DNA of 64,000 nt. Origin: Allobosea sp. (GTDB taxonomy: Bacteria > Pseudomonadota > Alphaproteobacteria > Rhizobiales > Kaistiaceae). Below are positions 1 through 64,000 of this stretch, one piece after another. The stretch lies in the NCBI GenBank assembly GCA_017307955.1, contig JAFKFV010000007.1, positions 248,001 to 312,000 on the forward strand. Direction: 5' to 3'. Positions within the stretch are counted from its first letter, which is position 1, and every line of letters begins with the position of its first letter. Both the position numbers and the translations under genes were made by a program. Below the pieces are notes generated by a model, which had not been told where the DNA came from, ran no database searches, and saw only the letters and a list, made by a program, of their open reading frames with translations.

Positions 1-63
1 GCAGCCCGCCAGCAAGATGCAGGCGAACACCGACCCGATACGCAGCACTGGGCCCTTGAACAT
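1..63 (-). CDS. Lipoprotein, N-terminal fragment (cut by window edge)
   Basis: The minus strand opens with ATG at 63 and reads a 21-residue prolipoprotein signal: Met-Phe-Lys-Gly at the start, a hydrophobic core (VFACILLAG) and a final Cys, so the lipobox LAGC ends exactly at the window edge. The mature protein is therefore outside the window and its function cannot be told. It is divergent from the GntR gene at 341. A short inverted repeat (AGCCGG-CGA-CCGGCT, 125-139) lies in its probable leader. No strong Shine-Dalgarno is visible. Confidence 0.6.
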   Translation of the reverse strand, partial: MFKGPVLRIGSVFACILLAGC

Positions 64-340
64 ATGCCTAGAATGCGATGGGCCGTCTTAAGGAAGGGTC
101 AACCAGACAAGGCCGGAGCGGATGAGCCGGCGACCGGCTGGATCATGTATACATGACAGCGCGGCGCCGGTGGCCATATCTATCGGCGAGGGATCGGAAA
201 GACTGCTCTTCCGCAGCGCAATCTGATGAGAATCGCGGCATTTCGAGCGACTTCTTTCAGCAATTCCCAGGATTGGCGGCCGCAATCTTGTATACTAGGC
301 TTGCTTCCGAAATGACGGATGCGGTCCAGGAGGTCGGATC
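64..340. other. Divergent intergenic region with two GTATAC-centred sites
   Basis: The region separates the lipoprotein start from the GntR gene. It holds two GTATAC cores, at 147-152 and 290-295, centres 143 bp apart. The right one forms TATACT at 291-296, a plausible -10 for the GntR gene. A good Shine-Dalgarno (AGGAGG, about 328-333) precedes the ATG at 341. I see no gene here. Confidence 0.5.
143..156. promoter_or_regulatory. Perfect 14-bp palindrome, candidate GntR (FadR-subfamily) operator
   Basis: TCATGTATACATGA reads the same on both strands. FadR-subfamily GntR regulators commonly bind short palindromes of this size with TNGTNNNACNA or GTATAC cores, and a gene of this subfamily starts at 341, so autoregulation and control of the divergent lipoprotein gene is a reasonable inference. 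It also contains a TATACA that could be a minus-strand -10. Confidence 0.45.
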
Positions 341-1057
341 ATGAACCGGTCGGACGCATCGCAGACGAGCGGTCGAGGCGGCCGCATCTATGCGGTGCTG
401 CGCCAGGCGGTCGTCGACCAGGCGCTGCCGCCGGGGACGAAACTGCCCGAGGACGCGCTCGGGGCGGAGTTTGGCGTCAGCCGCACGATCGTGCGCGCGG
501 CGCTTCAGCGTCTCGCCGCCGACGGGCTGGTCGAGATGAAGACGAAGCGCACGGCGACCGTCGCGCGGCCGAGCCTCGAGGAGGCGCGGGCGGTGTTCGA
601 GGTTCGCCGCTGCCTGGAGCGGGAAGTGGTGCGGCTCGTCGCGGCGCGCTGGAGCGACACGCTGCGCGATACGCTCGCCGCCCATATCGCGGCCGAGGAC
701 GAGGCGGCGCGCCGGCAGGACGGGCCGGCGACGATCCGGCTCGCGGCGGAATTCCATGTGCGGCTCGCGGCGATGGCCGGGAACAAGCTGCTCGAGCGCT
801 ATGTCGGCGAGGTCGTGTCGCGCTGCTCGCTGATCCTGGCGGTGTTCGGCCGGCCGCATCGCTCGGAATGCGCGATCGGCGAGCATCGCAGCGTGCTGGA
901 GGCGCTGCAACGCGGCGACGCGGCGGCGGCGATCGCGGCGATGGAGGCGCATGTCAGCCTCGTCGAGCAGCGCGGCGTCGGCGGCGAGAGCGAAAGCGAG
1001 GCCGATCTTGGCGTGATCCTCTCGCGCTATCTCGGCAGGCAGGGCGGCGACGCCTAG
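341..1057 (+). CDS. GntR family transcriptional regulator, FadR/FCD subfamily
   Basis: A 238-residue regulator. The N-terminal winged helix (about residues 12-75) contains the GntR core GTKLPEDALGAEFGVSRT and a recognition helix ending in LVEMKTKRTATV. The rest is an all-helical FCD ligand domain with the metal/ligand histidines in FHVRLAAMAGN and EHRSVLEAL, typical of regulators that bind small carboxylates or amines. Length fits the family (220-250). AGGAGG lies 8 bases before the ATG. The next gene, 124 bp downstream on the same strand, is a BMP-type binding protein, so its ligand may be what that protein captures. The ligand is not identifiable. Confidence 0.9.
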   Translation: MNRSDASQTSGRGGRIYAVLRQAVVDQALPPGTKLPEDALGAEFGVSRTIVRAALQRLAADGLVEMKTKRTATVARPSLEEARAVFEVRRCLEREVVRLVAARWSDTLRDTLAAHIAAEDEAARRQDGPATIRLAAEFHVRLAAMAGNKLLERYVGEVVSRCSLILAVFGRPHRSECAIGEHRSVLEALQRGDAAAAIAAMEAHVSLVEQRGVGGESESEADLGVILSRYLGRQGGDA

Positions 1058-1181
1058 GCGCGAGACAACCGATTTCCGGCGGAAGCCCCTGGGAAAGGCT
1101 CCGCCCCCCTGCCGGACGACGCGCCGCAGAAGCGCGCTCCGGACGAGCCAGAGCGAACGATACGACGAGGAGACTGCGTAA

Positions 1182-2285
1182 ATGACATTCTCGAGACGAA
1201 CCCTTCTCAAAGGCGCGGGCCTCGGTGCGCTCGCCCTTTCGGCATCGGCCCTGCCGTTGCGGGCGCGGGCGGCCGGCAACCTCACCATCGGCCTCATCTA
1301 TGTCGGGCCGCGCGATGATTTCGGCTGGAACCAGGCCCATGCCGTCGGCGCCGCGGCGCTGAAGTCGATCCCGGGCGTGACCGTCGTCGAGGAAGAGAAT
1401 GTCCCCGAGACGAGCGCCGTCTCGAAGACCATGGAATCGATGATCGAGCTCGACGGCGCGACGCTGCTGTTCCCGACCTCGTTCGGCTATTTCGATCCCT
1501 TCATGATCGACGCCGCCAAGAAATATCCCGATGTCGAGTTCCGCCACCCGACCTCGCTCTGGGATCCGAAGAAGCATCCGATGAATCTCGGCGGCTACTT
1601 CTGCTATCTCGACCAGGCGCATTACGTGAACGGCATCGCCGCCGGCCTTTCGACGACGTCGAACAAGATCGGCTACATCGCCGCCAAGCCGATCGCCCTC
1701 GTGCTGCGCAACATCAACGCCTTCACCACCGGCGTGCGCAAGGTCAACCCGAATGCCGAGGTGCGCCTCATCATCACCGGCGAATGGTCGCTGCCGGTGC
1801 GCGAGGCCGAGGCGGCGAACGCGCTGGCCGATGCCGGCTGCGACGTCATCGCCTGCCACGTCGACAGCCCGAAGGTGATCGTCGAAACGGCCGAGAAGCG
1901 CGGCGTGAAGAGCGTCGGCCACAATGCCGACCAGTCGTCGCTGGCCCCGAAGGGCTTCATCACCGGCGCGGAGCTGAAATGGGGCACGGTCTATACGGCC
2001 TACGCTGACCTGCTCACCAAGGGCGAGAAGCTGCCGAACGAGAATTATGGCGGCTATGACCGCGACATGGTCCAGAGCACGGCCTTCGGCGCCGGCGCGA
2101 CGGACCGGGCGAAGGCGGCCGCGCTCGCCGCGATCGAGGAACTGAAGGCCGGCACGCCCTATTTCATCGGGCCGATCAAGTCGAACACCGGCAAGCTGAT
2201 CAGCGCCGAGACGATCGAGCTCTACGATCCGAGCCTCTGGGGCACCGACTATCTCGTCGAGGGCGTCATCGGCTCGATCACCTGA
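1182..2285 (+). CDS. BMP family ABC transporter substrate-binding protein
   Basis: A 367-residue periplasmic binding protein of the basic membrane protein (PnrA/Med) family, which binds nucleosides, purine derivatives or related solutes. It starts with a twin-arginine signal (SRRTLLKGAG, then AxA cleavage near RARAAG). The mature part begins LTIGLIYVGPRDDFGWNQAH, the family start with a conserved aromatic ligand loop, and later has GTVYTAYADLL near the C terminus. GAGGAG precedes the ATG by about 10 bases. Permease and ATPase partners of the family normally follow but here the next gene is opposite and unrelated, so this is an orphan in the window. Regulation by the GntR gene upstream is inferred. 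Confidence 0.88.
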   Translation: MTFSRRTLLKGAGLGALALSASALPLRARAAGNLTIGLIYVGPRDDFGWNQAHAVGAAALKSIPGVTVVEEENVPETSAVSKTMESMIELDGATLLFPTSFGYFDPFMIDAAKKYPDVEFRHPTSLWDPKKHPMNLGGYFCYLDQAHYVNGIAAGLSTTSNKIGYIAAKPIALVLRNINAFTTGVRKVNPNAEVRLIITGEWSLPVREAEAANALADAGCDVIACHVDSPKVIVETAEKRGVKSVGHNADQSSLAPKGFITGAELKWGTVYTAYADLLTKGEKLPNENYGGYDRDMVQSTAFGAGATDRAKAAALAAIEELKAGTPYFIGPIKSNTGKLISAETIELYDPSLWGTDYLVEGVIGSIT

Positions 2286-2324
2286 GCCCGCAAGCCATGG
2301 CCGGCGGCGGGCGAGATCCCGCCG

Positions 2325-3299
2325 TCAGGCCTTCTTCTGCATCGCCTTGACGCTGCCGAGCCTCTGGCGGGCCTCCGCCTCGGAGAGCTCGGCATAGGCG
2401 GCTTCGACGGCCAGGGTCTGCGCCAGCGGATGGCCGAAGCGGCGGCCGCGAATGCGGGCGATCACCGAGAAGGTGCTGTCGGGCACGCCGGCGGCGCGGC
2501 AAAGCACGGCGAGCAGCGTCGGATCCGGCCGCGCGATCAGGCGGCTGACGAGATCGGGCGGCAGACCGGCATGGGCCGCGAGCAGCATGGCGACCTCCAG
2601 CATGCGGTCATGCGATGCGATGGCCGCGATCGCTTCGGCGACCGGGGGCGGCGCCGCGGCCGGCTCGGTGCTCCGATCGGCGCGCTGCGGAAAGGCGATC
2701 ACACGAGGCGTGCCACCAGCGTCGCGGCGCGATGCGCGCTTGCGGCGCGGCGTCGGCGCGAAGGCGATGACGTCGGCGGCGCCGCGAAGCTCGGCCGCGC
2801 CCTCGCCGCAGGCGGCGACGATGCGGGCGAGGCATTTGCGCGACAGGCGCGCTGACCGATTGGCGGCGACCGCGCGGCAGAGCGCCGGCCCGCCCTTGGC
2901 CACCAGCGCATCGGTCACGCGTTCCGAAAGACCCGCCCGCGCGGCGACGGCCGCGAGGCCGCCCTCGTCGAGGCGGGCGACGAGATCCACGAGATCATCG
3001 TCGGAAAGCACGGTCGAGGATTGAAGCAGCGGGCCGGCGAGCGGTCCACCCGCGCCGGCGAGCCGCAGCACCAGCGCGTGCGGCGCCGTCGAAAGATCGG
3101 CCAACAGCGCGCCTGCGCGCGGCTTGGCGGTGTCGGGCAGGCAGGCGACGAGATAGACGACGATATCGCTGAACACCTCGCCGAGCGCGAGTTCGGCCCT
3201 GGCTCCGGCCGCGCGATAGAGGTCGATGACGGCTGCCAGCAGCGCTTCCCGGCGGGCCGGTGCACGATCGCGGGCGAGTCGCGTCAGTTCCTCAAGCAT
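2325..3299 (-). CDS. DUF2336 domain-containing protein
   Basis: A 324-residue, Ala/Arg/Leu-rich, all-helical protein with repeated helical hairpins resembling HEAT-like repeats, the form of the alphaproteobacterial DUF2336 family. The central part (about residues 185-240) is a basic, low-complexity linker. No signal peptide or catalytic motif is seen. DUF2336 proteins have been linked to signalling and motility in some alphaproteobacteria but have no defined biochemical role. Start taken at MLEELTRLARD (3299), preceded by GAGG; an in-frame start at 3350 is possible but lacks a ribosome site. Convergent with the BMP gene. Confidence 0.7.
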   Translation of the reverse strand: MLEELTRLARDRAPARREALLAAVIDLYRAAGARAELALGEVFSDIVVYLVACLPDTAKPRAGALLADLSTAPHALVLRLAGAGGPLAGPLLQSSTVLSDDDLVDLVARLDEGGLAAVAARAGLSERVTDALVAKGGPALCRAVAANRSARLSRKCLARIVAACGEGAAELRGAADVIAFAPTPRRKRASRRDAGGTPRVIAFPQRADRSTEPAAAPPPVAEAIAAIASHDRMLEVAMLLAAHAGLPPDLVSRLIARPDPTLLAVLCRAAGVPDSTFSVIARIRGRRFGHPLAQTLAVEAAYAELSEAEARQRLGSVKAMQKKA

Positions 3300-3593
3300 C
3301 GTCGCCTCGCAAGCCTCGTTCGGATGGCGAGAGTGTGCCAGCCAACTCATAAGGAACGATTGCGCGATCCGGTAAATTTCAGGGTCAAACTGTTGCGATT
3401 CGGCCGGCGCAACGAATTGCCCCCATGCCGCCTGCTGCGCTGCGGCAGGAGAACTTTGTTCCCCGGCTCAGGCCGCTTTTGGTACGCTTTCACCGGGTTG
3501 ATCGCAGCAAGCGGCCCGAAACCGCTTTGCCGGCGCGGCCGGATCGATTAAGCTTTGTGGCGAAATAGGGACACGACAAGAGAGACCCGGGAG
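3300..3593. other. Intergenic region without a recognisable gene
   Basis: About 290 bp divergent between the DUF2336 gene and the small membrane protein at 3600. The composition is less GC-biased than the genes around it, as expected of promoter DNA. I see no open frame with a ribosome site, no strong terminator and no clear palindrome. Confidence 0.5.
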
Positions 3594-3599
3594 ATGCCC

Positions 3600-3683
3600 A
3601 TGAGCCTCGCTCGTCCGATTCAGTTCCTTGCGGTGAGTGCCGCCTTCCTCTTCATTGCCGCCATTGTCGTCGGCGCGCTGTGA
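3600..3683 (+). CDS. Small single-pass membrane protein, 27 residues
   Basis: A very short frame: basic N terminus (MSLARPIQ) followed by one hydrophobic helix (FLAVSAAFLFIAAIVVGAL) that runs to the stop. CGGGAG ends 8 bases before this ATG; an ATG two codons earlier (3594) is too close to that ribosome site. It resembles the small membrane proteins often left out of annotation. No function can be given. It is convergent with azlD. Confidence 0.5.
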   Translation: MSLARPIQFLAVSAAFLFIAAIVVGAL

Positions 3684-3718
3684 CGCCGTTCACAGCGCAA
3701 GGCTGAAGAGAGCTTGTC

Positions 3719-4039
3719 CTAAAGGCCGAATGCGGCGCGCAGCAGCGCGACCGTTCCCATGCCGGCGAGCGCGGCGAGGATGTCGTTGCGCCTCATGAGG
3801 AACACCGCGATCGTCGCGGCGAAGCCGGCATATTCCGCCGGACCGCCATGCGCTGCGATCGGCGCCAGGATCGAGCCCATGATGGCAAGCGGCAGCGCCT
3901 TCAGCCAGGCCTCGACGCGCGGCGTCACGGCCACGAAGCGCATCAGGAAGAATCCCGCGACGCGCGTCATATAGGCCGTCACCGTCATCGCGGCGATGAT
4001 GAGGGCAAGGCCGGCCGGCGTGGAAGGATCGACGCTCAT
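3719..4039 (-). CDS. azlD: AzlD family branched-chain amino acid exporter subunit
   Basis: A 106-residue integral membrane protein with about four hydrophobic segments and the family motif TAYMTRVAGFFLM near residues 21-33. AzlD is the small subunit that works with AzlC to export branched-chain amino acids (or their analogues) across the inner membrane. Its ATG overlaps the stop of azlC by four bases (ATGA at 4036-4039), so the two are translationally coupled. Length is normal for the family. Confidence 0.85.
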   Translation of the reverse strand: MSVDPSTPAGLALIIAAMTVTAYMTRVAGFFLMRFVAVTPRVEAWLKALPLAIMGSILAPIAAHGGPAEYAGFAATIAVFLMRRNDILAALAGMGTVALLRAAFGL

Positions 4040-4761
4040 GGCGCGGCCTCCTCCTGCTTCGGCTTCCGCGGCATGAAGGCCGCGAAAAGGCTGCCCGCGA
4101 GGCCACCCGCCAGCACATGCCAGGAGCCGCCGACATAGCGGTCGAAGACGAAGGCGACCGCCGCGCCGATCGCGAAGGGCAGGAGATCGCCCCTGCCCTT
4201 CCAGAAGCCGCAGGCGAGCGACAGGAAGAAGGCCGGCAGGAAGAAATCGAGGCCGAGCCGGCGCGGATCGCCGAGCAGGCCGCCGAAGCCGGCGCCCGCG
4301 ATCGTCCCGGCGAGCCATCCCACCATGCAGGCAGCGCCCATGCCGATGAAGACCGCGACATCGTGACGGCCCGCGTCGCGCTCGCGCATCGCCGTCGCCC
4401 AGTTGGGATCGACGAGCAGGAACAGCGACGGATAGGCGATCCAGGGCGAGACGCCCCGCATCCAGGGCTGGATGGCCGCGCCGAACAGGACATAGCGCGC
4501 ATTCATGGCCACGACGGCGACGACCGTCGCGAGCAGCAGGTCGGGCGCGCCCCAGGAATGCACGGCGAGGAGCTGAGCCGTCCCGGAAAAGACGAAAGCG
4601 CTCATCGCGGTGGCGCCGACGACCGGCAGCCCGACGCCCTCGGCCAGCACGCCGAACACGGCGCCGAAGGCGATCATGCCCGGCAGAAGGCCGATGCCCT
4701 CCATGAAACCGCGCATGAACCCGTCGCGGGTGAACCGGCTGGCATGTTCGGTGTCGGCCAT
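4036..4761 (-). CDS. azlC: AzlC family ABC-type permease, branched-chain amino acid export
   Basis: The large partner of AzlD, 241 residues from the ATG at 4761. It has the N-terminal family signature GLLPGMIAFGAVFGVLAEG and several further membrane spans (e.g. FFLPAFFLSLACGFW). An in-frame TTG at 4791 would add ten residues but has no better ribosome site, so the ATG is preferred. Divergent from the GT90 gene at 4925. Confidence 0.88.
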   Translation of the reverse strand: MADTEHASRFTRDGFMRGFMEGIGLLPGMIAFGAVFGVLAEGVGLPVVGATAMSAFVFSGTAQLLAVHSWGAPDLLLATVVAVVAMNARYVLFGAAIQPWMRGVSPWIAYPSLFLLVDPNWATAMRERDAGRHDVAVFIGMGAACMVGWLAGTIAGAGFGGLLGDPRRLGLDFFLPAFFLSLACGFWKGRGDLLPFAIGAAVAFVFDRYVGGSWHVLAGGLAGSLFAAFMPRKPKQEEAAP

Positions 4762-4924
4762 GATGGAAGCTCGATGGATCGGCGCCGGCAAGCGGCCCCT
4801 GATGTCGGGTATCGGCTGTGCCTATCCGAAACGCGCAGTCGCTGCCAGCGTTGCTTCGCCGCAATTTGCCTGCCGCAATCGCGCATCGTAAAGAACCCGC
4901 CGATCAAGATGTGAGGACGGGCGA

Positions 4925-5926
4925 ATGGCGAAGGCTGGCCGATCGGCGCCGGATCTCGGGCGGACCTGGCGGCGCGCGAGCTTCTATATTCGCGGCGTCA
5001 CGCGCGATGCCCTGCCCTATGCCGTCTACGAGCGCCGCCTCCAGCGCATCTTCGACCAGCTTTCAAAGACGCCGCCTTCGGATGACATCATCCGGCGCGT
5101 CAACTACTGCAACAAGCTGGATACCCCGTCGCGGCTCACCGAGAGCCGCCGCATCCGCGATATCCCCGTCCGGCCGTCGACCTATTATTCCTACGACCTC
5201 AAGCAATATGCCAAGTATTTCGGCGGCGACGCCGCGCTCCGATACTTCTTCGGCGACCTGATCACCGTTCCGCCCGAGCCGACCATCGTCAAGAGCCGGC
5301 CGATCCATGGCGACAATCGCAATTCGGTTCTGTTCAAGCTCGACAAGCTCCGGCATTTCACGCTGCATCGCGATCCCGTCGCCTTCGACGACAAGCGCAA
5401 GAGCGCGGTCTGGCGCGGCGCCATCGCCGATCATTCGGGCCTTCGCGATGCGCTGGTGCGGCGTTTTCACGATCACAAGGTGCACGATATCGGCCATGTC
5501 GGCCGCGCGCATGCCGGCATCGCGCCGAAGCCCTATCTCGCCATCGCCGACCAGCTCCGCCACCGCTACCTAATCTCGGTCGAAGGCTATGACGTCGCGA
5601 CCAATCTGAAATGGATCCTCGCCTCGCAGTCGCTCTGCCTGATGCCGAGGCCGCTCTACGAGACCTGGTTCATGGAGGGGACGCTGGTGCCGGGGCGGCA
5701 TTTCGTCGAGCTACGGCCGGATTTCGCCGATCTCGAGGAAGTCGTCGCCTATTACGACCGCAACGAGGACGAGGCGCGGGCGATCATCGCCGAGGCCAAC
5801 CGCCATGTCGCGACGTTCCAGGACGAGGAAAACGAGCGGCTCGTCTCGCTGCTGGTGCTCCAGAAATATCTGGAACGGACGGGACAACGCCCGCCGATGC
5901 CGTGGTCGCATCTTTTCGGCGGCTGA
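4925..5926 (+). CDS. Glycosyltransferase family 90 protein (LpsA-like)
   Basis: A 333-residue cytoplasmic enzyme of the CAP10/GT90 family. Seen motifs: PIHGDNRNSVLFKLDKLRHF (about residues 122-141), KSAVWRGA with the donor-binding Trp-Arg, and the C-terminal LISVEGYDVATNLKWILASQ, the conserved block that carries the acidic/Asn residues of the active site. Rhizobial LpsA proteins of this family add sugars to the lipopolysaccharide core, so an LPS role is likely though sugar and acceptor are unknown. AGGACGGGCGA precedes the ATG. Its stop lies 3 bp from the end of the convergent methionine synthase gene. Confidence 0.85.
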   Translation: MAKAGRSAPDLGRTWRRASFYIRGVTRDALPYAVYERRLQRIFDQLSKTPPSDDIIRRVNYCNKLDTPSRLTESRRIRDIPVRPSTYYSYDLKQYAKYFGGDAALRYFFGDLITVPPEPTIVKSRPIHGDNRNSVLFKLDKLRHFTLHRDPVAFDDKRKSAVWRGAIADHSGLRDALVRRFHDHKVHDIGHVGRAHAGIAPKPYLAIADQLRHRYLISVEGYDVATNLKWILASQSLCLMPRPLYETWFMEGTLVPGRHFVELRPDFADLEEVVAYYDRNEDEARAIIAEANRHVATFQDEENERLVSLLVLQKYLERTGQRPPMPWSHLFGG

Positions 5927-5929
5927 GCC

Positions 5930-8608
<2,679 letters not shown>

Positions 8609-8679
8609 GAGCGAGCTTTGCTGGTTGCGGCGCCCTGGCTCGGGCTTGATGCGCAAGGATAGAGGTTTTCCGGCCGCCG

Positions 8680-9741
8680 TCACGCCGCCGCGGTGAAGGG
8701 CTCGAGGCCCGACAGGCGAAGCTGCGGCGCCACCTCGGGGATGCGGCGTGGCGCGAGGCCCTCGACGGCATGCGCGATGGCGCCAATATGGTCCGGCGTC
8801 GTGCCGCAGCAGCCGCCGACGATGTTGACGAGGCCGGAGCGCGCGAACTCGCCGACGAGCTTCGCCATCGCCTCGGGGCTTTCGTCATATTCGCCGAATT
8901 CGTTCGGCAGCCCGGCATTCGGATAGGCGCAGACGAGTGTGTCGGCGACGCGGCCGATCTCGTCGATATGAGCGCGCATCTCGCGGGCGCCGAGGGCGCA
9001 GTTGAGGCCGATCGAGAATGGCCGGGCATGGCGCAGCGAATACCAGAAGGCGGTCGGCGTCTGGCCGGAAAGCGTGCGGCCCGAGAGATCGGTGATCGTG
9101 CCGGAGATCATCACCGGCAGGCTGACGCCCTTCTCCTCGAACACATCCTCGACCGCGGCGACGGCCGCCTTGGCGTTCAGCGTGTCGAAGATGGTCTCGA
9201 TCAGGATGAGATCGGCGCCGCCATCGACGAGGCCGCGCGCCGCCTCGGCATAGGCCGCGCGCAATTCGTCGAAGGTCACGGCGCGGAAGCCGGGATTGTT
9301 GACGTCGGGCGAGATCGAGGCGGTGCGGTTGGTCGGCCCGATGGCGCCGGCGACGAAGCGCGGCCGGCCGGTCGCGGCGGCAACGGCATCGGCGGCGCGG
9401 CGGGCAATGCGCGCGCCCTCGAAATTCAGCTCATAGGCGAGCGCCTCCATCCCGTAATCGGCCTGCGCGATCGAGGTCGACGAGAAGGTGTTGGTCTCCA
9501 CGATATCGGCGCCGGCTTCGAAATACTGCCGGTGGATGGCCTCGACGGCGTCCGGCCGCGTCAGGATCAAGAGATCGTTGTTGCCCTTCAGATCACGCGG
9601 CCAGTCCTTGAACCGCTCGCCGCGGAAATCGGCCTCGGTGAGCTTCAGGCGCTGGATCATGGTGCCCATCGCGCCGTCGAGCACGAGGATGCGCCTGGCG
9701 GCCTCGGCGGCGAGAACTGCAGATCTGGCTGATGCGCTCAT
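8680..9741 (-). CDS. metH: Methionine synthase homocysteine-binding module (Hcy methyltransferase)
   Basis: 353 residues equal to the N-terminal barrel of MetH. Seen: [12 protein letters not shown] at the start, [16 protein letters not shown], the first zinc cysteine in GLNCALGA and the Cys pair in [11 protein letters not shown] near the C terminus, so the zinc/homocysteine site is intact. The strong AAAAGGAAAA 8 bases before the ATG at 9741 fixes the start. In most bacteria this domain is fused to the next three; here the break falls exactly at the domain boundary. Both genes lie in an operon with metF. Confidence 0.93.
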
Positions 9742-9807
9742 GATCGTTTTCCTTTTCTCAGCCCGCGGTCCAGGGATCAACGAGCCTGAGACCTTGTATT
9801 CTTTGGT

Positions 9808-10737
9808 TCACGCCGCCGCGCTCTCCGGCGCGGCGGGCTTCGCCGGCCGCATGCCGAGGAGGTGGCAGATGGCGTAGACAAGATCGGCGCGGTTCATCGT
9901 GTAGAAATGGAAGTCGGAGACGCCTCGATCGACGAGATCGAAGACCTGCTCGGCGCAGACGGCGGCGGCGACCAGTTGCCGCGTCGCCGCATCCTCCTCG
10001 AGGCCCTCGAAGCGCGCGGCGAACCAGGGCGGCACGCTCGCGCCGGCCTTCTCGGCGAACCGCGCGGTCTGCGTGAAATTCAGCACCGGCACGATGCCGG
10101 GAACGATCGGGATGTCGAGGCCCGCCGCTGCGACGCGGTCGCGATAGGCGGCATAGAGGTCGTTGTCGAAGAAGAATTGCGTGATGGCGCGGGTGGCGCC
10201 GGCATCGACCTTGCGCTTCAGATTGTCGATCTCGGTCGCCCAGTCGGCGCTTTCGGGATGGCGCTCGGGATAGGCGGAAACCGAGACCTCGATCTCGGGA
10301 TGGCGCGAGCGGATGGCGGCGACGAGATCGGCCGAGCGGTCATAGCCGCCCGGATGCGGCCGATAGGCCGTGCCGATGCCCTCGGCCGGATCGCCGCGCA
10401 GCGCCACGATGTGGCGGACGCCGGCTTCGGCATAGGCATCGACGACCGCGTCGACCTCGGCGCGGGTCGCGCCGACGCAGGTGAGATGCGCCGCCGGCTT
10501 CAGCGCCGTCTCGGCGAGAATGCGCGAGACGGTCGCATGCGTGCGCTCGCGGGTCGAGCCGCCGGCGCCATAGGTGACGGAGACGAAACAGGGCGCGAGC
10601 GGCGCCAATCGCTCGATCGAGCGCCACAGCGTTTCCTCCATCGCCTCGGTCTTCGGCGGAAAGAACTCGAACGACACGCGGAGTCCGTCGCTCCCGCTCT
10701 TCGTCCGGCTTGCCCGCGCCGCGGCCTCGCTCATCAT
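9808..10737 (-). CDS. metF: Methylenetetrahydrofolate reductase
   Basis: A 310-residue FAD-dependent TIM barrel that reduces 5,10-methylene-THF to 5-methyl-THF, the methyl donor for MetH. Seen: SFEFFPPKTEAMEETLW with the catalytic Glu, VTYGAGGSTRERT, HLTCVGATRAEVD, ALRGDP, and SVSAYPERHPES. ATGATGA links its start to the stop of the upstream ArsR-methyltransferase gene (10734-10737), indicating translational coupling. The 66-bp gap to metH shows no strong terminator. Confidence 0.95.
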   Translation of the reverse strand: MMSEAAARASRTKSGSDGLRVSFEFFPPKTEAMEETLWRSIERLAPLAPCFVSVTYGAGGSTRERTHATVSRILAETALKPAAHLTCVGATRAEVDAVVDAYAEAGVRHIVALRGDPAEGIGTAYRPHPGGYDRSADLVAAIRSRHPEIEVSVSAYPERHPESADWATEIDNLKRKVDAGATRAITQFFFDNDLYAAYRDRVAAAGLDIPIVPGIVPVLNFTQTARFAEKAGASVPPWFAARFEGLEEDAATRQLVAAAVCAEQVFDLVDRGVSDFHFYTMNRADLVYAICHLLGMRPAKPAAPESAAA

Positions 10738-11741
10738 GCGCTCTCCCAGCCCCGTTCGGCGCCCGCCATGGTGAAGCGCGGATCGCGCACCAGCCACAGC
10801 GTCACCGTGAGTGAATCGGCCCCGGCGCCCGCGCCGAGATCGAGAACCTTTTCCGTTTCGAGCCCCAGCCCGCGCGTCCAGCCGAGCATCGCCTCATGCG
10901 AGAAGCCGAGGCGGCGATGCGCATGCTTCTCGCGCAGGAATTCGAGCCCGTGCGGAGCGAAATCGGCGACGAGCAGTCGCCCGCCCGGCCGCAGCACCCG
11001 CGCCGCCTCGCCGATCGCCTCGGCGGGATCGTCGAGATAATGCAGCACCTGGTGGATGGCGACGAGATCGAAGCTGTCGCGGGCGAAGGGCAGCTTCATG
11101 ATGTCGCCGAGACGGACCTGCGCCTTGGCGACGCCGGCCTTGTCGAGATTGGCCCGCGCCACGGCGAGCATCGCGGTCGAGGCATCGATGCCGACGCCGC
11201 TGCGATAGATCGGCGCGAAGAGTTCTAGCAGCCGACCCGTGCCGGTGCCGATATCGAGGAAACGGTCGATCGGCCGGTCGCCTACCAGCTTCGCCATCGC
11301 CTGCTCGACCGCGGCATCGGGGACATGCAGCGAGCGGATCGTGTCCCAGTCGGCGGCATTGTCGGCGAAATAGCGCGACGCCTCGCTCTGGTGCTGCCGC
11401 TTCACGGCCGCCAGCCATTCACGGTCGCGGACGAGTTCCGGATCGCCGGGATCGGCGACGCCGACGAGGCTCTGCGCGATGCGACGGCCGGGATCGCTTT
11501 CGGCGAGGCGGTAATAGACCCAGGCGCCTTCCGGATAACGCGCGATCAGCCCGCAATCTGCGAGCAGCTTCAGGTGGCGCGAAATGCGCGGCTGCGACTG
11601 GCCGAGGATCGCCGTCAGATCCTTGACCGTCAGTTCGCTGCGGCAAAGGAGCGCCAGGATGCGCAGCCGCGTCGGCTCGCCCGCCGCCTTCAGCGTCGCG
11701 ACCAGCGTCTCCACATCGAGCTTCTCGGCACCGCCGTCCAC
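10734..11741 (-). CDS. ArsR-type regulator fused to a SAM-dependent methyltransferase domain
   Basis: 335 residues. An N-terminal ArsR winged helix (about residues 5-85, with ALGEPTRLRILALL-like helix 2 and QSQPRISRHLKLL as the recognition helix) is followed by a class I methyltransferase fold with FLDIGTGTGRLLELF (motif I) and VLRPGGRLLVADF. No ArsR metal-binding CVC motif is visible. GTG at 11741 follows a perfect GGAGG by 7 bases. Heading the metF-metH operon, it most likely senses SAM or SAH through the methyltransferase domain; ArsR-family regulators of SAH/methionine metabolism (SahR-type) are known, and assigning this one to them is inference. Confidence 0.85.
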   Translation of the reverse strand: MDGGAEKLDVETLVATLKAAGEPTRLRILALLCRSELTVKDLTAILGQSQPRISRHLKLLADCGLIARYPEGAWVYYRLAESDPGRRIAQSLVGVADPGDPELVRDREWLAAVKRQHQSEASRYFADNAADWDTIRSLHVPDAAVEQAMAKLVGDRPIDRFLDIGTGTGRLLELFAPIYRSGVGIDASTAMLAVARANLDKAGVAKAQVRLGDIMKLPFARDSFDLVAIHQVLHYLDDPAEAIGEAARVLRPGGRLLVADFAPHGLEFLREKHAHRRLGFSHEAMLGWTRGLGLETEKVLDLGAGAGADSLTVTLWLVRDPRFTMAGAERGWESA

Positions 11742-11780
11742 GAACAATCCTCCGGAGGCCGCAAGCGCGGCGTCCGCAAG

Positions 11781-11800
11781 ATATAAAGATATCTTTATAT
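11781..11800. promoter_or_regulatory. Perfect 20-bp palindrome, probable operator of the met operon regulator
   Basis: ATATAAAGAT followed at once by its reverse complement, 39 bp upstream of the GTG of the ArsR-methyltransferase gene. It is the only A+T-rich block in this neighbourhood and overlaps where the minus-strand promoter must lie. ArsR-family dimers bind such 12-2-12-like or continuous palindromes, so autoregulation of the metF-metH operon is inferred. Confidence 0.75.
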
Positions 11801-11870
11801 GAGTAAAGGGCTGTGGTGATCGGCGACGCGATTTCCACGCGCCGCTGTCACATCTCCCCCTGCAAACGAA

Positions 11871-11897
11871 AACGGCCCCGCGCGAGGCGGGGCCGTT
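11871..11897 (-). terminator. Intrinsic terminator of katA
   Basis: A perfect 10-bp stem (AACGGCCCCG / CGGGGCCGTT) with a 7-base loop, 21 bp past the katA stop. On the minus strand it is followed by TTTTCGTTT, giving the U-rich tail of a factor-independent terminator. Confidence 0.85.
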
Positions 11898-11917
11898 CAG
11901 CGTGGAATGGGACGGGA

Positions 11918-13414
11918 TCACTCCGCGGCGGCGGCGAGACCGTCGGTCGGCAGGCCGAGCGCGGCGGCGACGCCGATGCCGTAATCGGGATCGGCGCGGT
12001 AGAAATGCACGAGCTGCCGGTTGACGATCTCGACCGGGACGCCCTGCATCGCCGCGGCGATATTGCCGTAAAGCTGCTGCTTCTGCTCCGGCGACATCAG
12101 GCGGAAGAGATTGCCGGCCTGGGTATAGTCGTCATTGCCGCTGCGATGGTCGTAGCGGTCGGCGTCGCCCGAGATCTTCAGCGGCGGCTCGCGGAAGCGC
12201 TCGTCCTGCTTCGGGCCGGAGAAGGAGTTCGGCTCGTAATAGGCGTCGGGCGGGGTGGTCGGCGGGAAGAAGCGCATCTGCCCGTCCTTGTGATAGTTGT
12301 GCACCGGCACCTTCGGATGGTTCACCGGCAGCGCCTCGTAATGCGTGCCGAGCCGGTAGCGATGCGCGTCGGCATAGGAGAAGATACGCGCCTGCAGCAT
12401 CTTGTCCGGCGAGAAGCCGATGCCCGACACGATGTTGGATGGCGAGAACGCCGCCTGCTCGATCTCGGCGAAGTAATTGTCCGCGTTGCGGTTCAATTCC
12501 ATGATGCCGACATCGATGAGCGGATAGTCGCCATGCGGCCACACCTTGGTGAGGTCGAAGGGATTGTAGGGCGTCTTGTCCGCATCCGCCTCGGGCATGA
12601 TCTGGACGGCGAAGCGCCAGCGCGGGAAGTCGCCGCGCTCGATCGCGCCGAAGAGATCTTCCTGCGTCGACTCGCGGGTCTGGCCGACGACGCCGGCCGC
12701 CTCGCTGTTGGTCCAGTTCTTGATGCCCTGCAGCGACTTGAAGTGGAACTTGACCCAGAAACGCTCGTTGGCGGCGTTGATGAACGAGAACGTGTGCGAG
12801 CCGAAGCCGTGCATATGCCGGACATTCTGCGGCAGGCCGCGATCCGAAAAGAGGATCGTCACCTGATGCAGGCTCTCGGGCGAGAGCGACCAGAAGTCCC
12901 ACATCGCCGTCGGCGAGCGGAGATTGGTCTTGGGGTGGCGCTTCTGCGTGTGGATGAAGTCGGGGAACTTCAGCGGGTCGCGGACGAAGAAGACGGGTGT
13001 GTTGTTGCCGACGAGGTCCCAGTTGCCCTCCTCGGTGTAGAACTTGACCGCGAAGCCGCGCACGTCGCGCTCGGCATCGGCGGCGCCGAGCTCGCCCGCC
13101 ACCGTCGAGAAGCGCGCGATCAGATCGGTCTTCTTGCCGACCTCCGAGAAGATCTTCGCCTTGGTATATTTCGTGATGTCATGCGTGACGGTCAGCGTGC
13201 CATGCGCGCCCCAGCCCTTGGCGTGGACGACGCGCTCGGGGATGCGCTCGCGGTTCTGATGCGCCAGCTTCTCGATGAGCTGCCAGTCCTGCATCAGCAG
13301 CGGGCCACGCTGGCCGGCCGAAAGCGAATTCTGGTTGTCGGCGACCGGCGCACCCGCCGTCGTGGTCAGCGTGCTCGGCGTATCCGTCGGCTTGTCCGCC
13401 GGGTTGTCCGTCAT
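11918..13414 (-). CDS. katA: Monofunctional heme catalase
   Basis: 498 residues, the size of small-subunit (clade 3) catalases. Active-site His lies in [12 protein letters not shown], the distal Asn in [18 protein letters not shown], and the proximal heme-ligand Tyr in [17 protein letters not shown]. The enzyme breaks down hydrogen peroxide in the cytoplasm. ATG at 13414 is preceded by GGAGGGCGCC; a longer reading from 13504 lacks a ribosome site. It is divergent from oxyR with an OxyR-like box between them, and ends in a strong terminator. Confidence 0.97.
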
Positions 13415-13518
13415 GGCGCCCTCCATTGATGGCCGCGGGTCATCTTGCTGTGTCCCGCTCGAATGACGCCACCATGCCACGCAGTCTGGATCGGTTCCAA
13501 TCACATTGAATGGGGACT

Positions 13519-13539
13519 GCGATAAGTTTATCTGATCGC
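13519..13539. promoter_or_regulatory. LysR-type T-N11-A box, probable OxyR site
   Basis: GCGAT-N11-ATCGC, a 5-bp inverted repeat with exactly the T-N11-A spacing of LysR-family sites, lies 28 bp before the oxyR start codon and about 105 bp before katA. A second inverted repeat (GATAA-GT-TTATC, 13521-13532) is nested in it. Position and spacing support OxyR control of both genes. Confidence 0.7.
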
Positions 13540-13566
13540 ACGACGCCAGACCCGAAGGAGGGCGGA

Positions 13567-14481
13567 TTGATCACGCTGCGCCAACTCCGCTATTTCGACG
13601 CCGTCGCCCGAAGGCTGCATTTCGGCCGCGCCGCTGACGAATGCGGCGTCTCGCAGCCGGCGCTCTCGCAGCAGATCCAGGACCTCGAGGCCGCGCTCGG
13701 CCTGCCGCTTGTCGAGCGGGGCGCGCGGCGTATCGCCCTGACGCCGAAGGGACGGGAGATCGCCGACCGGGCGGCGCGCATTCTCGGCGATGTCCGCGAT
13801 CTGACCGATTTCGCCCGCCATGGTGGCGCCGTCCTCTCCGGAACGCTGAAGCTCGGCGTGATCCCCTCGGTGGCGCCCTATCTGCTGCCGCGCGTGCTGC
13901 CGAAGGTGAACGCAGCCTATCCGGCGCTCGAACTGCAATTGCGCGAGACGCGCACCGACCAGCTGACGCAGGAACTGGCGCAGGGCAAGCTCGATCTCCT
14001 GCTCATGGCGCTGCCGCCCGGCGATCCGGCGCTCGGCAGCCGTGCGCTCTTCACCGACCGCTTCCTGCTCGCCCGGCAGGCGACACCCGATTCGCCGCAG
14101 CCGCGCCTCGCCGGCCCCGATGCCATTCCGGCCGACCGGCTGCTTTTGCTCGAGGAGGGTCACTGCCTGCGCGACCAGGCACTCACCTATTGCCGGATCC
14201 AGAAATCGGAACTGCAGAGCGGCTTCGGCTCGGCCAGCCTCGCGACGATCATGCAGATGGTCGCCAACGGCTATGGCGTGACGCTGCTCCCCGAGATCTG
14301 CGTCGAGATCGAGGCGCGCGATCCGCGCATCGCGCTCGCGCGCTTCGCCGAGCCGGAGCCGAAACGCGAAATCGGCCTCGTCTGGCGCCGCTCCTCTCCG
14401 CGCAGCGCCGATTTCGCGGCCTTCGGCGACCTCGTGATCGAGGCGATGCGCGAGACCGGAAGCAGCGCCGTCGCTCCTTAG
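13567..14481 (+). CDS. oxyR: Hydrogen-peroxide-inducible regulator OxyR
   Basis: A LysR-family regulator of 304 residues from a TTG start at 13567, which sits 6-7 bases after GGAGG and gives [14 protein letters not shown] as the first helix; an ATG at 13510 would add 19 residues without a ribosome site. The redox pair is present: Cys200 in EEGHCLRDQ and Cys209 in TYC, matching Cys199/Cys208 of E. coli OxyR (305 residues). The N-terminal helix-turn-helix includes [16 protein letters not shown]. Divergent from katA, its expected target. Its stop overlaps the end of the convergent tam gene by four bases. Confidence 0.95.
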
Positions 14482-15254
14482 CCGCCTGCCTTTACCGCCA
14501 CGATGAACAGTCGCGGAAAGGCGAGCAGCACGCCGCCGGCGGCGAGTGGCGGATAGGCCTCGGCGATCCGCGCCGTATAGGCCTCGAGGAAGGCCGCGCG
14601 GCGCTCCTGCGGCAGCGGGTCGAGATAGGGGCGAAGGCCGGTGCCCTTCACCCATTCGACGATGGCCGCCGCATCGGCGAGGCGGTGCTGGTAGATCGTG
14701 TGCCAGACCTCGACCTTCGCCGCGAGCGGCGCGAGGCGCTCGACATAGGTCCGCGGGGCCGGGAGCGCCTCCCGGCGGATGGTCTTCCCCGCGAAGGCGT
14801 CGGCGAAGGGGCCGCTGCGCGCCGTCTCTTCCATCAGGAGATGGCTCGGCTCGCCGAGATTGTCGGGCATCTGCACAGCGAGCACGCCGCCCGGCGCCAG
14901 GGCGCCCATCAGCCGCTCGAGCACGGCGAGATGGCCGGGCACCCACTGGAAGACGGCATTGGCGAAGAGGAGATCGGCCGGCGCGTCAGCCTGCCAGGTC
15001 GCGACATCCGCCTCGACGAAGGTGGCGCCGGGCAGCCGCTCTCGCGCGGCGCGCAACATGTCAGGCGCCGTGTCGACACCGACGATGCGGGCTTCGGGAA
15101 AACGGGCGGCGATCAGCGCGGTCGAATTGCCGGGGCCGCAGCCGAGATCGACGCAATACCGCGGCGCCGCCAGCGGCACTTCGGCGAGGAGATTGCGGGC
15201 GGGCCGCGTCCGCTCGTCCTCGAATTTGAGATATTGCCCGGCCGACCAGTCCAT
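14478..15254 (-). CDS. tam: Trans-aconitate 2-methyltransferase
   Basis: A 258-residue class I SAM methyltransferase (E. coli Tam is 252). Motif I is [14 protein letters not shown], followed by [14 protein letters not shown] and the Tam-specific [12 protein letters not shown] and [12 protein letters not shown]. The enzyme esterifies trans-aconitate, the spontaneous isomer that inhibits aconitase. The start [20 protein letters not shown] is characteristic and is preceded by GGAG. It shares an upstream region with the divergent hemerythrin-like gene. Confidence 0.93.
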
Positions 15255-15294
15255 CCTGCGCTCCTTCCGCCCCCGCTCCTTATCGCGCCGAAAC

Positions 15295-15308
15295 GTGACG
15301 GCCGTCAC
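15295..15308. promoter_or_regulatory. Perfect palindrome GTGAC-N4-GTCAC, Crp/Fnr-type site
   Basis: GTGACGGCCGTCAC is fully palindromic. A TATTGC hexamer at 15331-15336 would put a transcription start near 15343, with this site centred at about -41.5: the class II geometry used by Crp/Fnr activators for the hemerythrin-like gene at 15383. The same motif recurs at 16059-16074. Confidence 0.6.
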
Positions 15309-15382
15309 TCCCCGCCGGCGAAGACGCTGCTATTGCCGCGCTCAACGCCGGCCGAACCCGTCCGGCCATTGAGGAGCCCCCC

Positions 15383-16054
15383 ATGACCCGCACCGACGCG
15401 ATGATCCCCGATCTCTACGGCCCCGCCCATGACGCGATGCGCTTCGCGCTCGCCGATGTCCTGGCGGCGATTGCGCTGCAGGACGAGGCGGAATGCGGCG
15501 CCGTCGCCGCGCGCTGGATGCTTGTCGCCCGGCTCGTCGACAGCCACGCCCGCGCGGAGGCGGGGACGCTGCTGCCGCTCCTCGCGATCGCCGCGCCGCG
15601 TGTCGCCGCCGAGCTCGGCGCCGCCCATGCCGCGCTCGCCGAGGCTGCCGATGCGATCGGCGCGTCGCTCGCGACGGCCGCCGGAGCTGCGGATCACGAC
15701 CGCCGTCGCCATTACCGCGCCGCGCTGGTGCTGGTCCGCCATTTCGTCGGTGATTGCCTGCGCCATCTCGGCGAGGAAGAGAACCGCGCGCGGCCGGCGC
15801 TGGTCGGGCATTTCCCGCCGGCGACGCTGTTCGCGGCAAGACGCGCCCTGCTCGCGCGGCTCGGCCAGACGGAGGCCTGTGCCAATCTCGCGGTGATCGC
15901 GACGGCGGTCGACCGCGGCGGCGCCTGCCCGCTGCTCAGGACGGCCGCGCTCAGGGATGGGGACGGCTTCGCGAAGGAAGCCGAGCGGATCCTCTCGGAC
16001 GCGATGGAAGCCGCGACGAGGATCGATGCCGGCGCGGAGCGCCTCGCCGCCTGA
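15383..16054 (+). CDS. Hemerythrin-like domain protein
   Basis: 223 residues; the first about 145 look like a hemerythrin HHE four-helix bundle: His in LYGPAHDAM, HxxxE in VDSHARAEAG, His in GAAHAAL and His/Glu in RHLGEEEN, the set expected to hold a non-heme di-iron centre. The C-terminal 70 residues are helical and unassigned. Such proteins bind O2 or NO or handle iron. Shine-Dalgarno GAGGAGC lies 5-10 bases before the ATG. The Crp/Fnr-like sites on both sides suggest control by oxygen or nitrosative stress. Assignment is by motif only, as the pattern departs from classic hemerythrin. Confidence 0.65.
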   Translation: MTRTDAMIPDLYGPAHDAMRFALADVLAAIALQDEAECGAVAARWMLVARLVDSHARAEAGTLLPLLAIAAPRVAAELGAAHAALAEAADAIGASLATAAGAADHDRRRHYRAALVLVRHFVGDCLRHLGEEENRARPALVGHFPPATLFAARRALLARLGQTEACANLAVIATAVDRGGACPLLRTAALRDGDGFAKEAERILSDAMEAATRIDAGAERLAA

Positions 16055-16058
16055 CCCC

Positions 16059-16074
16059 TGTGACTTCCGTCACA
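16059..16074. promoter_or_regulatory. TGTGA-N6-TCACA site just after the hemerythrin-like gene
   Basis: TGTGACTTCCGTCACA starts 5 bp after the stop at 16054. It matches the Crp consensus half sites exactly and shares GTGAC-N4-GTCAC with the site at 15295. It could act as an operator for whatever is transcribed to its right, or fold as a 6-bp hairpin in the mRNA 3' end. Confidence 0.5.
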
Positions 16075-16151
16075 GACACGGCCCTCGCCGACAGGCACCT
16101 TCAGTGCCAAGTTCGGCGCCACCACCCCGGCGCCGAGGTGACCATGATTCC

Positions 16152-16439
16152 GGGGAATGGTGTCCGGCTCTCGTCAGGACATCCCGAGAATCCGGTCCCG
16201 GCCGCACCTCGCCTGTGCGGCCGCTCAGGAACCCTTGGCCTTTTGGCTGAGGAAGGGCGGACGGTTCTGCCCCTGCCCCCTAGACCCAGGCAGGATCGTC
16301 CGCCAGCCCATGTGCCTCGCCCTCCCGCGAGGCTCGTCTCAACCGGCATGGCCGGTGGGGGCTGCGGGCGGTGTACGGCGTAACCGCCGTCGTGCATCGC
16401 CCGTCAGCCGCGGGGACTCGCGGGCGCGACCACATTCCC
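16152..16439. ncRNA. Candidate structured RNA of unknown type (strand uncertain)
   Basis: A 459-bp gap between two convergent genes contains a dense set of inverted repeats. GGGAATG (16153-16159) pairs with CATTCCC (16433-16439) and would close the whole segment. Inside: GGCCGCAC/GTGCGGCC (16200-16222); GGCGGACG-3-CTGCC pairing with GGCAG-3-CGTCCGCC (16256-16304); GCCTCGC/GCGAGGC (16314-16333); ACCGGC/GCCGGT (16342-16356); and a further stem around CGGCG-TAAC-CGCCG (about 16376-16389). No protein frame with a ribosome site is seen. I find none of the signatures of RNase P, tmRNA, 4.5S RNA or cobalamin riboswitch. Strand cannot be decided by eye. Confidence 0.4.
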
Positions 16440-16513
16440 ATCGTGAGAATGGCGAAGGCCTTGCTCCGCCAAGCGCGAAGCGGGCGGCGGCTGTCGCGCC
16501 GCCCGGCCAGCCG

Positions 16514-18166
16514 TCAGCGCGACAGCTTCTTGTACTTGATGCGGTGCGGGTTCACCGAGTCGGGGCCGAGGCGGCGCTTCTTGTCCTCCTCGTAGTCGGC
16601 GAAATTGCCCTCGAACCACTCGACATGGCTGTCGCCCTCGAAGGCGAGGATATGCGTCGCCAGGCGGTCGAGGAACATGCGGTCGTGGCTGATGATCACG
16701 GCGCAGCCGGCGAAATCCTCCAGCGCCTCTTCGAGCGCGGCGAGCGTCTCGGTGTCGAGGTCGTTGGTGGGCTCGTCGAGCAGGATGACGTTGTTGGCGT
16801 CCTTCAGGAGCTTGGCGAGGTGGACGCGGTTGCGCTGGCCGCCCGAGAGCGTGCCGACCTTCTGCTGCTGATCGGTGCCCTTGAAGTTGAAGGCGCCGAC
16901 ATAGGCCCGCGTGTTGACCTCCTTCTTGCCGAGATAGAACACCTCGGCGCCGCCGGAGATCTCCTCCCAGACGGTCTTGTTGGCCGCGAGGTCGTCGCGG
17001 CCCTGGTTCACATAGCCGAGCTGCACCGTCTCGCCGAGCGTGATGGTGCCCGAATCCGGCTTCTCCTCGCCGGTGATCAGCTTGAACAGCGTCGACTTGC
17101 CAGCGCCGTTCGGGCCGATCACGCCGACAATGCCGCCGGGCGGCAGCTTGAAGGAGAGGTTCTCGATGAGGACGCGGTCGCCATAGCTCTTGGTGAGGTT
17201 CTCGACCTCGATGACCTTGCCGCCCAGCCGCTCGCCGACCGGGATGACGATCTGCGCGGTCTGCAGCGTCTTGGCCTGCGCCGCCTCGACCAGCTCGTCA
17301 TAGGCGCGGATACGCGCCTTCGACTTCGACTGGCGGGCCTTCGGCGAGGAGGCGATCCACTGGCGCTCGCGCTCGATCGCCTTCATGTGGGTCATGTCCT
17401 CGCGGCCTTCCTGCTCCATCCGCTTGGCCTTCTTCTCCAGATAGACGGAGTAGTTGCCCTCGTAGGGGATGCCGCGGCCGCGATCGAGCTCGAGGATCCA
17501 GCCCGTCACATTGTCGAGGAAGTAGCGGTCGTGGGTGACGATCAGGATCGCGCCCGGATAGTTGCGCAGGTGATTCTCGAGCCAGGAGATCGACTCGGCG
17601 TCGAGATGGTTGGTCGGCTCGTCGAGCAGCAGCAGGTCGGGCTGCTCGAGCAGCAGCCGCGCCAGCGCCACGCGGCGACGCTCGCCGCCCGAGAGGTTGA
17701 CGACGCTGGAGTCGCCCGGCGGGCAGCGCAGCGCGTCCATGGCCATCTCGACCTGGCCTTCGAGATCCCAGAGATTCTGGCTGTCGATGATGTCCTGGAG
17801 CTTGGCGCCCTCGTCCGCCGTCTCGTCGGAATAGTTCATCATCAGTTCGTTGTAGCGATCGATGATGGCCTGCTTCTTGGCGACGCCGAGCATGACGTTT
17901 TCGAGCACCGTCTTGTCCGGATCGAGCGGCGGCTCCTGCTGCAGATAGCCGACCGTGGCGCCCTGCGCGACCCAGGCCTCCCCGGTGAAGTCCTTGTCGA
18001 GGCCGGCCATGATCTTGAGCAGCGTCGACTTACCCGAGCCGTTCGGGCCGAGCACGCCGATCTTGGCGTCGGGATAGAAGGAGAGATGGACGTTCTCGAG
18101 GACCTTCTTGCCGCCCTGATAGGACTTGGTCAGGCCCTGCATGAAATAGATGAACTGGCGCGCCAT
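16514..18166 (-). CDS. ettA: ABC-F translational throttle ATPase EttA
   Basis: 550 residues, two ABC domains and no membrane segment (E. coli EttA is 555). Walker A motifs GPNGSGKSTLLK and GPNGAGKSTLFK; signatures LSGGERRRVALARLL and LSGGQRNRVHLAKLL; Walker B LLLLDEPTNHLD and VILLDEPTNDLD. The inter-domain linker has the EttA-type KARQSKSKARI. The N-terminal MARQFIYFMQGLTKSY is typical, with GGAG 9 bases upstream of 18166. EttA binds the ribosomal E site and gates elongation by ATP/ADP ratio. Confidence 0.97.
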   Translation of the reverse strand: MARQFIYFMQGLTKSYQGGKKVLENVHLSFYPDAKIGVLGPNGSGKSTLLKIMAGLDKDFTGEAWVAQGATVGYLQQEPPLDPDKTVLENVMLGVAKKQAIIDRYNELMMNYSDETADEGAKLQDIIDSQNLWDLEGQVEMAMDALRCPPGDSSVVNLSGGERRRVALARLLLEQPDLLLLDEPTNHLDAESISWLENHLRNYPGAILIVTHDRYFLDNVTGWILELDRGRGIPYEGNYSVYLEKKAKRMEQEGREDMTHMKAIERERQWIASSPKARQSKSKARIRAYDELVEAAQAKTLQTAQIVIPVGERLGGKVIEVENLTKSYGDRVLIENLSFKLPPGGIVGVIGPNGAGKSTLFKLITGEEKPDSGTITLGETVQLGYVNQGRDDLAANKTVWEEISGGAEVFYLGKKEVNTRAYVGAFNFKGTDQQQKVGTLSGGQRNRVHLAKLLKDANNVILLDEPTNDLDTETLAALEEALEDFAGCAVIISHDRMFLDRLATHILAFEGDSHVEWFEGNFADYEEDKKRRLGPDSVNPHRIKYKKLSR

Positions 18167-18287
18167 AAGGTGTGCTCCAAGCGGCTTCCGGGGGAAGCGC
18201 GGCATTTGGGGATGGGTCTGGCGCTCTTCTAGTCGAACCCATGCTGCGGAGCAACGCGCGCGGCGGAATCCGGCGCGCAGCGCGGCG

Positions 18288-19508
18288 TCAGCGCGTCATC
18301 AGGGTCTTCAGGTCGAAGCCGGGGTCGGCGACCTGCTCCGGTGTCGGCGAGGTGCAGGCGGCGAGCAGGCGGCGGCCGAGCATGTGGTCGGCGCCGCGGT
18401 TTACCGAATCGATCGCGACGAGGAGATCGCCGCGATAGTGGAAGACCGAGAAGCTGCCATCCTCCGGACGGCCGCGCAGCACGCTGCGGTCGGCATCGTT
18501 GGAAAGGCCAACCATCTGCAGCTTGACGTCGCCCTGATCGGACCAGAACCACGGCACGGCGCGATAGGGCTCGGCCTTGCCCATCAGCGTCGCGCTCGCC
18601 GTCTTGGCCTGGTCGACGGCGTTCTGCACGCTTTCGAGCCGCACCGTACGGCCGAGCTGCCAGTGATGGAACTCGACCGCGTCCCCGGCGGCGACGATGC
18701 GCGGATCGGAGGTCCGCATCGCCTCGTCGACCGTGATGCCGTTGGCGACCGCGAGGCCGGCTTCCGAAGCGAGTTCGATATTGGGAACGACGCCGACGCC
18801 GACGATCACCGTATCGGCGGCGATGCGCTCGCCCGCGAGCGTTTCGACGGCGACGGCGGCGCCGTCCTCGCCGAGGATCGCCTTCACCGACGTCTCCGTG
18901 AGCACCGTCGAGCCGAACCCGCGATGGAGATCGAGGAAGAAGGCGGAGATCTGCGGCGCGACCACGCGGCCCATCAGACGTGGCGCCGCCTCCAGCACCG
19001 TCACCGTCTTGCCGAGCAGCCGCGCGGTCGCCGCGAGTTCGAGGCCGATGAAGCCGCCGCCGACCACGACGACGTCTTTTGCCACCGCGAAGCGCTCGCG
19101 CAGGCGCCGCGCATCCTCGGCCGTGCGCAGCATGAAGACATTGCCAAGATCGATGCCCGGGACGGGAGGGATGCGCACCCGCGCGCCCGGCGCCAGCACC
19201 ATCGCGTCGAAGGCGAGCTTGCCGTCTTCAAGCAGGAGTTCGCCGGCGGCGCGGTCGATGCCGACCGCCTTGCGGCCGAGTTCGAGATCGATGCCGTTCT
19301 TCTCGTAGAAGAGCGCCGGCCGCAATTCCTGCAGCTCCTCGTCGGCCGTCTTGATGAAGGCCTTGGAGAGCGGCGGGCGGTGATAGGGAAGCTCGGTCTC
19401 GGCGGAGACGAGGATCACGCGGCCGTCGAAGCCGTCGCTCCTGAGGCTCGCCGCCGCCTGCGCGCCGGCATGGCCGCCGCCGATGATGAGAATGGTCTTC
19501 ATGGACAT
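18288..19508 (-). CDS. FAD-dependent ferredoxin/rubredoxin reductase-type oxidoreductase
   Basis: 406 residues from MSMKTILIIGGGHAGAQAA. Two Rossmann sites are visible: the N-terminal FAD GGGHAGAQAA and the NADH GGGFIGLELAATAR, followed by the FAD motif VDEAMRTSDPRIVAAGDAVEF and a C-terminal reductase domain with FWSDQGDVKLQMVG. This layout is that of putidaredoxin/rhodocoxin reductases that feed electrons to oxygenases via a [2Fe-2S] protein. No ferredoxin or P450 gene lies nearby, so its partner is unknown. A start six bases later (19502) is equally possible. Confidence 0.88.
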   Translation of the reverse strand: MSMKTILIIGGGHAGAQAAASLRSDGFDGRVILVSAETELPYHRPPLSKAFIKTADEELQELRPALFYEKNGIDLELGRKAVGIDRAAGELLLEDGKLAFDAMVLAPGARVRIPPVPGIDLGNVFMLRTAEDARRLRERFAVAKDVVVVGGGFIGLELAATARLLGKTVTVLEAAPRLMGRVVAPQISAFFLDLHRGFGSTVLTETSVKAILGEDGAAVAVETLAGERIAADTVIVGVGVVPNIELASEAGLAVANGITVDEAMRTSDPRIVAAGDAVEFHHWQLGRTVRLESVQNAVDQAKTASATLMGKAEPYRAVPWFWSDQGDVKLQMVGLSNDADRSVLRGRPEDGSFSVFHYRGDLLVAIDSVNRGADHMLGRRLLAACTSPTPEQVADPGFDLKTLMTR

Positions 19509-19591
19509 CGCCCCGGATTGCGGCGGCGAGAGTGGCATTGCGAATGCGGCGAAGACAAGAGCGGGGCCGGCAGGACCGCGCGCGAGGTCTC

Positions 19592-19957
19592 TCAGGGAGC
19601 CGCGGGCTCGGGCATTGCGGGAGCGGGTGTCGCGGCCTCTCGCTGCGCGGCCCAGCTGAGCAGCGCATCGAGCGCCGGACAGAGCGCCTGTCCCCAGTCC
19701 GTCAGGCAATATTCGACCTTGGGCGGCACCTGGTGATGGACTATGCGGCGGACGATGCCGTCCGCCTCCATCTGGCGAAGCTGCTGGATCAGCATCTTCT
19801 GCGAGATGCCCTCGATCGAGCGCTCGAGATCGGAGAAGCGCAGGACCTGCCCGCCGAAGAGGTGAAAGAGGATCACCAGCTTCCACCGCCCTTCGAGCAG
19901 CTTGAGCGCGCTCTCGACGCCCTCGGCCGCCGACTCCCGTGTGTAGGTGCTGGACAT
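19592..19957 (-). CDS. HxlR family transcriptional regulator
   Basis: 121 residues with the HxlR winged helix: [48 protein letters not shown] and [10 protein letters not shown]. HxlR/MarR-like regulators often answer to aldehydes, quinones or disulphide stress; two cysteines are present (in YCLT and LCPAL). Divergent from a SnoaL/SDR pair across a 96-bp gap that holds a good inverted repeat, so it probably represses that pair and itself. Confidence 0.92.
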
Positions 19958-19965
19958 ACTTTTCC

Positions 19966-19978
19966 GTAAGTACCTTAC
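19966..19978. promoter_or_regulatory. Inverted repeat GTAAG-N3-CTTAC, probable HxlR operator
   Basis: A perfect 5-bp inverted repeat with a 3-bp centre lies 9 bp upstream of the HxlR start codon in the short divergent promoter region, within an A+T-richer block. HxlR regulators bind short repeats of this kind containing GTA/TAC steps. Confidence 0.6.
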
Positions 19979-20053
19979 CTTTTTGTCCGTTCTTGCGCTT
20001 TCGGAAGGCTAGGCCGATTTCGGTGGGCGTACAAGCTCACGCCGGAGACAGCC

Positions 20054-20380
20054 ATGGCCGTTTCATTACCCGCCCCCATTGCCCGCTACTTCGCCGCCGA
20101 CGGCGCGAAGGGCGCGGACATCGCCGACGGCTTCACCAGCGACGCCGTCGTCGTCGACGAGCGCCGCACCCATCGCGGCCGCGAGGCCATCGCGCGATGG
20201 AAGAGCGAGACCTCGCAGCAGTTCGAATACACCACCGAGCCTTTCGCGATCGAGGCCGAGGGCGAGGCGCTCGTCGTCACCGCGCATCTCACAGGCACCT
20301 TCCCGGGCAGCACGATCGATCTTCGCTACCGCTTCACGCTCGAGGGCGATGCCATCGCCCGCCTGGAGATCGCGCCATGA
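20054..20380 (+). CDS. SnoaL-like (NTF2 fold) protein
   Basis: 108 residues with the small cone-shaped NTF2/SnoaL pattern: N-terminal helices ([19 protein letters not shown]), [18 protein letters not shown], and alternating strands to the C terminus. Members are enzymes or binding proteins for small hydrophobic molecules. Its stop overlaps the ATG of the SDR gene (ATGA, 20377-20380), so the two are co-translated and probably act on the same compound. Substrate unknown. Confidence 0.8.
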
Positions 20381-21159
20381 CCTTCGATCCCGGTCTTGCC
20401 GGCAAGCGCGTCCTGGTGACGGGCGGAACGAGGGGCGTCGGCGCGGCGGTGGTGGCGGCGCTGGCCGCGGCGGGCGCACGGGTGATCGCCACCGCGCGCA
20501 CGGTGCCGGATGAGGCGGCGGAGAACGTCACCTTCCTCGCCGCCGACCTCATGACGGCCGAGGGGTGCGCCAGCGTCGCCGATGCCGTGCTGACGCGCTT
20601 CGGCGGCGTCGATGCCCTCATCAATGTGCTCGGCGGATCGAGCGCACCGGCCGGCGGCTTCGCGGCCCTGCCGGACGCGGAATGGCAGAAGGAGATCGAC
20701 CACAATCTGATGCCCGCCGTGCGGCTCGACCGGGCGCTGCTGCCCGCGATGATCGCGCAGGGCTCCGGCGTCATCATCCATGTGACCTCGATCCAGCATC
20801 GGCTGCCGCTGCCGCAATCGACCACCGCCTATGCCGCGGCCAAGGCGGCGCTCTCGACCTACAGCAAGAGCCTCTCGAAGGAAGTGGCGCCGCATGGGGT
20901 GCGGGTCGTGCGCGTCTCGCCCGGCTGGGTCGAGACCGAAGCCTCGGTCGCCCTCGCCGAACGCCTCGCCGAGGAAGCCGGCACCGATGTCGAGGGCGGC
21001 AAGCGGATCATCATGGCGTCGCTCGGCGGCATCCCGCTCGGCCGGCCGGCCAAGCCGGCAGAGGTCGCCGACCTGATCCTCTTCCTGGCATCGCCGCGCG
21101 CCGCCGCGATCACGGGGACGGAACATGTCATCGACGGCGGCACCGTGCCGACGGCGTGA
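20377..21159 (+). CDS. Short-chain dehydrogenase/reductase (SDR)
   Basis: 260 residues. Cofactor motif [17 protein letters not shown], a variant NVLGGSS in place of NNAG, the catalytic Tyr-Lys in [15 protein letters not shown] with Ser in [10 protein letters not shown], and the C-terminal [10 protein letters not shown]. Coupled to the upstream SnoaL-like gene; together with the HxlR regulator this resembles small-molecule detoxification cassettes. Substrate unknown. Confidence 0.92.
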
Positions 21160-21181
21160 ATGATCGGCGGACGCAGCGTCC

Positions 21182-22252
21182 TCAGAGCTTGACGCTGCGT
21201 CCCTCGCGCATCGAGAGGTCGGCGGCGAGGACGATTTCAAGCGAGGTCACGGCGTCGGCCATGTGCTGCGAGAGGTCGATATCCTCGCGGATCGCCCGGA
21301 GCACATAGGCCTGCTCGCGATCGCAAAGGCCCTGGTGACCGGGCTCATCCTCGGTCGAGATCATCTCGTCCTTGCGCGTGAAATGCCCGTCCGCACCCGT
21401 CTCGGCATGATGGACGCGGATGCGCGCAGTCTTCGAATGCGTGTCGATGTCGTCGGACCTGGCGCCCTCGTCCATGACGATCGAGACGGCGCCCCTGGGG
21501 CTCATCACATCCTTCACGAAGAAGGCGGTCTCGGAGATCATCGGACCCCAGCCCGCCTCGTACCAACCGACCGAGCCATCGGCGAAGATCACCTGCAGAT
21601 GGCCGTAATTGACCTGGTCGGGCGCGATCTCGTCGGAGAGGCGGACGCCCATGCCGCGCACCTCGACCGGGCGCGATCCGGTGATGAGGCTCATGACATC
21701 GACATAATGGACGCCGCAATCGACGATCGGCGAGGTCGTCTTCATGAGCTGCTTGTGGATGTGCCAGGCATGGCCGGAGGACTGCTGGTTCAGGTTCATG
21801 CGCATGACATAGGGGCCGCCCATGGCGCGGGCCTTCTCGACGAAGAGCTGCCATGACGGGTGGTGGCGGAGGATATAGCCGACCACGAGCTTGCGGCCCT
21901 CGCGCTTCGCGACCTCGACGACGCGTCGCGCCTCCTCGACGGTCGGCGCCAGCGGCTTCTCGACGAAGACATGCGCACCGGCCTCCATCGCGGCGATGGC
22001 GAGCGGCGCATGGCTGTCGGAATAGGTGTTGATCGAGACGAGGTCGGGCTTCAGCGCGAGGCCGGCCTCGAAGCTCTCGACGCGCGGATAGCCCTTCAGC
22101 TCCTCCGGCAGATCGACCGGCGACCTGTTGTAGAGGCCGACAATCTCGAATCCGGGCTCGGCATGATAGGCGAGCGCATGGCTGCGGCCCATCTGGCCGA
22201 GACCGGCGACGAAGACGCGGATCGGCGCATCGGGGCGGGAAGTAGCGGTCAT
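21182..22252 (-). CDS. Gfo/Idh/MocA family oxidoreductase
   Basis: 356 residues. N-terminal Rossmann motif VFVAGLGQMGRSHALAY, then EKPLAPTVEEARRVVEVA with the family Glu-Lys-Pro, and HYVDVMSLITGSRPVEVRGMG in the C-terminal sheet domain with the catalytic His in DCGVHYVD. These enzymes oxidise or reduce sugars and cyclitols with NAD(P). GAGGATGCC precedes the ATG. Divergent from the amino-sugar operon that starts at 22486, so an amino-sugar or derived sugar substrate is a fair guess. Confidence 0.88.
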   Translation of the reverse strand: MTATSRPDAPIRVFVAGLGQMGRSHALAYHAEPGFEIVGLYNRSPVDLPEELKGYPRVESFEAGLALKPDLVSINTYSDSHAPLAIAAMEAGAHVFVEKPLAPTVEEARRVVEVAKREGRKLVVGYILRHHPSWQLFVEKARAMGGPYVMRMNLNQQSSGHAWHIHKQLMKTTSPIVDCGVHYVDVMSLITGSRPVEVRGMGVRLSDEIAPDQVNYGHLQVIFADGSVGWYEAGWGPMISETAFFVKDVMSPRGAVSIVMDEGARSDDIDTHSKTARIRVHHAETGADGHFTRKDEMISTEDEPGHQGLCDREQAYVLRAIREDIDLSQHMADAVTSLEIVLAADLSMREGRSVKL

Positions 22253-22485
22253 GGCATCCTCGTTCGGGCGCGTCGGGGGCGCGGCAAGGAGGACGCGATA
22301 GAGGCGGGGGCCGCTGAAGGCGCGGCAAGGCCGGCGCCGTCGTCCTCCCGCCGGCGCGCAAGCGACGAAACTCTCGCAGAATTGCCTTGCTTCGTCACCC
22401 TCGCAGCCGGGCTGAGCCACCTTCCCTCTCGACGATTGGATTTATTTTGGTATTGTCGCCGCATCGGTTTCACAAGGATGCGGTG

Positions 22486-23334
22486 ATGGCGGGGCCAGCG
22501 GCGGAAGGCACGATGCGGGGTGGCGCGACCACGCCGCTGTTCCGTCCCGGCCGCCTCGGCGGCGAGGAAGCCGGCCCGCTCTACCTGCGCCTGCAGTCGC
22601 TGATCCGCGCCGGCATCGCCGAGGGACGGCTGCGCACTAATGATGCGCTGCCGGCCGAGCGCGAACTCGCCGTGCAGCTGGGCGTCTCGCGCGTCACCGT
22701 GCGCAAGGCGCTGCGCGGCCTCGTCGACGAAGGCGTGCTGCGCCAGCGCCATGGCTCGGGAACCTATGTCGGGCGCCCCGCCGAGCGCATCCGGCAGCCG
22801 CTGTCGCGCCTGACCTCGTTCACCGAGGACATGACGGCGAGCGGCCATGTGCCGGGCACGCGCTGGCTCGACCGGTCGAGCGGCCCGGCGACGGCGGAGG
22901 AAGCGGAGCTCCTCGGCATCGCGCCCGGCGCGGCGGTGACGCGGCTGACGCGCCTTCGCCTCGTCGACGGCGATCCGGTCGCGATCGAGCGCGCCATCGT
23001 CCCCGCGACGGCGATCCCCGACGCGGCCAAGGTCGGCACCTCGCTCTATGACGCGCTCGCCGGCGCGGGCATGCAGCCCGTCCGCGCCGTGCAGCGGCTC
23101 GCAGCCGTCTCGCTCGGCGAGAGCGAGGCGCGGCTGCTGGAAGCGGCGCCCGGTTCCGCCGCCGTCGCCATCGAGCGCATCGCCTATCTCCCCGACGGCA
23201 GCGTCGTCGAATGCACGCGCTCGCATTATCGCGGCGACGCCTGCGACTTCGTCGCCGAACTCAGCCTTTCGCCGAACGGAGCCGGTACCGAAGCCGGCCC
23301 GGCCAGCCCGACCCACCAGAAAAGCCAAGGATGA
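22486..23334 (+). CDS. GntR family regulator with UTRA domain (NagR/DasR-like)
   Basis: 282 residues: a winged helix with LPAERELAVQLGVSRVTVRKALRGLVDEGVL, QRHGSGTYV, then a UTRA ligand domain beginning LSRLTSFTEDMTASGHVPGT. Regulators of this type sense GlcNAc-6-P or GlcN-6-P. AAGGATG lies before the ATG. It is the first gene of the operon and its stop is 4 bp from the next ATG. The A+T-rich stretch upstream contains TTTTGGTATTG (around 22445-22456), which might be part of its operator, but no full palindrome is seen. Confidence 0.9.
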   Translation: MAGPAAEGTMRGGATTPLFRPGRLGGEEAGPLYLRLQSLIRAGIAEGRLRTNDALPAERELAVQLGVSRVTVRKALRGLVDEGVLRQRHGSGTYVGRPAERIRQPLSRLTSFTEDMTASGHVPGTRWLDRSSGPATAEEAELLGIAPGAAVTRLTRLRLVDGDPVAIERAIVPATAIPDAAKVGTSLYDALAGAGMQPVRAVQRLAAVSLGESEARLLEAAPGSAAVAIERIAYLPDGSVVECTRSHYRGDACDFVAELSLSPNGAGTEAGPASPTHQKSQG

Positions 23335-23338
23335 CGCC

Positions 23339-24364
23339 ATGACCACCACGCTGATGCGCGCCGAGATCGACGAGGCGCCTGCCGCCGTCCGCCGGCTTCT
23401 CTCCGAATCGGCCGGCGCCATCGCGGAAGCGGGTGCGCGGCTCCGGGCGCTCGATCCGAAGGTGATCGTGACGGTGGCGCGCGGCTCCTCCGACCATGCC
23501 GCGACCTTCTTCAAATATGCCTGCGAGATCACGGCCGGAACGCCGGTCGCCTCGCTCGGCCCCTCGGTCGCCTCGATCTATGGCGCGCCGCTGCGGCTTG
23601 CCGGGGCCGCCGCTCTCGGCATCTCGCAATCGGGCAAGAGCCCGGACATCGTCGCGCTGATGGACGCCGTGAAGGCAGCCGGCGCCACGACCTTCTCGCT
23701 CGTCAATGTCGAGGACGCGCCGCTCGCGACCCGCGTCGACGGCTTCGTCCCGCTCCGTGCCGGGCCGGAAAGGAGCGTCGCGGCGACGAAGTCCTTCGTG
23801 ACGGCGGTGGTGGGCGCCCTCGCGATCCTCGCCGCCTGGCGCGAGGACGAAGGGCTCAAGGCAGCGCTCGCCGCCCTCCCCGACCGGCTGGAAGCGGCGC
23901 TCGCCTGCGACTGGAGCCCGGCTCTCGAGACCTTCGTCAACGCGAAGTCGCTCTATACGATCGGCCGCGGCCCCGGCTTCGCCATCGCGCTCGAGGCGGC
24001 GCTGAAGTTCAAGGAGACGGCGATCCTGCATGCCGAGGCCTATTCGGGCGCCGAACTGCAGCACGGGCCGGTGTCGCTGGTCGACGAATTCTTCCCGCTG
24101 CTCGCCTTCATCCCGGATGACGCGGCGGCGCCGAGCCTCGTCGCGACCGTCTCGGCGCTGCACCAGCGCGGCGCCAAGGTCTTCGCGGCAACCGCCGCCG
24201 ACGTGCCCGGCCCGCGCCTTCCGATCGCGCCGACCGGCCACGCCCTCACCGATCCGATCTCGATCGGCCTTTCCTTCTATCGCTTCGTCGAGGCGGTTTC
24301 GGTGGCGCGCGGCTACAATCCCGACCAGCCGCGCCACCTGAAGAAGGTGACGGAAACCGTCTGA
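23339..24364 (+). CDS. SIS domain protein, glucosamine-6-phosphate deaminase/isomerase type
   Basis: 341 residues with two SIS domains like the isomerase half of GlmS but without a glutaminase domain. Seen: VTVARGSSDHAATFFKYACE, GISQSGKSPDIVALMD, SVAATKSFVTAVVG, GRGPGFAIALEAALKFKET, EAYSGAELQHGPVSLV and the C-terminal NPDQPRHLKKVTETV. In nag operons without nagB such a protein acts as the alternative GlcN-6-P deaminase (NagB-II). It lies between the regulator and nagA. Confidence 0.9.
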   Translation: MTTTLMRAEIDEAPAAVRRLLSESAGAIAEAGARLRALDPKVIVTVARGSSDHAATFFKYACEITAGTPVASLGPSVASIYGAPLRLAGAAALGISQSGKSPDIVALMDAVKAAGATTFSLVNVEDAPLATRVDGFVPLRAGPERSVAATKSFVTAVVGALAILAAWREDEGLKAALAALPDRLEAALACDWSPALETFVNAKSLYTIGRGPGFAIALEAALKFKETAILHAEAYSGAELQHGPVSLVDEFFPLLAFIPDDAAAPSLVATVSALHQRGAKVFAATAADVPGPRLPIAPTGHALTDPISIGLSFYRFVEAVSVARGYNPDQPRHLKKVTETV

Positions 24365-24392
24365 CCGGGCACCAACAGCAAGGAACAGCACA

Positions 24393-25595
24393 ATGACCAG
24401 CCTCAAGGCCTATGTCGGCGCCGAGGTCTTCGACGGCATGCGCCGCCTCGGCGATGTCGCGGTGCTCGTCGATGGCGGCACAATCGCCGGCACCGCAGCG
24501 CCGGGATCGCTTCCGGAGACTGCCGAGCGGATCATGCTGGATGGCGGCCTCATCGCCCCCGGCTTCGTCGACCTGCAGGTGAATGGCGGCGGCGGCGCGC
24601 TGCTCAATGACGCGACGACCGTCGAGGGCGTGCGTGCGATCTGCGCCGCCCATGCCCGCTTCGGGACCACGGCGCTGCTGCCGACGCTGATCACCGACCG
24701 CCCCGCCGTGACCGCGGCGGCGATCACGGCCGTTCGCGACGCCATCGCCGCAGACGTCCCCGGCTGCCTCGGCATCCATATCGAGGGGCCGCATCTCTCG
24801 GTCGCGCGCAAGGGCGCCCATGATCCGAACCTCATCCGCCCCATGGAGGAGAGCGATCTCGAGCGCCTGACCTCGACCGGCATCGAGCATGTGCTGACGA
24901 CGGTCGCGGCCGAGACCGTTCCGCCGGCGCAGATCGCGCGCCTCGCCGCGGCGGGCATCCATGTCGCGATCGGCCATAGCGATGCGTCCTACGAAGTCGC
25001 CCGCGCCGCCTTCTCGGCCGGCGCCCGCTTCGCGACGCATCTCTTCAACGCCATGAGCCAGCTCGGCCATCGCAGTCCGGGCCTTGTCGGCGCAGTGCTC
25101 GATTCGGGCGATGTCTGGTGCGGCCTGATCGCCGACGGCTTCCACGTCCATCCCGGCGCCATCGCGACGGCGCTGCGTGCCAAGGCCGGGCCGGCGCGCA
25201 TCTATCTCGTCACCGATGCCATGTCGACGGTCGGCTCCGAGCTCTCGACGATCACGCTCGGCGGCCGCACCATCACGCGCGGCGGCGGCAAGCTGACGCT
25301 TGACGACGGCACGCTGGCCGGCTCCGATCTCGACATGATCACCGCCATCCGCTTCATGATCGACACCGTCGGCATCGCGCGCGACGAGGCGCTCGCCATG
25401 GCCTCGTCCTATCCCGCCATGGCGCTCGGCATCGACCGCACGCATGGCCGCATCGGTCCGGGCGCGCGCGCCGATTTCGTGCATCTCTCCGATGCGCTCG
25501 CGATCCGCGACGTCTATATCGGCGGCCTCAGGCAGGACTTCCCCAGCCAGGACTTTCCCAGCCAAGACTTGGCGGCAATCGGCGGAACCCCATGA
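24393..25595 (+). CDS. nagA: N-acetylglucosamine-6-phosphate deacetylase
   Basis: 400 residues. Metal and catalytic motifs: APGFVDLQVNGGGG, LGIHIEGPHLSVARKGAHD, AIGHSDASYEVA, GARFATHLFNAMSQLGHR, and the catalytic Asp in LVTDAMSTVGSE. It removes acetate from GlcNAc-6-P to give GlcN-6-P for the SIS enzyme. The extreme C terminus carries a repeated DFPSQ segment encoded by a short tandem repeat and absent from the conserved core. Its stop overlaps the ATG of the kinase gene (25592-25595). Confidence 0.95.
   Translation: MTSLKAYVGAEVFDGMRRLGDVAVLVDGGTIAGTAAPGSLPETAERIMLDGGLIAPGFVDLQVNGGGGALLNDATTVEGVRAICAAHARFGTTALLPTLITDRPAVTAAAITAVRDAIAADVPGCLGIHIEGPHLSVARKGAHDPNLIRPMEESDLERLTSTGIEHVLTTVAAETVPPAQIARLAAAGIHVAIGHSDASYEVARAAFSAGARFATHLFNAMSQLGHRSPGLVGAVLDSGDVWCGLIADGFHVHPGAIATALRAKAGPARIYLVTDAMSTVGSELSTITLGGRTITRGGGKLTLDDGTLAGSDLDMITAIRFMIDTVGIARDEALAMASSYPAMALGIDRTHGRIGPGARADFVHLSDALAIRDVYIGGLRQDFPSQDFPSQDLAAIGGTP
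25533..25577 (+). repeat. 15-bp tandem repeat, about three copies, in the 3' end of nagA
   Basis: Copies start at 25533, 25548 and 25563; the first two differ at one base (CAGGACTTCCCCAGC and CAGGACTTTCCCAGC) and the third is diverged. In frame they encode QDFPS-QDFPS-QDLAA just before the stop, so copy number changes would only lengthen the NagA tail. Confidence 0.85.
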
Positions 25596-26506
25596 ACCAA
25601 CGGACGGTCGCCTTCGATATCGGCGGCAGCAAGATCGAGATCGCCCGCGTCGGTTCCGACGGGGCGATCAGCGGCCGGGCCACGCGCCCGACGCCGCATG
25701 ACAGCTTCACCTCTTTCGCGGCAGCCGTCGCCAGCCTCGTCGCCGAGGCCGGCGGCGCCGACCGGATCGGCATCTCCATCGCCGGCACCGTGGATCCGGC
25801 GACCGGCATCGCCAGCGCGGCCAATGTCCCGGCCATCACCGGCCATGCGATCGCCGCCGAGCTTTCCGAGCGGCTCGGCGTGCCGGTCCGCGTCGGCAAC
25901 GACGCCGATTGCTTCGCGCTTGCCGAGGCGACGGTGGGCGCCGGCCGCGGCCTGCCGGTCGTCTTCGGCGCGATCTTCGGCACCGGCGTCGGCGGCGGCC
26001 TCGTCGTCAATGGCCGCCTCGTCCGCGGCGCACATGGCGTCACCGGCGAATGGGGCCACGGTCCCGTTCTTGCCGACGCCGTGCGGGTGCGCGGCATTCC
26101 GCTCATTGCCTGCGGCTGCGGCCAGACCGGCTGCGTCGACACCTATGGCTCGGCGCGGGGGCTGGAGCGCATCCATCTCGGCCTCGCCGATGAGACGGCG
26201 ACCAGCAAGGACATCACCGCCGCCTGGCATGCCGGCGATCCGAAGGCGGCGCGGACGATCGACGCCTTCGTCGATCTCGTTTCCGGGCCGCTCGCGATGA
26301 TCGTCAACACGCTCGGCCCCTCGCTCATCCCGATCGGCGGCGGCCTCTCGTCGGAGGAGCGCCTTTTCGCCCGGCTCGACGAGGCGGTGCGCGCCCGCGT
26401 CCTCGCCCGCTATCCCGGCCCGCTGGTCGTGCCCGGAACGACGCGCGGCGCCAGCGGCCTCATCGGCGCGGCGATGCTGGCGCTCGAAAGCGACGCGGAC
26501 GCATGA
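25592..26506 (+). CDS. nagK: ROK family N-acetylglucosamine kinase
   Basis: 304 residues. ATP motif AFDIGGSKIEIARV, catalytic Asp region VGNDADCFALAEA, GTGVGGGLVVNGRLVRG, EWGHGP and the ROK zinc cluster CGCGQTGCVDTYGS. It phosphorylates GlcNAc taken up unphosphorylated, the step before NagA. Start and stop overlap both neighbours by four bases (25592-25595 and 26503-26506), so nagA-nagK-cutC are tightly coupled. Confidence 0.92.
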   Translation: MNQRTVAFDIGGSKIEIARVGSDGAISGRATRPTPHDSFTSFAAAVASLVAEAGGADRIGISIAGTVDPATGIASAANVPAITGHAIAAELSERLGVPVRVGNDADCFALAEATVGAGRGLPVVFGAIFGTGVGGGLVVNGRLVRGAHGVTGEWGHGPVLADAVRVRGIPLIACGCGQTGCVDTYGSARGLERIHLGLADETATSKDITAAWHAGDPKAARTIDAFVDLVSGPLAMIVNTLGPSLIPIGGGLSSEERLFARLDEAVRARVLARYPGPLVVPGTTRGASGLIGAAMLALESDADA

Positions 26507-27243
26507 GCGCCGTCACGCTCGAAATCTGCGTCGACGGCGCCGACGGCCTCATCGCCGCGGTCGCCGGGGGCGCCGACCGGATCGAGCTGTGCAGCGCGCT
26601 CGCGCTCGGCGGCCTGACGCCCTCCCCCGGCCTGATGACGCTCGCCGCGCGGACGCCCCTCCCCGTCTATGCGATGATCCGGCCGCGCGCCGGCGATTTC
26701 GTCTTCTCGCCGGCCGAGATCGACCAGATGCGGCGCGAGATCGACGCGGTCCGGGACGCGGGCCTCGCCGGCGTCGTGCTCGGCGCCAGCGAACCGGGCG
26801 GCGCGCTCGACGAGGCGCTGCTCGGACGCCTGGCGGCCCATGCCGAAGGCCTCGGCCGCACGCTGCATCGCGCCTTCGACCTCGTCCCCGACAGGTCATC
26901 CGCGCTGGAAACGGCCGTCGCTCTCGGCTTCGAGCGCATCCTGACATCGGGCGGCGCGGCGAAAGCCGGCGATGCCCTCCCCGAGCTGGCGGCGCTCGTG
27001 AAACAGGCGGCTGCACGAATTTCGATCATGCCGGGCTCCGGTGTTCGCCCCGACAATGCCGCTGCGATCATCACGGCGACCGGCGCGCGCGAGATCCACG
27101 CCTCCTGCCGCGCGGCGGGCATCGCCTTCGCGGCGGAGGCCCTCGCCTTCGGCTTCGCGTCGGAGGCCGAGCGCATGGAGACCTCCGAGGCGATGGTGGC
27201 GGCGCTGGCCGAGGCGCTGCGGAACGCACAAAATCGAACATGA
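26503..27243 (+). CDS. cutC: CutC family protein
   Basis: 246 residues forming a TIM barrel: LEICVDGADGLIAAVAGGADRIELCSAL at the start (Cys in both), GGLTPSPGL, MIRPRAGDFVFS, GVVLGA, HRAFDLV, RILTSGGA, and IMPGSGVRPDNA. The family was named for copper tolerance, but the evidence for a direct copper role is weak. Its translational coupling to nagK argues for a carbohydrate function here. Confidence 0.92.
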   Translation: MSAVTLEICVDGADGLIAAVAGGADRIELCSALALGGLTPSPGLMTLAARTPLPVYAMIRPRAGDFVFSPAEIDQMRREIDAVRDAGLAGVVLGASEPGGALDEALLGRLAAHAEGLGRTLHRAFDLVPDRSSALETAVALGFERILTSGGAAKAGDALPELAALVKQAAARISIMPGSGVRPDNAAAIITATGAREIHASCRAAGIAFAAEALAFGFASEAERMETSEAMVAALAEALRNAQNRT

Positions 27244-27263
27244 TCGTCGCCATATGGCGATCA
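27241..27263. promoter_or_regulatory. Imperfect inverted repeat over the cutC stop
   Basis: A CGCCATATGGCG core is flanked by TGATCG on the left and ATCA on the right, making a stem of about ten pairs with a three-base bulge. It starts at the cutC stop codon. No T-run follows, so it is a weak terminator at best; an operator for the next operon is possible. Confidence 0.35.
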
Positions 27264-27303
27264 GTGGAGAAAAATCTGGTAGATAGTTCAGCACGCTAGG
27301 TCT

Positions 27304-27333
27304 TTGACAGCCTGTCCGCTCCTGTGGCATTTT
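27304..27333 (+). promoter_or_regulatory. Probable sigma-70 type promoter for the ABC/amidohydrolase operon
   Basis: A consensus TTGACA at 27304-27309 is followed after 18 bp by CATTTT at 27328-27333, 27 bp before the ATG at 27360. This supports a separate transcript for the genes after cutC rather than read-through alone. Confidence 0.45.
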
Positions 27334-27359
27334 GTGAATTGACGGAGAGCAGGGACCCG

Positions 27360-28526
27360 ATGGCCGAGATCGTATTCGACCGCGTCACCAAGCGTTACGA
27401 CGACGGCCAGATCGCCGTGAATGCGCTCGACCTCACCATCGCCGATGGCGAGTTCCTGGTGCTTGTCGGGCCGTCGGGCTGCGGCAAGTCGACGGCGCTG
27501 CGCATGATCGCGGGGCTCGAGGAAATCTCCGACGGCGAACTTCGGATCGACGGCGACCTCGCCAACGATCTCGCGCCGCGCGAGCGCAACATCGCGATGG
27601 TGTTCCAGTCCTATGCGCTCTACCCGCACCTGACGGTCGCCGAGAATATCGGCTTCGGCCTCAAGGTGCGCGGCGCCGACAAGGCGGAGATCGACCGCAA
27701 GGTGCGCGAGACGGCGGAGCTGCTGGAGCTCGGCGACTATCTCGGCCGCAAGCCGGGCAAGCTCTCCGGCGGCCAGCGCCAGCGCGTCGCCATGGGCCGG
27801 GCGCTGGTGCGCTCGCCCAAGGCCTATCTCATGGACGAGCCGCTCTCCAATCTCGATGCCCGCCTGCGCGGCCAGATGCGCGCCGAGATCGCCCGCCTGC
27901 AGAAGATGACCGGCGTCACCACGATCTATGTCACGCATGACCAGGTCGAGGCGATGACGATGGGCGACCGCGTCGCCGTGATGAACAAGGGCGTGCTGCA
28001 ACAGCTCGCCGAGCCGCGCCGCCTCTATGATGTGCCGGCCAATCTATTCGTCGCCGGCTTCATCGGCTCGCCGCCGATGAACCTTCTCGCCGGCACGGTC
28101 GGGCGCGCCGATGGCGGCCCCGCCCTCCTCCTCGGTCAGGTCGTCGTGCCGCTCGATGCCGCCGCGCTCGCCGAGCGCCCGGCGCTCGCCTCCAGCGACG
28201 GCCGCGCCGTGGTCGCCGGCATCCGCCCGGAGGCGTTGCAGATCGCCGAGGACGACCCCGCTGCGCCGGGCCGGCTCTGCGGCCGCGTCGCCTTCGTCGA
28301 GGATCTCGGCGCCAGCCTGCTGGTCCATGTCGATCTCGACGCCGGCGCCGTCGTCGCGAGCGACGTCACCTCCGAAGGCGACGAGATGTCGAGCGCGCGG
28401 ACACGGCTTCGCGCCGTGCTCGACGGCACGCTGGCGGTGAAATCCGGCCAGCGCATCGGCCTCACGGTCGAGGCCGCGCGCGTGCATGTCTTCGACGCCA
28501 AGACCGAAGCCGCCATCCGCTCCTGA
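27360..28526 (+). CDS. ABC transporter ATP-binding protein, UgpC/MsmK type
   Basis: 388 residues: Walker A GPSGCGKSTALR, Q-loop MVFQSYALYPHLTV, signature LSGGQRQRVAMGRAL, Walker B AYLMDEPLSNLDARLR, and a C-terminal OB-fold domain (about residues 240-388) as in carbohydrate importers. The matching permeases and binding protein are most likely the minus-strand genes at 31643-34885, separated by the hydrolase genes; no other permease lies nearby. First gene of a plus-strand group with the isochorismatase-fold genes. Confidence 0.92.
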   Translation: MAEIVFDRVTKRYDDGQIAVNALDLTIADGEFLVLVGPSGCGKSTALRMIAGLEEISDGELRIDGDLANDLAPRERNIAMVFQSYALYPHLTVAENIGFGLKVRGADKAEIDRKVRETAELLELGDYLGRKPGKLSGGQRQRVAMGRALVRSPKAYLMDEPLSNLDARLRGQMRAEIARLQKMTGVTTIYVTHDQVEAMTMGDRVAVMNKGVLQQLAEPRRLYDVPANLFVAGFIGSPPMNLLAGTVGRADGGPALLLGQVVVPLDAAALAERPALASSDGRAVVAGIRPEALQIAEDDPAAPGRLCGRVAFVEDLGASLLVHVDLDAGAVVASDVTSEGDEMSSARTRLRAVLDGTLAVKSGQRIGLTVEAARVHVFDAKTEAAIRS

Positions 28527-28534
28527 AGGGTCCG

Positions 28535-29221
28535 ATGAACGAGACTGCTGAAACGACGCCCTGGCCGATCGCCGGCCCGCTCGACCTTGCCCGCACGGCG
28601 CTGGTCGTCATCGACATGCAGACGGATTTCTGCGGCCCCGGCGGCTGGATCGACCGCCTCGGCCAGAGCGTCGAGAACACGCGCAAGCCGATCGGCCCGA
28701 TCGCCGAACTGCTCGCCGCCGCCCGCGCCGCCGGCATGACCATCATCCACACCCGCGAAGGGCATCGCCCCGATCTCTCGGACCTGAACCCGGTGAAGCA
28801 GTGGCGGAGCCGCGCCCATGGCGTCGGCATCGGCGACGACACGCCGGGCGGACGCGCGTTGACCCGCGGCGACCCCGGCCACGACATCATCCCGGAGCTT
28901 GCGCCGCGCGAGGGCGAGATCGTCGTCGACAAGCCGGGCAAGAGCTCGTTCCACGCCACCGAATTCGACCAGATCCTGCGCGCCCGCGGCATCGAGGCGC
29001 TGATCGTCGCCGGCGTGACGTCCGATTGCTGCGTGCAGTCCACCGTCCGCGACGGCGCCGATCTCGGCTATGACTGCGTCCTCGTCGCCGACGGCACCAA
29101 TGCCGTCGAGACGGCGAACCATGAGGGCATGCTGGCCGTGCTCGCCGCCCATGGCGGTCGCTGGGGCGCCGTCCGCCCCGCCCGGTCGGTCATCAGCCTG
29201 ATCGCGGAGGCCGCGCAATGA
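28535..29221 (+). CDS. Isochorismatase-fold cysteine amidohydrolase (biuret-hydrolase-like)
   Basis: 228 residues with the full catalytic triad of the family: Asp27 in VVIDMQTDF, Lys133 in VVDKPGKSSF and Cys166 in VTSDCCVQST. Extended N terminus and GWIDRLGQ resemble biuret amidohydrolase and ureidoacrylate hydrolase (RutB) more than simple nicotinamidases. An allophanate-hydrolase-like amidase two genes later fits a biuret or ureido substrate, since biuret hydrolysis yields allophanate. Substrate is inferred, not shown. It is 8 bp after the ATPase gene and overlaps the next gene by four bases. Confidence 0.85.
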   Translation: MNETAETTPWPIAGPLDLARTALVVIDMQTDFCGPGGWIDRLGQSVENTRKPIGPIAELLAAARAAGMTIIHTREGHRPDLSDLNPVKQWRSRAHGVGIGDDTPGGRALTRGDPGHDIIPELAPREGEIVVDKPGKSSFHATEFDQILRARGIEALIVAGVTSDCCVQSTVRDGADLGYDCVLVADGTNAVETANHEGMLAVLAAHGGRWGAVRPARSVISLIAEAAQ

Positions 29222-29853
29222 GCCGCTTCCAACCCGTCGCATCGCGTCCCTATGCCTGGCCCTATACCGGCGGCTGGTCGATGGCCGAGACTGCGCTGTT
29301 CCTGATCGATTTCCAGGGCGAGGCCGTCGCCGAGACCGGCGCCGAACCCGTCGTCGCCGCGCTGGCGCCGCTTCTCCAGCGCTGGCGCGCGGCTGGCGGC
29401 TTCGTGCTGCATGGCCGCCGCGGCTTCGATCCGCTGGTCGGTCTGCCGCGCGTCACGGCCATCCGCAACGCCGCCCGCCCGCTCGACCGCATCCTGGCGC
29501 GCGGCAGCGATGGCTGGGACATCGTCACGCCGCTCGCGCCGCATGCGGGCGAGCCGGTGATCGACCATGCCGGCGACAACGCCTTTATCGGCACAGATCT
29601 TGGCTTCCTCGTCGAGCAGCGCGGCATCGCCAACCTCGTCGTCGCCGGCCTTCGCACCGAGGGCGCGGTGCATGCCACCATGCGCGCCGCCAATGATCTC
29701 GGCCTCGAATGCCTGCTGCTCGAGGACGGCACCGCGACCGACCTTGCCGGCGGTCACGAGACGATCATGAACATCACCCGCTTCGGCAGCGGCCTCTTCG
29801 GCACCACCGCCCCGATCGCCGCCGTCGAGGCGGCGATCTCGGGCTCAGACTGA
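29218..29853 (+). CDS. Isochorismatase-fold protein lacking catalytic Lys and Cys
   Basis: 211 residues, clearly the same fold as the preceding gene (LFLIDFQGEAV, VIDHAGDNAFIGTDL, VVAGLRTEGAVHATMRAA), but aligned by eye the catalytic Lys is His117 and the nucleophile Cys is Ala150; only Asp31 remains. It therefore should not be a cysteine hydrolase. Its start overlaps the stop of the active paralogue (ATGA, 29218-29221), which suggests a hetero-oligomer partner or a ligand-binding role. A shorter start at 29281 is possible. No frameshift or stop suggests decay. Confidence 0.8.
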   Translation: MSRFQPVASRPYAWPYTGGWSMAETALFLIDFQGEAVAETGAEPVVAALAPLLQRWRAAGGFVLHGRRGFDPLVGLPRVTAIRNAARPLDRILARGSDGWDIVTPLAPHAGEPVIDHAGDNAFIGTDLGFLVEQRGIANLVVAGLRTEGAVHATMRAANDLGLECLLLEDGTATDLAGGHETIMNITRFGSGLFGTTAPIAAVEAAISGSD

Positions 29854-29871
29854 GGACCACCCCACGCGGTC

Positions 29872-29964
29872 GTCATGCCCGGGCTCGTCCCGGGCATCCA
29901 CGTCTTCCTTTGATGGCGCGACAGCAAGCAAGACGTGGATGGCCGCAACAAGTGCGGCCATGAC
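29872..29964. repeat. REP/BIME-like palindromic repeat, copy 1
   Basis: GTCATG at 29872 mirrors CATGAC at 29959-29964. The unit starts with ATGCCCGGG-5-CCCGGGCAT (29875-29897), then CCACGTCTT (29898-29906), which pairs with AAGACGTGG (29930-29938), and ends with GGCCGCA/TGCGGCC. The GCCCGGG hairpin recurs at 47236 and 63654. It fills the gap before the amidase gene and may end transcription from the genes before it. Confidence 0.8.
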
Positions 29965-29984
29965 GGGGAAACGGGCACGGAAAG

Positions 29985-31415
29985 ATGACGAAAGTTTCCA
30001 TGATGAAGACCTGGTCGCCCGAGACGGGCTCGCTCGACATCGCGACGCTCGGCCGCCTCTATCGCGACGGCAGCCTGACGCCGTCGGCCGTCGTCTCCGC
30101 CTGCTATGACCGCATCGCGGCGCGGGGCGATGATCATGTCTGGATTCACCTCGCGCCGCGCGAGACGGTGATGGCGCAGGCGAAGGCGCTGGAAGCGGGC
30201 GGCCCCACAGACGATCCGCTCTGGGGCATCCCCTATTCGGTCAAGGACTGCAACGACGTCCCCGGCATGCCGACGACCAATGCGCTGCCCGAGATGGAGT
30301 ATTGGCCGGAGACGACGGGACAAGCGATCAACCGGCTGATCGAGAGCGGCGCGCTCTGCCTCGGCAAGGTCAATATGGACCAGTTCGGCATCGGCCTCGT
30401 CGGCGTGCGCACGCCCTATGGCGCCTGCTCGTCGGTGTTCGGCGAGGACTTCATCTCCGGCGGCTCGTCCTCCGGCTCGGGCGTCTCGGTCGCGGCAGGG
30501 CTCGTCAGCTTCTCGGTCGCCAACGACGCCGCCGGCTCGGGCCGCGTGCCGGCCGCCTTCAACAACATCGTCGGGCTGAAGCCGACGCCGGGCTTCATCT
30601 CCAATTCGTCGGTCTCCGGCGGCGGCAGCCTCAAATCGGCCGAGACCATGACCGTCTTCGCGCTGACGACGGCGGACGCGGTGACCGTCGGCCGACGCAT
30701 GGGCGGCTATGATCCGTCCTACGAGTTCTCCAAACCAGAGGCCGACACGGTCGATCTCGCCATCGCGCCGATCCCGCCGAAGTTCCGCTTCGGCGTCCCG
30801 GCCGGCGCGGCGCTGCGCTTCTTCGGCGACGGCGAGGCCGAGAAGCTCTTCGCCGCCGCCGTCGCGCGGCTGGAGGCGATGGGCGGCACCAAGGTCGAGG
30901 TCGATTTCACGCCCTTCGAGGAAACGCAGAAGCTGCTCTATGGCGGGCCGTTCATCGCCGAGCGCGCGATCGCCATGGACAAGGTCGTCGCCGAGCACCG
31001 CGACCATATCCATCCGGTGACGCTGTCGATCCTCGAGACGAGTTCGGACCACTCGGCGAAGGACGTGTTCGCGGCGATCCACAAGGTGGCGGCGCTGAAG
31101 CGCGACACCCGCGCCAGCTGGGACGACATCGACGTGCTCGTCGTGCCGACGACGCCGACCATCTATACCAAGGCGGAGATCCTCGCCGACCCGATCCGCC
31201 TCAACGCGCAGCTCGGCATCTACACGAATTTCGTGAACCTGATGGGGCTGTGCGGCATGGCCGTGCCGAACGGCTTCCGGCCGGATGGCATGCCGCAGGG
31301 CATCACCTTCCTCGCCCCGTCCTGGCAGGACGCCAAGGTCGCGAGCTATGGCGCCGCCTATCACGCGGCGACAGGATTGACCCTCGGCGCGACGGATAAT
31401 CCTCAGCCTGCTTGA
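29985..31415 (+). CDS. Amidase-signature protein, allophanate-hydrolase-like
   Basis: 476 residues of the amidase-signature family. The Ser-cisSer-Lys triad is in PYSVKDCND, GGSSSGSGVSVAAG and NDAAGSGRVPAAFNNIVGLK. The blocks FNNIVGLKPTPGFIS, ALTTADA, and QLGIYTNFVNLMGLCGMAVP near the C terminus are those of allophanate hydrolases (AtzF and the DUR1 half of urea amidolyase), rather than GatA. It lacks the C-terminal decarboxylase-like domain of AtzF. In context it would follow a biuret-type hydrolase and release ammonia and carbon dioxide; this is inference. Confidence 0.82.
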   Translation: MTKVSMMKTWSPETGSLDIATLGRLYRDGSLTPSAVVSACYDRIAARGDDHVWIHLAPRETVMAQAKALEAGGPTDDPLWGIPYSVKDCNDVPGMPTTNALPEMEYWPETTGQAINRLIESGALCLGKVNMDQFGIGLVGVRTPYGACSSVFGEDFISGGSSSGSGVSVAAGLVSFSVANDAAGSGRVPAAFNNIVGLKPTPGFISNSSVSGGGSLKSAETMTVFALTTADAVTVGRRMGGYDPSYEFSKPEADTVDLAIAPIPPKFRFGVPAGAALRFFGDGEAEKLFAAAVARLEAMGGTKVEVDFTPFEETQKLLYGGPFIAERAIAMDKVVAEHRDHIHPVTLSILETSSDHSAKDVFAAIHKVAALKRDTRASWDDIDVLVVPTTPTIYTKAEILADPIRLNAQLGIYTNFVNLMGLCGMAVPNGFRPDGMPQGITFLAPSWQDAKVASYGAAYHAATGLTLGATDNPQPA

Positions 31416-31484
31416 TCCGGGTCAAGGCGCCGCTGCCGCTTCCGGCGACGATCTCCCCGCCATCACATCGGGGAGATATCGCTC

Positions 31485-31595
31485 ATGGGCCATACCATCG
31501 CAATCATCGGCATCGTCGTCGCCTTCGGCGCCTTCATGGCCGTCCTGGCGCTCACCGAGCGGCAGAACCGCACGACCTGGAAGGAATTCCAGTAG
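31485..31595 (+). CDS. Small membrane protein, 36 residues
   Basis: A short frame with one hydrophobic helix (IAIIGIVVAFGAFMAVLAL) and a polar C-terminal tail TERQNRTTWKEFQ. GGGGAG lies about 10 bases upstream of the ATG. It sits between the amidase and the convergent permease gene. The clean membrane helix and ribosome site make it a likely real gene; the function is unknown. Confidence 0.55.
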   Translation: MGHTIAIIGIVVAFGAFMAVLALTERQNRTTWKEFQ

Positions 31596-31625
31596 CCGGA
31601 AACGGGGTGGGGCTTCGGCCCCGCC

Positions 31626-31659
31626 TCAGTGCACGCCCTTGGTCAGTGCACGCCCTTGG
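31626..31659. repeat. 17-bp exact tandem duplication at the 3' end of the permease gene
   Basis: TCAGTGCACGCCCTTGG occurs at 31626-31642 and again, with no gap and no mismatch, at 31643-31659. It includes the minus-strand stop codon and last codons of the permease gene, so the extra copy lies just after the functional stop. Identity of the copies implies a recent slippage or duplication event. Confidence 0.95.
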
Positions 31660-32518
31660 TGAGTCCCTGGACGAAATAGCGGTTCAGGAACAGCGCCATC
31701 AGCATGATCGGCACGGTGGAGAAGTGGGCGAGCGCGCCGAGCGTTCCCCAGGTGATGTCCTTCGTCCCGAAAGCGGCGAGCAGCGCCACCGAGAGCGGCT
31801 TCGAGTCCGAATTGGTCAGGAACATCGCCACCAGGAAGTCATTCCACGAGAACATGACGCAGAAGAGCGCCGAGGCGATGATGCCCGGCGTGACGGTCGG
31901 CAGCGCGACGCGCCAGAACGCGCCCCAGAGCGTGCAGCCGTCGGTTAGCGCCGCCTCCTCCATGTCCTTCGGCAGCGAGCGGAAGTAGGAGAACATCATC
32001 CATGTCACGAAGGCGCAGTTGAGCGTCGTGTTGATGAGGATGACCGCCCACCAGGTTCCGAGCAGCCCGATATCGCGCATCATGAGATAGAAGGGCAGCA
32101 GCGTCGCGATGATCGGCACCGTGCGCACGGCGAGGAAGAGATAGGCGACGCCGATCGCATAGCGCCAGCGCGAGCGGGCGAGCGCATAGCCGGCCGGGAC
32201 GCCGAGCAGCAGCGACAGCGCCGCCGAGCCGATCGAGATGACGAGGCTCGACTTCAAGAGCTGCCAGACGTCGAACACCTCGAAGACGCGGCGGAAATTG
32301 AGCAGCGTCGGCTCGAACAGGAAGGCCGGCGGCGAGGAGAACATGTCCTTCGGCGGCTTGTAGGCGGTCGCGACCAGCCACAGCACCGGGATCATGTAGA
32401 CGAGCAGGATGAGGACGAGCGCCGTCCGCTCGATGCGGATGCGCCGCTGCAGCGCGGTCACGCGCCGCGCCGGCAGGGCGGCGCGCGGCAGGGCGGCGGT
32501 GGTGGTCATGCTGCTCAT
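31643..32518 (-). CDS. ABC transporter permease, MalG/carbohydrate type
   Basis: 291 residues, six membrane spans, with the cytoplasmic EAA loop MEEAALTDGCTLWGAFWRVALP and the C-terminal NRYFVQGLTKGVH characteristic of the MalG branch (family 1 binding-protein-dependent importers). Its ATG overlaps the stop of the partner permease (32515-32518). It completes the importer with the gene upstream, the binding protein at 33605 and probably the ATPase at 27360. Confidence 0.9.
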   Translation of the reverse strand: MSSMTTTAALPRAALPARRVTALQRRIRIERTALVLILLVYMIPVLWLVATAYKPPKDMFSSPPAFLFEPTLLNFRRVFEVFDVWQLLKSSLVISIGSAALSLLLGVPAGYALARSRWRYAIGVAYLFLAVRTVPIIATLLPFYLMMRDIGLLGTWWAVILINTTLNCAFVTWMMFSYFRSLPKDMEEAALTDGCTLWGAFWRVALPTVTPGIIASALFCVMFSWNDFLVAMFLTNSDSKPLSVALLAAFGTKDITWGTLGALAHFSTVPIMLMALFLNRYFVQGLTKGVH

Positions 32519-33468
32519 TGCTCGTTGGCCTTCACGTCGGCGCGGCGGATGAGGAGCGTGAAGCCCGCCGCCATCAGGGCGATGCACAGGATCGAGACAT
32601 TCGCGATCGCCGAGGCATAGCCGATGTTGAAGAACTGCAGGCCCTGCTTCACGCCATAGACCATCAGCGAATTGGTCGCGTCGGCCGGCCCGCCGCCGGT
32701 GGTCACGAAGATGGAATCGAAGACGCGGAAGGCGTCCATCATCCTGAGCACCAGCGCGAGGAACACGGTCGGCAGCAGCAGCGGCAGGATCACGAGGCGG
32801 AAGCGCTGCCAGGCTGTCGCGCCATCGGCCGCCGCGGCCTCGAGGATGTCGGAGGGCAGCGCCTTCAGCCCGGCCAGCAGGATGAGCGCGACGAGCGGCG
32901 TCCACTCCCAGATATCGACGAAGATCAGCGTCGGCAGCGCGGTGGTGGTGCCGGCGAGGAGGCCGCGCGGCGAGGTGATGCCCCATTCGGCGAGGTAGTA
33001 GCCGAAATAGCCGTAATCGACGGCGAGCAGCGCGCGGAAGATGAGGCCGACGACCAGCGGCGTGATCGTCACGGGAATGAGCAGGAAGGCGAGGCAGATG
33101 CGGTTGAAGCGGCTGTCGCGCCACAGGAGAAGCGCGAGGCCGAGGCCGAGCACGAACTGGAAGACGACCGCGCCGATCGTGAAGACGAAGGTATTGATCA
33201 GTGCGCGCTGGCCGGTCTTGTCGGTCAGAAGGTCGACATAGTTCTGAAGGCCGACGAAGGTCTTCGAGCCGCCGCGGCGCAGAAGGTTATATTCGAAGAA
33301 GGAATAGGCGATGCCCTGGGCCAGCGGCCACAGCGCGATGACGGCGATATAGACGACCGCCGGCAGGGCGAGGGCGAGAAGGAACAGTTTGCGGCGATCG
33401 TCGAAACGCATTCCGCTCCTGCGCATCTTGCTGCCCGGCAGGACGGCGGTGGAGGTTGCACTCGTCAC
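32515..33468 (-). CDS. ABC transporter permease, MalF/carbohydrate type
   Basis: 317 residues with an N-terminal cytoplasmic tail, six spans and the EAA loop ILEAAAADGATAWQRFRLVILP. FVTTGGGPADATNSLMVYGVKQGLQ near the C terminus is the usual block of sugar permeases. GTG start at 33468 follows GGAG by about 7 bases. Gene order binding protein, MalF, MalG on the minus strand is standard. Confidence 0.9.
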   Translation of the reverse strand: MTSATSTAVLPGSKMRRSGMRFDDRRKLFLLALALPAVVYIAVIALWPLAQGIAYSFFEYNLLRRGGSKTFVGLQNYVDLLTDKTGQRALINTFVFTIGAVVFQFVLGLGLALLLWRDSRFNRICLAFLLIPVTITPLVVGLIFRALLAVDYGYFGYYLAEWGITSPRGLLAGTTTALPTLIFVDIWEWTPLVALILLAGLKALPSDILEAAAADGATAWQRFRLVILPLLLPTVFLALVLRMMDAFRVFDSIFVTTGGGPADATNSLMVYGVKQGLQFFNIGYASAIANVSILCIALMAAGFTLLIRRADVKANEQ

Positions 33469-33557
33469 GGACGCTCTCCGGCATGGGAAAAGAGGCTGCG
33501 GCTCTCGGGGGAAAGGCCGCAGCCTGGGGCCCGAACCGAATTTCGTCCGGACCGAGG

Positions 33558-33581
33558 CCCCTTCCCGCGGGCGGGAAGGGG
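33558..33581. terminator. Intercistronic hairpin between binding protein and permease genes
   Basis: A perfect 10-bp stem, CCCCTTCCCG/CGGGAAGGGG with a 4-base loop, 24 bp downstream of the binding-protein stop and 90 bp before the permease start on the minus strand. Such hairpins commonly stabilise the binding-protein mRNA or partly terminate, giving more binding protein than permease. No T-run follows. Confidence 0.6.
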
Positions 33582-33604
33582 TTTGGCGAAAGGATCGACG
33601 ATCC

Positions 33605-34885
33605 TCAGAACAGCTTCTCGGCCTGGGCCTGCGCCTCGTCGAGCGCCGCCTTGGGATCGGTATTGCCGACGAGGACGGCGTTGACGGCCGTGCCGAGCAG
33701 GTCCTGGATCTCAGGATACTGCGGAATGCGCGGACGATAGTCGCCGTCGGCGTTCTCGAAGGACTTGGCGATGACCGGGAGGAACGGATACTTGGCGTTG
33801 AGCTCGGGATCCGCCAGCGTCGACTTGCGGATATAGCTGCCGGCGCCGTTCATGTTCATTTCCTTCTGGACTTCAGGGCTGACCAGCCACTTGATGAAGC
33901 TCCAGGCGGCTTCCTGCTTCTCCTTGTCGAGATCGGCATTGATCGCCATGCCCCAGCCGCCGAGACCATATTTCAGCGGCAGGCCCTTGCCGACCGGCGT
34001 GTAGGTGATGCCGACGGAATCGACGATCTTCGACATCGCGGGGTCGTAATAGCCGGGGGCGCCGACCGACCAGGTCTCCATCAGCGCGACGAGGCCCTGG
34101 CGGAAGCTCTCCTCGCGGCCGCCCCAGTCATAATCGACCGCTCCGGGCGGCGCCGCCTTGTCGAACAGCTCCTTGTAGATCTTGAGGCTGGCGACATTGG
34201 CGTCCGAGTTCAGCGCCGGCTTGCCGTTGGCGTCGAGCACCGAGCCGCCGAGCTGGGCGTTGTACTGCAGCCAGTCCTGCGCCACGGCGGCACCCTTCTG
34301 GCCGTTGGCGACGAAGCCGTAGATCTTCTTGGACGGGTCGGTCAGCTTGATCGCTGCGTCGACGAAGTCCTCGGCGGTCTCCGGCACCTTGATGCCGGCG
34401 GCGTCGAGCAGATCCTTGCGATAGGCCATCACCGCCGCATAGCCGGCGAACGGGAAGGCGACCTGCTTGCCGTTATACTGGCCGATATACTGGATGGTGG
34501 CCGGATAGATGTCGTCGAGCTGCAGCTCGGCCGCATCGCGCTTCATGAGCTCGGTCAGGTCGACCGTATAGCCGTTCTCGGCATACTGGCCGGCCCAGAC
34601 GATGTCCATGGTGATGAGATCATAGGACTTCGTGTGGCCGACGAAATCGGCCTGGGTCTTGGTCAGCAGCGAGCCGTAGTCGAGGATGTCGACCTTCACG
34701 GTGGCGCCGGTCTTCTCCTCGAACTGCGGCGCCAGCTTGGCGATCACCGCCGCGAACTGGTCGTTCTGCGACGCGATCGTCAGCGTCGTTCCGGCCAGCG
34801 GCTTGTCGGCCGCCCCCGCAGTCGCCACGGCCGAAGCCAGCGCGAGCGCGGCGACACCGAACCTCAATGCAGATGTCTTGATCAT
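33605..34885 (-). CDS. Extracellular solute-binding protein, family 1
   Basis: 426 residues with a Sec signal (MIKTSALRFGVAALALASAVATAGA, cleavage after GAA; only the start is given here) and a family 1 fold: FEEKTGATVKVDILDYGSLLTK, YDLITMDIVWAGQYAENGYTVDL, and GGWGMAINADLDKEKQEAAWSF. Family 1 proteins mostly bind sugars or polyols, but the neighbouring amidohydrolases leave the solute open. It heads the minus-strand importer operon, with a promoter at 34927-34954. Confidence 0.88.
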   Translation of the reverse strand: MIKTSALRFGVAALALASAVATAGAADKPLAGTTLTIASQNDQFAAVIAKLAPQFEEKTGATVKVDILDYGSLLTKTQADFVGHTKSYDLITMDIVWAGQYAENGYTVDLTELMKRDAAELQLDDIYPATIQYIGQYNGKQVAFPFAGYAAVMAYRKDLLDAAGIKVPETAEDFVDAAIKLTDPSKKIYGFVANGQKGAAVAQDWLQYNAQLGGSVLDANGKPALNSDANVASLKIYKELFDKAAPPGAVDYDWGGREESFRQGLVALMETWSVGAPGYYDPAMSKIVDSVGITYTPVGKGLPLKYGLGGWGMAINADLDKEKQEAAWSFIKWLVSPEVQKEMNMNGAGSYIRKSTLADPELNAKYPFLPVIAKSFENADGDYRPRIPQYPEIQDLLGTAVNAVLVGNTDPKAALDEAQAQAEKLF

Positions 34886-35314
34886 TCCCGTGACTCTCTT
34901 CCGTTGTGACAAGGGAGCGGAAACGGAGTATACATCAAACAAAATCGCGCTCAAGAAACGTCAATTATCTCCGATTCTCACAGAAATGCACATCTTGGCC
35001 GAACACGTTACGAACAAGGGCAGCAAGAACACTCATTCATCGGCCGCGACAATCATGTTGCAGCCAGAAGATCGACCTTGTTCGATTCATCGTCGCGCTT
35101 CGGTTGCAGCGCTCCCGATCGCCTGTTCCGATCCCCATCTTTCTGTCCGCGCCCGGCCTGACCGCCGTTCAGGAGTATCGCCCCTGCACAATTTCGCATC
35201 AAGTGCCGCCTGCGACCAAAGGACGGGCAGGCTGCGCCTTTACGCGGCGGCGGCGATCGGCAACCATTCCCTCCAGTCCTCGCCTATGGGAGTCCGCCTC
35301 CGGCGGTTCGACGC
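34886..35314. other. Divergent intergenic region, about 430 bp
   Basis: It separates the binding-protein gene from the monooxygenase operon. The left 100 bp are A+T-rich and hold the minus-strand promoter. The right part is GC-rich; for the plus-strand gene at 35315 I see no clear promoter or Shine-Dalgarno. No small gene or strong palindrome is recognisable. Confidence 0.5.
34927..34954 (-). promoter_or_regulatory. Probable promoter of the binding-protein operon
   Basis: On the minus strand TTGAGC (34954-34949) is followed after 16 bp by TATACT (34932-34927), 42 bp before the ATG at 34885. The stretch is one of the few A+T-rich segments of this region. Confidence 0.5.
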
Positions 35315-36769
35315 ATGAGCGCTTCGTCACGACCTTCCTCCTCCCGCCTCGCCACCCTCGAAGACACGATCCACCGCGACCTCGAGCGCATCGAGGCGGC
35401 GCCGCGCGCCTGGCTGCCACGCCGCAGCGGCCCCGACGGCGCGCCGCTGCATAATGTGGTCATCGTCGGCGCAGGGCTTTCCGGCCTCTCGATCGGCTTC
35501 GGCCTCAAGCGGCAGGGCGTCGGCGACGTCGTGCTGATCGACCGCAGCGACGAGGGCCGCGAGGGGCCGTGGATCTCCTGCGCCCGCATGGACACGCTGC
35601 GCTCGCCGAAGCACCTGTCGGGCCCCGATCTCGGCGTGCCGAGCCTCACCTACCGCTCCTGGTACGAGGCGGCGCATGGCGAGGCGGCCTGGGAGAACGT
35701 CGGCAAGATCGACCGCACCGACTGGATGGACTATCTCGTCTGGTACCGCCGCATGGCGGCGCTCGACGTGCGCAATCGCACGACGCTGAAGGCGATCCGC
35801 CCGCTCGAGGACTATCTGGTGCTCGATATCGAGACGCCGGACGGACCGGGCCGCCTCTATGCCCGCAAGCTGGTGCTGGCGACCGGCATCGAGGGTGCCG
35901 GCGGCCTCGCGGTGCCGCCCTTCGTCGCCGATCTGCCGCGCGAGAGCTGGACCCATAGCGGCGAGGCGGTCGCGGCCGAGCGGCTCGCCGGCCTCGATGT
36001 CGGCATCGTCGGCGCCGCCTCCTCGGCCTTCGACTGGGCCGTGGCGGCGCTCCGCAACGGGGCGCGCTCGGCGACGCTCTTTGCGCGGGCGAGCGAACTG
36101 CCGAAAACCGAGGTGCTGGCCTGGTCGAACTTCCCGGGCTTTCTCGGCCATTTCGCCGATCTCGACGCGACGCGGCGCTGGCGTTTCATGCGCCGCTTCT
36201 TCGAACTGAAGGTGCCGCCGACGCAGGAGATGTACCGCGCCGCGCATGCCTTCCCCAATTTCCGCGCCGAACTCGGCTGCCCGCCGCAATCGGCGCGGAT
36301 GGTGGATGGCCGCGTCGCGATCGAGACGCCGCGCGGCGTGTTCACATTCGATCACCTGCTGCTCGGGACGGGCTACGAGATCGACCTTTCGAAACGCCCC
36401 GAGCTCGCGCCCTTCGCCGGCGAGATCGCGCTCTGGCAGGACCGCTTCACGCCGCCAGAAGGCGAGGAGGACGCAGCGCTCGCGCTCTATCCCTATCTCG
36501 GTCGCGATTTCGAGTTCACCGAGAAGCATCCCGGCACCGCGCCGTGGATCGGCAATATCCATGTCTTCAACAATGGCGCCGTGCCGAGCCTAGGGCCGAT
36601 CTGCAACGGCATCACCGGGCTCAAATATGGCGTGCCGCGCATGGTGGCGGCGCTGACGCGCGGGCTGTTCCTCGCCGATGCCGACCGTCACTATGCCGAC
36701 CTCATGGCCTATGACGAACAGCATTTCCGCGCCGAGGATACCGGCCGCGCGGCGCATGCCGAGATCTAG
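35315..36769 (+). CDS. FAD/NAD(P)-binding flavoprotein monooxygenase
   Basis: 484 residues. The FAD Rossmann motif VVIVGAGLSGLSIGFGL lies at about residues 48-64, a second nucleotide site at VGIVGAASSAFDWAVAAL, and the C-terminal block DHLLLGTGYEIDLSKRPEL resembles flavin-containing/Baeyer-Villiger monooxygenases. A clean FxGxxxHxxxW/P fingerprint of classical enzymes is not seen. Ten bases downstream starts a questin-oxidase-like gene, so the two probably act in sequence on one compound. Substrate unknown. Confidence 0.78.
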   Translation: MSASSRPSSSRLATLEDTIHRDLERIEAAPRAWLPRRSGPDGAPLHNVVIVGAGLSGLSIGFGLKRQGVGDVVLIDRSDEGREGPWISCARMDTLRSPKHLSGPDLGVPSLTYRSWYEAAHGEAAWENVGKIDRTDWMDYLVWYRRMAALDVRNRTTLKAIRPLEDYLVLDIETPDGPGRLYARKLVLATGIEGAGGLAVPPFVADLPRESWTHSGEAVAAERLAGLDVGIVGAASSAFDWAVAALRNGARSATLFARASELPKTEVLAWSNFPGFLGHFADLDATRRWRFMRRFFELKVPPTQEMYRAAHAFPNFRAELGCPPQSARMVDGRVAIETPRGVFTFDHLLLGTGYEIDLSKRPELAPFAGEIALWQDRFTPPEGEEDAALALYPYLGRDFEFTEKHPGTAPWIGNIHVFNNGAVPSLGPICNGITGLKYGVPRMVAALTRGLFLADADRHYADLMAYDEQHFRAEDTGRAAHAEI

Positions 36770-36778
36770 GAGGAAAGA

Positions 36779-37822
36779 ATGAGCCTTGCATCCGCGGTTT
36801 CCGGCGGCGGTCTCGACGATCTGGTCGCCGATGCCCGCGCCGACAGCGTCGAGTTTCCCTATCTCCTCGCCAACCATGTGCCGATGATCCTCGTCGCCAT
36901 GGACCGGCTCGGCGCCGACGAGCCCCGCATGGCCGAATGGCTCGCGATGTATCGCCGCGTGAAGGGCCTCGTGCCGATGCCGCCGCGCGTCGCGCCGATC
37001 ACCCGCGCCGACTGGCTCGCCCATCTCGGCGATCGCAGCCGCGAGGCGGATTATCGCGACCTGATGACGAGCGAGGTCCGGCGCCTCGGCATCGACGGCG
37101 CGATCAAGGCCTATGTCCCGACGCTCATTCCCGGCGTCGGCGCAAGCGCACTGCATTGCCTGATGCGGCTCGCCTATGGCTGCCTGCGCATGGACGCGGC
37201 CGAGGTCGGCACGGCGATCGGCTACTGGTGCGCGACCTATCTGAAGATGCCGCTGCCGACCGGCGCGCCGCCCGTCACCGACGATCCCGGCGCCATCCTC
37301 GCGGCGTCGTCGGCCGTTCCGGACATGCACCGCCTGGAGCCGGAGACCGACCTGCTCTGGCACACGATCCGCGCCGCCGGCGAGGCGCCCGGCTTCGCGC
37401 CGATCGTCGACATGCTGGAGATCCGCGGCGACTGCATGAACCGCCTCGCCGCGACCTCGCTCGCGCTCTTCGCCGCGACGATGGACTTCTCGGCGCTGCA
37501 TGCCGTGACGGGGACGCATTGGGTGCGCCTCGTCTCGCCGCATCTGGAGGCGGAGGACCGGCCGCGCCTGATGCGCCATTTCTGGCAGATCATCGCCGCG
37601 CTGGTACCGAAGATCGGCTTCCCGTCGCTGCCGATGGCCGAAGAGCTCGAGGGCTGGCGGAGCCTGCCGGCGCCGTCCTGGGACGCCATCGCGGCGGCGG
37701 CGATCGCTTCCGACGACGAGCACGACATCTCGCTCGTCTTCTCGGCGCGCGAGGAAGAGAAGGTCTATGGCGACCCGCTCTACCGCGTGGTCGCGGCGCG
37801 GCGCGTCGCCCTCATCCCCTGA
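36779..37822 (+). CDS. Questin oxidase-like (DUF4243) protein
   Basis: 347 residues, mostly helical. The N-terminal block FPYLLANHVPMILVAMDRLGA and later HCLMRLAYGCLRMD and TGTHWVRLVSPHL match the questin-oxidase-like family, known mainly from fungal polyketide pathways where members catalyse Baeyer-Villiger-type ring cleavage without an obvious cofactor motif. AGGAGG directly precedes the ATG by 6 bases. Between a flavin monooxygenase and an amidohydrolase, a ring-opening role is an attractive inference. Recognition is by pattern and less secure than for its neighbours. Confidence 0.65.
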   Translation: MSLASAVSGGGLDDLVADARADSVEFPYLLANHVPMILVAMDRLGADEPRMAEWLAMYRRVKGLVPMPPRVAPITRADWLAHLGDRSREADYRDLMTSEVRRLGIDGAIKAYVPTLIPGVGASALHCLMRLAYGCLRMDAAEVGTAIGYWCATYLKMPLPTGAPPVTDDPGAILAASSAVPDMHRLEPETDLLWHTIRAAGEAPGFAPIVDMLEIRGDCMNRLAATSLALFAATMDFSALHAVTGTHWVRLVSPHLEAEDRPRLMRHFWQIIAALVPKIGFPSLPMAEELEGWRSLPAPSWDAIAAAAIASDDEHDISLVFSAREEEKVYGDPLYRVVAARRVALIP

Positions 37823-37833
37823 CGGAAGAAAAC

Positions 37834-39006
37834 ATGCAGGCCGATCTCGTCATTGCCGGCGCCACGACGCCGGATGGTCAACGCGTCGATATCGCCATCA
37901 CGGGCGAGACCATCGCCAGCGTGGCGGAAGCGGGAAGTGCGCCGCCCGCCGCACGGCGGATCGAGGCGGCGGGCAAGCTCGTCTCGCCGTCCTTCGTCGA
38001 GGGCCACATCCATCTCGACAAGACGCTGATCGGCCTTCCCTTCATCCCGCATATCCCCGGCGACACGGTGGCGAAGCGCATCGCCGCCGAGAAGCATCTC
38101 CGCCGGACGCTGACCATGCCGGTCGAGGAGCGCGGCGGCCGGCTGATCGAGCAGGTGGCCGCCTTCGGCACCGGCTCCATCCGCAGCCATGTCGACATCG
38201 ACACCGAAATCGGCCTCAAGGGCCTGCATGCGCTGCTGGCGCTGCGCGAGCGCTATCGTCATCTCGTCGATATCGAGATCGTCGCCTTTCCGCAGAGCGG
38301 CATCTTCAAGGATCCCGGCACGGCCGATCTTCTCGACGCCGCGATGCGCGAGGGCGCCGATCTCGTCGGCGGACTCGATCCGGCCGGCATCGACGACGAT
38401 GTGACCGGTCATCTCGATACGGTGTTCGACCTCGCGGAGAAGCATGGCGCCGGCGTCGACATCCATCTGCATGACCCCGGTCCGCTCGGCGCCTTCGAGC
38501 TTCGCCAGATTGCCGACCGCACCAGGGCCTCGGGCCTCGAAGGTCGCGTCAATGTGAGCCATGCCTTCGCGCTCGGCATGATCGATCCGGCGGAGTTCGC
38601 GCGCACGGCGAAGGCGCTCGCCGAGAGCCGCGTCGCGATCATGACCAACGGCCCGGGCCCGGTCGCCATGCCGCCTGTCAAGCGGCTGAAGGCCGAGGGC
38701 GTCACCGTCTTCGCCGGCTCGGACAATATCCGCGACGCCTGGTCGCCCTATGGCGACGGCGATCTGCTGCGCCGGGCGATGATCGTCGGCTACCGGCAGG
38801 ACTTCAACGCCGACGAGGATGTCGCGCACGCGTTCCAGATGGTGACCGCGCTCCCCGCCGCCGTGCTCGGGCTCGAAGGCTACGGCCTCGCGCCCGGCTG
38901 CCGCGCCGATCTCGTGCTCATCCCGGCCGGCTCGGTCCCCGAGGCGGTCGCCGGCGTCCCGGGCGGCCGCACGGTATTGAAGCGCGGCAAGGTCATCGCG
39001 GGCTGA
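37834..39006 (+). CDS. Amidohydrolase family protein, cytosine-deaminase-like
   Basis: 390 residues of the metal-dependent amidohydrolase superfamily. Metal ligands: HxH in VEGHIHLDKTLIGL, His in DIHLHDPG, His in VNVSHAFALG, and Asp in FAGSDNIRDAWSPYGDGD. The HLDKT and IRDxWxPYGxGD blocks belong to the cytosine deaminase/isopropylammelide amidohydrolase branch, acting on cyclic N-C-N compounds. It follows the questin-oxidase-like gene by 11 bp. A nitrogen heterocycle or cyclic amide is the likely type of substrate. Confidence 0.85.
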   Translation: MQADLVIAGATTPDGQRVDIAITGETIASVAEAGSAPPAARRIEAAGKLVSPSFVEGHIHLDKTLIGLPFIPHIPGDTVAKRIAAEKHLRRTLTMPVEERGGRLIEQVAAFGTGSIRSHVDIDTEIGLKGLHALLALRERYRHLVDIEIVAFPQSGIFKDPGTADLLDAAMREGADLVGGLDPAGIDDDVTGHLDTVFDLAEKHGAGVDIHLHDPGPLGAFELRQIADRTRASGLEGRVNVSHAFALGMIDPAEFARTAKALAESRVAIMTNGPGPVAMPPVKRLKAEGVTVFAGSDNIRDAWSPYGDGDLLRRAMIVGYRQDFNADEDVAHAFQMVTALPAAVLGLEGYGLAPGCRADLVLIPAGSVPEAVAGVPGGRTVLKRGKVIAG

Positions 39007-39175
39007 CGGGCTCGACCGGAACGGCAGAAGCAAGGCCCCCTTCCCCAACCGTCCCCCGCAAGCGGGAGAGGGAGTCGGGTCGCTGCCTCGCCTGACCTCG
39101 CTTGGTTTCGGGGACGAAAGCTGGCATGTCTTGCACCCCGCCGGCCACAGCGGCCGTCCGCCAAGGCATTCCTCC
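39007..39175. repeat. Intergenic region with a GC-rich repeat-like hairpin
   Basis: CCCGC-AA-GCGGG at 39055-39066, framed by CCCTTCCCC on the left and GAGAGGGAG on the right, resembles the short palindromic intergenic repeats seen in rhizobia and is similar in make-up to the hairpin at 33558. It may end the upstream transcript. Nothing else is recognisable before the MFS gene. Confidence 0.4.
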
Positions 39176-40378
39176 ATGACGTCCCCCTCTTCCGCGACAT
39201 CAGCGCCGCATCCCAAGATCACGCCGGCACTGACCATCCTGCTCGCCTGCGCCTGCGGCGCGATCGCGGCCAACCTTTATTACGCGCAGCCGCTCATCAA
39301 GCTGATCGGTCCCGATGTCGGCCTCTCGCCGCATGTGGCGAGCCTCGTCGTGACGCTGACGCAGATCGGTTATGGCTGCGGCCTCGTGCTGCTCGTGCCG
39401 CTCGGCGACATCGTCGAGAACAAGAGGCTGATCACCATCGCGGTCGCGGTGACCTCGGTCGCGCTCGTGCTGACGGCCTTGGCGCCGACCGCCCTGCCCT
39501 TCCTCGGCGCCGCGCTGTTCATCGGCTTCTCCTCCAGCGTCATCCAGATGCTGGTGCCGCTCGCGGCCTCGATGACCGACGAGGCGAATCGCGGCCGCAC
39601 GGTCGGCAATGTCATGAGCGGGCTGATGGTCGGCATCCTGCTGGCACGGCCGATCTCGGGATTCCTGTCCGACATCGTCGGCTGGCGCGGCGTCTTCGCG
39701 CTCTCCGCCGCCTTCATGATCGTGCTGCTGCTGCTCCTGCTGCGCTTCCTGCCGCGGCGGCATCCCAGCGGGACGCACAGCTATCCCGAACTCCTGAAGT
39801 CGCTCTGGACCATCTGGCGCGCGACGCCGTTGCTGCGCCGGCGCGGCATCTACCAGTTCTTCCTGTTCGCCGATTTCAGCCTGTTCTGGACGGCGGTGCC
39901 GCTGGAACTGGCAGGCCCCGATTTCGGCTATTCGCAATCGCAGATCGCGCTCTTCGCGCTGGCGGGCGCGGCGGGCGCGCTCTCGGCGCCGATCGCCGGG
40001 CGCATGGCCGATGCCGGCCATACGCGCTTCGGCACCGGCGCGGCGATCGTCGGCGTCTTCGCCTCCTTCGCCCTCGCCTGGCTCGGCGGCCATTTCCTGT
40101 CGATCGCGCTGATGACCCTCGCCGCGCTGGCGGTCGATTTCTGCGTGCAGGCCAATACGGTGTTCGGCCAGCGCGCGCTCTACATGCTGGCGCCGCAGAT
40201 CCGCAACCGCTTGAACGGGCTCTATATCGCCACCTTCTTCCTCGGCGGCGCGCTCGGCTCGGCGGTGGCGAGCCCGCTGCACGAGGCCTTCGGCTGGCCG
40301 GCGATCGTCGCCGCCGGCCTCGCCTTCCCGGCGATGTCGTTCCTCTATTTCCTGACCGAGCCGCGCGAGAAAGCCTGA
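39176..40378 (+). CDS. MFS transporter
   Basis: 400 residues, twelve predicted spans. N-terminal ANLYYAQPLIKLIG and the loop VPLGDIVENKRLI are typical of the AraJ/YnfM-like branch of drug and arabinose exporters; LDRRN-like loop 2-3 and MTDEANRGRTVGNVMSGLMVGILL follow. Substrate cannot be predicted. Start at MTSPSS chosen over an upstream ATG at 39131, which would add a polar extension. Confidence 0.9.
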   Translation: MTSPSSATSAPHPKITPALTILLACACGAIAANLYYAQPLIKLIGPDVGLSPHVASLVVTLTQIGYGCGLVLLVPLGDIVENKRLITIAVAVTSVALVLTALAPTALPFLGAALFIGFSSSVIQMLVPLAASMTDEANRGRTVGNVMSGLMVGILLARPISGFLSDIVGWRGVFALSAAFMIVLLLLLLRFLPRRHPSGTHSYPELLKSLWTIWRATPLLRRRGIYQFFLFADFSLFWTAVPLELAGPDFGYSQSQIALFALAGAAGALSAPIAGRMADAGHTRFGTGAAIVGVFASFALAWLGGHFLSIALMTLAALAVDFCVQANTVFGQRALYMLAPQIRNRLNGLYIATFFLGGALGSAVASPLHEAFGWPAIVAAGLAFPAMSFLYFLTEPREKA

Positions 40379-40388
40379 GGCATCCGCC

Positions 40389-41348
40389 TCAGGCCACCTT
40401 CACCTGACCGTTCTCGATCAGCCAGGCGACCGATTCCTGCACCGCCTCGAGCGAGGAATAGCGCGGCGCGTAGCCGAGCATGGCGCGGGCCCTGTCGATC
40501 GAGCAGTTGGGGCTGTGGGCGATATGGTCGTGGGTCGCCTGCGCCGTCGCCTCGTCATAATGCGTCTTCCATTCCGGCCAGGGCAGGAAGGCGAGGTCGG
40601 GTTCGCGGCCGAACCAGGCGGCCATGCGCTCGGCATAGCCGCGCAGCGACACGGCGGCCGGGGAGACGGTGTGGAAGGCCTCGCCGATCGCGGCGCTGCG
40701 ACGCGCGATGGCGCGCATGAACATCTGCGCCACATCGTCGGCATGGACGTGATGCACGGTCTCGAGCCCGAAGTTCGGGATGCGGAGCTGCTCGCCGCGC
40801 GCCAGCCTGGTGAAGACGGCGGTGTCGAAATGGCCTTCGGGATTGAGCGGCGCCCAGCCGGGCCCGACGATATGGCCGGGATGGACGATGGTGGCCGGGA
40901 AGCCGTTGCGGCGCGCCTCGTGCAGGAGATAGGCCTCGATCGCCGCCTTCTGGATGCCATAGTCGCCGAAGGGCCGGCGCGGCTCCATCTCGGTGGTCGG
41001 CACGGTGACGCTCGGGCCGTGCACCCAGATGGTGCCGGTGTGCAGGAAGTGCTCGACCTCGCCCTTCACCGCCTCGACGATCTGCCGCGCGCTCGCCAGC
41101 GTGAAGCAGGTCATGTCGATCAGGATGTCGGGCTTCAGGTCGAAGATCGCGCCGCCGAAGGCATCCGCCTCCTCCGCCTTGTCGCGGTCGATCGTGACCT
41201 GCTCGACCGAGTCCCAGGCCTTGTGCGGCGTATAGGGCTGCCGCTGGCCGCGGCTGACATTGACGACATGGAATCCGGCTTCGACCAGGCGCGGCACCAG
41301 ATAGGTGCCGACATGGCCGCTGCCGCCGATGATGACGACGCGCGACAT
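40389..41348 (-). CDS. NAD-dependent epimerase/dehydratase family protein
   Basis: 319 residues, extended SDR fold: cofactor motif VVIIGGSGHVGTYLVPRL, catalytic Tyr-Lys in GDYGIQKAAIEAYLL, and HPGHIVGPGWAPLNPEG. GGAGGAAATC precedes the ATG at 41348, an excellent ribosome site. Probably acts on a sugar or sugar nucleotide, but no biosynthetic partner is adjacent. It ends 11 bp from the MFS gene in a convergent arrangement. Confidence 0.9.
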   Translation of the reverse strand: MSRVVIIGGSGHVGTYLVPRLVEAGFHVVNVSRGQRQPYTPHKAWDSVEQVTIDRDKAEEADAFGGAIFDLKPDILIDMTCFTLASARQIVEAVKGEVEHFLHTGTIWVHGPSVTVPTTEMEPRRPFGDYGIQKAAIEAYLLHEARRNGFPATIVHPGHIVGPGWAPLNPEGHFDTAVFTRLARGEQLRIPNFGLETVHHVHADDVAQMFMRAIARRSAAIGEAFHTVSPAAVSLRGYAERMAAWFGREPDLAFLPWPEWKTHYDEATAQATHDHIAHSPNCSIDRARAMLGYAPRYSSLEAVQESVAWLIENGQVKVA

Positions 41349-41411
41349 GATTTCCTCCGCGTAAGGCCCGCATAGGACCCTCTGCGGCAGGCAGGCGCAA
41401 GCCTCAACGGC

Positions 41412-42671
41412 TCACGGAGGATCGCGGAAGGCGCGCGAAAGGCCGTGATAGAGCCGCTCGGGCGAGACCAGCGCCGAGACGCCCTCGGCGATGATCGCGG
41501 TCGCGAAGAGCGGCAGGATCAGCCGGTGGCCGTCAGTCATCTCCGAGACGATCAGCACCGCCGTCAGCGGCGCCCGCACGACTCCGACGAAATAGGCGAT
41601 CATGCCGAGCACAACGACGGCGCCGACCGGCTCGCCGGGAAAGAGGCTCGAGATCATCTGGCCGAGGCCGGTGCCGGCGGCGAGCGAGGGCGCGAAGATG
41701 CCGCCCGGAATGCCGGAAAGCGCGGTGAGCAGCGTCGTCGCCATCTTGGCCGGGCCGAACCAGAGCGGCTCCGCGCCGCCCTCGATGATCCGCCGCGACA
41801 CATCGTAGCCGGTGCCCCAGGTGAGGCCGGCGCCGGCGACGCCGATCACCGCGATGGCGAGGCCGGCCGACGCCGCCCACAGAACGGGCCGCGCGCGGAT
41901 CGCGCGGATCGGCGCGGCGGCGGAGAAGGTGAACCACAGAACGATGCGCGAGAAGAGGCCGCCGAGCAGTCCGCCGGCGACGCCCGCGACCGGCGCGATG
42001 ACGAGCGCGGCCTTGAGCGACAGCGACTCGTGGACGGCGCCGAAATAGAGATAGTCGCCGGCGATGCCGAGGCTGACGAGGCCGGCGATGAGCACCGCCG
42101 CCATGGTCAAAAGCGCCAGCCGCTGCTCATAGGCCGAGGCGAGTTCCTCGATCGCGAAGGCGACGCCGGCGAGCGGTGTGTTGAAGGCGGCCGAGACGCC
42201 GGCCGCGCCGCCTGCGATGGTGACGGCAGCGGTGAGCGGCACGCGGAACAGGCGGTGCGTGGCGTTCATGATCGCGGCGCTGATCTGCACCGTCGGTCCC
42301 TCGCGGCCGACCGAGCCGCCGGCGCCGAGCGCGAGCACGGTCATCACCAGCTTCACCGCGGCCGTCTTCAGCGAGGTCAGCCGCTCATTGGTCTCCGATT
42401 CGGCGTTGTGGGTCGCCGCGATGACCTGCGGGATGCCGGAGCTGCGCGCCTCGGGGGCGAGCTTCCGCGTCACCCAGGCGATGAGGGCATAGGCGGCCGG
42501 CGTCAGCGCCAGCGGCAGCAGCGGCCAGCGGGCGACCAGCCAGCCGAAGCCCTCCTGCGCGACATCGGCGGCGCCGGCGAAGGCGAGCGCCACGAGGCCG
42601 ATCAGCACCGCGCCGATCGTGGTCGCGGCGCGCCGCTGCCAGACGGGGGCGTATCTCCGCCAGGGATTCAT
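41412..42671 (-). CDS. ClC-type chloride channel/antiporter
   Basis: 419 residues with the ClC signature blocks: SSGIPQVIAAT, GSVGREGPTVQISAAI with the gating Glu, FNTPLAGVAFAIEELA with the internal proton-transfer Glu, GGIFAPSLAAGTGLGQM and LYHGLS with the ligand Tyr. Both glutamates of the E. coli Cl-/H+ exchanger are present, so it is likely an antiporter rather than a channel. No CBS domains. It may support acid tolerance or anion balance. Confidence 0.93.
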   Translation of the reverse strand: MNPWRRYAPVWQRRAATTIGAVLIGLVALAFAGAADVAQEGFGWLVARWPLLPLALTPAAYALIAWVTRKLAPEARSSGIPQVIAATHNAESETNERLTSLKTAAVKLVMTVLALGAGGSVGREGPTVQISAAIMNATHRLFRVPLTAAVTIAGGAAGVSAAFNTPLAGVAFAIEELASAYEQRLALLTMAAVLIAGLVSLGIAGDYLYFGAVHESLSLKAALVIAPVAGVAGGLLGGLFSRIVLWFTFSAAAPIRAIRARPVLWAASAGLAIAVIGVAGAGLTWGTGYDVSRRIIEGGAEPLWFGPAKMATTLLTALSGIPGGIFAPSLAAGTGLGQMISSLFPGEPVGAVVVLGMIAYFVGVVRAPLTAVLIVSEMTDGHRLILPLFATAIIAEGVSALVSPERLYHGLSRAFRDPP

Positions 42672-42724
42672 CGTTCAGCTCCGCTGCCCGCGTCGATCCC
42701 GGCGCAATACGCCCTCCCCGGCCG

Positions 42725-43507
42725 TCAGTCCATCCTCACGCCGCCGGTGATGTTGATTCCCTGGCCGGTCATGAAGCGGGCGGCGTCCGAGGCGAGGAAG
42801 ACGACGACATCGGCGACGTCCTCCGGTTCCTCGATGCGGCCGAGCGGCGTCAGCGACACATATTCCGCCCGCACCGCCTCCGGCGTCATGCCGCGCAGCT
42901 CCGCCTCCCAGATGATCTCGCGCTCCTGCATCGAGGTCTTCACGAAGCCGGGGCAGACGCAATTGACGCGGATGCCCTTCGGCGCCATCTCGCGCGCCAG
43001 CGCCTGCGTCCAGCCGAACACGGCGAATTTCGACGCCGAGTAATGGGCGAGCAGCGGCGCGCCGACCTTCGCGGCCAGCGAGGCGGTGTTCACGATCGCC
43101 GCCTGCTTCTTCTCGGCGAGGAAATAGCGCACCGCGATCTGGTTGGTGAGGAAGACGCCGCGCGCGTTGACGTCGAAATTGAAGTCCCATTCCTCGTCCG
43201 TGAGGTCGACCGCCGGGCGCATGGTCGAGACGCCGGCATTGGCGCAGACGATGTCGATGCCGCCGAGGCCTTCCACCGCCTGGTCGAAGGCATGCTGCAC
43301 GGATGCGCGCTTGGTGACGTCGATCTCGACCGCGAAGCCGCCATTGGAGAGTTCGGCGATCACCGACTGCGCCGACATGACGTCGAGATCGGCGATGGCG
43401 ACGGTCGCCCCGGCGCGGTCGAGCGCCCGCACGATCGCGGCGCCGATGCCCCTCGCGCCGCCGGTGACGAAGGCCTTCCGGCCCGTGAGGTCGAAAATGC
43501 CCGCCAT
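42725..43507 (-). CDS. Short-chain dehydrogenase (polyol/sugar dehydrogenase-like)
   Basis: 260 residues with VTGGARGIGAAIVRAL, CANAGVSTMRP, NTASLAAKVGAPLLAHYSASKFAV (catalytic Ser, Tyr, Lys) and GQGINITGGVRMD at the C terminus. AGGAG lies upstream of the ATG. It is divergent from a DeoR-type regulator gene and close to an FGGY kinase, which points to a polyol or sugar substrate oxidised before phosphorylation. Confidence 0.92.
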   Translation of the reverse strand: MAGIFDLTGRKAFVTGGARGIGAAIVRALDRAGATVAIADLDVMSAQSVIAELSNGGFAVEIDVTKRASVQHAFDQAVEGLGGIDIVCANAGVSTMRPAVDLTDEEWDFNFDVNARGVFLTNQIAVRYFLAEKKQAAIVNTASLAAKVGAPLLAHYSASKFAVFGWTQALAREMAPKGIRVNCVCPGFVKTSMQEREIIWEAELRGMTPEAVRAEYVSLTPLGRIEEPEDVADVVVFLASDAARFMTGQGINITGGVRMD

Positions 43508-43592
43508 GACTGGTCCGCTCCTGCGCATGCTGTCGAATGGCCGTAGGGAAACGCAAATCCGCACACTTTACAACGTCGAAGTTCCGGCTCAT

Positions 43593-43610
43593 GTTCGGAT
43601 ATGTGCGAAC
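43593..43610. promoter_or_regulatory. Inverted repeat GTTCG-N8-CGAAC, probable DeoR-type operator
   Basis: It lies in the 150-bp divergent region between the SDR gene and the DeoR-type regulator, 47 bp before the regulator start. TTCG-containing repeats are common targets of DeoR/GlpR-family repressors. Confidence 0.6.
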
Positions 43611-43657
43611 CTGTTTCAGTCTGAACGCCGCGACGTCCGGACAGGAGCCCCCGATCG

Positions 43658-44503
43658 ATGCAGCCCGACGACTTCCCCACCTATGACCCCGCCGTCGGCT
43701 TCGGCCGCATGCCGGCCGGGGCGCGGCAGTCGCTCATCCTCGACGTGGTGGAGATGGACGGCTTCGTCTCGGTCTCGCAGATCGCCTCCAATCTCAACGT
43801 ATCGGAGATGACGATCCGGCGCGACCTCGTGGTGCTCGAGGAGCGCGGCCTGCTCGCCCGCACCCATGGCGGCGCCGTCTCGGCCGCCACCAGCCCGCGC
43901 GAGGTGTTCGACCTCGAGGAGCCGGCCTTCAAGCGCCGCCGCCATCGCAACGCCCGCGAGAAGGCCGCGATCGCCCATGCCGCCGCGCGGCTGATCGGGC
44001 CCAGCGAGACGATCGGCCTCGATGTCGGCACGTCGACGCTGACGCTCGCCGAGGCGATCGTCGACCGCTCGGACCTCCGCGTCTTCACCAACAGCCTGCG
44101 CGCCGCGATGGTGCTCTCCGCCTCCAAGAGCCCGGTCTATGTGCTCGGCGGCGAGGTGCGCAATCCGGAGCAGTCGGTGGTTGGTTCGCGCGCCGTCGGC
44201 GAACTCGCAAACTACAATCTCGATCGCGTCTTCATCGGTGTTTCCGGGCTGATCGAGGCCGGCTTCTTCGACTATTCGGTCGAGGACAGCGAGGTGAAGC
44301 GGGCCTTCATCGCCCGCGCCGACCAGGTGGTCATCCTCTGCGATTCCTCGAAATTCGATCATCGCTCGCTCGCCCGTGTCTGCGACGTCGCAGGCGCGGA
44401 TGTCATCGTCACCGACGCGCCGCCGCCCGGCCATCTCGCCCGGGCGCTGGAAGCGGCGGAGGTGGAGGTGATCGTGGCGGCGGCCGGCGCGGAACGGGCC
44501 TGA
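43658..44503 (+). CDS. DeoR/GlpR family sugar-phosphate-responsive regulator
   Basis: 281 residues. N-terminal helix-turn-helix with GFVSVSQIASNLNVSEMTIRRDLVVLEERGLLARTHGGAV, then the DeoRC effector domain with IGLDVGTSTLTLAEAI, FTNSLRAAMVL, LGGEVRNPEQSVVG and DSSKFDHRSLARVC. Such regulators respond to phosphorylated sugars. Followed by BtpA-family and FGGY kinase genes on the same strand and divergent from an SDR, it probably controls all three. Confidence 0.93.
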   Translation: MQPDDFPTYDPAVGFGRMPAGARQSLILDVVEMDGFVSVSQIASNLNVSEMTIRRDLVVLEERGLLARTHGGAVSAATSPREVFDLEEPAFKRRRHRNAREKAAIAHAAARLIGPSETIGLDVGTSTLTLAEAIVDRSDLRVFTNSLRAAMVLSASKSPVYVLGGEVRNPEQSVVGSRAVGELANYNLDRVFIGVSGLIEAGFFDYSVEDSEVKRAFIARADQVVILCDSSKFDHRSLARVCDVAGADVIVTDAPPPGHLARALEAAEVEVIVAAAGAERA

Positions 44504-44574
44504 CGGCTCCAGGATTCAAGATTGGCAATGCGGCGCCGGGCCAACCGGCGGCCGCCCCCCAGAGGACGAAGGGC

Positions 44575-45375
44575 ATGGTGTTTGATTTCTTCGGCGCGCG
44601 CCGCAAGGTCGTGGTCGGCATGGTGCATATCGGCGCGCTGCCCGGCACGCCGCTCTACAACGCCGATGGCGGCATCCAGAAGCTGATCGACGACGCGGGC
44701 GCCGATCTCGAGAAGCTGCAGGCCGGCGGCATCCATTCGGTGATGTTCGGCAACGAGAACGACCGCCCCTATGTCTTCAAGGCCTCGCCGGCGACGCTCG
44801 CCGCGATGACCGCGGTGATCCAGGCGCTGAAGCCGGTGCTGAAGGTGCCGTTCGGCGTCAATTATCTCTGGGACCCGTCCGCCTCGGTGGCCATCGCCTG
44901 CGCGACCGGCGCCTCCTTCGCCCGCGAGATCTTCACCGGCCTCTTCGCCTCCGACATGGGCCTGTGGCAGCCCTCCGCCGCCGAGGCGCTGCGCCTTCGC
45001 CGCGATCTCGGCCGCCCGGACCTGAAGCTCCTCTTCAACATCAACGCCGAATTCGCCGCGAGCCTCGATCACCGCCCGATCGCACTGCGCGCCAAGAGCG
45101 CCGTCTTCTCCTCGCTCGCCGACGCGATCCTCGTTTCCGGCCCGATCACCGGACAGCCGGCCGAGACTTCGGACCTCAAGGCCGTCGCCGACGCGGTCAA
45201 GACCGTGCCGATCTTCGCCAATACCGGCGTTCGGCTCGAGAATGTCCGCGAGGTCCTGTCGCTGGCGGACGGCGTGATCGTCGGCACCCATTTCAAGGTC
45301 GATGGCGACACCTGGAACGCGGTCGACGCCGAGCGGGTCAAGCGCTTCATGGACGTCGTCGAGGAATTCGCCTGA
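44575..45375 (+). CDS. BtpA/SgcQ family protein
   Basis: 266 residues, TIM-barrel type: VVGMVHIGALPGTPLYN, GGIHSVMFGNENDRPY, VPFGVNYLWDP, GPITGQPAE and VGTHFKVDGDTWNAVD. The family includes BtpA, named for photosystem I stability in cyanobacteria, and SgcQ of E. coli; in proteobacteria these genes usually sit in sugar catabolic loci. A phosphate-binding barrel with an aldolase- or epimerase-like reaction is plausible. Its stop is 5 bp from the kinase start. Confidence 0.88.
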   Translation: MVFDFFGARRKVVVGMVHIGALPGTPLYNADGGIQKLIDDAGADLEKLQAGGIHSVMFGNENDRPYVFKASPATLAAMTAVIQALKPVLKVPFGVNYLWDPSASVAIACATGASFAREIFTGLFASDMGLWQPSAAEALRLRRDLGRPDLKLLFNINAEFAASLDHRPIALRAKSAVFSSLADAILVSGPITGQPAETSDLKAVADAVKTVPIFANTGVRLENVREVLSLADGVIVGTHFKVDGDTWNAVDAERVKRFMDVVEEFA

Positions 45376-45379
45376 CAGC

Positions 45380-46888
45380 ATGAGCGCTCCAGCGGCTTCG
45401 CCCGATACCGTCATCGGCCTCGACATCGGCACGACCTCCACCATCGGCATCGCGGTGCGCATGCCGGGCGAGATCGTGCATGTCGCCTCGCGGCCCGTCT
45501 CCCTCTCCTCGCCGCATCCCGGCTGGGCCGAGGAGGATCCGGCCGAATGGTGGGCGAACAGCGTCGCCGGGCTCCGCGAGATCGTCGCCGCCCTCCCCGG
45601 CGGCGGCGCCAGCCTCGCCGGCCTCTGCGTCACCGGCATGCTGCCGGCGGTGGTGCTGCTCGACGCGGCGGGCAATGTCCTTCGCCCCAGCATCCAGCAG
45701 AGCGACGGCCGCGTCGGCGCCGAGGTCGAGGCGCTGAAGGCGGAGCTCGACGAGGCCGCCTTCCTGGCCCGTGCCGGCAATGGCGTGAACCAGCAGCTCG
45801 TCGCCGCCAAGCTGCGCTGGATCGCCCGCCACGAGCCGGACGTGTTCGCGCGCATCGCGACGGTGTTCGGCTCCTATGACTATGTGAATTTCCGCCTCAC
45901 CGGCCGCCGCGCGGTGGAGCAGAACTGGGCGCTGGAGGCCGGCTTCACCGATCTATCCGACCACCGCATCGCCGCCGACCTCGTCGCGCTCGCCGGCATC
46001 CCCCGCGGCGCGGTTCCAGATCGCACCGTCACGCATGAGATGATGGGCCGCGTCTCGGCCGAGGCGGCGGCGGAAACCGGGCTGCCGGAAGGGCTTCCCG
46101 TCTTCGGCGGCGCGGCCGACCACATCGCCTCGGCGCTCGCCGCGGGCATCGCGGCGCCCGGCGACGTGCTGCTGAAGTTTGGCGGCGCCGGCGACATTGT
46201 CGTCGCGACGGCCGAGGCGACGCCAGACCCGCGGCTCTATCTCGACTATCACCTCGTGCCGGGGCTCTATGCGCCGAATGGCTGCATGGCCGCTTCGGGC
46301 TCGGCGCTCAACTGGCTGGCCGGGCTCATCGGCGCCGAGGATGGCGAGGAACGCCCGCATGTCGCGCTCGATCGGCTGGCGGGCGCCGTGCCGGCTGGTT
46401 CGGACGGCGTGCTCTGCCTCCCCTATTTCCTCGGCGAGAAGACGCCGATCCATGATCCGCTGGCGCGCGGCACCTTCACCGGCCTCAGCCTCGGCCATGG
46501 CAAGGGGCATCTGTGGCGCGCGCTGCTCGAAGCGGTCGCCTATGGCTTCCGCCACCATCTCGACGTGCTGACGGAGATGGGCCACCGGCCGAGCCGGGTC
46601 TTCGCCTCCGATGGCGGCAGCAAGAGCCGCGTCTGGATGCAGATCGTCGCCGATGTCGTCGGGCTGCCGGTGCGGCTCCTCGACAATCCGCACGGCTCCT
46701 CGGTCGGCGCCGCCTGGGTCGCGGCGATCGGCAGCGGTCTGTCCTCGGACTGGTCGGGCGTCTCGGCGCTCGCGCGGCATGGCGACCTCATCGAGCCGGA
46801 CCCGGCCAATCGCGCCGTCTATGACCGCGGCTATGCGCGCTACCGCACCGCCTACGAGGCGCTGAAGCCCGTCTTCGCCATGGACTGA
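45380..46888 (+). CDS. FGGY family carbohydrate kinase
   Basis: 502 residues: N-terminal IGLDIGTTSTIGIAV, LAGLCVTGMLPAVVLLD, GGAADHIASALAAGI, PYFLGEKTPIHDPLARGTF and the C-terminal FASDGGSKSRVWMQIVADVVGLPV, GSSVGAAWVAAI. The pattern is closest to xylulokinases and related ketose/polyol kinases. With an upstream SDR and BtpA-type protein the set could oxidise and phosphorylate a polyol, but no dedicated transporter lies beside it. Confidence 0.92.
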   Translation: MSAPAASPDTVIGLDIGTTSTIGIAVRMPGEIVHVASRPVSLSSPHPGWAEEDPAEWWANSVAGLREIVAALPGGGASLAGLCVTGMLPAVVLLDAAGNVLRPSIQQSDGRVGAEVEALKAELDEAAFLARAGNGVNQQLVAAKLRWIARHEPDVFARIATVFGSYDYVNFRLTGRRAVEQNWALEAGFTDLSDHRIAADLVALAGIPRGAVPDRTVTHEMMGRVSAEAAAETGLPEGLPVFGGAADHIASALAAGIAAPGDVLLKFGGAGDIVVATAEATPDPRLYLDYHLVPGLYAPNGCMAASGSALNWLAGLIGAEDGEERPHVALDRLAGAVPAGSDGVLCLPYFLGEKTPIHDPLARGTFTGLSLGHGKGHLWRALLEAVAYGFRHHLDVLTEMGHRPSRVFASDGGSKSRVWMQIVADVVGLPVRLLDNPHGSSVGAAWVAAIGSGLSSDWSGVSALARHGDLIEPDPANRAVYDRGYARYRTAYEALKPVFAMD

Positions 46889-46953
46889 GCGGAACCCCAC
46901 CGCCGGAACCGCATTCACCTTCCGTCGTGCCACTTGCAAGACGGAGGATCTCC

Positions 46954-47166
46954 ATGACCGAACTCGACCCGAGGCCCTACGCCAACACCGACGAGCGGGG
47001 CGGCTTCTCGAACGACGACGACAATATCCGCCAGCAGCAGGCGGAAGATATCGCCGATCCCAACCAGGACGTGCCGTTGCCCGATCCGGGCGGCGAGCGC
47101 CATGCAGTTATCGAATTCGACGACGAGGATGTCGGCGACGAAGCGAGCGAGATCGAGGAACGCTGA
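46954..47166 (+). CDS. Small acidic hypothetical protein, 70 residues
   Basis: Strongly acidic and hydrophilic, with runs such as SNDDDNIRQQQAEDIADP and VIEFDDEDVGDEASEIEER; probably disordered, with no membrane segment or catalytic motif. ACGGAGGATCTCC immediately before the ATG is a strong ribosome site, which is the main support for a real gene. An in-frame upstream ATG at 46927 is less likely. Confidence 0.65.
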   Translation: MTELDPRPYANTDERGGFSNDDDNIRQQQAEDIADPNQDVPLPDPGGERHAVIEFDDEDVGDEASEIEER

Positions 47167-47235
47167 GGCGCTCATGCTCGCTGGCTGCGCGTCTGCATGG
47201 TGTCGACCGGCGCACGGCTGAACACAGACACGGAA

Positions 47236-47258
47236 ATGCCCGGGACCAGCCCGGGCAT
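47236..47258. repeat. REP-like palindrome, copy 2
   Basis: ATGCCCGGG-ACCAG-CCCGGGCAT, a perfect 9-bp stem matching the core of the repeats at 29875 and 63654. It lies in the convergent gap between two small genes and could act as a bidirectional terminator. Confidence 0.8.
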
Positions 47259-47325
47259 CGTGACGTGCCGTATGGTGACGCCAGTAAGGCCCGACCTCCG
47301 GCCGGGCTTGCCGCGTCCATCAGGC

Positions 47326-47544
47326 TCAAGCCGGGCGGCGCTTCGCGGCCATCTGCGAGGGCGAAGGATGCAGCGGCTTCACCTCGGCGCCCGTGACGCC
47401 CGAGCCCGGCTGCGTTGCCGCCAGCGGATCGCTGGTCGGGAACGTCTCTTCCAGACCCTCGTCCAGCCTGCCCTCCTTGGCCCTCTTGGCCTCGCGGGCC
47501 GCGCGGCCGGGAACGATGGTGTTCAGAACCTTGTCGACGACCAT
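47326..47544 (-). CDS. Small conserved-type hypothetical protein, 72 residues
   Basis: Preceded by a perfect AGGAGGTG, then MVVDKVLNTIVPGRAAREAK. It contains EETFPTSDPLAATQPG; the ExFPxSDPxA motif is common in short alphaproteobacterial proteins of unknown role. Charged N-terminal half, Pro-rich C-terminal half, no signal or membrane helix. Function unknown. Confidence 0.7.
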   Translation of the reverse strand: MVVDKVLNTIVPGRAAREAKRAKEGRLDEGLEETFPTSDPLAATQPGSGVTGAEVKPLHPSPSQMAAKRRPA

Positions 47545-47615
47545 TTCACACCTCCTGAGCGGTGAACGTCGTCGATTCAAGCCGGCAGCGCGCCTTTCGT
47601 TCCCGCCCGGCGCGA

Positions 47616-47813
47616 TCAGGCCGCGGCCGGCTCGTAGCCGGCGGCGCGGATGGCGGCGGCGACCTTTGTCGCGTCGGCGGCACCTTCGATCTCGACGCGC
47701 TTGGTGCCGAGATCGACCTTGACCTCCGCGCCCGGCGCCGCCTCGCGCGCGGCCTTGCCGATGGTGGCGGCACAGTGGCCGCAGCTCATGTCGGGAACGG
47801 TGAATGTCAGCAT
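47616..47813 (-). CDS. copZ: Heavy-metal-associated domain copper chaperone, CopZ-like
   Basis: 65 residues forming one HMA domain: metal site MSCGHC at residues 9-14, then TIGKAAREAAPGAEVKVDLGTKRVEIEG and the C-terminal AAGYEPA. It would carry Cu(I) to the CopA ATPase encoded divergently. Its promoter carries its own CueR-type dyad. Confidence 0.9.
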   Translation of the reverse strand: MLTFTVPDMSCGHCAATIGKAAREAAPGAEVKVDLGTKRVEIEGAADATKVAAAIRAAGYEPAAA

Positions 47814-47860
47814 GGGTTCGGTCCTTTTGGGCTCGGCGGATGATGATTGATCCATGTCGC

Positions 47861-47891
47861 CATCTGGGGCTTGCCATCGTGGCAAGGTCAA
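47861..47891 (-). promoter_or_regulatory. CueR-type promoter of copZ
   Basis: On the minus strand TTGACC (-35, 47891-47886) and CAGATG (-10, 47866-47861) are separated by 19 bp, the over-long spacer used by MerR-family activators. The spacer holds the dyad CTTGCCA-N3-TGGCAAG (47870-47886). Confidence 0.8.
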
Positions 47892-47918
47892 GGGCGAAGA
47901 GACCGGGCGCCGGAGGCC

Positions 47919-47949
47919 TTGACCTTCCCATGATGGGAAGCTCTATCTG
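47919..47949 (+). promoter_or_regulatory. CueR-type promoter of copA
   Basis: TTGACC (-35, 47919-47924) and TATCTG (-10, 47944-47949) are 19 bp apart, with the dyad CTTCCCAT-G-ATGGGAAG (47924-47940) between them. This is the classic Cu(I)-responsive MerR/CueR operator layout, 33 bp before the copA start. Confidence 0.88.
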
Positions 47950-47982
47950 ACCTGTCATCCGAACCGAAACCGGACATCACCG

Positions 47983-50285
<2,303 letters not shown>

Positions 50286-50289
<4 letters not shown>

Positions 50290-50720
50290 ATATCGGCGAA
50301 GCTGCCCGCACCTCGGGCGTCTCGGCCAAGATGATCCGCTACTACGAGCGCATCGGCCTCATCGCCGATGCGGCGCGGACCGAGGCCGGCTACCGGACCT
50401 ATGACCGCAACGATGTCGAGACGCTGCGCTTCATCCGCCGCGCCCGCGACCTCGGCTTCTCGGTCGAGGAGATGACGGCGTTGCTGGCGCTCTGGCGCGA
50501 CAAGGGCCGCGAGAGCGCGGAGGTCAAGCGGATCGCGCTCGATCATGTCGCCGATATCGAACGGCGCATCCGCGAATTGCAGGGCATGGCGCGGACGCTC
50601 TCCCATCTCGCCGGCCACTGCCATGGCGACCACCGGCCGGACTGCCCGATCATCGACGACCTCGCCGAAGGCGTCGCCGACGAGGCCGCGCCGCCCCGGA
50701 GCGGATTCAGGCGGCGGTGA
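50286..50720 (+). CDS. cueR: Cu(I)-responsive MerR-family regulator CueR
   Basis: 144 residues: winged helix [35 protein letters not shown], and a metal loop with Cys112 and Cys120 ([10 protein letters not shown]), the same positions as the Cu(I)-binding cysteines of E. coli CueR. It overlaps copA (ATGA), so activator and pump are co-expressed. Its targets should be the two dyads at 47870 and 47924. Confidence 0.95.
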
Positions 50721-50795
50721 GTTCTCCGCCGCGGCATGAAACGGTCACGCATCCGCGCCAGGATGGGCCGTCCATTGCCAACAGAGACCCTCTCC

Positions 50796-51611
50796 ATGCC
50801 CCTCGCCGATCTCGCGCTCATTCCCGCCGTCACGCCCTCGCCGCTCACCGCCGCCATGCTGGAGGCGGCGCTGGCCGGCGCGGGGGCGATCGCCGATCTC
50901 GGCGGGCGGCATGAGCGCGCCCGGCTGACGCTGAAGGGCGCCCGCGACTTCCAGACGGCGGCCGACATCGCCTCGGAACGGGCGATCGCCGCCGTGCTTG
51001 CCGCGCGCTTCCCCGATGCCGCCATCCTCGGCGAGGAAGAAACGGCGATTGCCGGCAGCGGCCGGCGCTTCCTGATCGACCCGATCGACGGCACCACCAA
51101 TTTCGCCTGGGGGCTGCCCTTTTTCGGCATCTGCATTGCGCTGGAGGAGCATGGCGAGACGGTCGCCGGCGTCGTGCTCGATCCCTCCTTCGGCGAAGTC
51201 TTCGTCGCCGAGAAGGGCCGCGGCGCCTTCCGCAATGGCGAGCGGCTGCGCATCGACCGAACGCTTGCGCCGCATGAGGCGCTGATCGGCGCCAGCCTGC
51301 CGGTGCCCGGCCAGGTGCGCAGCGTCGAGGTCGAGACCTATCACCGCGCACTGCGGCAGGTGATCGACACGGCGGCCGGCGTCCGCCGCCTCGGCTCGGC
51401 GGCGCTCAGCCTCTGCGCCGTGGCGGCCTCGCGGCACGACGCCTTCTTCGAGGACGCGCTCTCGCCGCTCGATTATGCCGCGGCGGCGCTGGTCGTCACC
51501 GAGGCGGGCGGCATCGTCACGGGCTTTTCCGGCGCGCCGGTCGACGCGGGCGGCGCGATCCTCGCCGCCAACCCGGCGCTTCACCCCTGGCTGGTATCGC
51601 TGTTCGCATAG
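50796..51611 (+). CDS. Inositol monophosphatase family protein
   Basis: 271 residues with the Mg-dependent phosphatase motifs: DFQTAADIASERAI, ILGEEE, and LIDPIDGTTNFAWGLPFFG. The C-terminal metal motif, usually WDxAAG, is PLDYAAAALV, which keeps the Asp. The family removes phosphate from inositol-1-phosphate, histidinol-phosphate or bisphosphate nucleotides. The start is uncertain: the ATG at 50796 is chosen by the conserved part, while 50736 is also open. It converges on a glycerophosphodiesterase gene with a 31-bp overlap, next to an inositol catabolic cluster, which supports an inositol phosphate substrate. Confidence 0.85.
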   Translation: MPLADLALIPAVTPSPLTAAMLEAALAGAGAIADLGGRHERARLTLKGARDFQTAADIASERAIAAVLAARFPDAAILGEEETAIAGSGRRFLIDPIDGTTNFAWGLPFFGICIALEEHGETVAGVVLDPSFGEVFVAEKGRGAFRNGERLRIDRTLAPHEALIGASLPVPGQVRSVEVETYHRALRQVIDTAAGVRRLGSAALSLCAVAASRHDAFFEDALSPLDYAAAALVVTEAGGIVTGFSGAPVDAGGAILAANPALHPWLVSLFA

Positions 51612-52453
51612 AGCGCGGCGAGGCGCAGCGGCTCGTCGGTGGTGATCTGGTCGGCGCGCAGCGCCACCAGCCGCGCCAGAGAGGCGCTCGCATCGGGATG
51701 GGTGGCGTTCAGCGTCCAGGCATCGACGCGCTTGCCGGCGTCATGGAAGGCCCCGATCATGTCGAAGCCATTGGCATCGGCCTTCAGCACCAGCGGATAG
51801 GCGAGATAGATCATCGCCATGGCGCCCGACGCCGCGATGGCCGCGGCGGTGAAGCGGGCGAAGTCGTCTGCGCTCTGCAGCGGGGCGATCACCGCCGGCT
51901 CGCAGGGGTCATAGCCGGCTGCGAGGCCCGGCACCGCGCCAGCGAGCCGGCGGACGGCGACGAGATCGCCGCCCGAGAGGATGAAGCGATCGGCCACCGG
52001 CGCCAGCGTCGCCGCGAAGCGCTCGACGACGCGGCTGGTGATCGCCGCCGCCTCCTCCTTGAGATCGAGCTGGACGAGGGTTCCCGGCGCCGCATCGCGC
52101 GCGGCGAGCGCAACGAGGTCGTCCAGCAGCAGCAAGGGCTCGCCGGTCGGCTCGCCATCGGGCGTCCGCATATAGAGATCGCGCAACGCCTGATCGGGCA
52201 TCGCGGCGACGGCGCCGCGGCCGGTCGTCTCGCGGTCGAGCGTCGCGTCGTGCAGGACGGCGAAGCCGCCATCGCCGGTGACGCGGAGATCAATCTCCGA
52301 CGACGCGCCGAGCGCGAAGGCCTCGGCGAGAATGCTGGCGGTGAAAGGCACGTCGCCGATGCGGCGCTTCATCCGGTGCCATTTCAGGCGGACGACATGG
52401 TCGCCGTCATGAAGCGCGAGGCCCGGATCGGAGGAGGAAACCGCATCAGCCAT
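51581..52453 (-). CDS. Glycerophosphodiester phosphodiesterase family protein
   Basis: 290 residues of the GDPD TIM-barrel family, a divergent member. SEIDLRVTGDGGFAVLHDATLDRETTG supplies the metal ligands (Glu, Asp) and the catalytic His, VQLDLKEE the active Lys; the N-terminal HRG/PENT block is altered to HRMKRR and VPFTAS. No signal peptide, so it is cytoplasmic. Its start overlaps the end of the ABC ATPase gene by 8 bp: it is the last gene of the importer operon, like ugpQ, and should hydrolyse the imported diester. Confidence 0.85.
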   Translation of the reverse strand: MADAVSSSDPGLALHDGDHVVRLKWHRMKRRIGDVPFTASILAEAFALGASSEIDLRVTGDGGFAVLHDATLDRETTGRGAVAAMPDQALRDLYMRTPDGEPTGEPLLLLDDLVALAARDAAPGTLVQLDLKEEAAAITSRVVERFAATLAPVADRFILSGGDLVAVRRLAGAVPGLAAGYDPCEPAVIAPLQSADDFARFTAAAIAASGAMAMIYLAYPLVLKADANGFDMIGAFHDAGKRVDAWTLNATHPDASASLARLVALRADQITTDEPLRLAALYANSDTSQG

Positions 52454-53519
52454 GAATGCTCACCACGTTCGTCAGATTGCCGAATTCGATGCTCGCTCGC
52501 CGCGCCCGGCCATCGCCGCCATAGGCGACGAGACCAAGCGGCCTGAGCGGCACTGTCTCGCCCGCCCGGAGAGGGACGCCCTTCGCCGCCTGCACCTTGA
52601 CCGTCGGGCCGCCATCCAGCGCAACGTCCAGCATGCGGAAGGCGCCGAGATCGAGGACGCGCTCGATGCGGCCCGTCCAGCCCGGCTCGCCGAGCGCGAT
52701 ATCCTCCGGCCGGACGGCGATGGTCAATGGGCCGTCGGGCAGATCGCCGCCGACACGGGCGCCGGCGAGGCCGGCGCTGCCGCCCGAGGCCTCGGTCTCG
52801 ATCAGGTTCATCGTGCCGATGAAGGACGCGACAAAACGCGTCGCCGGCGCGGCATAGATCTCGCCCGGCGTCCCCACCTGCTCGACGGCTCCCGACCGCA
52901 TCACGACGATCCGGTCGGCGAGCGTCAGAGCCTCGTCCTGGTCATGCGTGACGAACATGGTCGTGAGGCCGAGCCGCTGCTGGATCGCGCGCACTTCCTC
53001 GCGCAGGCGCACCCTCAGATGCGCATCGAGGGCGGAGAAGGGCTCGTCCATCAAGAGGATCTTCGGTTCGAGCACCACGCAGCGGGCGATGGCCACACGC
53101 TGCTGTTGGCCGCCGGAAAGCTGGGCCGGGTAGCGCGCCTCATAGCCGGCGAGCCCGACGAGTTCCAGAACGGACCCGACGCGCGCCTTGACCTCGGCAC
53201 GGGCCAGACCCCGAAGGCGCAGTCCGAAGGCGATGTTCTGCGCCACCGTCATGTGGCTCCACAGCGCGTGGCTCTGGAAGACCATGCCGGTCGGACGCCG
53301 CTCGGGCGGCAGGGCGACGACATCCTCGCCGTCGATGAGCACCCGTCCCTCGCTGGGGTTCTCGAAACCGGCGACCATCCTGAGAACGGTCGACTTGCCG
53401 CAACCGGACGGGCCGAGCAGGCAGAGGAGCTCACCATCGCCGACCGCCACCGAAACATCGGCGACCGCGACGGTTCCGGAGAAGCGCTTCGACAGGCGGT
53501 CGATGACGAGCTTTGACAT
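52446..53519 (-). CDS. ABC transporter ATP-binding protein
   Basis: 357 residues: Walker A GPSGCGKSTVLR, Q-loop MVFQSHALWSHMTV, signature LSGGQQQRVAIARCV, Walker B ILLMDEPFSALDAHLR and a C-terminal TOBE domain. It resembles the ATPases of polyamine/iron/phosphonate (PotA/FbpC/PhnT) importers. Upstream in the same operon are two permeases and a binding protein; downstream is the overlapping GDPD gene. Confidence 0.93.
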   Translation of the reverse strand: MSKLVIDRLSKRFSGTVAVADVSVAVGDGELLCLLGPSGCGKSTVLRMVAGFENPSEGRVLIDGEDVVALPPERRPTGMVFQSHALWSHMTVAQNIAFGLRLRGLARAEVKARVGSVLELVGLAGYEARYPAQLSGGQQQRVAIARCVVLEPKILLMDEPFSALDAHLRVRLREEVRAIQQRLGLTTMFVTHDQDEALTLADRIVVMRSGAVEQVGTPGEIYAAPATRFVASFIGTMNLIETEASGGSAGLAGARVGGDLPDGPLTIAVRPEDIALGEPGWTGRIERVLDLGAFRMLDVALDGGPTVKVQAAKGVPLRAGETVPLRPLGLVAYGGDGRARRASIEFGNLTNVVSIHG

Positions 53520-53545
53520 GGGCAGCCTCACGGATCGGGGATGTC

Positions 53546-54376
53546 TCAGGCGCCGAGGCCGCCGGCGATCGTGCGGGCGGACAGGATCTTGCGGGCGAAG
53601 AGCAGCGCGAGGAAGGACGGCACCCACAGCATGACCGACAGAACGGCGCCGTATTGCACCACGAGCTGGTTGTTGATGAGCGAGATCATGAGCACCGGCA
53701 TGGTGCGCACATGCGGCGCCCCGATGAGGAAAGCGCCCTCGGTCTCGTAGAAGGTGCCGACGAAGGTGAGCAGCAGCGCCGCGGCAATGGCCGGCCCAGC
53801 CTGCGGCAGCGTGATCGAGAAGAAGGTCCTGAGCGGCGAGGCGCCGACGTCACGCGCCGCCTCCTCGAGCCGCCGGTCGACGCCCTGGAAGGCACCGACG
53901 GGGATCCAGATCATCAGCAGCAGCGTGTTGACGAGCTGGATCAGCACCACGCCGGCGAAGGTGCCGACCAGCCCGAACGAGAAGAAGATGGTGGCGATCG
54001 CGATATAGAGGCCGAATTTCGGGAAGGCCTGCGTCGCCAGGAAGGAGAGCAGCAGCGCCGATCGGCCGGGAAACTCCATCCGCGCGAAGGCATAGGCCGC
54101 CGGAAGGCAGATGATGGCCGAGAGCAGCGTGACGGTCAGCGATAGGGCGATCGATGTCGAAAGCGCGGTCCAGACATCGGCCCGCGCCAGCATGACCTCC
54201 CAGTAGCGCAGTCCCCAGCGCGTCGGCAGCAGCGAGGGATAGCGCCACGCCTCGGCGAAGGCCCAGAGGAACACCGCCGCGATCGGGACGAGGATGAACA
54301 GCGTCAGCAGCGTCGCGAGCGATACGCCCGGCACCAGTCCGAGCGCCGCCAGGAGCCGGTTGCGGCCGCCCGTCAC
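53546..54376 (-). CDS. ABC transporter permease (PotC-like)
   Basis: 276 residues, six spans, with the EAA loop LEEAARDVGASPLRTFFSITLP. GTG start at 54376 overlaps the stop of the partner permease (GTGA). Ends 26 bp before the ATPase start. Confidence 0.9.
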   Translation of the reverse strand: MTGGRNRLLAALGLVPGVSLATLLTLFILVPIAAVFLWAFAEAWRYPSLLPTRWGLRYWEVMLARADVWTALSTSIALSLTVTLLSAIICLPAAYAFARMEFPGRSALLLSFLATQAFPKFGLYIAIATIFFSFGLVGTFAGVVLIQLVNTLLLMIWIPVGAFQGVDRRLEEAARDVGASPLRTFFSITLPQAGPAIAAALLLTFVGTFYETEGAFLIGAPHVRTMPVLMISLINNQLVVQYGAVLSVMLWVPSFLALLFARKILSARTIAGGLGA

Positions 54377-55236
54377 GAGCCCCGCCTCCGCGAGCGGATC
54401 ACCGAGCGCACATAGATGACGCCCACCGCCGCGCAGAACAGGAAGCTCATCACCGCCTGCGTCTGCGCCTGGGCCGGGTCGCGGAGTTCGCTGAACGTCC
54501 GCTGCATGAAGACACCCATCATCTCGGGCGAGGCCGGCCCCATCAGGTAGGGAATGGTGAAGGCGCCGAACGCGCCGAGAAAGGCGAGCGAGAAGGCGAC
54601 GGTGACCGAATTGGCGATGAGCGGCAGGATGATGCCGGTCAGGATCGCCAACCGGCCCGCTCCGACATCGCGCGCCGCCTCGATCGCGGCATTGGGGATC
54701 TGCGCGAGGCCCGACAGGAGGATCAGCAGCGTCAGCGGAATCCCCTCCCAGACGAGGCCGATCACGGTGCCCGCCGGCGTCAGATAGGGCGAGCGGAAGC
54801 CATGGATGCCGATGGCGTCGAGCACGGTCTGCAGCGAGCCGTTCGGCCCCAGGAAGCGGATCAGCGCATAGGCGACGATGATGCCCGGGACGAAGAGGGG
54901 AAAGACCGCGACGCTCTGGACGAAGGCCGGCAGGCGACCGCTGGAGAAGCGAAGATAAAGCGCGACGGGCAGGCAGACGGCGAGGAGCAGGCCGCAGACG
55001 GCCAGCGTCGAGCCGAGCGTGAAGAAGAGATTGCCGCGCGACAGCGGATCGCCGAGCAGGGTCCGGTAATTCGCCAGCGACGGCCCGCCCGAGCGGGGGT
55101 CGGTCAAAGTGGAGACGATCGCCGAGGCCGCCGGGACGAGCACGAAGACGACGAGCAGCAGCATCGGCGCAGCAACGAGGAGAAGCCCGACGGGGAACCG
55201 CCGGGCTTCGACAAGGATGGGGGCAGCGAGCGCCAT
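54373..55236 (-). CDS. ABC transporter permease (PotB-like)
   Basis: 287 residues with six spans and the EAA loop AIEAARDVGAGRLAILTGIILP. Starts 11 bp after the binding-protein stop. The pair resembles permeases of polyamine, iron and phosphonate importers, which handle small charged solutes. Confidence 0.9.
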   Translation of the reverse strand: MALAAPILVEARRFPVGLLLVAAPMLLLVVFVLVPAASAIVSTLTDPRSGGPSLANYRTLLGDPLSRGNLFFTLGSTLAVCGLLLAVCLPVALYLRFSSGRLPAFVQSVAVFPLFVPGIIVAYALIRFLGPNGSLQTVLDAIGIHGFRSPYLTPAGTVIGLVWEGIPLTLLILLSGLAQIPNAAIEAARDVGAGRLAILTGIILPLIANSVTVAFSLAFLGAFGAFTIPYLMGPASPEMMGVFMQRTFSELRDPAQAQTQAVMSFLFCAAVGVIYVRSVIRSRRRGS

Positions 55237-55247
55237 GGCCCGGCGGC

Positions 55248-56393
55248 TCAGCCGCGGGCGATCGTCGGCGCCACGTTGCGATACCAGCCCTCGTTGAGGG
55301 CGGTCGACCAGTCGCCTTCCGGGAAGGTCGGGATCGAGGCCGGGATGACAGCGGCGAATTCCTCGCGCAGCGCTGCCGGCAGATGCGACCAGTCGACGCC
55401 CGGGAAGCCGCCGAGGTCCTTGAGGACCGAGGTCTGGATCTCCTCGGTGAGCAGGAAATCGGCGAAGGCCAGCGCGGCTTCCTTATGCGCGGCGATCGTC
55501 GGGATCACCGAGGCGGAGAAGCCGCCGCAAAGCGCGAGATCCTGCAGCTGCACGATCTTGATCGTCTCCGGCACGGCGCCCTGGGCGAGACCCTGCAGCA
55601 CCATGTCCGACCAAATCGGCACCATCGAGACGACGCCATTGGAGAGGAGCTGCAGCGACGCGGCGTTGCCGGCGGCATAGGCGCCCTTCTCGTAGAGCGA
55701 GGGCGCGAGATCGTTCAGGATCGCCCAGGCGGGGGCGAGGCGCTTCTCGGCCTCTTCCTTCGAGTAATTGCCGACCGTGAAGGCGCCGGGGTCGCGGCCA
55801 TTGGCCTCGTGGATGGCGCGGACAACGAAGTTCTTGCCCGAGCCGCCCTTGTCGGGGCGGTTGTAGATGAACTGGCCGGGATTGGCCTTGATCCAGGCGG
55901 TGAGCGCGTCCCAGGTCTTCGGCACGGCATCGGCCGCGACCTTGGTCGAATCATAGGCGAGCAGCACCTGCGAGCCGCGATAGGGCATCGAATAGGGCGA
56001 CTGGATCGCCGCCTTGTTCACATGCGCGAAGTTCGGAACCAGCTGGTCGTCGAATTTCACCCAGAGGCCGGCCTCGATGGCGCCCTTGGGGAGGTTCGGA
56101 TCATACTGCTCGGCGAAATCCATCTGCGGATCGGCCTTGGCGGCGAGCGCCGCGAGCGCCCGCTGCGCCACCTGGTCGAGGCCGCCATTGCGGGCGATGA
56201 CGACATTGACCTCGTAGTCGGGATGCGCCTTCTCGAAGGCCGGCTTCACGATGTTCGCGAGCCAGTCCGAGATGTTGGCGTCGCTGTTGGTGAAGACATC
56301 GAGCTTGGTGGCGGCGAAGGCGCGGCCAGCGGGGACCAGACCGGCAGCGGCGAGCGCAGCACCGGCCGCGAGGAAATGGCGGCGATTGATCAT
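55248..56393 (-). CDS. Extracellular solute-binding protein (iron/phosphonate-type)
   Basis: 381 residues. The N terminus MINRRHFLAAGAALAAAGL has a twin-arginine-like pair and cleaves near AFAA. The mature part begins LDVFTNSDANISDWLANI, of the type used for phosphonates, polyamines and metals rather than sugars. First gene of the importer operon and 120 bp downstream of iolG on the same strand. Together with GDPD and inositol genes, a glycerophospho-inositol or other phosphodiester ligand is inferred. Confidence 0.88.
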   Translation of the reverse strand: MINRRHFLAAGAALAAAGLVPAGRAFAATKLDVFTNSDANISDWLANIVKPAFEKAHPDYEVNVVIARNGGLDQVAQRALAALAAKADPQMDFAEQYDPNLPKGAIEAGLWVKFDDQLVPNFAHVNKAAIQSPYSMPYRGSQVLLAYDSTKVAADAVPKTWDALTAWIKANPGQFIYNRPDKGGSGKNFVVRAIHEANGRDPGAFTVGNYSKEEAEKRLAPAWAILNDLAPSLYEKGAYAAGNAASLQLLSNGVVSMVPIWSDMVLQGLAQGAVPETIKIVQLQDLALCGGFSASVIPTIAAHKEAALAFADFLLTEEIQTSVLKDLGGFPGVDWSHLPAALREEFAAVIPASIPTFPEGDWSTALNEGWYRNVAPTIARG

Positions 56394-56513
56394 GGGATCC
56401 GTCCGTTTGAATCGAGACGGGCGGACCCTAGGAGCGGCCGGTGACAGCTCGGTGAAACAGCCGGCGAAGGATCGGAACGGCGCCGATACCACGGCGCCGC
56501 CGTTAGTGCAGAC

Positions 56514-57509
56514 TCAGGCGGCGACCTCGACGGCGCGCTTTTCCTTGGCCGAGCGCAGCGCCGCGTCGGCGAGGAGCAGCGCGCGGAGACCATCTTCGCC
56601 GCTCGGGCTCACCGGCTTGCCGGCGGCGATGGTGGCGATGAAGGCGGCGATTTCGGCGCGGTAGGCCTCGGTGTAGCGCGTCATGAAGAAGTTCAGGAGC
56701 GGCTCGCGGCGGTAGCCCTCGGCATTCGCGATCTCGACATTGGTCGCGCGCAGGTTTTCGGCCGAGACGAGGCCCTTCTCGCCCAGGACCTCGATGCGCT
56801 GGTCGTAGCCATAGGTGGCGCGGCGGGTGTTGGAGATCTGAGCGATGCGGCCCGATGCCGTGGTGAGCACCACCGAGGCGCTGTCATAGTCGCCGAGTTC
56901 GCCGATGACCGGATCGACCAGCACCGAGGCGCTGGCATAGACGCTGACCGGCTCCTCGCCGAGCAGGAAGCGCGCCATGTCGAAATCATGGATGGTCATG
57001 TCGCGGAAGAGACCGCCCGAGCGCTTGATATAGTCGGCCGGCGGCGGCGCGGGATCGCGCGAGGTGATCGACACCATCTCGACCTTGCCGATCGTGCCGG
57101 CATCGATCTGGCGGCGCACCTCGACGAAGTTCGGATCGAAGCGGCGGTTGAAGCCGACCATCAGCGGCACGCCGGCCTTGGCGACCACGCCGAGGCAGTC
57201 GCGCACGCGCTGCACGTCGAGATCGATCGGCTTTTCGCAGAAGATCGCCTTGCCGGCCTTGGCCGCCTGCTCGATCATCGTCGCATGCAGGTCGGTCGGC
57301 GTGGTGATCAGCACGGCGTCGATATCGGACGCGGCCATGATCGCGTCGGCCTCGCGCACTTCGGCGCCTGTCGAGGCGGCGAGCGCCTTGGCCGCGTCCG
57401 GGAAGGCGTCGGCCACGGCGACGAGGCGCGCGCCCGGCACGGCGGCGATGGCGGCGGCATGCACCTTGCCGATGCGGCCGGCGCCAAGAAGTCCCAGTCT
57501 CACGGTCAT
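56514..57509 (-). CDS. iolG: Inositol 2-dehydrogenase
   Basis: 331 residues: GLLGAGRIGKVHAAAI, VLITTPTDLHATMIEQAAKAGKAIFCEKPIDLDV, FNRRFDPNF, and DMTIHDFDMARFLLGEEP with the catalytic Asp/His. This is the standard IolG form, oxidising myo-inositol to 2-keto-myo-inositol with NAD. It follows a second dehydrogenase of the family by 34 bp and precedes the importer. Confidence 0.93.
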   Translation of the reverse strand: MTVRLGLLGAGRIGKVHAAAIAAVPGARLVAVADAFPDAAKALAASTGAEVREADAIMAASDIDAVLITTPTDLHATMIEQAAKAGKAIFCEKPIDLDVQRVRDCLGVVAKAGVPLMVGFNRRFDPNFVEVRRQIDAGTIGKVEMVSITSRDPAPPPADYIKRSGGLFRDMTIHDFDMARFLLGEEPVSVYASASVLVDPVIGELGDYDSASVVLTTASGRIAQISNTRRATYGYDQRIEVLGEKGLVSAENLRATNVEIANAEGYRREPLLNFFMTRYTEAYRAEIAAFIATIAAGKPVSPSGEDGLRALLLADAALRSAKEKRAVEVAA

Positions 57510-57543
57510 CTGTCGAAAATCCCAGTCGGAGGGGTGGAAAGGG

Positions 57544-58656
57544 TCAGACGCGTACCCAGGCGCGCTCGGCGAAGGAGCGGGCCATGGCGTGGACGGCGCG
57601 CTCGATGGCGATGCCGGCGGAAAAGTCGATGAGATGGGCGGGCTCGCCGGCGATCTTCTTCAGGATCTCGCGCGCCTCGATCACCTTCAGATCGTTGAAG
57701 CCGAGCCCGTGGCCCGGCGCCGGAATGAACTTGTCATAGGGCGGATGCACCGTGCCGGTGAGGATCGTCCGGAAGCCCTGGCCGGCAAGCGGCCCGCGCG
57801 CCTCGTAGATCTGGATCTCGTTCATCCGCTCCTGGTCGTAGGCGAGCGTCCCTTCCGAGCCGAAGACCTGCACGGCGATGCGACCCTTGCGGCCCCAGGC
57901 GGAGCGGTTGAGCAGGATGCTGCCCGAAACGGCGCCGGCATGGATCAGGATATTGGCGATGTCGTGCGTCTCGACGGCGCGGCCGCCGGCGGCGGGGCGC
58001 GTCGGATAGGGCATGGCGCAATCGGCGATCACCTCGGTCACCGGGCCGACCAGAACATGCAGGAGCGAGAGCGGGTGGACGCCGAAATCGTCGAGCGCGC
58101 CATAGCCCGACTCCTTCTGGCTCTTCCAGCCGAACGGCGCCGTGCCGTCGGCCATGAAATCCTCGTCCATCTCGAAGCGGACATGGTTGACGGTGCCGAT
58201 CGCGCCGGCCTCGATCAGCGCCTTCATATGCCGCGTCGCGGGGTTCTGGATGTAGTTGTAGCCGAGCGCGGTTACCCGCCCCGACTTCTCCGCCGCCCCG
58301 AGCATCGCCTCGGCATCGGCGAGCGCGGTCGCCATCGGCTTCTCGCACCAGACATGCTTGCCGGCATCGAGCGCGGCGATGGCCATCTCGGCATGGAAGG
58401 CGTTCGGCGTCGTGACCGAGACGATGTCGACCTCAGGATCCTCGACCAGCCGCCGCCAGTCGCCCGACGCCTTCTCGAAGCCGAGTTCGCCCGCCTTGCG
58501 CTCCGCGAGATCGGCGCTCGATTCCGCGAGATGGACGAGCCGCGGCCGCGCCACGTCGCCGAAGGTCGGCGCCACGGCATTCCAGGCCAGCGCGTGGCAT
58601 TTGCCCATATAGCCGGTGCCGATCAGGCCGACGCCCAGTCCCCGCCCCGTCGCCAT
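57544..58656 (-). CDS. Gfo/Idh/MocA family dehydrogenase, probably cyclitol-specific
   Basis: 370 residues from [47 protein letters not shown] and the catalytic DDFGVHPLSLLHVLVG follow. The pairing with iolG suggests scyllo-inositol or another isomer as substrate, as for IolW/IolX-type enzymes; this is inference. GGGGAG lies upstream of the ATG. Divergent from the RpiR regulator. Confidence 0.88.
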   Translation of the reverse strand: MATGRGLGVGLIGTGYMGKCHALAWNAVAPTFGDVARPRLVHLAESSADLAERKAGELGFEKASGDWRRLVEDPEVDIVSVTTPNAFHAEMAIAALDAGKHVWCEKPMATALADAEAMLGAAEKSGRVTALGYNYIQNPATRHMKALIEAGAIGTVNHVRFEMDEDFMADGTAPFGWKSQKESGYGALDDFGVHPLSLLHVLVGPVTEVIADCAMPYPTRPAAGGRAVETHDIANILIHAGAVSGSILLNRSAWGRKGRIAVQVFGSEGTLAYDQERMNEIQIYEARGPLAGQGFRTILTGTVHPPYDKFIPAPGHGLGFNDLKVIEAREILKKIAGEPAHLIDFSAGIAIERAVHAMARSFAERAWVRV

Positions 58657-58711
58657 CGCAGCGTCTCCCCTCGCCTGTCGCCGGAATGATTTGACCAAAC
58701 CGCGCGATGAT

Positions 58712-58725
58712 GGAACATCTATTCT
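58712..58725. promoter_or_regulatory. Candidate IolR half-palindrome GGAA-N6-TTCT
   Basis: In the 139-bp divergent region between the dehydrogenase gene and the RpiR regulator. The rhizobial IolR target is described as GGAA-N6-TTCC; this site differs at the last base. A related site (GGAA-N6-TTTC) precedes iolC. Confidence 0.4.
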
Positions 58726-58795
58726 GCGTCGCCACGAGCCGTCAAGCCGAGGCGGCGGCCGGCACCGGAGGCCGGCACGGAGAAAGGAAAGCCGC

Positions 58796-59644
58796 ATGCA
58801 GATGGAGGAAGGCCGGGACGCGCCCGCTCATTTCTGGTCGCTGCGCGAGGAGATGGTCCGCCGCCGGGACGATCTGCCGAAGCGCCTCGCCCAGGTCGCC
58901 GCCTATGCGATCGCCAATCCCGACGATGTCGCCTTCGGCACGGCGGCGAGCATCGCCGACAAGGCGTCGGTGCAGCCCTCGACCCTCGTCCGCTTCGCGC
59001 AGGCCTTCGGCTATCACGGCTTCTCGCAATTGCAGGAAGTGTTCCGCGACCGCTTGCGCGACCGGCCGCAGAGCTATTCCGCCCGCCTCGACGCGCTGCG
59101 CGCCCATTCGGCCGGCGACGGCGCCGAAAGCGAGACGGCGGCCCTGTTCGCCGGCTTCTGCGACGCGGCGGAACGCTCGGTGCAGACGTTGCGCGAGCGG
59201 GTCTCGCCGGGCGACATCGACGCCGCGGCGGCGCTCCTGGCACGGGCCGAGACGATCTATCTCATCGCCCAGCGCCGCTCCTTCCCGATTTCGACCTATA
59301 TGAGCTACGCCTTCGGCAAGCTCGGCATCCGCACGGTGCTGGTCGGCTCGGCGCAGGGAACCGACGAGGAGACGCTCGCCTTTGCCGGGCCGCGCGACGC
59401 TGCCATCGCCGTCTCCTTCACGCCCTATGCCTCCTCGACGCTGGCCTTCGCCCGCCAGGTCGCCGACCAGGACGTGCCGCTCGTCGTCATCACCGACAGC
59501 CCGTTCAGCCCGCTCATTCCGCGCGGCGGCGTGTGGTTCGAGGTCGTGGAGGCGGACTTCGAGGGCTTCCGTTCGCTCTCCGCGACCATGGCACTTGCGA
59601 TGACGCTGACGGTCGCCGTGGCCGAGGCGCGCGGCGACTTATAG
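58796..59644 (+). CDS. iolR: RpiR family transcriptional regulator, probable IolR
   Basis: 282 residues. N-terminal RpiR helix-turn-helix (LPKRLAQVAAYAIANPDDVAFGTAASIADKASVQPSTLVRFAQAFGYHGFSQLQEVFR; only its range is given, residues 27-84) and a C-terminal SIS domain with IYLIAQRRSFPISTYMSYAF and VVITDSPFSPL. In rhizobia an RpiR-type IolR represses inositol genes. AAGGAAA precedes the ATG. Divergent from the dehydrogenase operon and upstream of iolC. Confidence 0.88.
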   Translation: MQMEEGRDAPAHFWSLREEMVRRRDDLPKRLAQVAAYAIANPDDVAFGTAASIADKASVQPSTLVRFAQAFGYHGFSQLQEVFRDRLRDRPQSYSARLDALRAHSAGDGAESETAALFAGFCDAAERSVQTLRERVSPGDIDAAAALLARAETIYLIAQRRSFPISTYMSYAFGKLGIRTVLVGSAQGTDEETLAFAGPRDAAIAVSFTPYASSTLAFARQVADQDVPLVVITDSPFSPLIPRGGVWFEVVEADFEGFRSLSATMALAMTLTVAVAEARGDL

Positions 59645-59672
59645 ACAAGACATTCCATATTGACGCCCTAAC

Positions 59673-59686
59673 GGAACCGATGTTTC
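59673..59686. promoter_or_regulatory. Candidate IolR site GGAA-N6-TTTC upstream of iolC
   Basis: Located 59 bp before the iolC start. It shares GGAA-N6-TTnn with the site at 58712. Only a near match to the reported IolR consensus, so tentative. Confidence 0.35.
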
Positions 59687-59744
59687 ATGCCGGCCGCATC
59701 GTCGGGGGCAGGATTCCGCGACGGGCGAAGCGAGGGAGACAGGG

Positions 59745-61697
59745 ATGACCGAAGCCGGCCAGAGCGCCGCCACGGCGAAGGAAACGCCGCGCGAGATGCT
59801 CGACGTCATCACGATCGGCCGCTCGTCGGTCGATCTCTACGGCCAGCAGATCGGCTCCCGCCTCGAGGACATCGCCTCCTTCGCCAAGTCGGTCGGCGGC
59901 TGTCCGTCCAATATCGCGATCGGCACCGCGCGGCTGGGGCTGAAATCCGGCGTCGTCACCCGCGTCGGCAACGAGCAGATGGGCCGCTTCATCCGCGAGC
60001 AGATGGCGCGCGAGGGCGTCGCCACCGACGGCATCGCGACCGATCCGGAACGGCTGACGGCGCTCGTCCTGCTCGCCGTCGAGGACGAGGGCGTCTCGCC
60101 CATGATCTTCTACCGCACCGACTGCGCCGACATGGCGCTCTCGGAAGCGGATATCGACGAGGCCTTCATCGCCAGCGCCCGGGCGATCGTCGTGACGGGC
60201 ACGCATTTCTCGCGCGAGGCCGCCGCCGCGGCGCAGAAGAAGGCGATCCGCATCGCCCGCGCCAATGGCGCCCGCGTCGTCTTCGACATCGACTACCGCC
60301 CCAATCTCTGGGGCCTCGCCGGCCATGCCGAGGGCTTCGAGCGCTATGTGAAGTCCGACCGCGTCTCGGCGGCGCTGAAGGCGATCCTGCCCGATTGCGA
60401 CCTCATCGTCGGCACCGAGGAGGAGATCCGCATCGCCTCCGGCGCCGACGACGTGCTCGGTGCGCTGAAGGCGATCCGCGCCGTCTCGGACGCGACCATC
60501 GTGCTGAAGCGCGGCGCCATGGGCTGCATCGTCTATGACGGCCCGATCAGCGACGATCTCGAGGCCGGCATCGTCGGCGACGGCTTTCCGATCGAGGTGT
60601 TCAACGTGCTCGGCGCGGGCGACGCCTTCATGTCGGGCCTTCTGCGCGGCTGGCTGAAGGGCGAGCCGCTCAGGACCTGCGCCACCTGGGCCAATGCCTG
60701 CGGCGCCTTCGCGGTGTCGCGTCTCCTTTGCTCGCCGGAATATCCGACCTGGGCCGAGCTCTCGCATTTCCTCACCCATGGCAGCCGCGAGCGCGCGCTG
60801 CGCAAGGACGCGGACCTCACCCATATCCACTGGGCGACGACGCGGCGCGGCGAGACGGGCGAGCTCCTCGCCTTCGCCATTGACCATCGCAGCCAGCTGG
60901 AGGCGGTCGCCGACCGGCTCAAGGTTCCGCGCGAGAAGATCGAGGATCTGAAGGTGCTCGCCGTCGAGGCGGCGGCGCGCGTCGCCGATGGGCGGCCGGG
61001 CTACGGCATGCTGCTCGATTCGACCTATGGCCGAAGGGCCTTCCCGAGGGCGGCCGAGCAAGGCTTCTGGATCGGCCGCCCCGTCGAGAAGCCGGGCTCG
61101 CGGCCGCTCGATTTCGATCATCTGCCCGATCTCGGCAGCCATCTCGTCGAATGGCCGGTCGGCCATACGGTGAAGTGCCTCTGCTTCTACCATCCGGACG
61201 ACAGCGACGAGCTGAAAGCCCGGCAGGAGCGTGAATTGCTGCGCCTTTCCGACGCCGCCCGCACCGTCGGCCGCGAGCTTCTCGTCGAGATCATCGCCGG
61301 CAAGAACGGCCCGGTCGACGACACGACCATCGCCCGCGTGCTGACGCGGCTCTATGATCTCGGGATCAGGCCGGACTGGTGGAAGCTCGAGCCGCAGAAG
61401 AGCGCCGAGGCCTGGCGCGCGATCGCCGACGTGATCGTCGCGCGCGACCCGTGGTGCCGCGGCATCGTCATGCTCGGACTTGAGGCGCCCGAGGCGGAAC
61501 TGGAAGAGGCCTTCCGCGCCGCCGGCGCGACGCCGCTGGTGCGCGGCTTCGCCGTCGGCCGCACGATCTTCGCCGATGCCGCCGAGCGCTGGCTGGGCGG
61601 GACGATGACCGACGAGGAGGCGGTGGCCGACATGGCCGCGCGCTTCGAGCGGCTGGTTGCCGCCTGGCGCCGCGTCCGCTGGCCGGCGCAGACCTAG
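59745..61697 (+). CDS. iolC: 5-dehydro-2-deoxygluconokinase with C-terminal DUF2090 domain
   Basis: 650 residues. The first about 330 are a PfkB/ribokinase-type kinase (IGRSSVDLYGQQIG, VGGCPSNIAIGTARLG, catalytic NVLGAGDAFMSGLLRGWL). The rest is the DUF2090 barrel (AIDHRSQLEAVADRL, LLDSTYGRRA, KLEPQKSAEAW, RGIVMLGLEAP), an aldolase-like domain fused to IolC in rhizobia and many proteobacteria, possibly giving the 6-phospho aldolase (IolJ) step. GGGAGACAGGG precedes the ATG. Confidence 0.95.
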   Translation: MTEAGQSAATAKETPREMLDVITIGRSSVDLYGQQIGSRLEDIASFAKSVGGCPSNIAIGTARLGLKSGVVTRVGNEQMGRFIREQMAREGVATDGIATDPERLTALVLLAVEDEGVSPMIFYRTDCADMALSEADIDEAFIASARAIVVTGTHFSREAAAAAQKKAIRIARANGARVVFDIDYRPNLWGLAGHAEGFERYVKSDRVSAALKAILPDCDLIVGTEEEIRIASGADDVLGALKAIRAVSDATIVLKRGAMGCIVYDGPISDDLEAGIVGDGFPIEVFNVLGAGDAFMSGLLRGWLKGEPLRTCATWANACGAFAVSRLLCSPEYPTWAELSHFLTHGSRERALRKDADLTHIHWATTRRGETGELLAFAIDHRSQLEAVADRLKVPREKIEDLKVLAVEAAARVADGRPGYGMLLDSTYGRRAFPRAAEQGFWIGRPVEKPGSRPLDFDHLPDLGSHLVEWPVGHTVKCLCFYHPDDSDELKARQERELLRLSDAARTVGRELLVEIIAGKNGPVDDTTIARVLTRLYDLGIRPDWWKLEPQKSAEAWRAIADVIVARDPWCRGIVMLGLEAPEAELEEAFRAAGATPLVRGFAVGRTIFADAAERWLGGTMTDEEAVADMAARFERLVAAWRRVRWPAQT

Positions 61698-61768
61698 TTG
61701 CCGGGGGCCGGAGGGTGGCGGATCATGCGACCACGCCGGACAAAGACAGTGCGAGGGAGAAGACGACC

Positions 61769-63616
<1,848 letters not shown>

Positions 63617-63653
63617 GGCTGAGCGCCAGGCAGCGTGCTGAAGAAAGTCGTGG

Positions 63654-63676
63654 ATGCCCGGGACGAGCCCGGGCAT
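63654..63676. repeat. REP-like palindrome, copy 3
   Basis: ATGCCCGGG-ACGAG-CCCGGGCAT with CGTGG before and GACGG after, matching the repeats at 29875 and 47236. It sits between iolD and iolE inside the operon. Confidence 0.8.
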
Positions 63677-63727
63677 GACGGAGCATAGCGACGCGTGCCC
63701 CGAGCGGGCCATTGGAGGACTTGAGGA

Positions 63728-64000
63728 ATGATCCGCATCGGCGCCAATCCGATCTGCTGGTCCAATGACGACATGCCGGAGATCGGCGGCGACATTCCGC
63801 TGGAGCAGTGCCTGACCGAGGCGAAGGCGATCGGCATCGAGGGCATGGAACTCGGCAACAAGTTTCCGCGCCAGGCCGACGCGCTACGTCCCATCCTCGC
63901 CGCGCACCAGCTCGATCTCGTGTCGGGCTGGTACTCCACCTTCCTCATCGAGCGCGACGCCGAAACCGAGTTCCATGCCGCGCGGCCGCATATCGACCTC
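63728..64000 (+). CDS. iolE: Myo-inosose-2 dehydratase, N-terminal fragment (cut by window edge)
   Basis: The first 91 codons of IolE: IRIGANPICWSNDDMPEIGG, ECLxEAKxIGxEGMELGNKFP-like block (QCLTEAKAIGIEGMELGNKF) and HQLDLVSGWYSTFLIERD. It is a xylose-isomerase-type barrel that dehydrates 2-keto-myo-inositol, the step between IolG and IolD. GGAGG lies about 10 bases before the ATG. The C-terminal two thirds are outside the window. Confidence 0.93.
   Translation, partial: MIRIGANPICWSNDDMPEIGGDIPLEQCLTEAKAIGIEGMELGNKFPRQADALRPILAAHQLDLVSGWYSTFLIERDAETEFHAARPHIDL

Follow-up and report, generated by a model that had tools for sequence, protein, structure and literature searches.

In the 64,000-nt stretch of DNA analysed here (the window), the interval 16055-16513 is flanked by a hemerythrin-like gene (15383-16054, + strand), whose Pfam match is sub-threshold, and by ettA (16514-18205, − strand). 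Between these two genes we find no family-matched protein gene, in agreement with an earlier note on this DNA that had described the gap as gene-free and proposed a candidate new structured RNA within it. A GC-rich hairpin on the − strand (16482-16504) lies just downstream of the ettA stop and, judged from its fold and position, is probably the ettA terminator, outside the RNA gene considered below. In Kaistia contigs with enough flank, the gene order katA (catalase), an OxyR-like LysR regulator (oxyR), tam (trans-aconitate methyltransferase), RNA element and ettA is kept, with one or two additional genes in the neighbourhood of some species; since the neighbourhood is the same in the contigs examined, the RNA gene is orthologous across Kaistia. 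In the window (11918-14481) the catalase gene is divergent from the OxyR-like gene, and the Kaistia contigs inspected keep this pair close to the RNA.

The element is present in 14 of 14 Kaistia genomes, the window genome included. A DNA search returns a single copy per genome, in the window genome as in 13 congeneric ones, and a pattern scan matches in K. hirudinis, K. defluvii, K. granuli, K. dalseonensis, K. adipata, K. soli and K. terrae, as well as in 'Mesorhizobium' sp. BR1-1-16. Beyond the hairpins the RNA sequence is mostly unalignable among these species. An order-wide covariance search yields matches only in Kaistia, in another genus of its family (G015) and, weakly and without the loop described below, at one further locus (L039). 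Exact matches to the loop pattern in Actinomycetes, Rhodobacteraceae, Myxococcales MAGs and other genera of the order come without stem and promoter, and we regard them as chance. The RNA is absent from Rfam: a search of the whole window against Rfam 15 at gathering thresholds gives zero matches, and lax thresholds give only chance-level matches here and in eight relatives, in a comparison that covers RNase P, tmRNA, SRP, 6S, riboswitches and described sRNAs. This bears out the earlier failure to recognise RNase P, tmRNA, SRP RNA or a riboswitch by eye, and ARAGORN likewise finds no tRNA or tmRNA.

The + strand folds with an energy of −263.7 kcal/mol (z = −7.3), a value that none of 100 dinucleotide shuffles equals, as compared with z = −4.6 for the − strand. 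A model of three hairpins, H1 to H3, was placed on the 14 sequences and pairs 99.0% of cells vs 94.6% in shuffles, with two-sided changes at 11 pairs vs a shuffled mean of 4.3 and none of 500 shuffles as high; these shuffle counts are not probabilities, because related sequences are not independent. When the partners are slid against each other as a control, pairing falls to 26-54%, and RNAalifold recovers the same helices independently. H1 (16233-16252, +; CCUUGGCC UUUU GGCUGAGG) has 8 pairs and is followed by an invariant GAAG; 96.4% of its cells are paired, and 4 pairs show two-sided changes. H2 (16256-16304, +) consists of a 16-bp stem and a 17-nt C-rich loop, and all of its cells (100%) are paired in 14 of 14 species despite two-sided changes at 7 pairs, which is a stronger point than the shuffle counts. 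H3 (16342-16361, +; ACCGGC-NNG-GCCGGU, then an invariant GGGG) has 6 pairs and is invariant in sequence, so that no covariation signal is possible. Between H2 and H3, a further hairpin, H2b (16314-16333, +), is predicted in all 14 linkers with arm sequences that differ, its position being conserved and its sequence free to change; several species give only a weak energy signal.

Downstream of H3 stands H4 (16361-16409, +), a terminator hairpin in relatives, in whose core 110 of 112 cells are paired with G-C/A-U exchanges among species, as exemplified by GCGGGCGG/TCGCCCGT, ACGAGCGA/TCGCTCGT and GCGGACGG/CCGTCCGC. A U-rich tail lies 3' of H4 in about half of the Kaistia species; no U tract is found after H4 in the window species, which makes the 3' end uncertain here. 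The stem at 16256-16304 had been recognised correctly before, while the 3x3 internal loop attributed to it does not hold: the positions concerned are G.U, U-A and U.G, mostly replaced by Watson-Crick pairs in relatives, and the helix is thus continuous over 16 pairs. Nor do we find support for the proposed closure of a 290-nt domain by a 7-bp pair (16153-16159 with 16433-16439), which reads GGGAATG/CATTCCC in the window and is not conserved, since the next closest species (80% identity) reads GGGCACC and ACCCATC. The large multibranched domain is likewise unsupported, and the RNA is better described as a row of separate hairpins.

The H2 stem also fixes the strand, as about 24 G-U cells within it are compatible with the + strand only and would become A.C mismatches on the other. 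The same G-U pairs bear on the view that this is a non-transcribed cluster of hairpins (a REP/BIME-like repeat or an ettA terminator region), with stems that act as DNA or within the ettA 3' UTR. High G+C, the separate hairpin just past ettA and weak second H1-H2 copies elsewhere in two species speak for such a cluster, but we consider it very improbable, given the + strand G-U pairs, a single copy in nearly all genomes at a fixed locus, and a dedicated promoter with fixed spacing. A dual-function RNA or a small-protein mRNA is the least probable of the readings weighed here: short ATG ORFs do occur in some species, but no ORF is conserved across the 14 Kaistia species, an ATG ORF of 10-80 codons is missing from 7 of 14, the leader varies in length, and the most conserved part of the RNA itself undergoes a 1-nt length change.

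The promoter begins at the very edge of the interval (16059) with a CRP-type operator, TGTGACTTCCGTCACA, followed by an invariant GAC (16059-16077, +). The motif TGTGA-N6-TCACAGAC is found in 14 of 14 Kaistia genomes, 139-254 nt upstream of the loop motif, with both palindrome arms and the GAC invariant. The spacing from this site to a −10 element (CACCTT, 16096-16101, +) is fixed in all 14 and in G015; every Kaistia copy has an A at position 39 and a T at position 43, numbered from the palindrome. With the palindrome centred at −41.5, as in a class II promoter, these would be the invariant A(−11) and T(−7) of the −10 box. A composite promoter pattern matches in 18 of 28 genomes, as compared with 0 of 28 for the reversed pattern, and it matches the RNA gene in 14 of 14 Kaistia and in G015, with some other loci matching too. 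A generic promoter and terminator scan returns nothing, with no match to the sigma-70 consensus −35/−10, a consensus that is often missing from class II activator promoters. The sequence thus has the layout of a class II CRP-dependent promoter (centre near −41.5, −10 box), from which a start at 16108/16109 is deduced; together with an end placed at H4, this predicts a transcript of about 300 nt (16108-16410, +), whose leader 3' of the promoter is variable in length and not conserved.

The genome encodes several CRP/FNR paralogues, one of which (L126) is the homologue closest to Mycobacterium tuberculosis CRP (3d0s, E 1e-31). It carries the RS..TN motif of the cAMP pocket and a recognition helix, GASREAVNK, that compares with GASRETVNK in the M. 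tuberculosis protein, and it may be the protein that binds the palindrome of the RNA gene. CgrA, a CRP homologue of the alphaproteobacterium Rhodospirillum centenum, binds the same TGTGA-N6-TCACA palindrome (PMC4681086), but it responds to cGMP, is described with protein genes as targets and regulates cyst development. From the operator and its spacing, we consider it likely that a CRP-family regulator activates the RNA gene.

Judged from sequence features, the RNA would be an independent transcription unit, with a conserved promoter, convergent orientation to ettA, and a terminator hairpin followed by a U-rich tail in about half of the species. The convergent arrangement largely refutes a cis-acting leader (a riboswitch or attenuator) of a downstream gene. 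A same-strand ORF does lie some 150-200 nt past the RNA in several species, but H4 with its U-rich tail stands before the ORF where one exists, and in species that include that of the window the RNA faces ettA, which is convergent, and no same-strand gene lies 3' of it; we regard a leader function as highly unlikely. The earlier proposal of a new structured RNA is thus upheld by genus-wide conservation, compensatory changes, a conserved promoter and the lack of an Rfam match, and this sequence evidence indicates that the element is almost certainly a real, stand-alone RNA gene. Two of the conditions that the note had named as refuting it, absence from relatives and a folding energy like that of shuffled sequence, do not hold.

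The most conserved part is the H2 loop (CCUGCCCCCUAGACCCA, 16272-16288, +), the proposed target-pairing site, which is 17 or 18 nt long and reads CCUGCCCC-(n)-AGACCCA in all Kaistia, varying by one or two letters and by 1 nt in length. G015 carries the same promoter upstream of two H1-H2 units in tandem; their loops are identical, each with CCCUGCCCCCCAGACCC. That loop and stem are duplicated together suggests that the loop is the functional part of the RNA. The G015 tandem locus (L035/L107) is apparently not syntenic with the Kaistia locus. The second H1-H2 copies seen in two Kaistia genomes are degenerate and have no CRP box; one (L036 1501-1612, G004) retains the C-rich loop and the other (L037 1501-1603, G001) does not.

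Potential targets were sampled as Kaistia start regions that match GGGGCAGGG before an ATG. Two genes recur among the true starts in this sample, both named by eye from their sequences: one for an aidB-like acyl-CoA dehydrogenase and one for a livK-like binding protein. Predicted energies of pairing with the loop range from −21 to −36 kcal/mol for the aidB-like start region (13 genomes, median −29.3) and from −23 to −31 kcal/mol for the livK-like start, whose gene occurs in 6 genomes and is missing from 8 of 14; both were chosen post hoc. The background of 82 starts has a mean near −16 kcal/mol (sd 5), and none reaches −29.3. These energies are biased because the targets were picked after matches to GGGGCAGGG, the orthologous start regions are not independent of one another, and several aidB-like starts deviate at the pairing site; with selection made by match, the two genes are a lead rather than proof. 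An unusual G-rich Shine-Dalgarno sequence, GGGGCAGG or a close variant, precedes the aidB-like gene in most of 13 species (L280-L292). On these predictions we regard target pairing through the H2 loop as reasonably probable.

One alternative is that the RNA is structured but has a protein or the ribosome as its main partner rather than an mRNA, with the loop and the invariant GGUGGGGC after H3 forming a binding site or a loop-tail pseudoknot. Both segments are near-invariant over their whole length, beyond what a short seed needs, and the complementarity of GCCCC and GGGGC makes such a pseudoknot possible. We think this unlikely, as G015 retains the loop without the GGGGC segment and the invariant stretches give no visible covariation.

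Our preferred interpretation is that the element encodes a trans-acting, CRP-activated sRNA, to which, taken as a whole, we assign a probability of about 0.62. A CRP-family protein would bind TGTGA-N6-TCACA centred at −41.5 and activate transcription from about 16108 in class II geometry, probably with cAMP. The transcript would form a row of hairpins that ends at H4, with H2 presenting the near-invariant C-rich loop; the loop would then base-pair with Shine-Dalgarno regions rich in G (GGGGCAGGG, for example) and block translation, with the aidB-like acyl-CoA dehydrogenase gene and the livK-like amino-acid transporter gene as candidate targets and repression as the expected outcome.

Several known sRNAs share parts of this scheme. 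GsrN of Caulobacter is expressed under the general-stress sigma factor and pairs with and activates katG. Its C-rich loop pairs with a G-tract in mRNA leaders (PMC5869019), and the Kaistia RNA is likewise an alphaproteobacterial RNA with a C-rich loop, with pairing that is only predicted; its promoter differs in being CRP-type. As a GsrN-like target, katA was rejected, its leader pairing at −17 to −22 kcal/mol being unremarkable vs the background mean. CyaR and Spot 42 of enterobacteria and VcdRP of Vibrio are under direct cAMP-CRP control, comparable to that suggested here, but CRP represses Spot 42 and VcdRP, whereas the Kaistia promoter points to activation. VcdRP requires four consecutive cytosines to pair with several mRNAs (PMC8672173) and also encodes a protein, in contrast to the Kaistia RNA with no conserved ORF. 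Within the same order, the AbcR sRNAs of rhizobia and Brucella control ABC-transporter mRNAs in trans (abstracts of PMC8844928 and PMC5461406), which resembles the predicted livK-like target; their promoter and motif are unlike those of the Kaistia RNA, which has no Rfam match. The RNA matches none of the described sRNA families covered by Rfam.

The RNA forms a so far undescribed sRNA family whose parts (operator, −10 box, compensated hairpins, terminator and near-invariant loop) can be read in silico with unusual completeness, and it illustrates that a genuine RNA gene missed by curated RNA libraries can be spotted from raw sequence. If the promoter is read correctly, post-transcriptional control is tied to a CRP-family regulator in a rhizobial lineage for which a limited literature search found no such sRNA described, and the aidB-like and livK-like predictions offer directly testable targets. 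More speculatively, and in our view doubtful, the RNA might be a global regulator of the Kaistia lineage under CRP-family control, in which one loop serves as a general anti-Shine-Dalgarno decoy that silences many mRNAs, relatives raise the dose by hairpin duplication, and a pseudoknot with GGUGGGGC perhaps gates the loop.

TGTGA-N6-TCACA is rare in the 4.8-Mb genome, with only 6 sites, the RNA operator included, and the five others reveal no obvious regulon. Another of the six, also a perfect palindrome, lies in the window (3679-3694, intergenic). A second class of site, TGTGA-N6-TCAC-N-GAC, is conserved in other Kaistia genomes (L094, L112, L097, L109, L099, L103 and L101), with a small membrane protein gene downstream in L094 and L112 and another ORF in L099 and L109.
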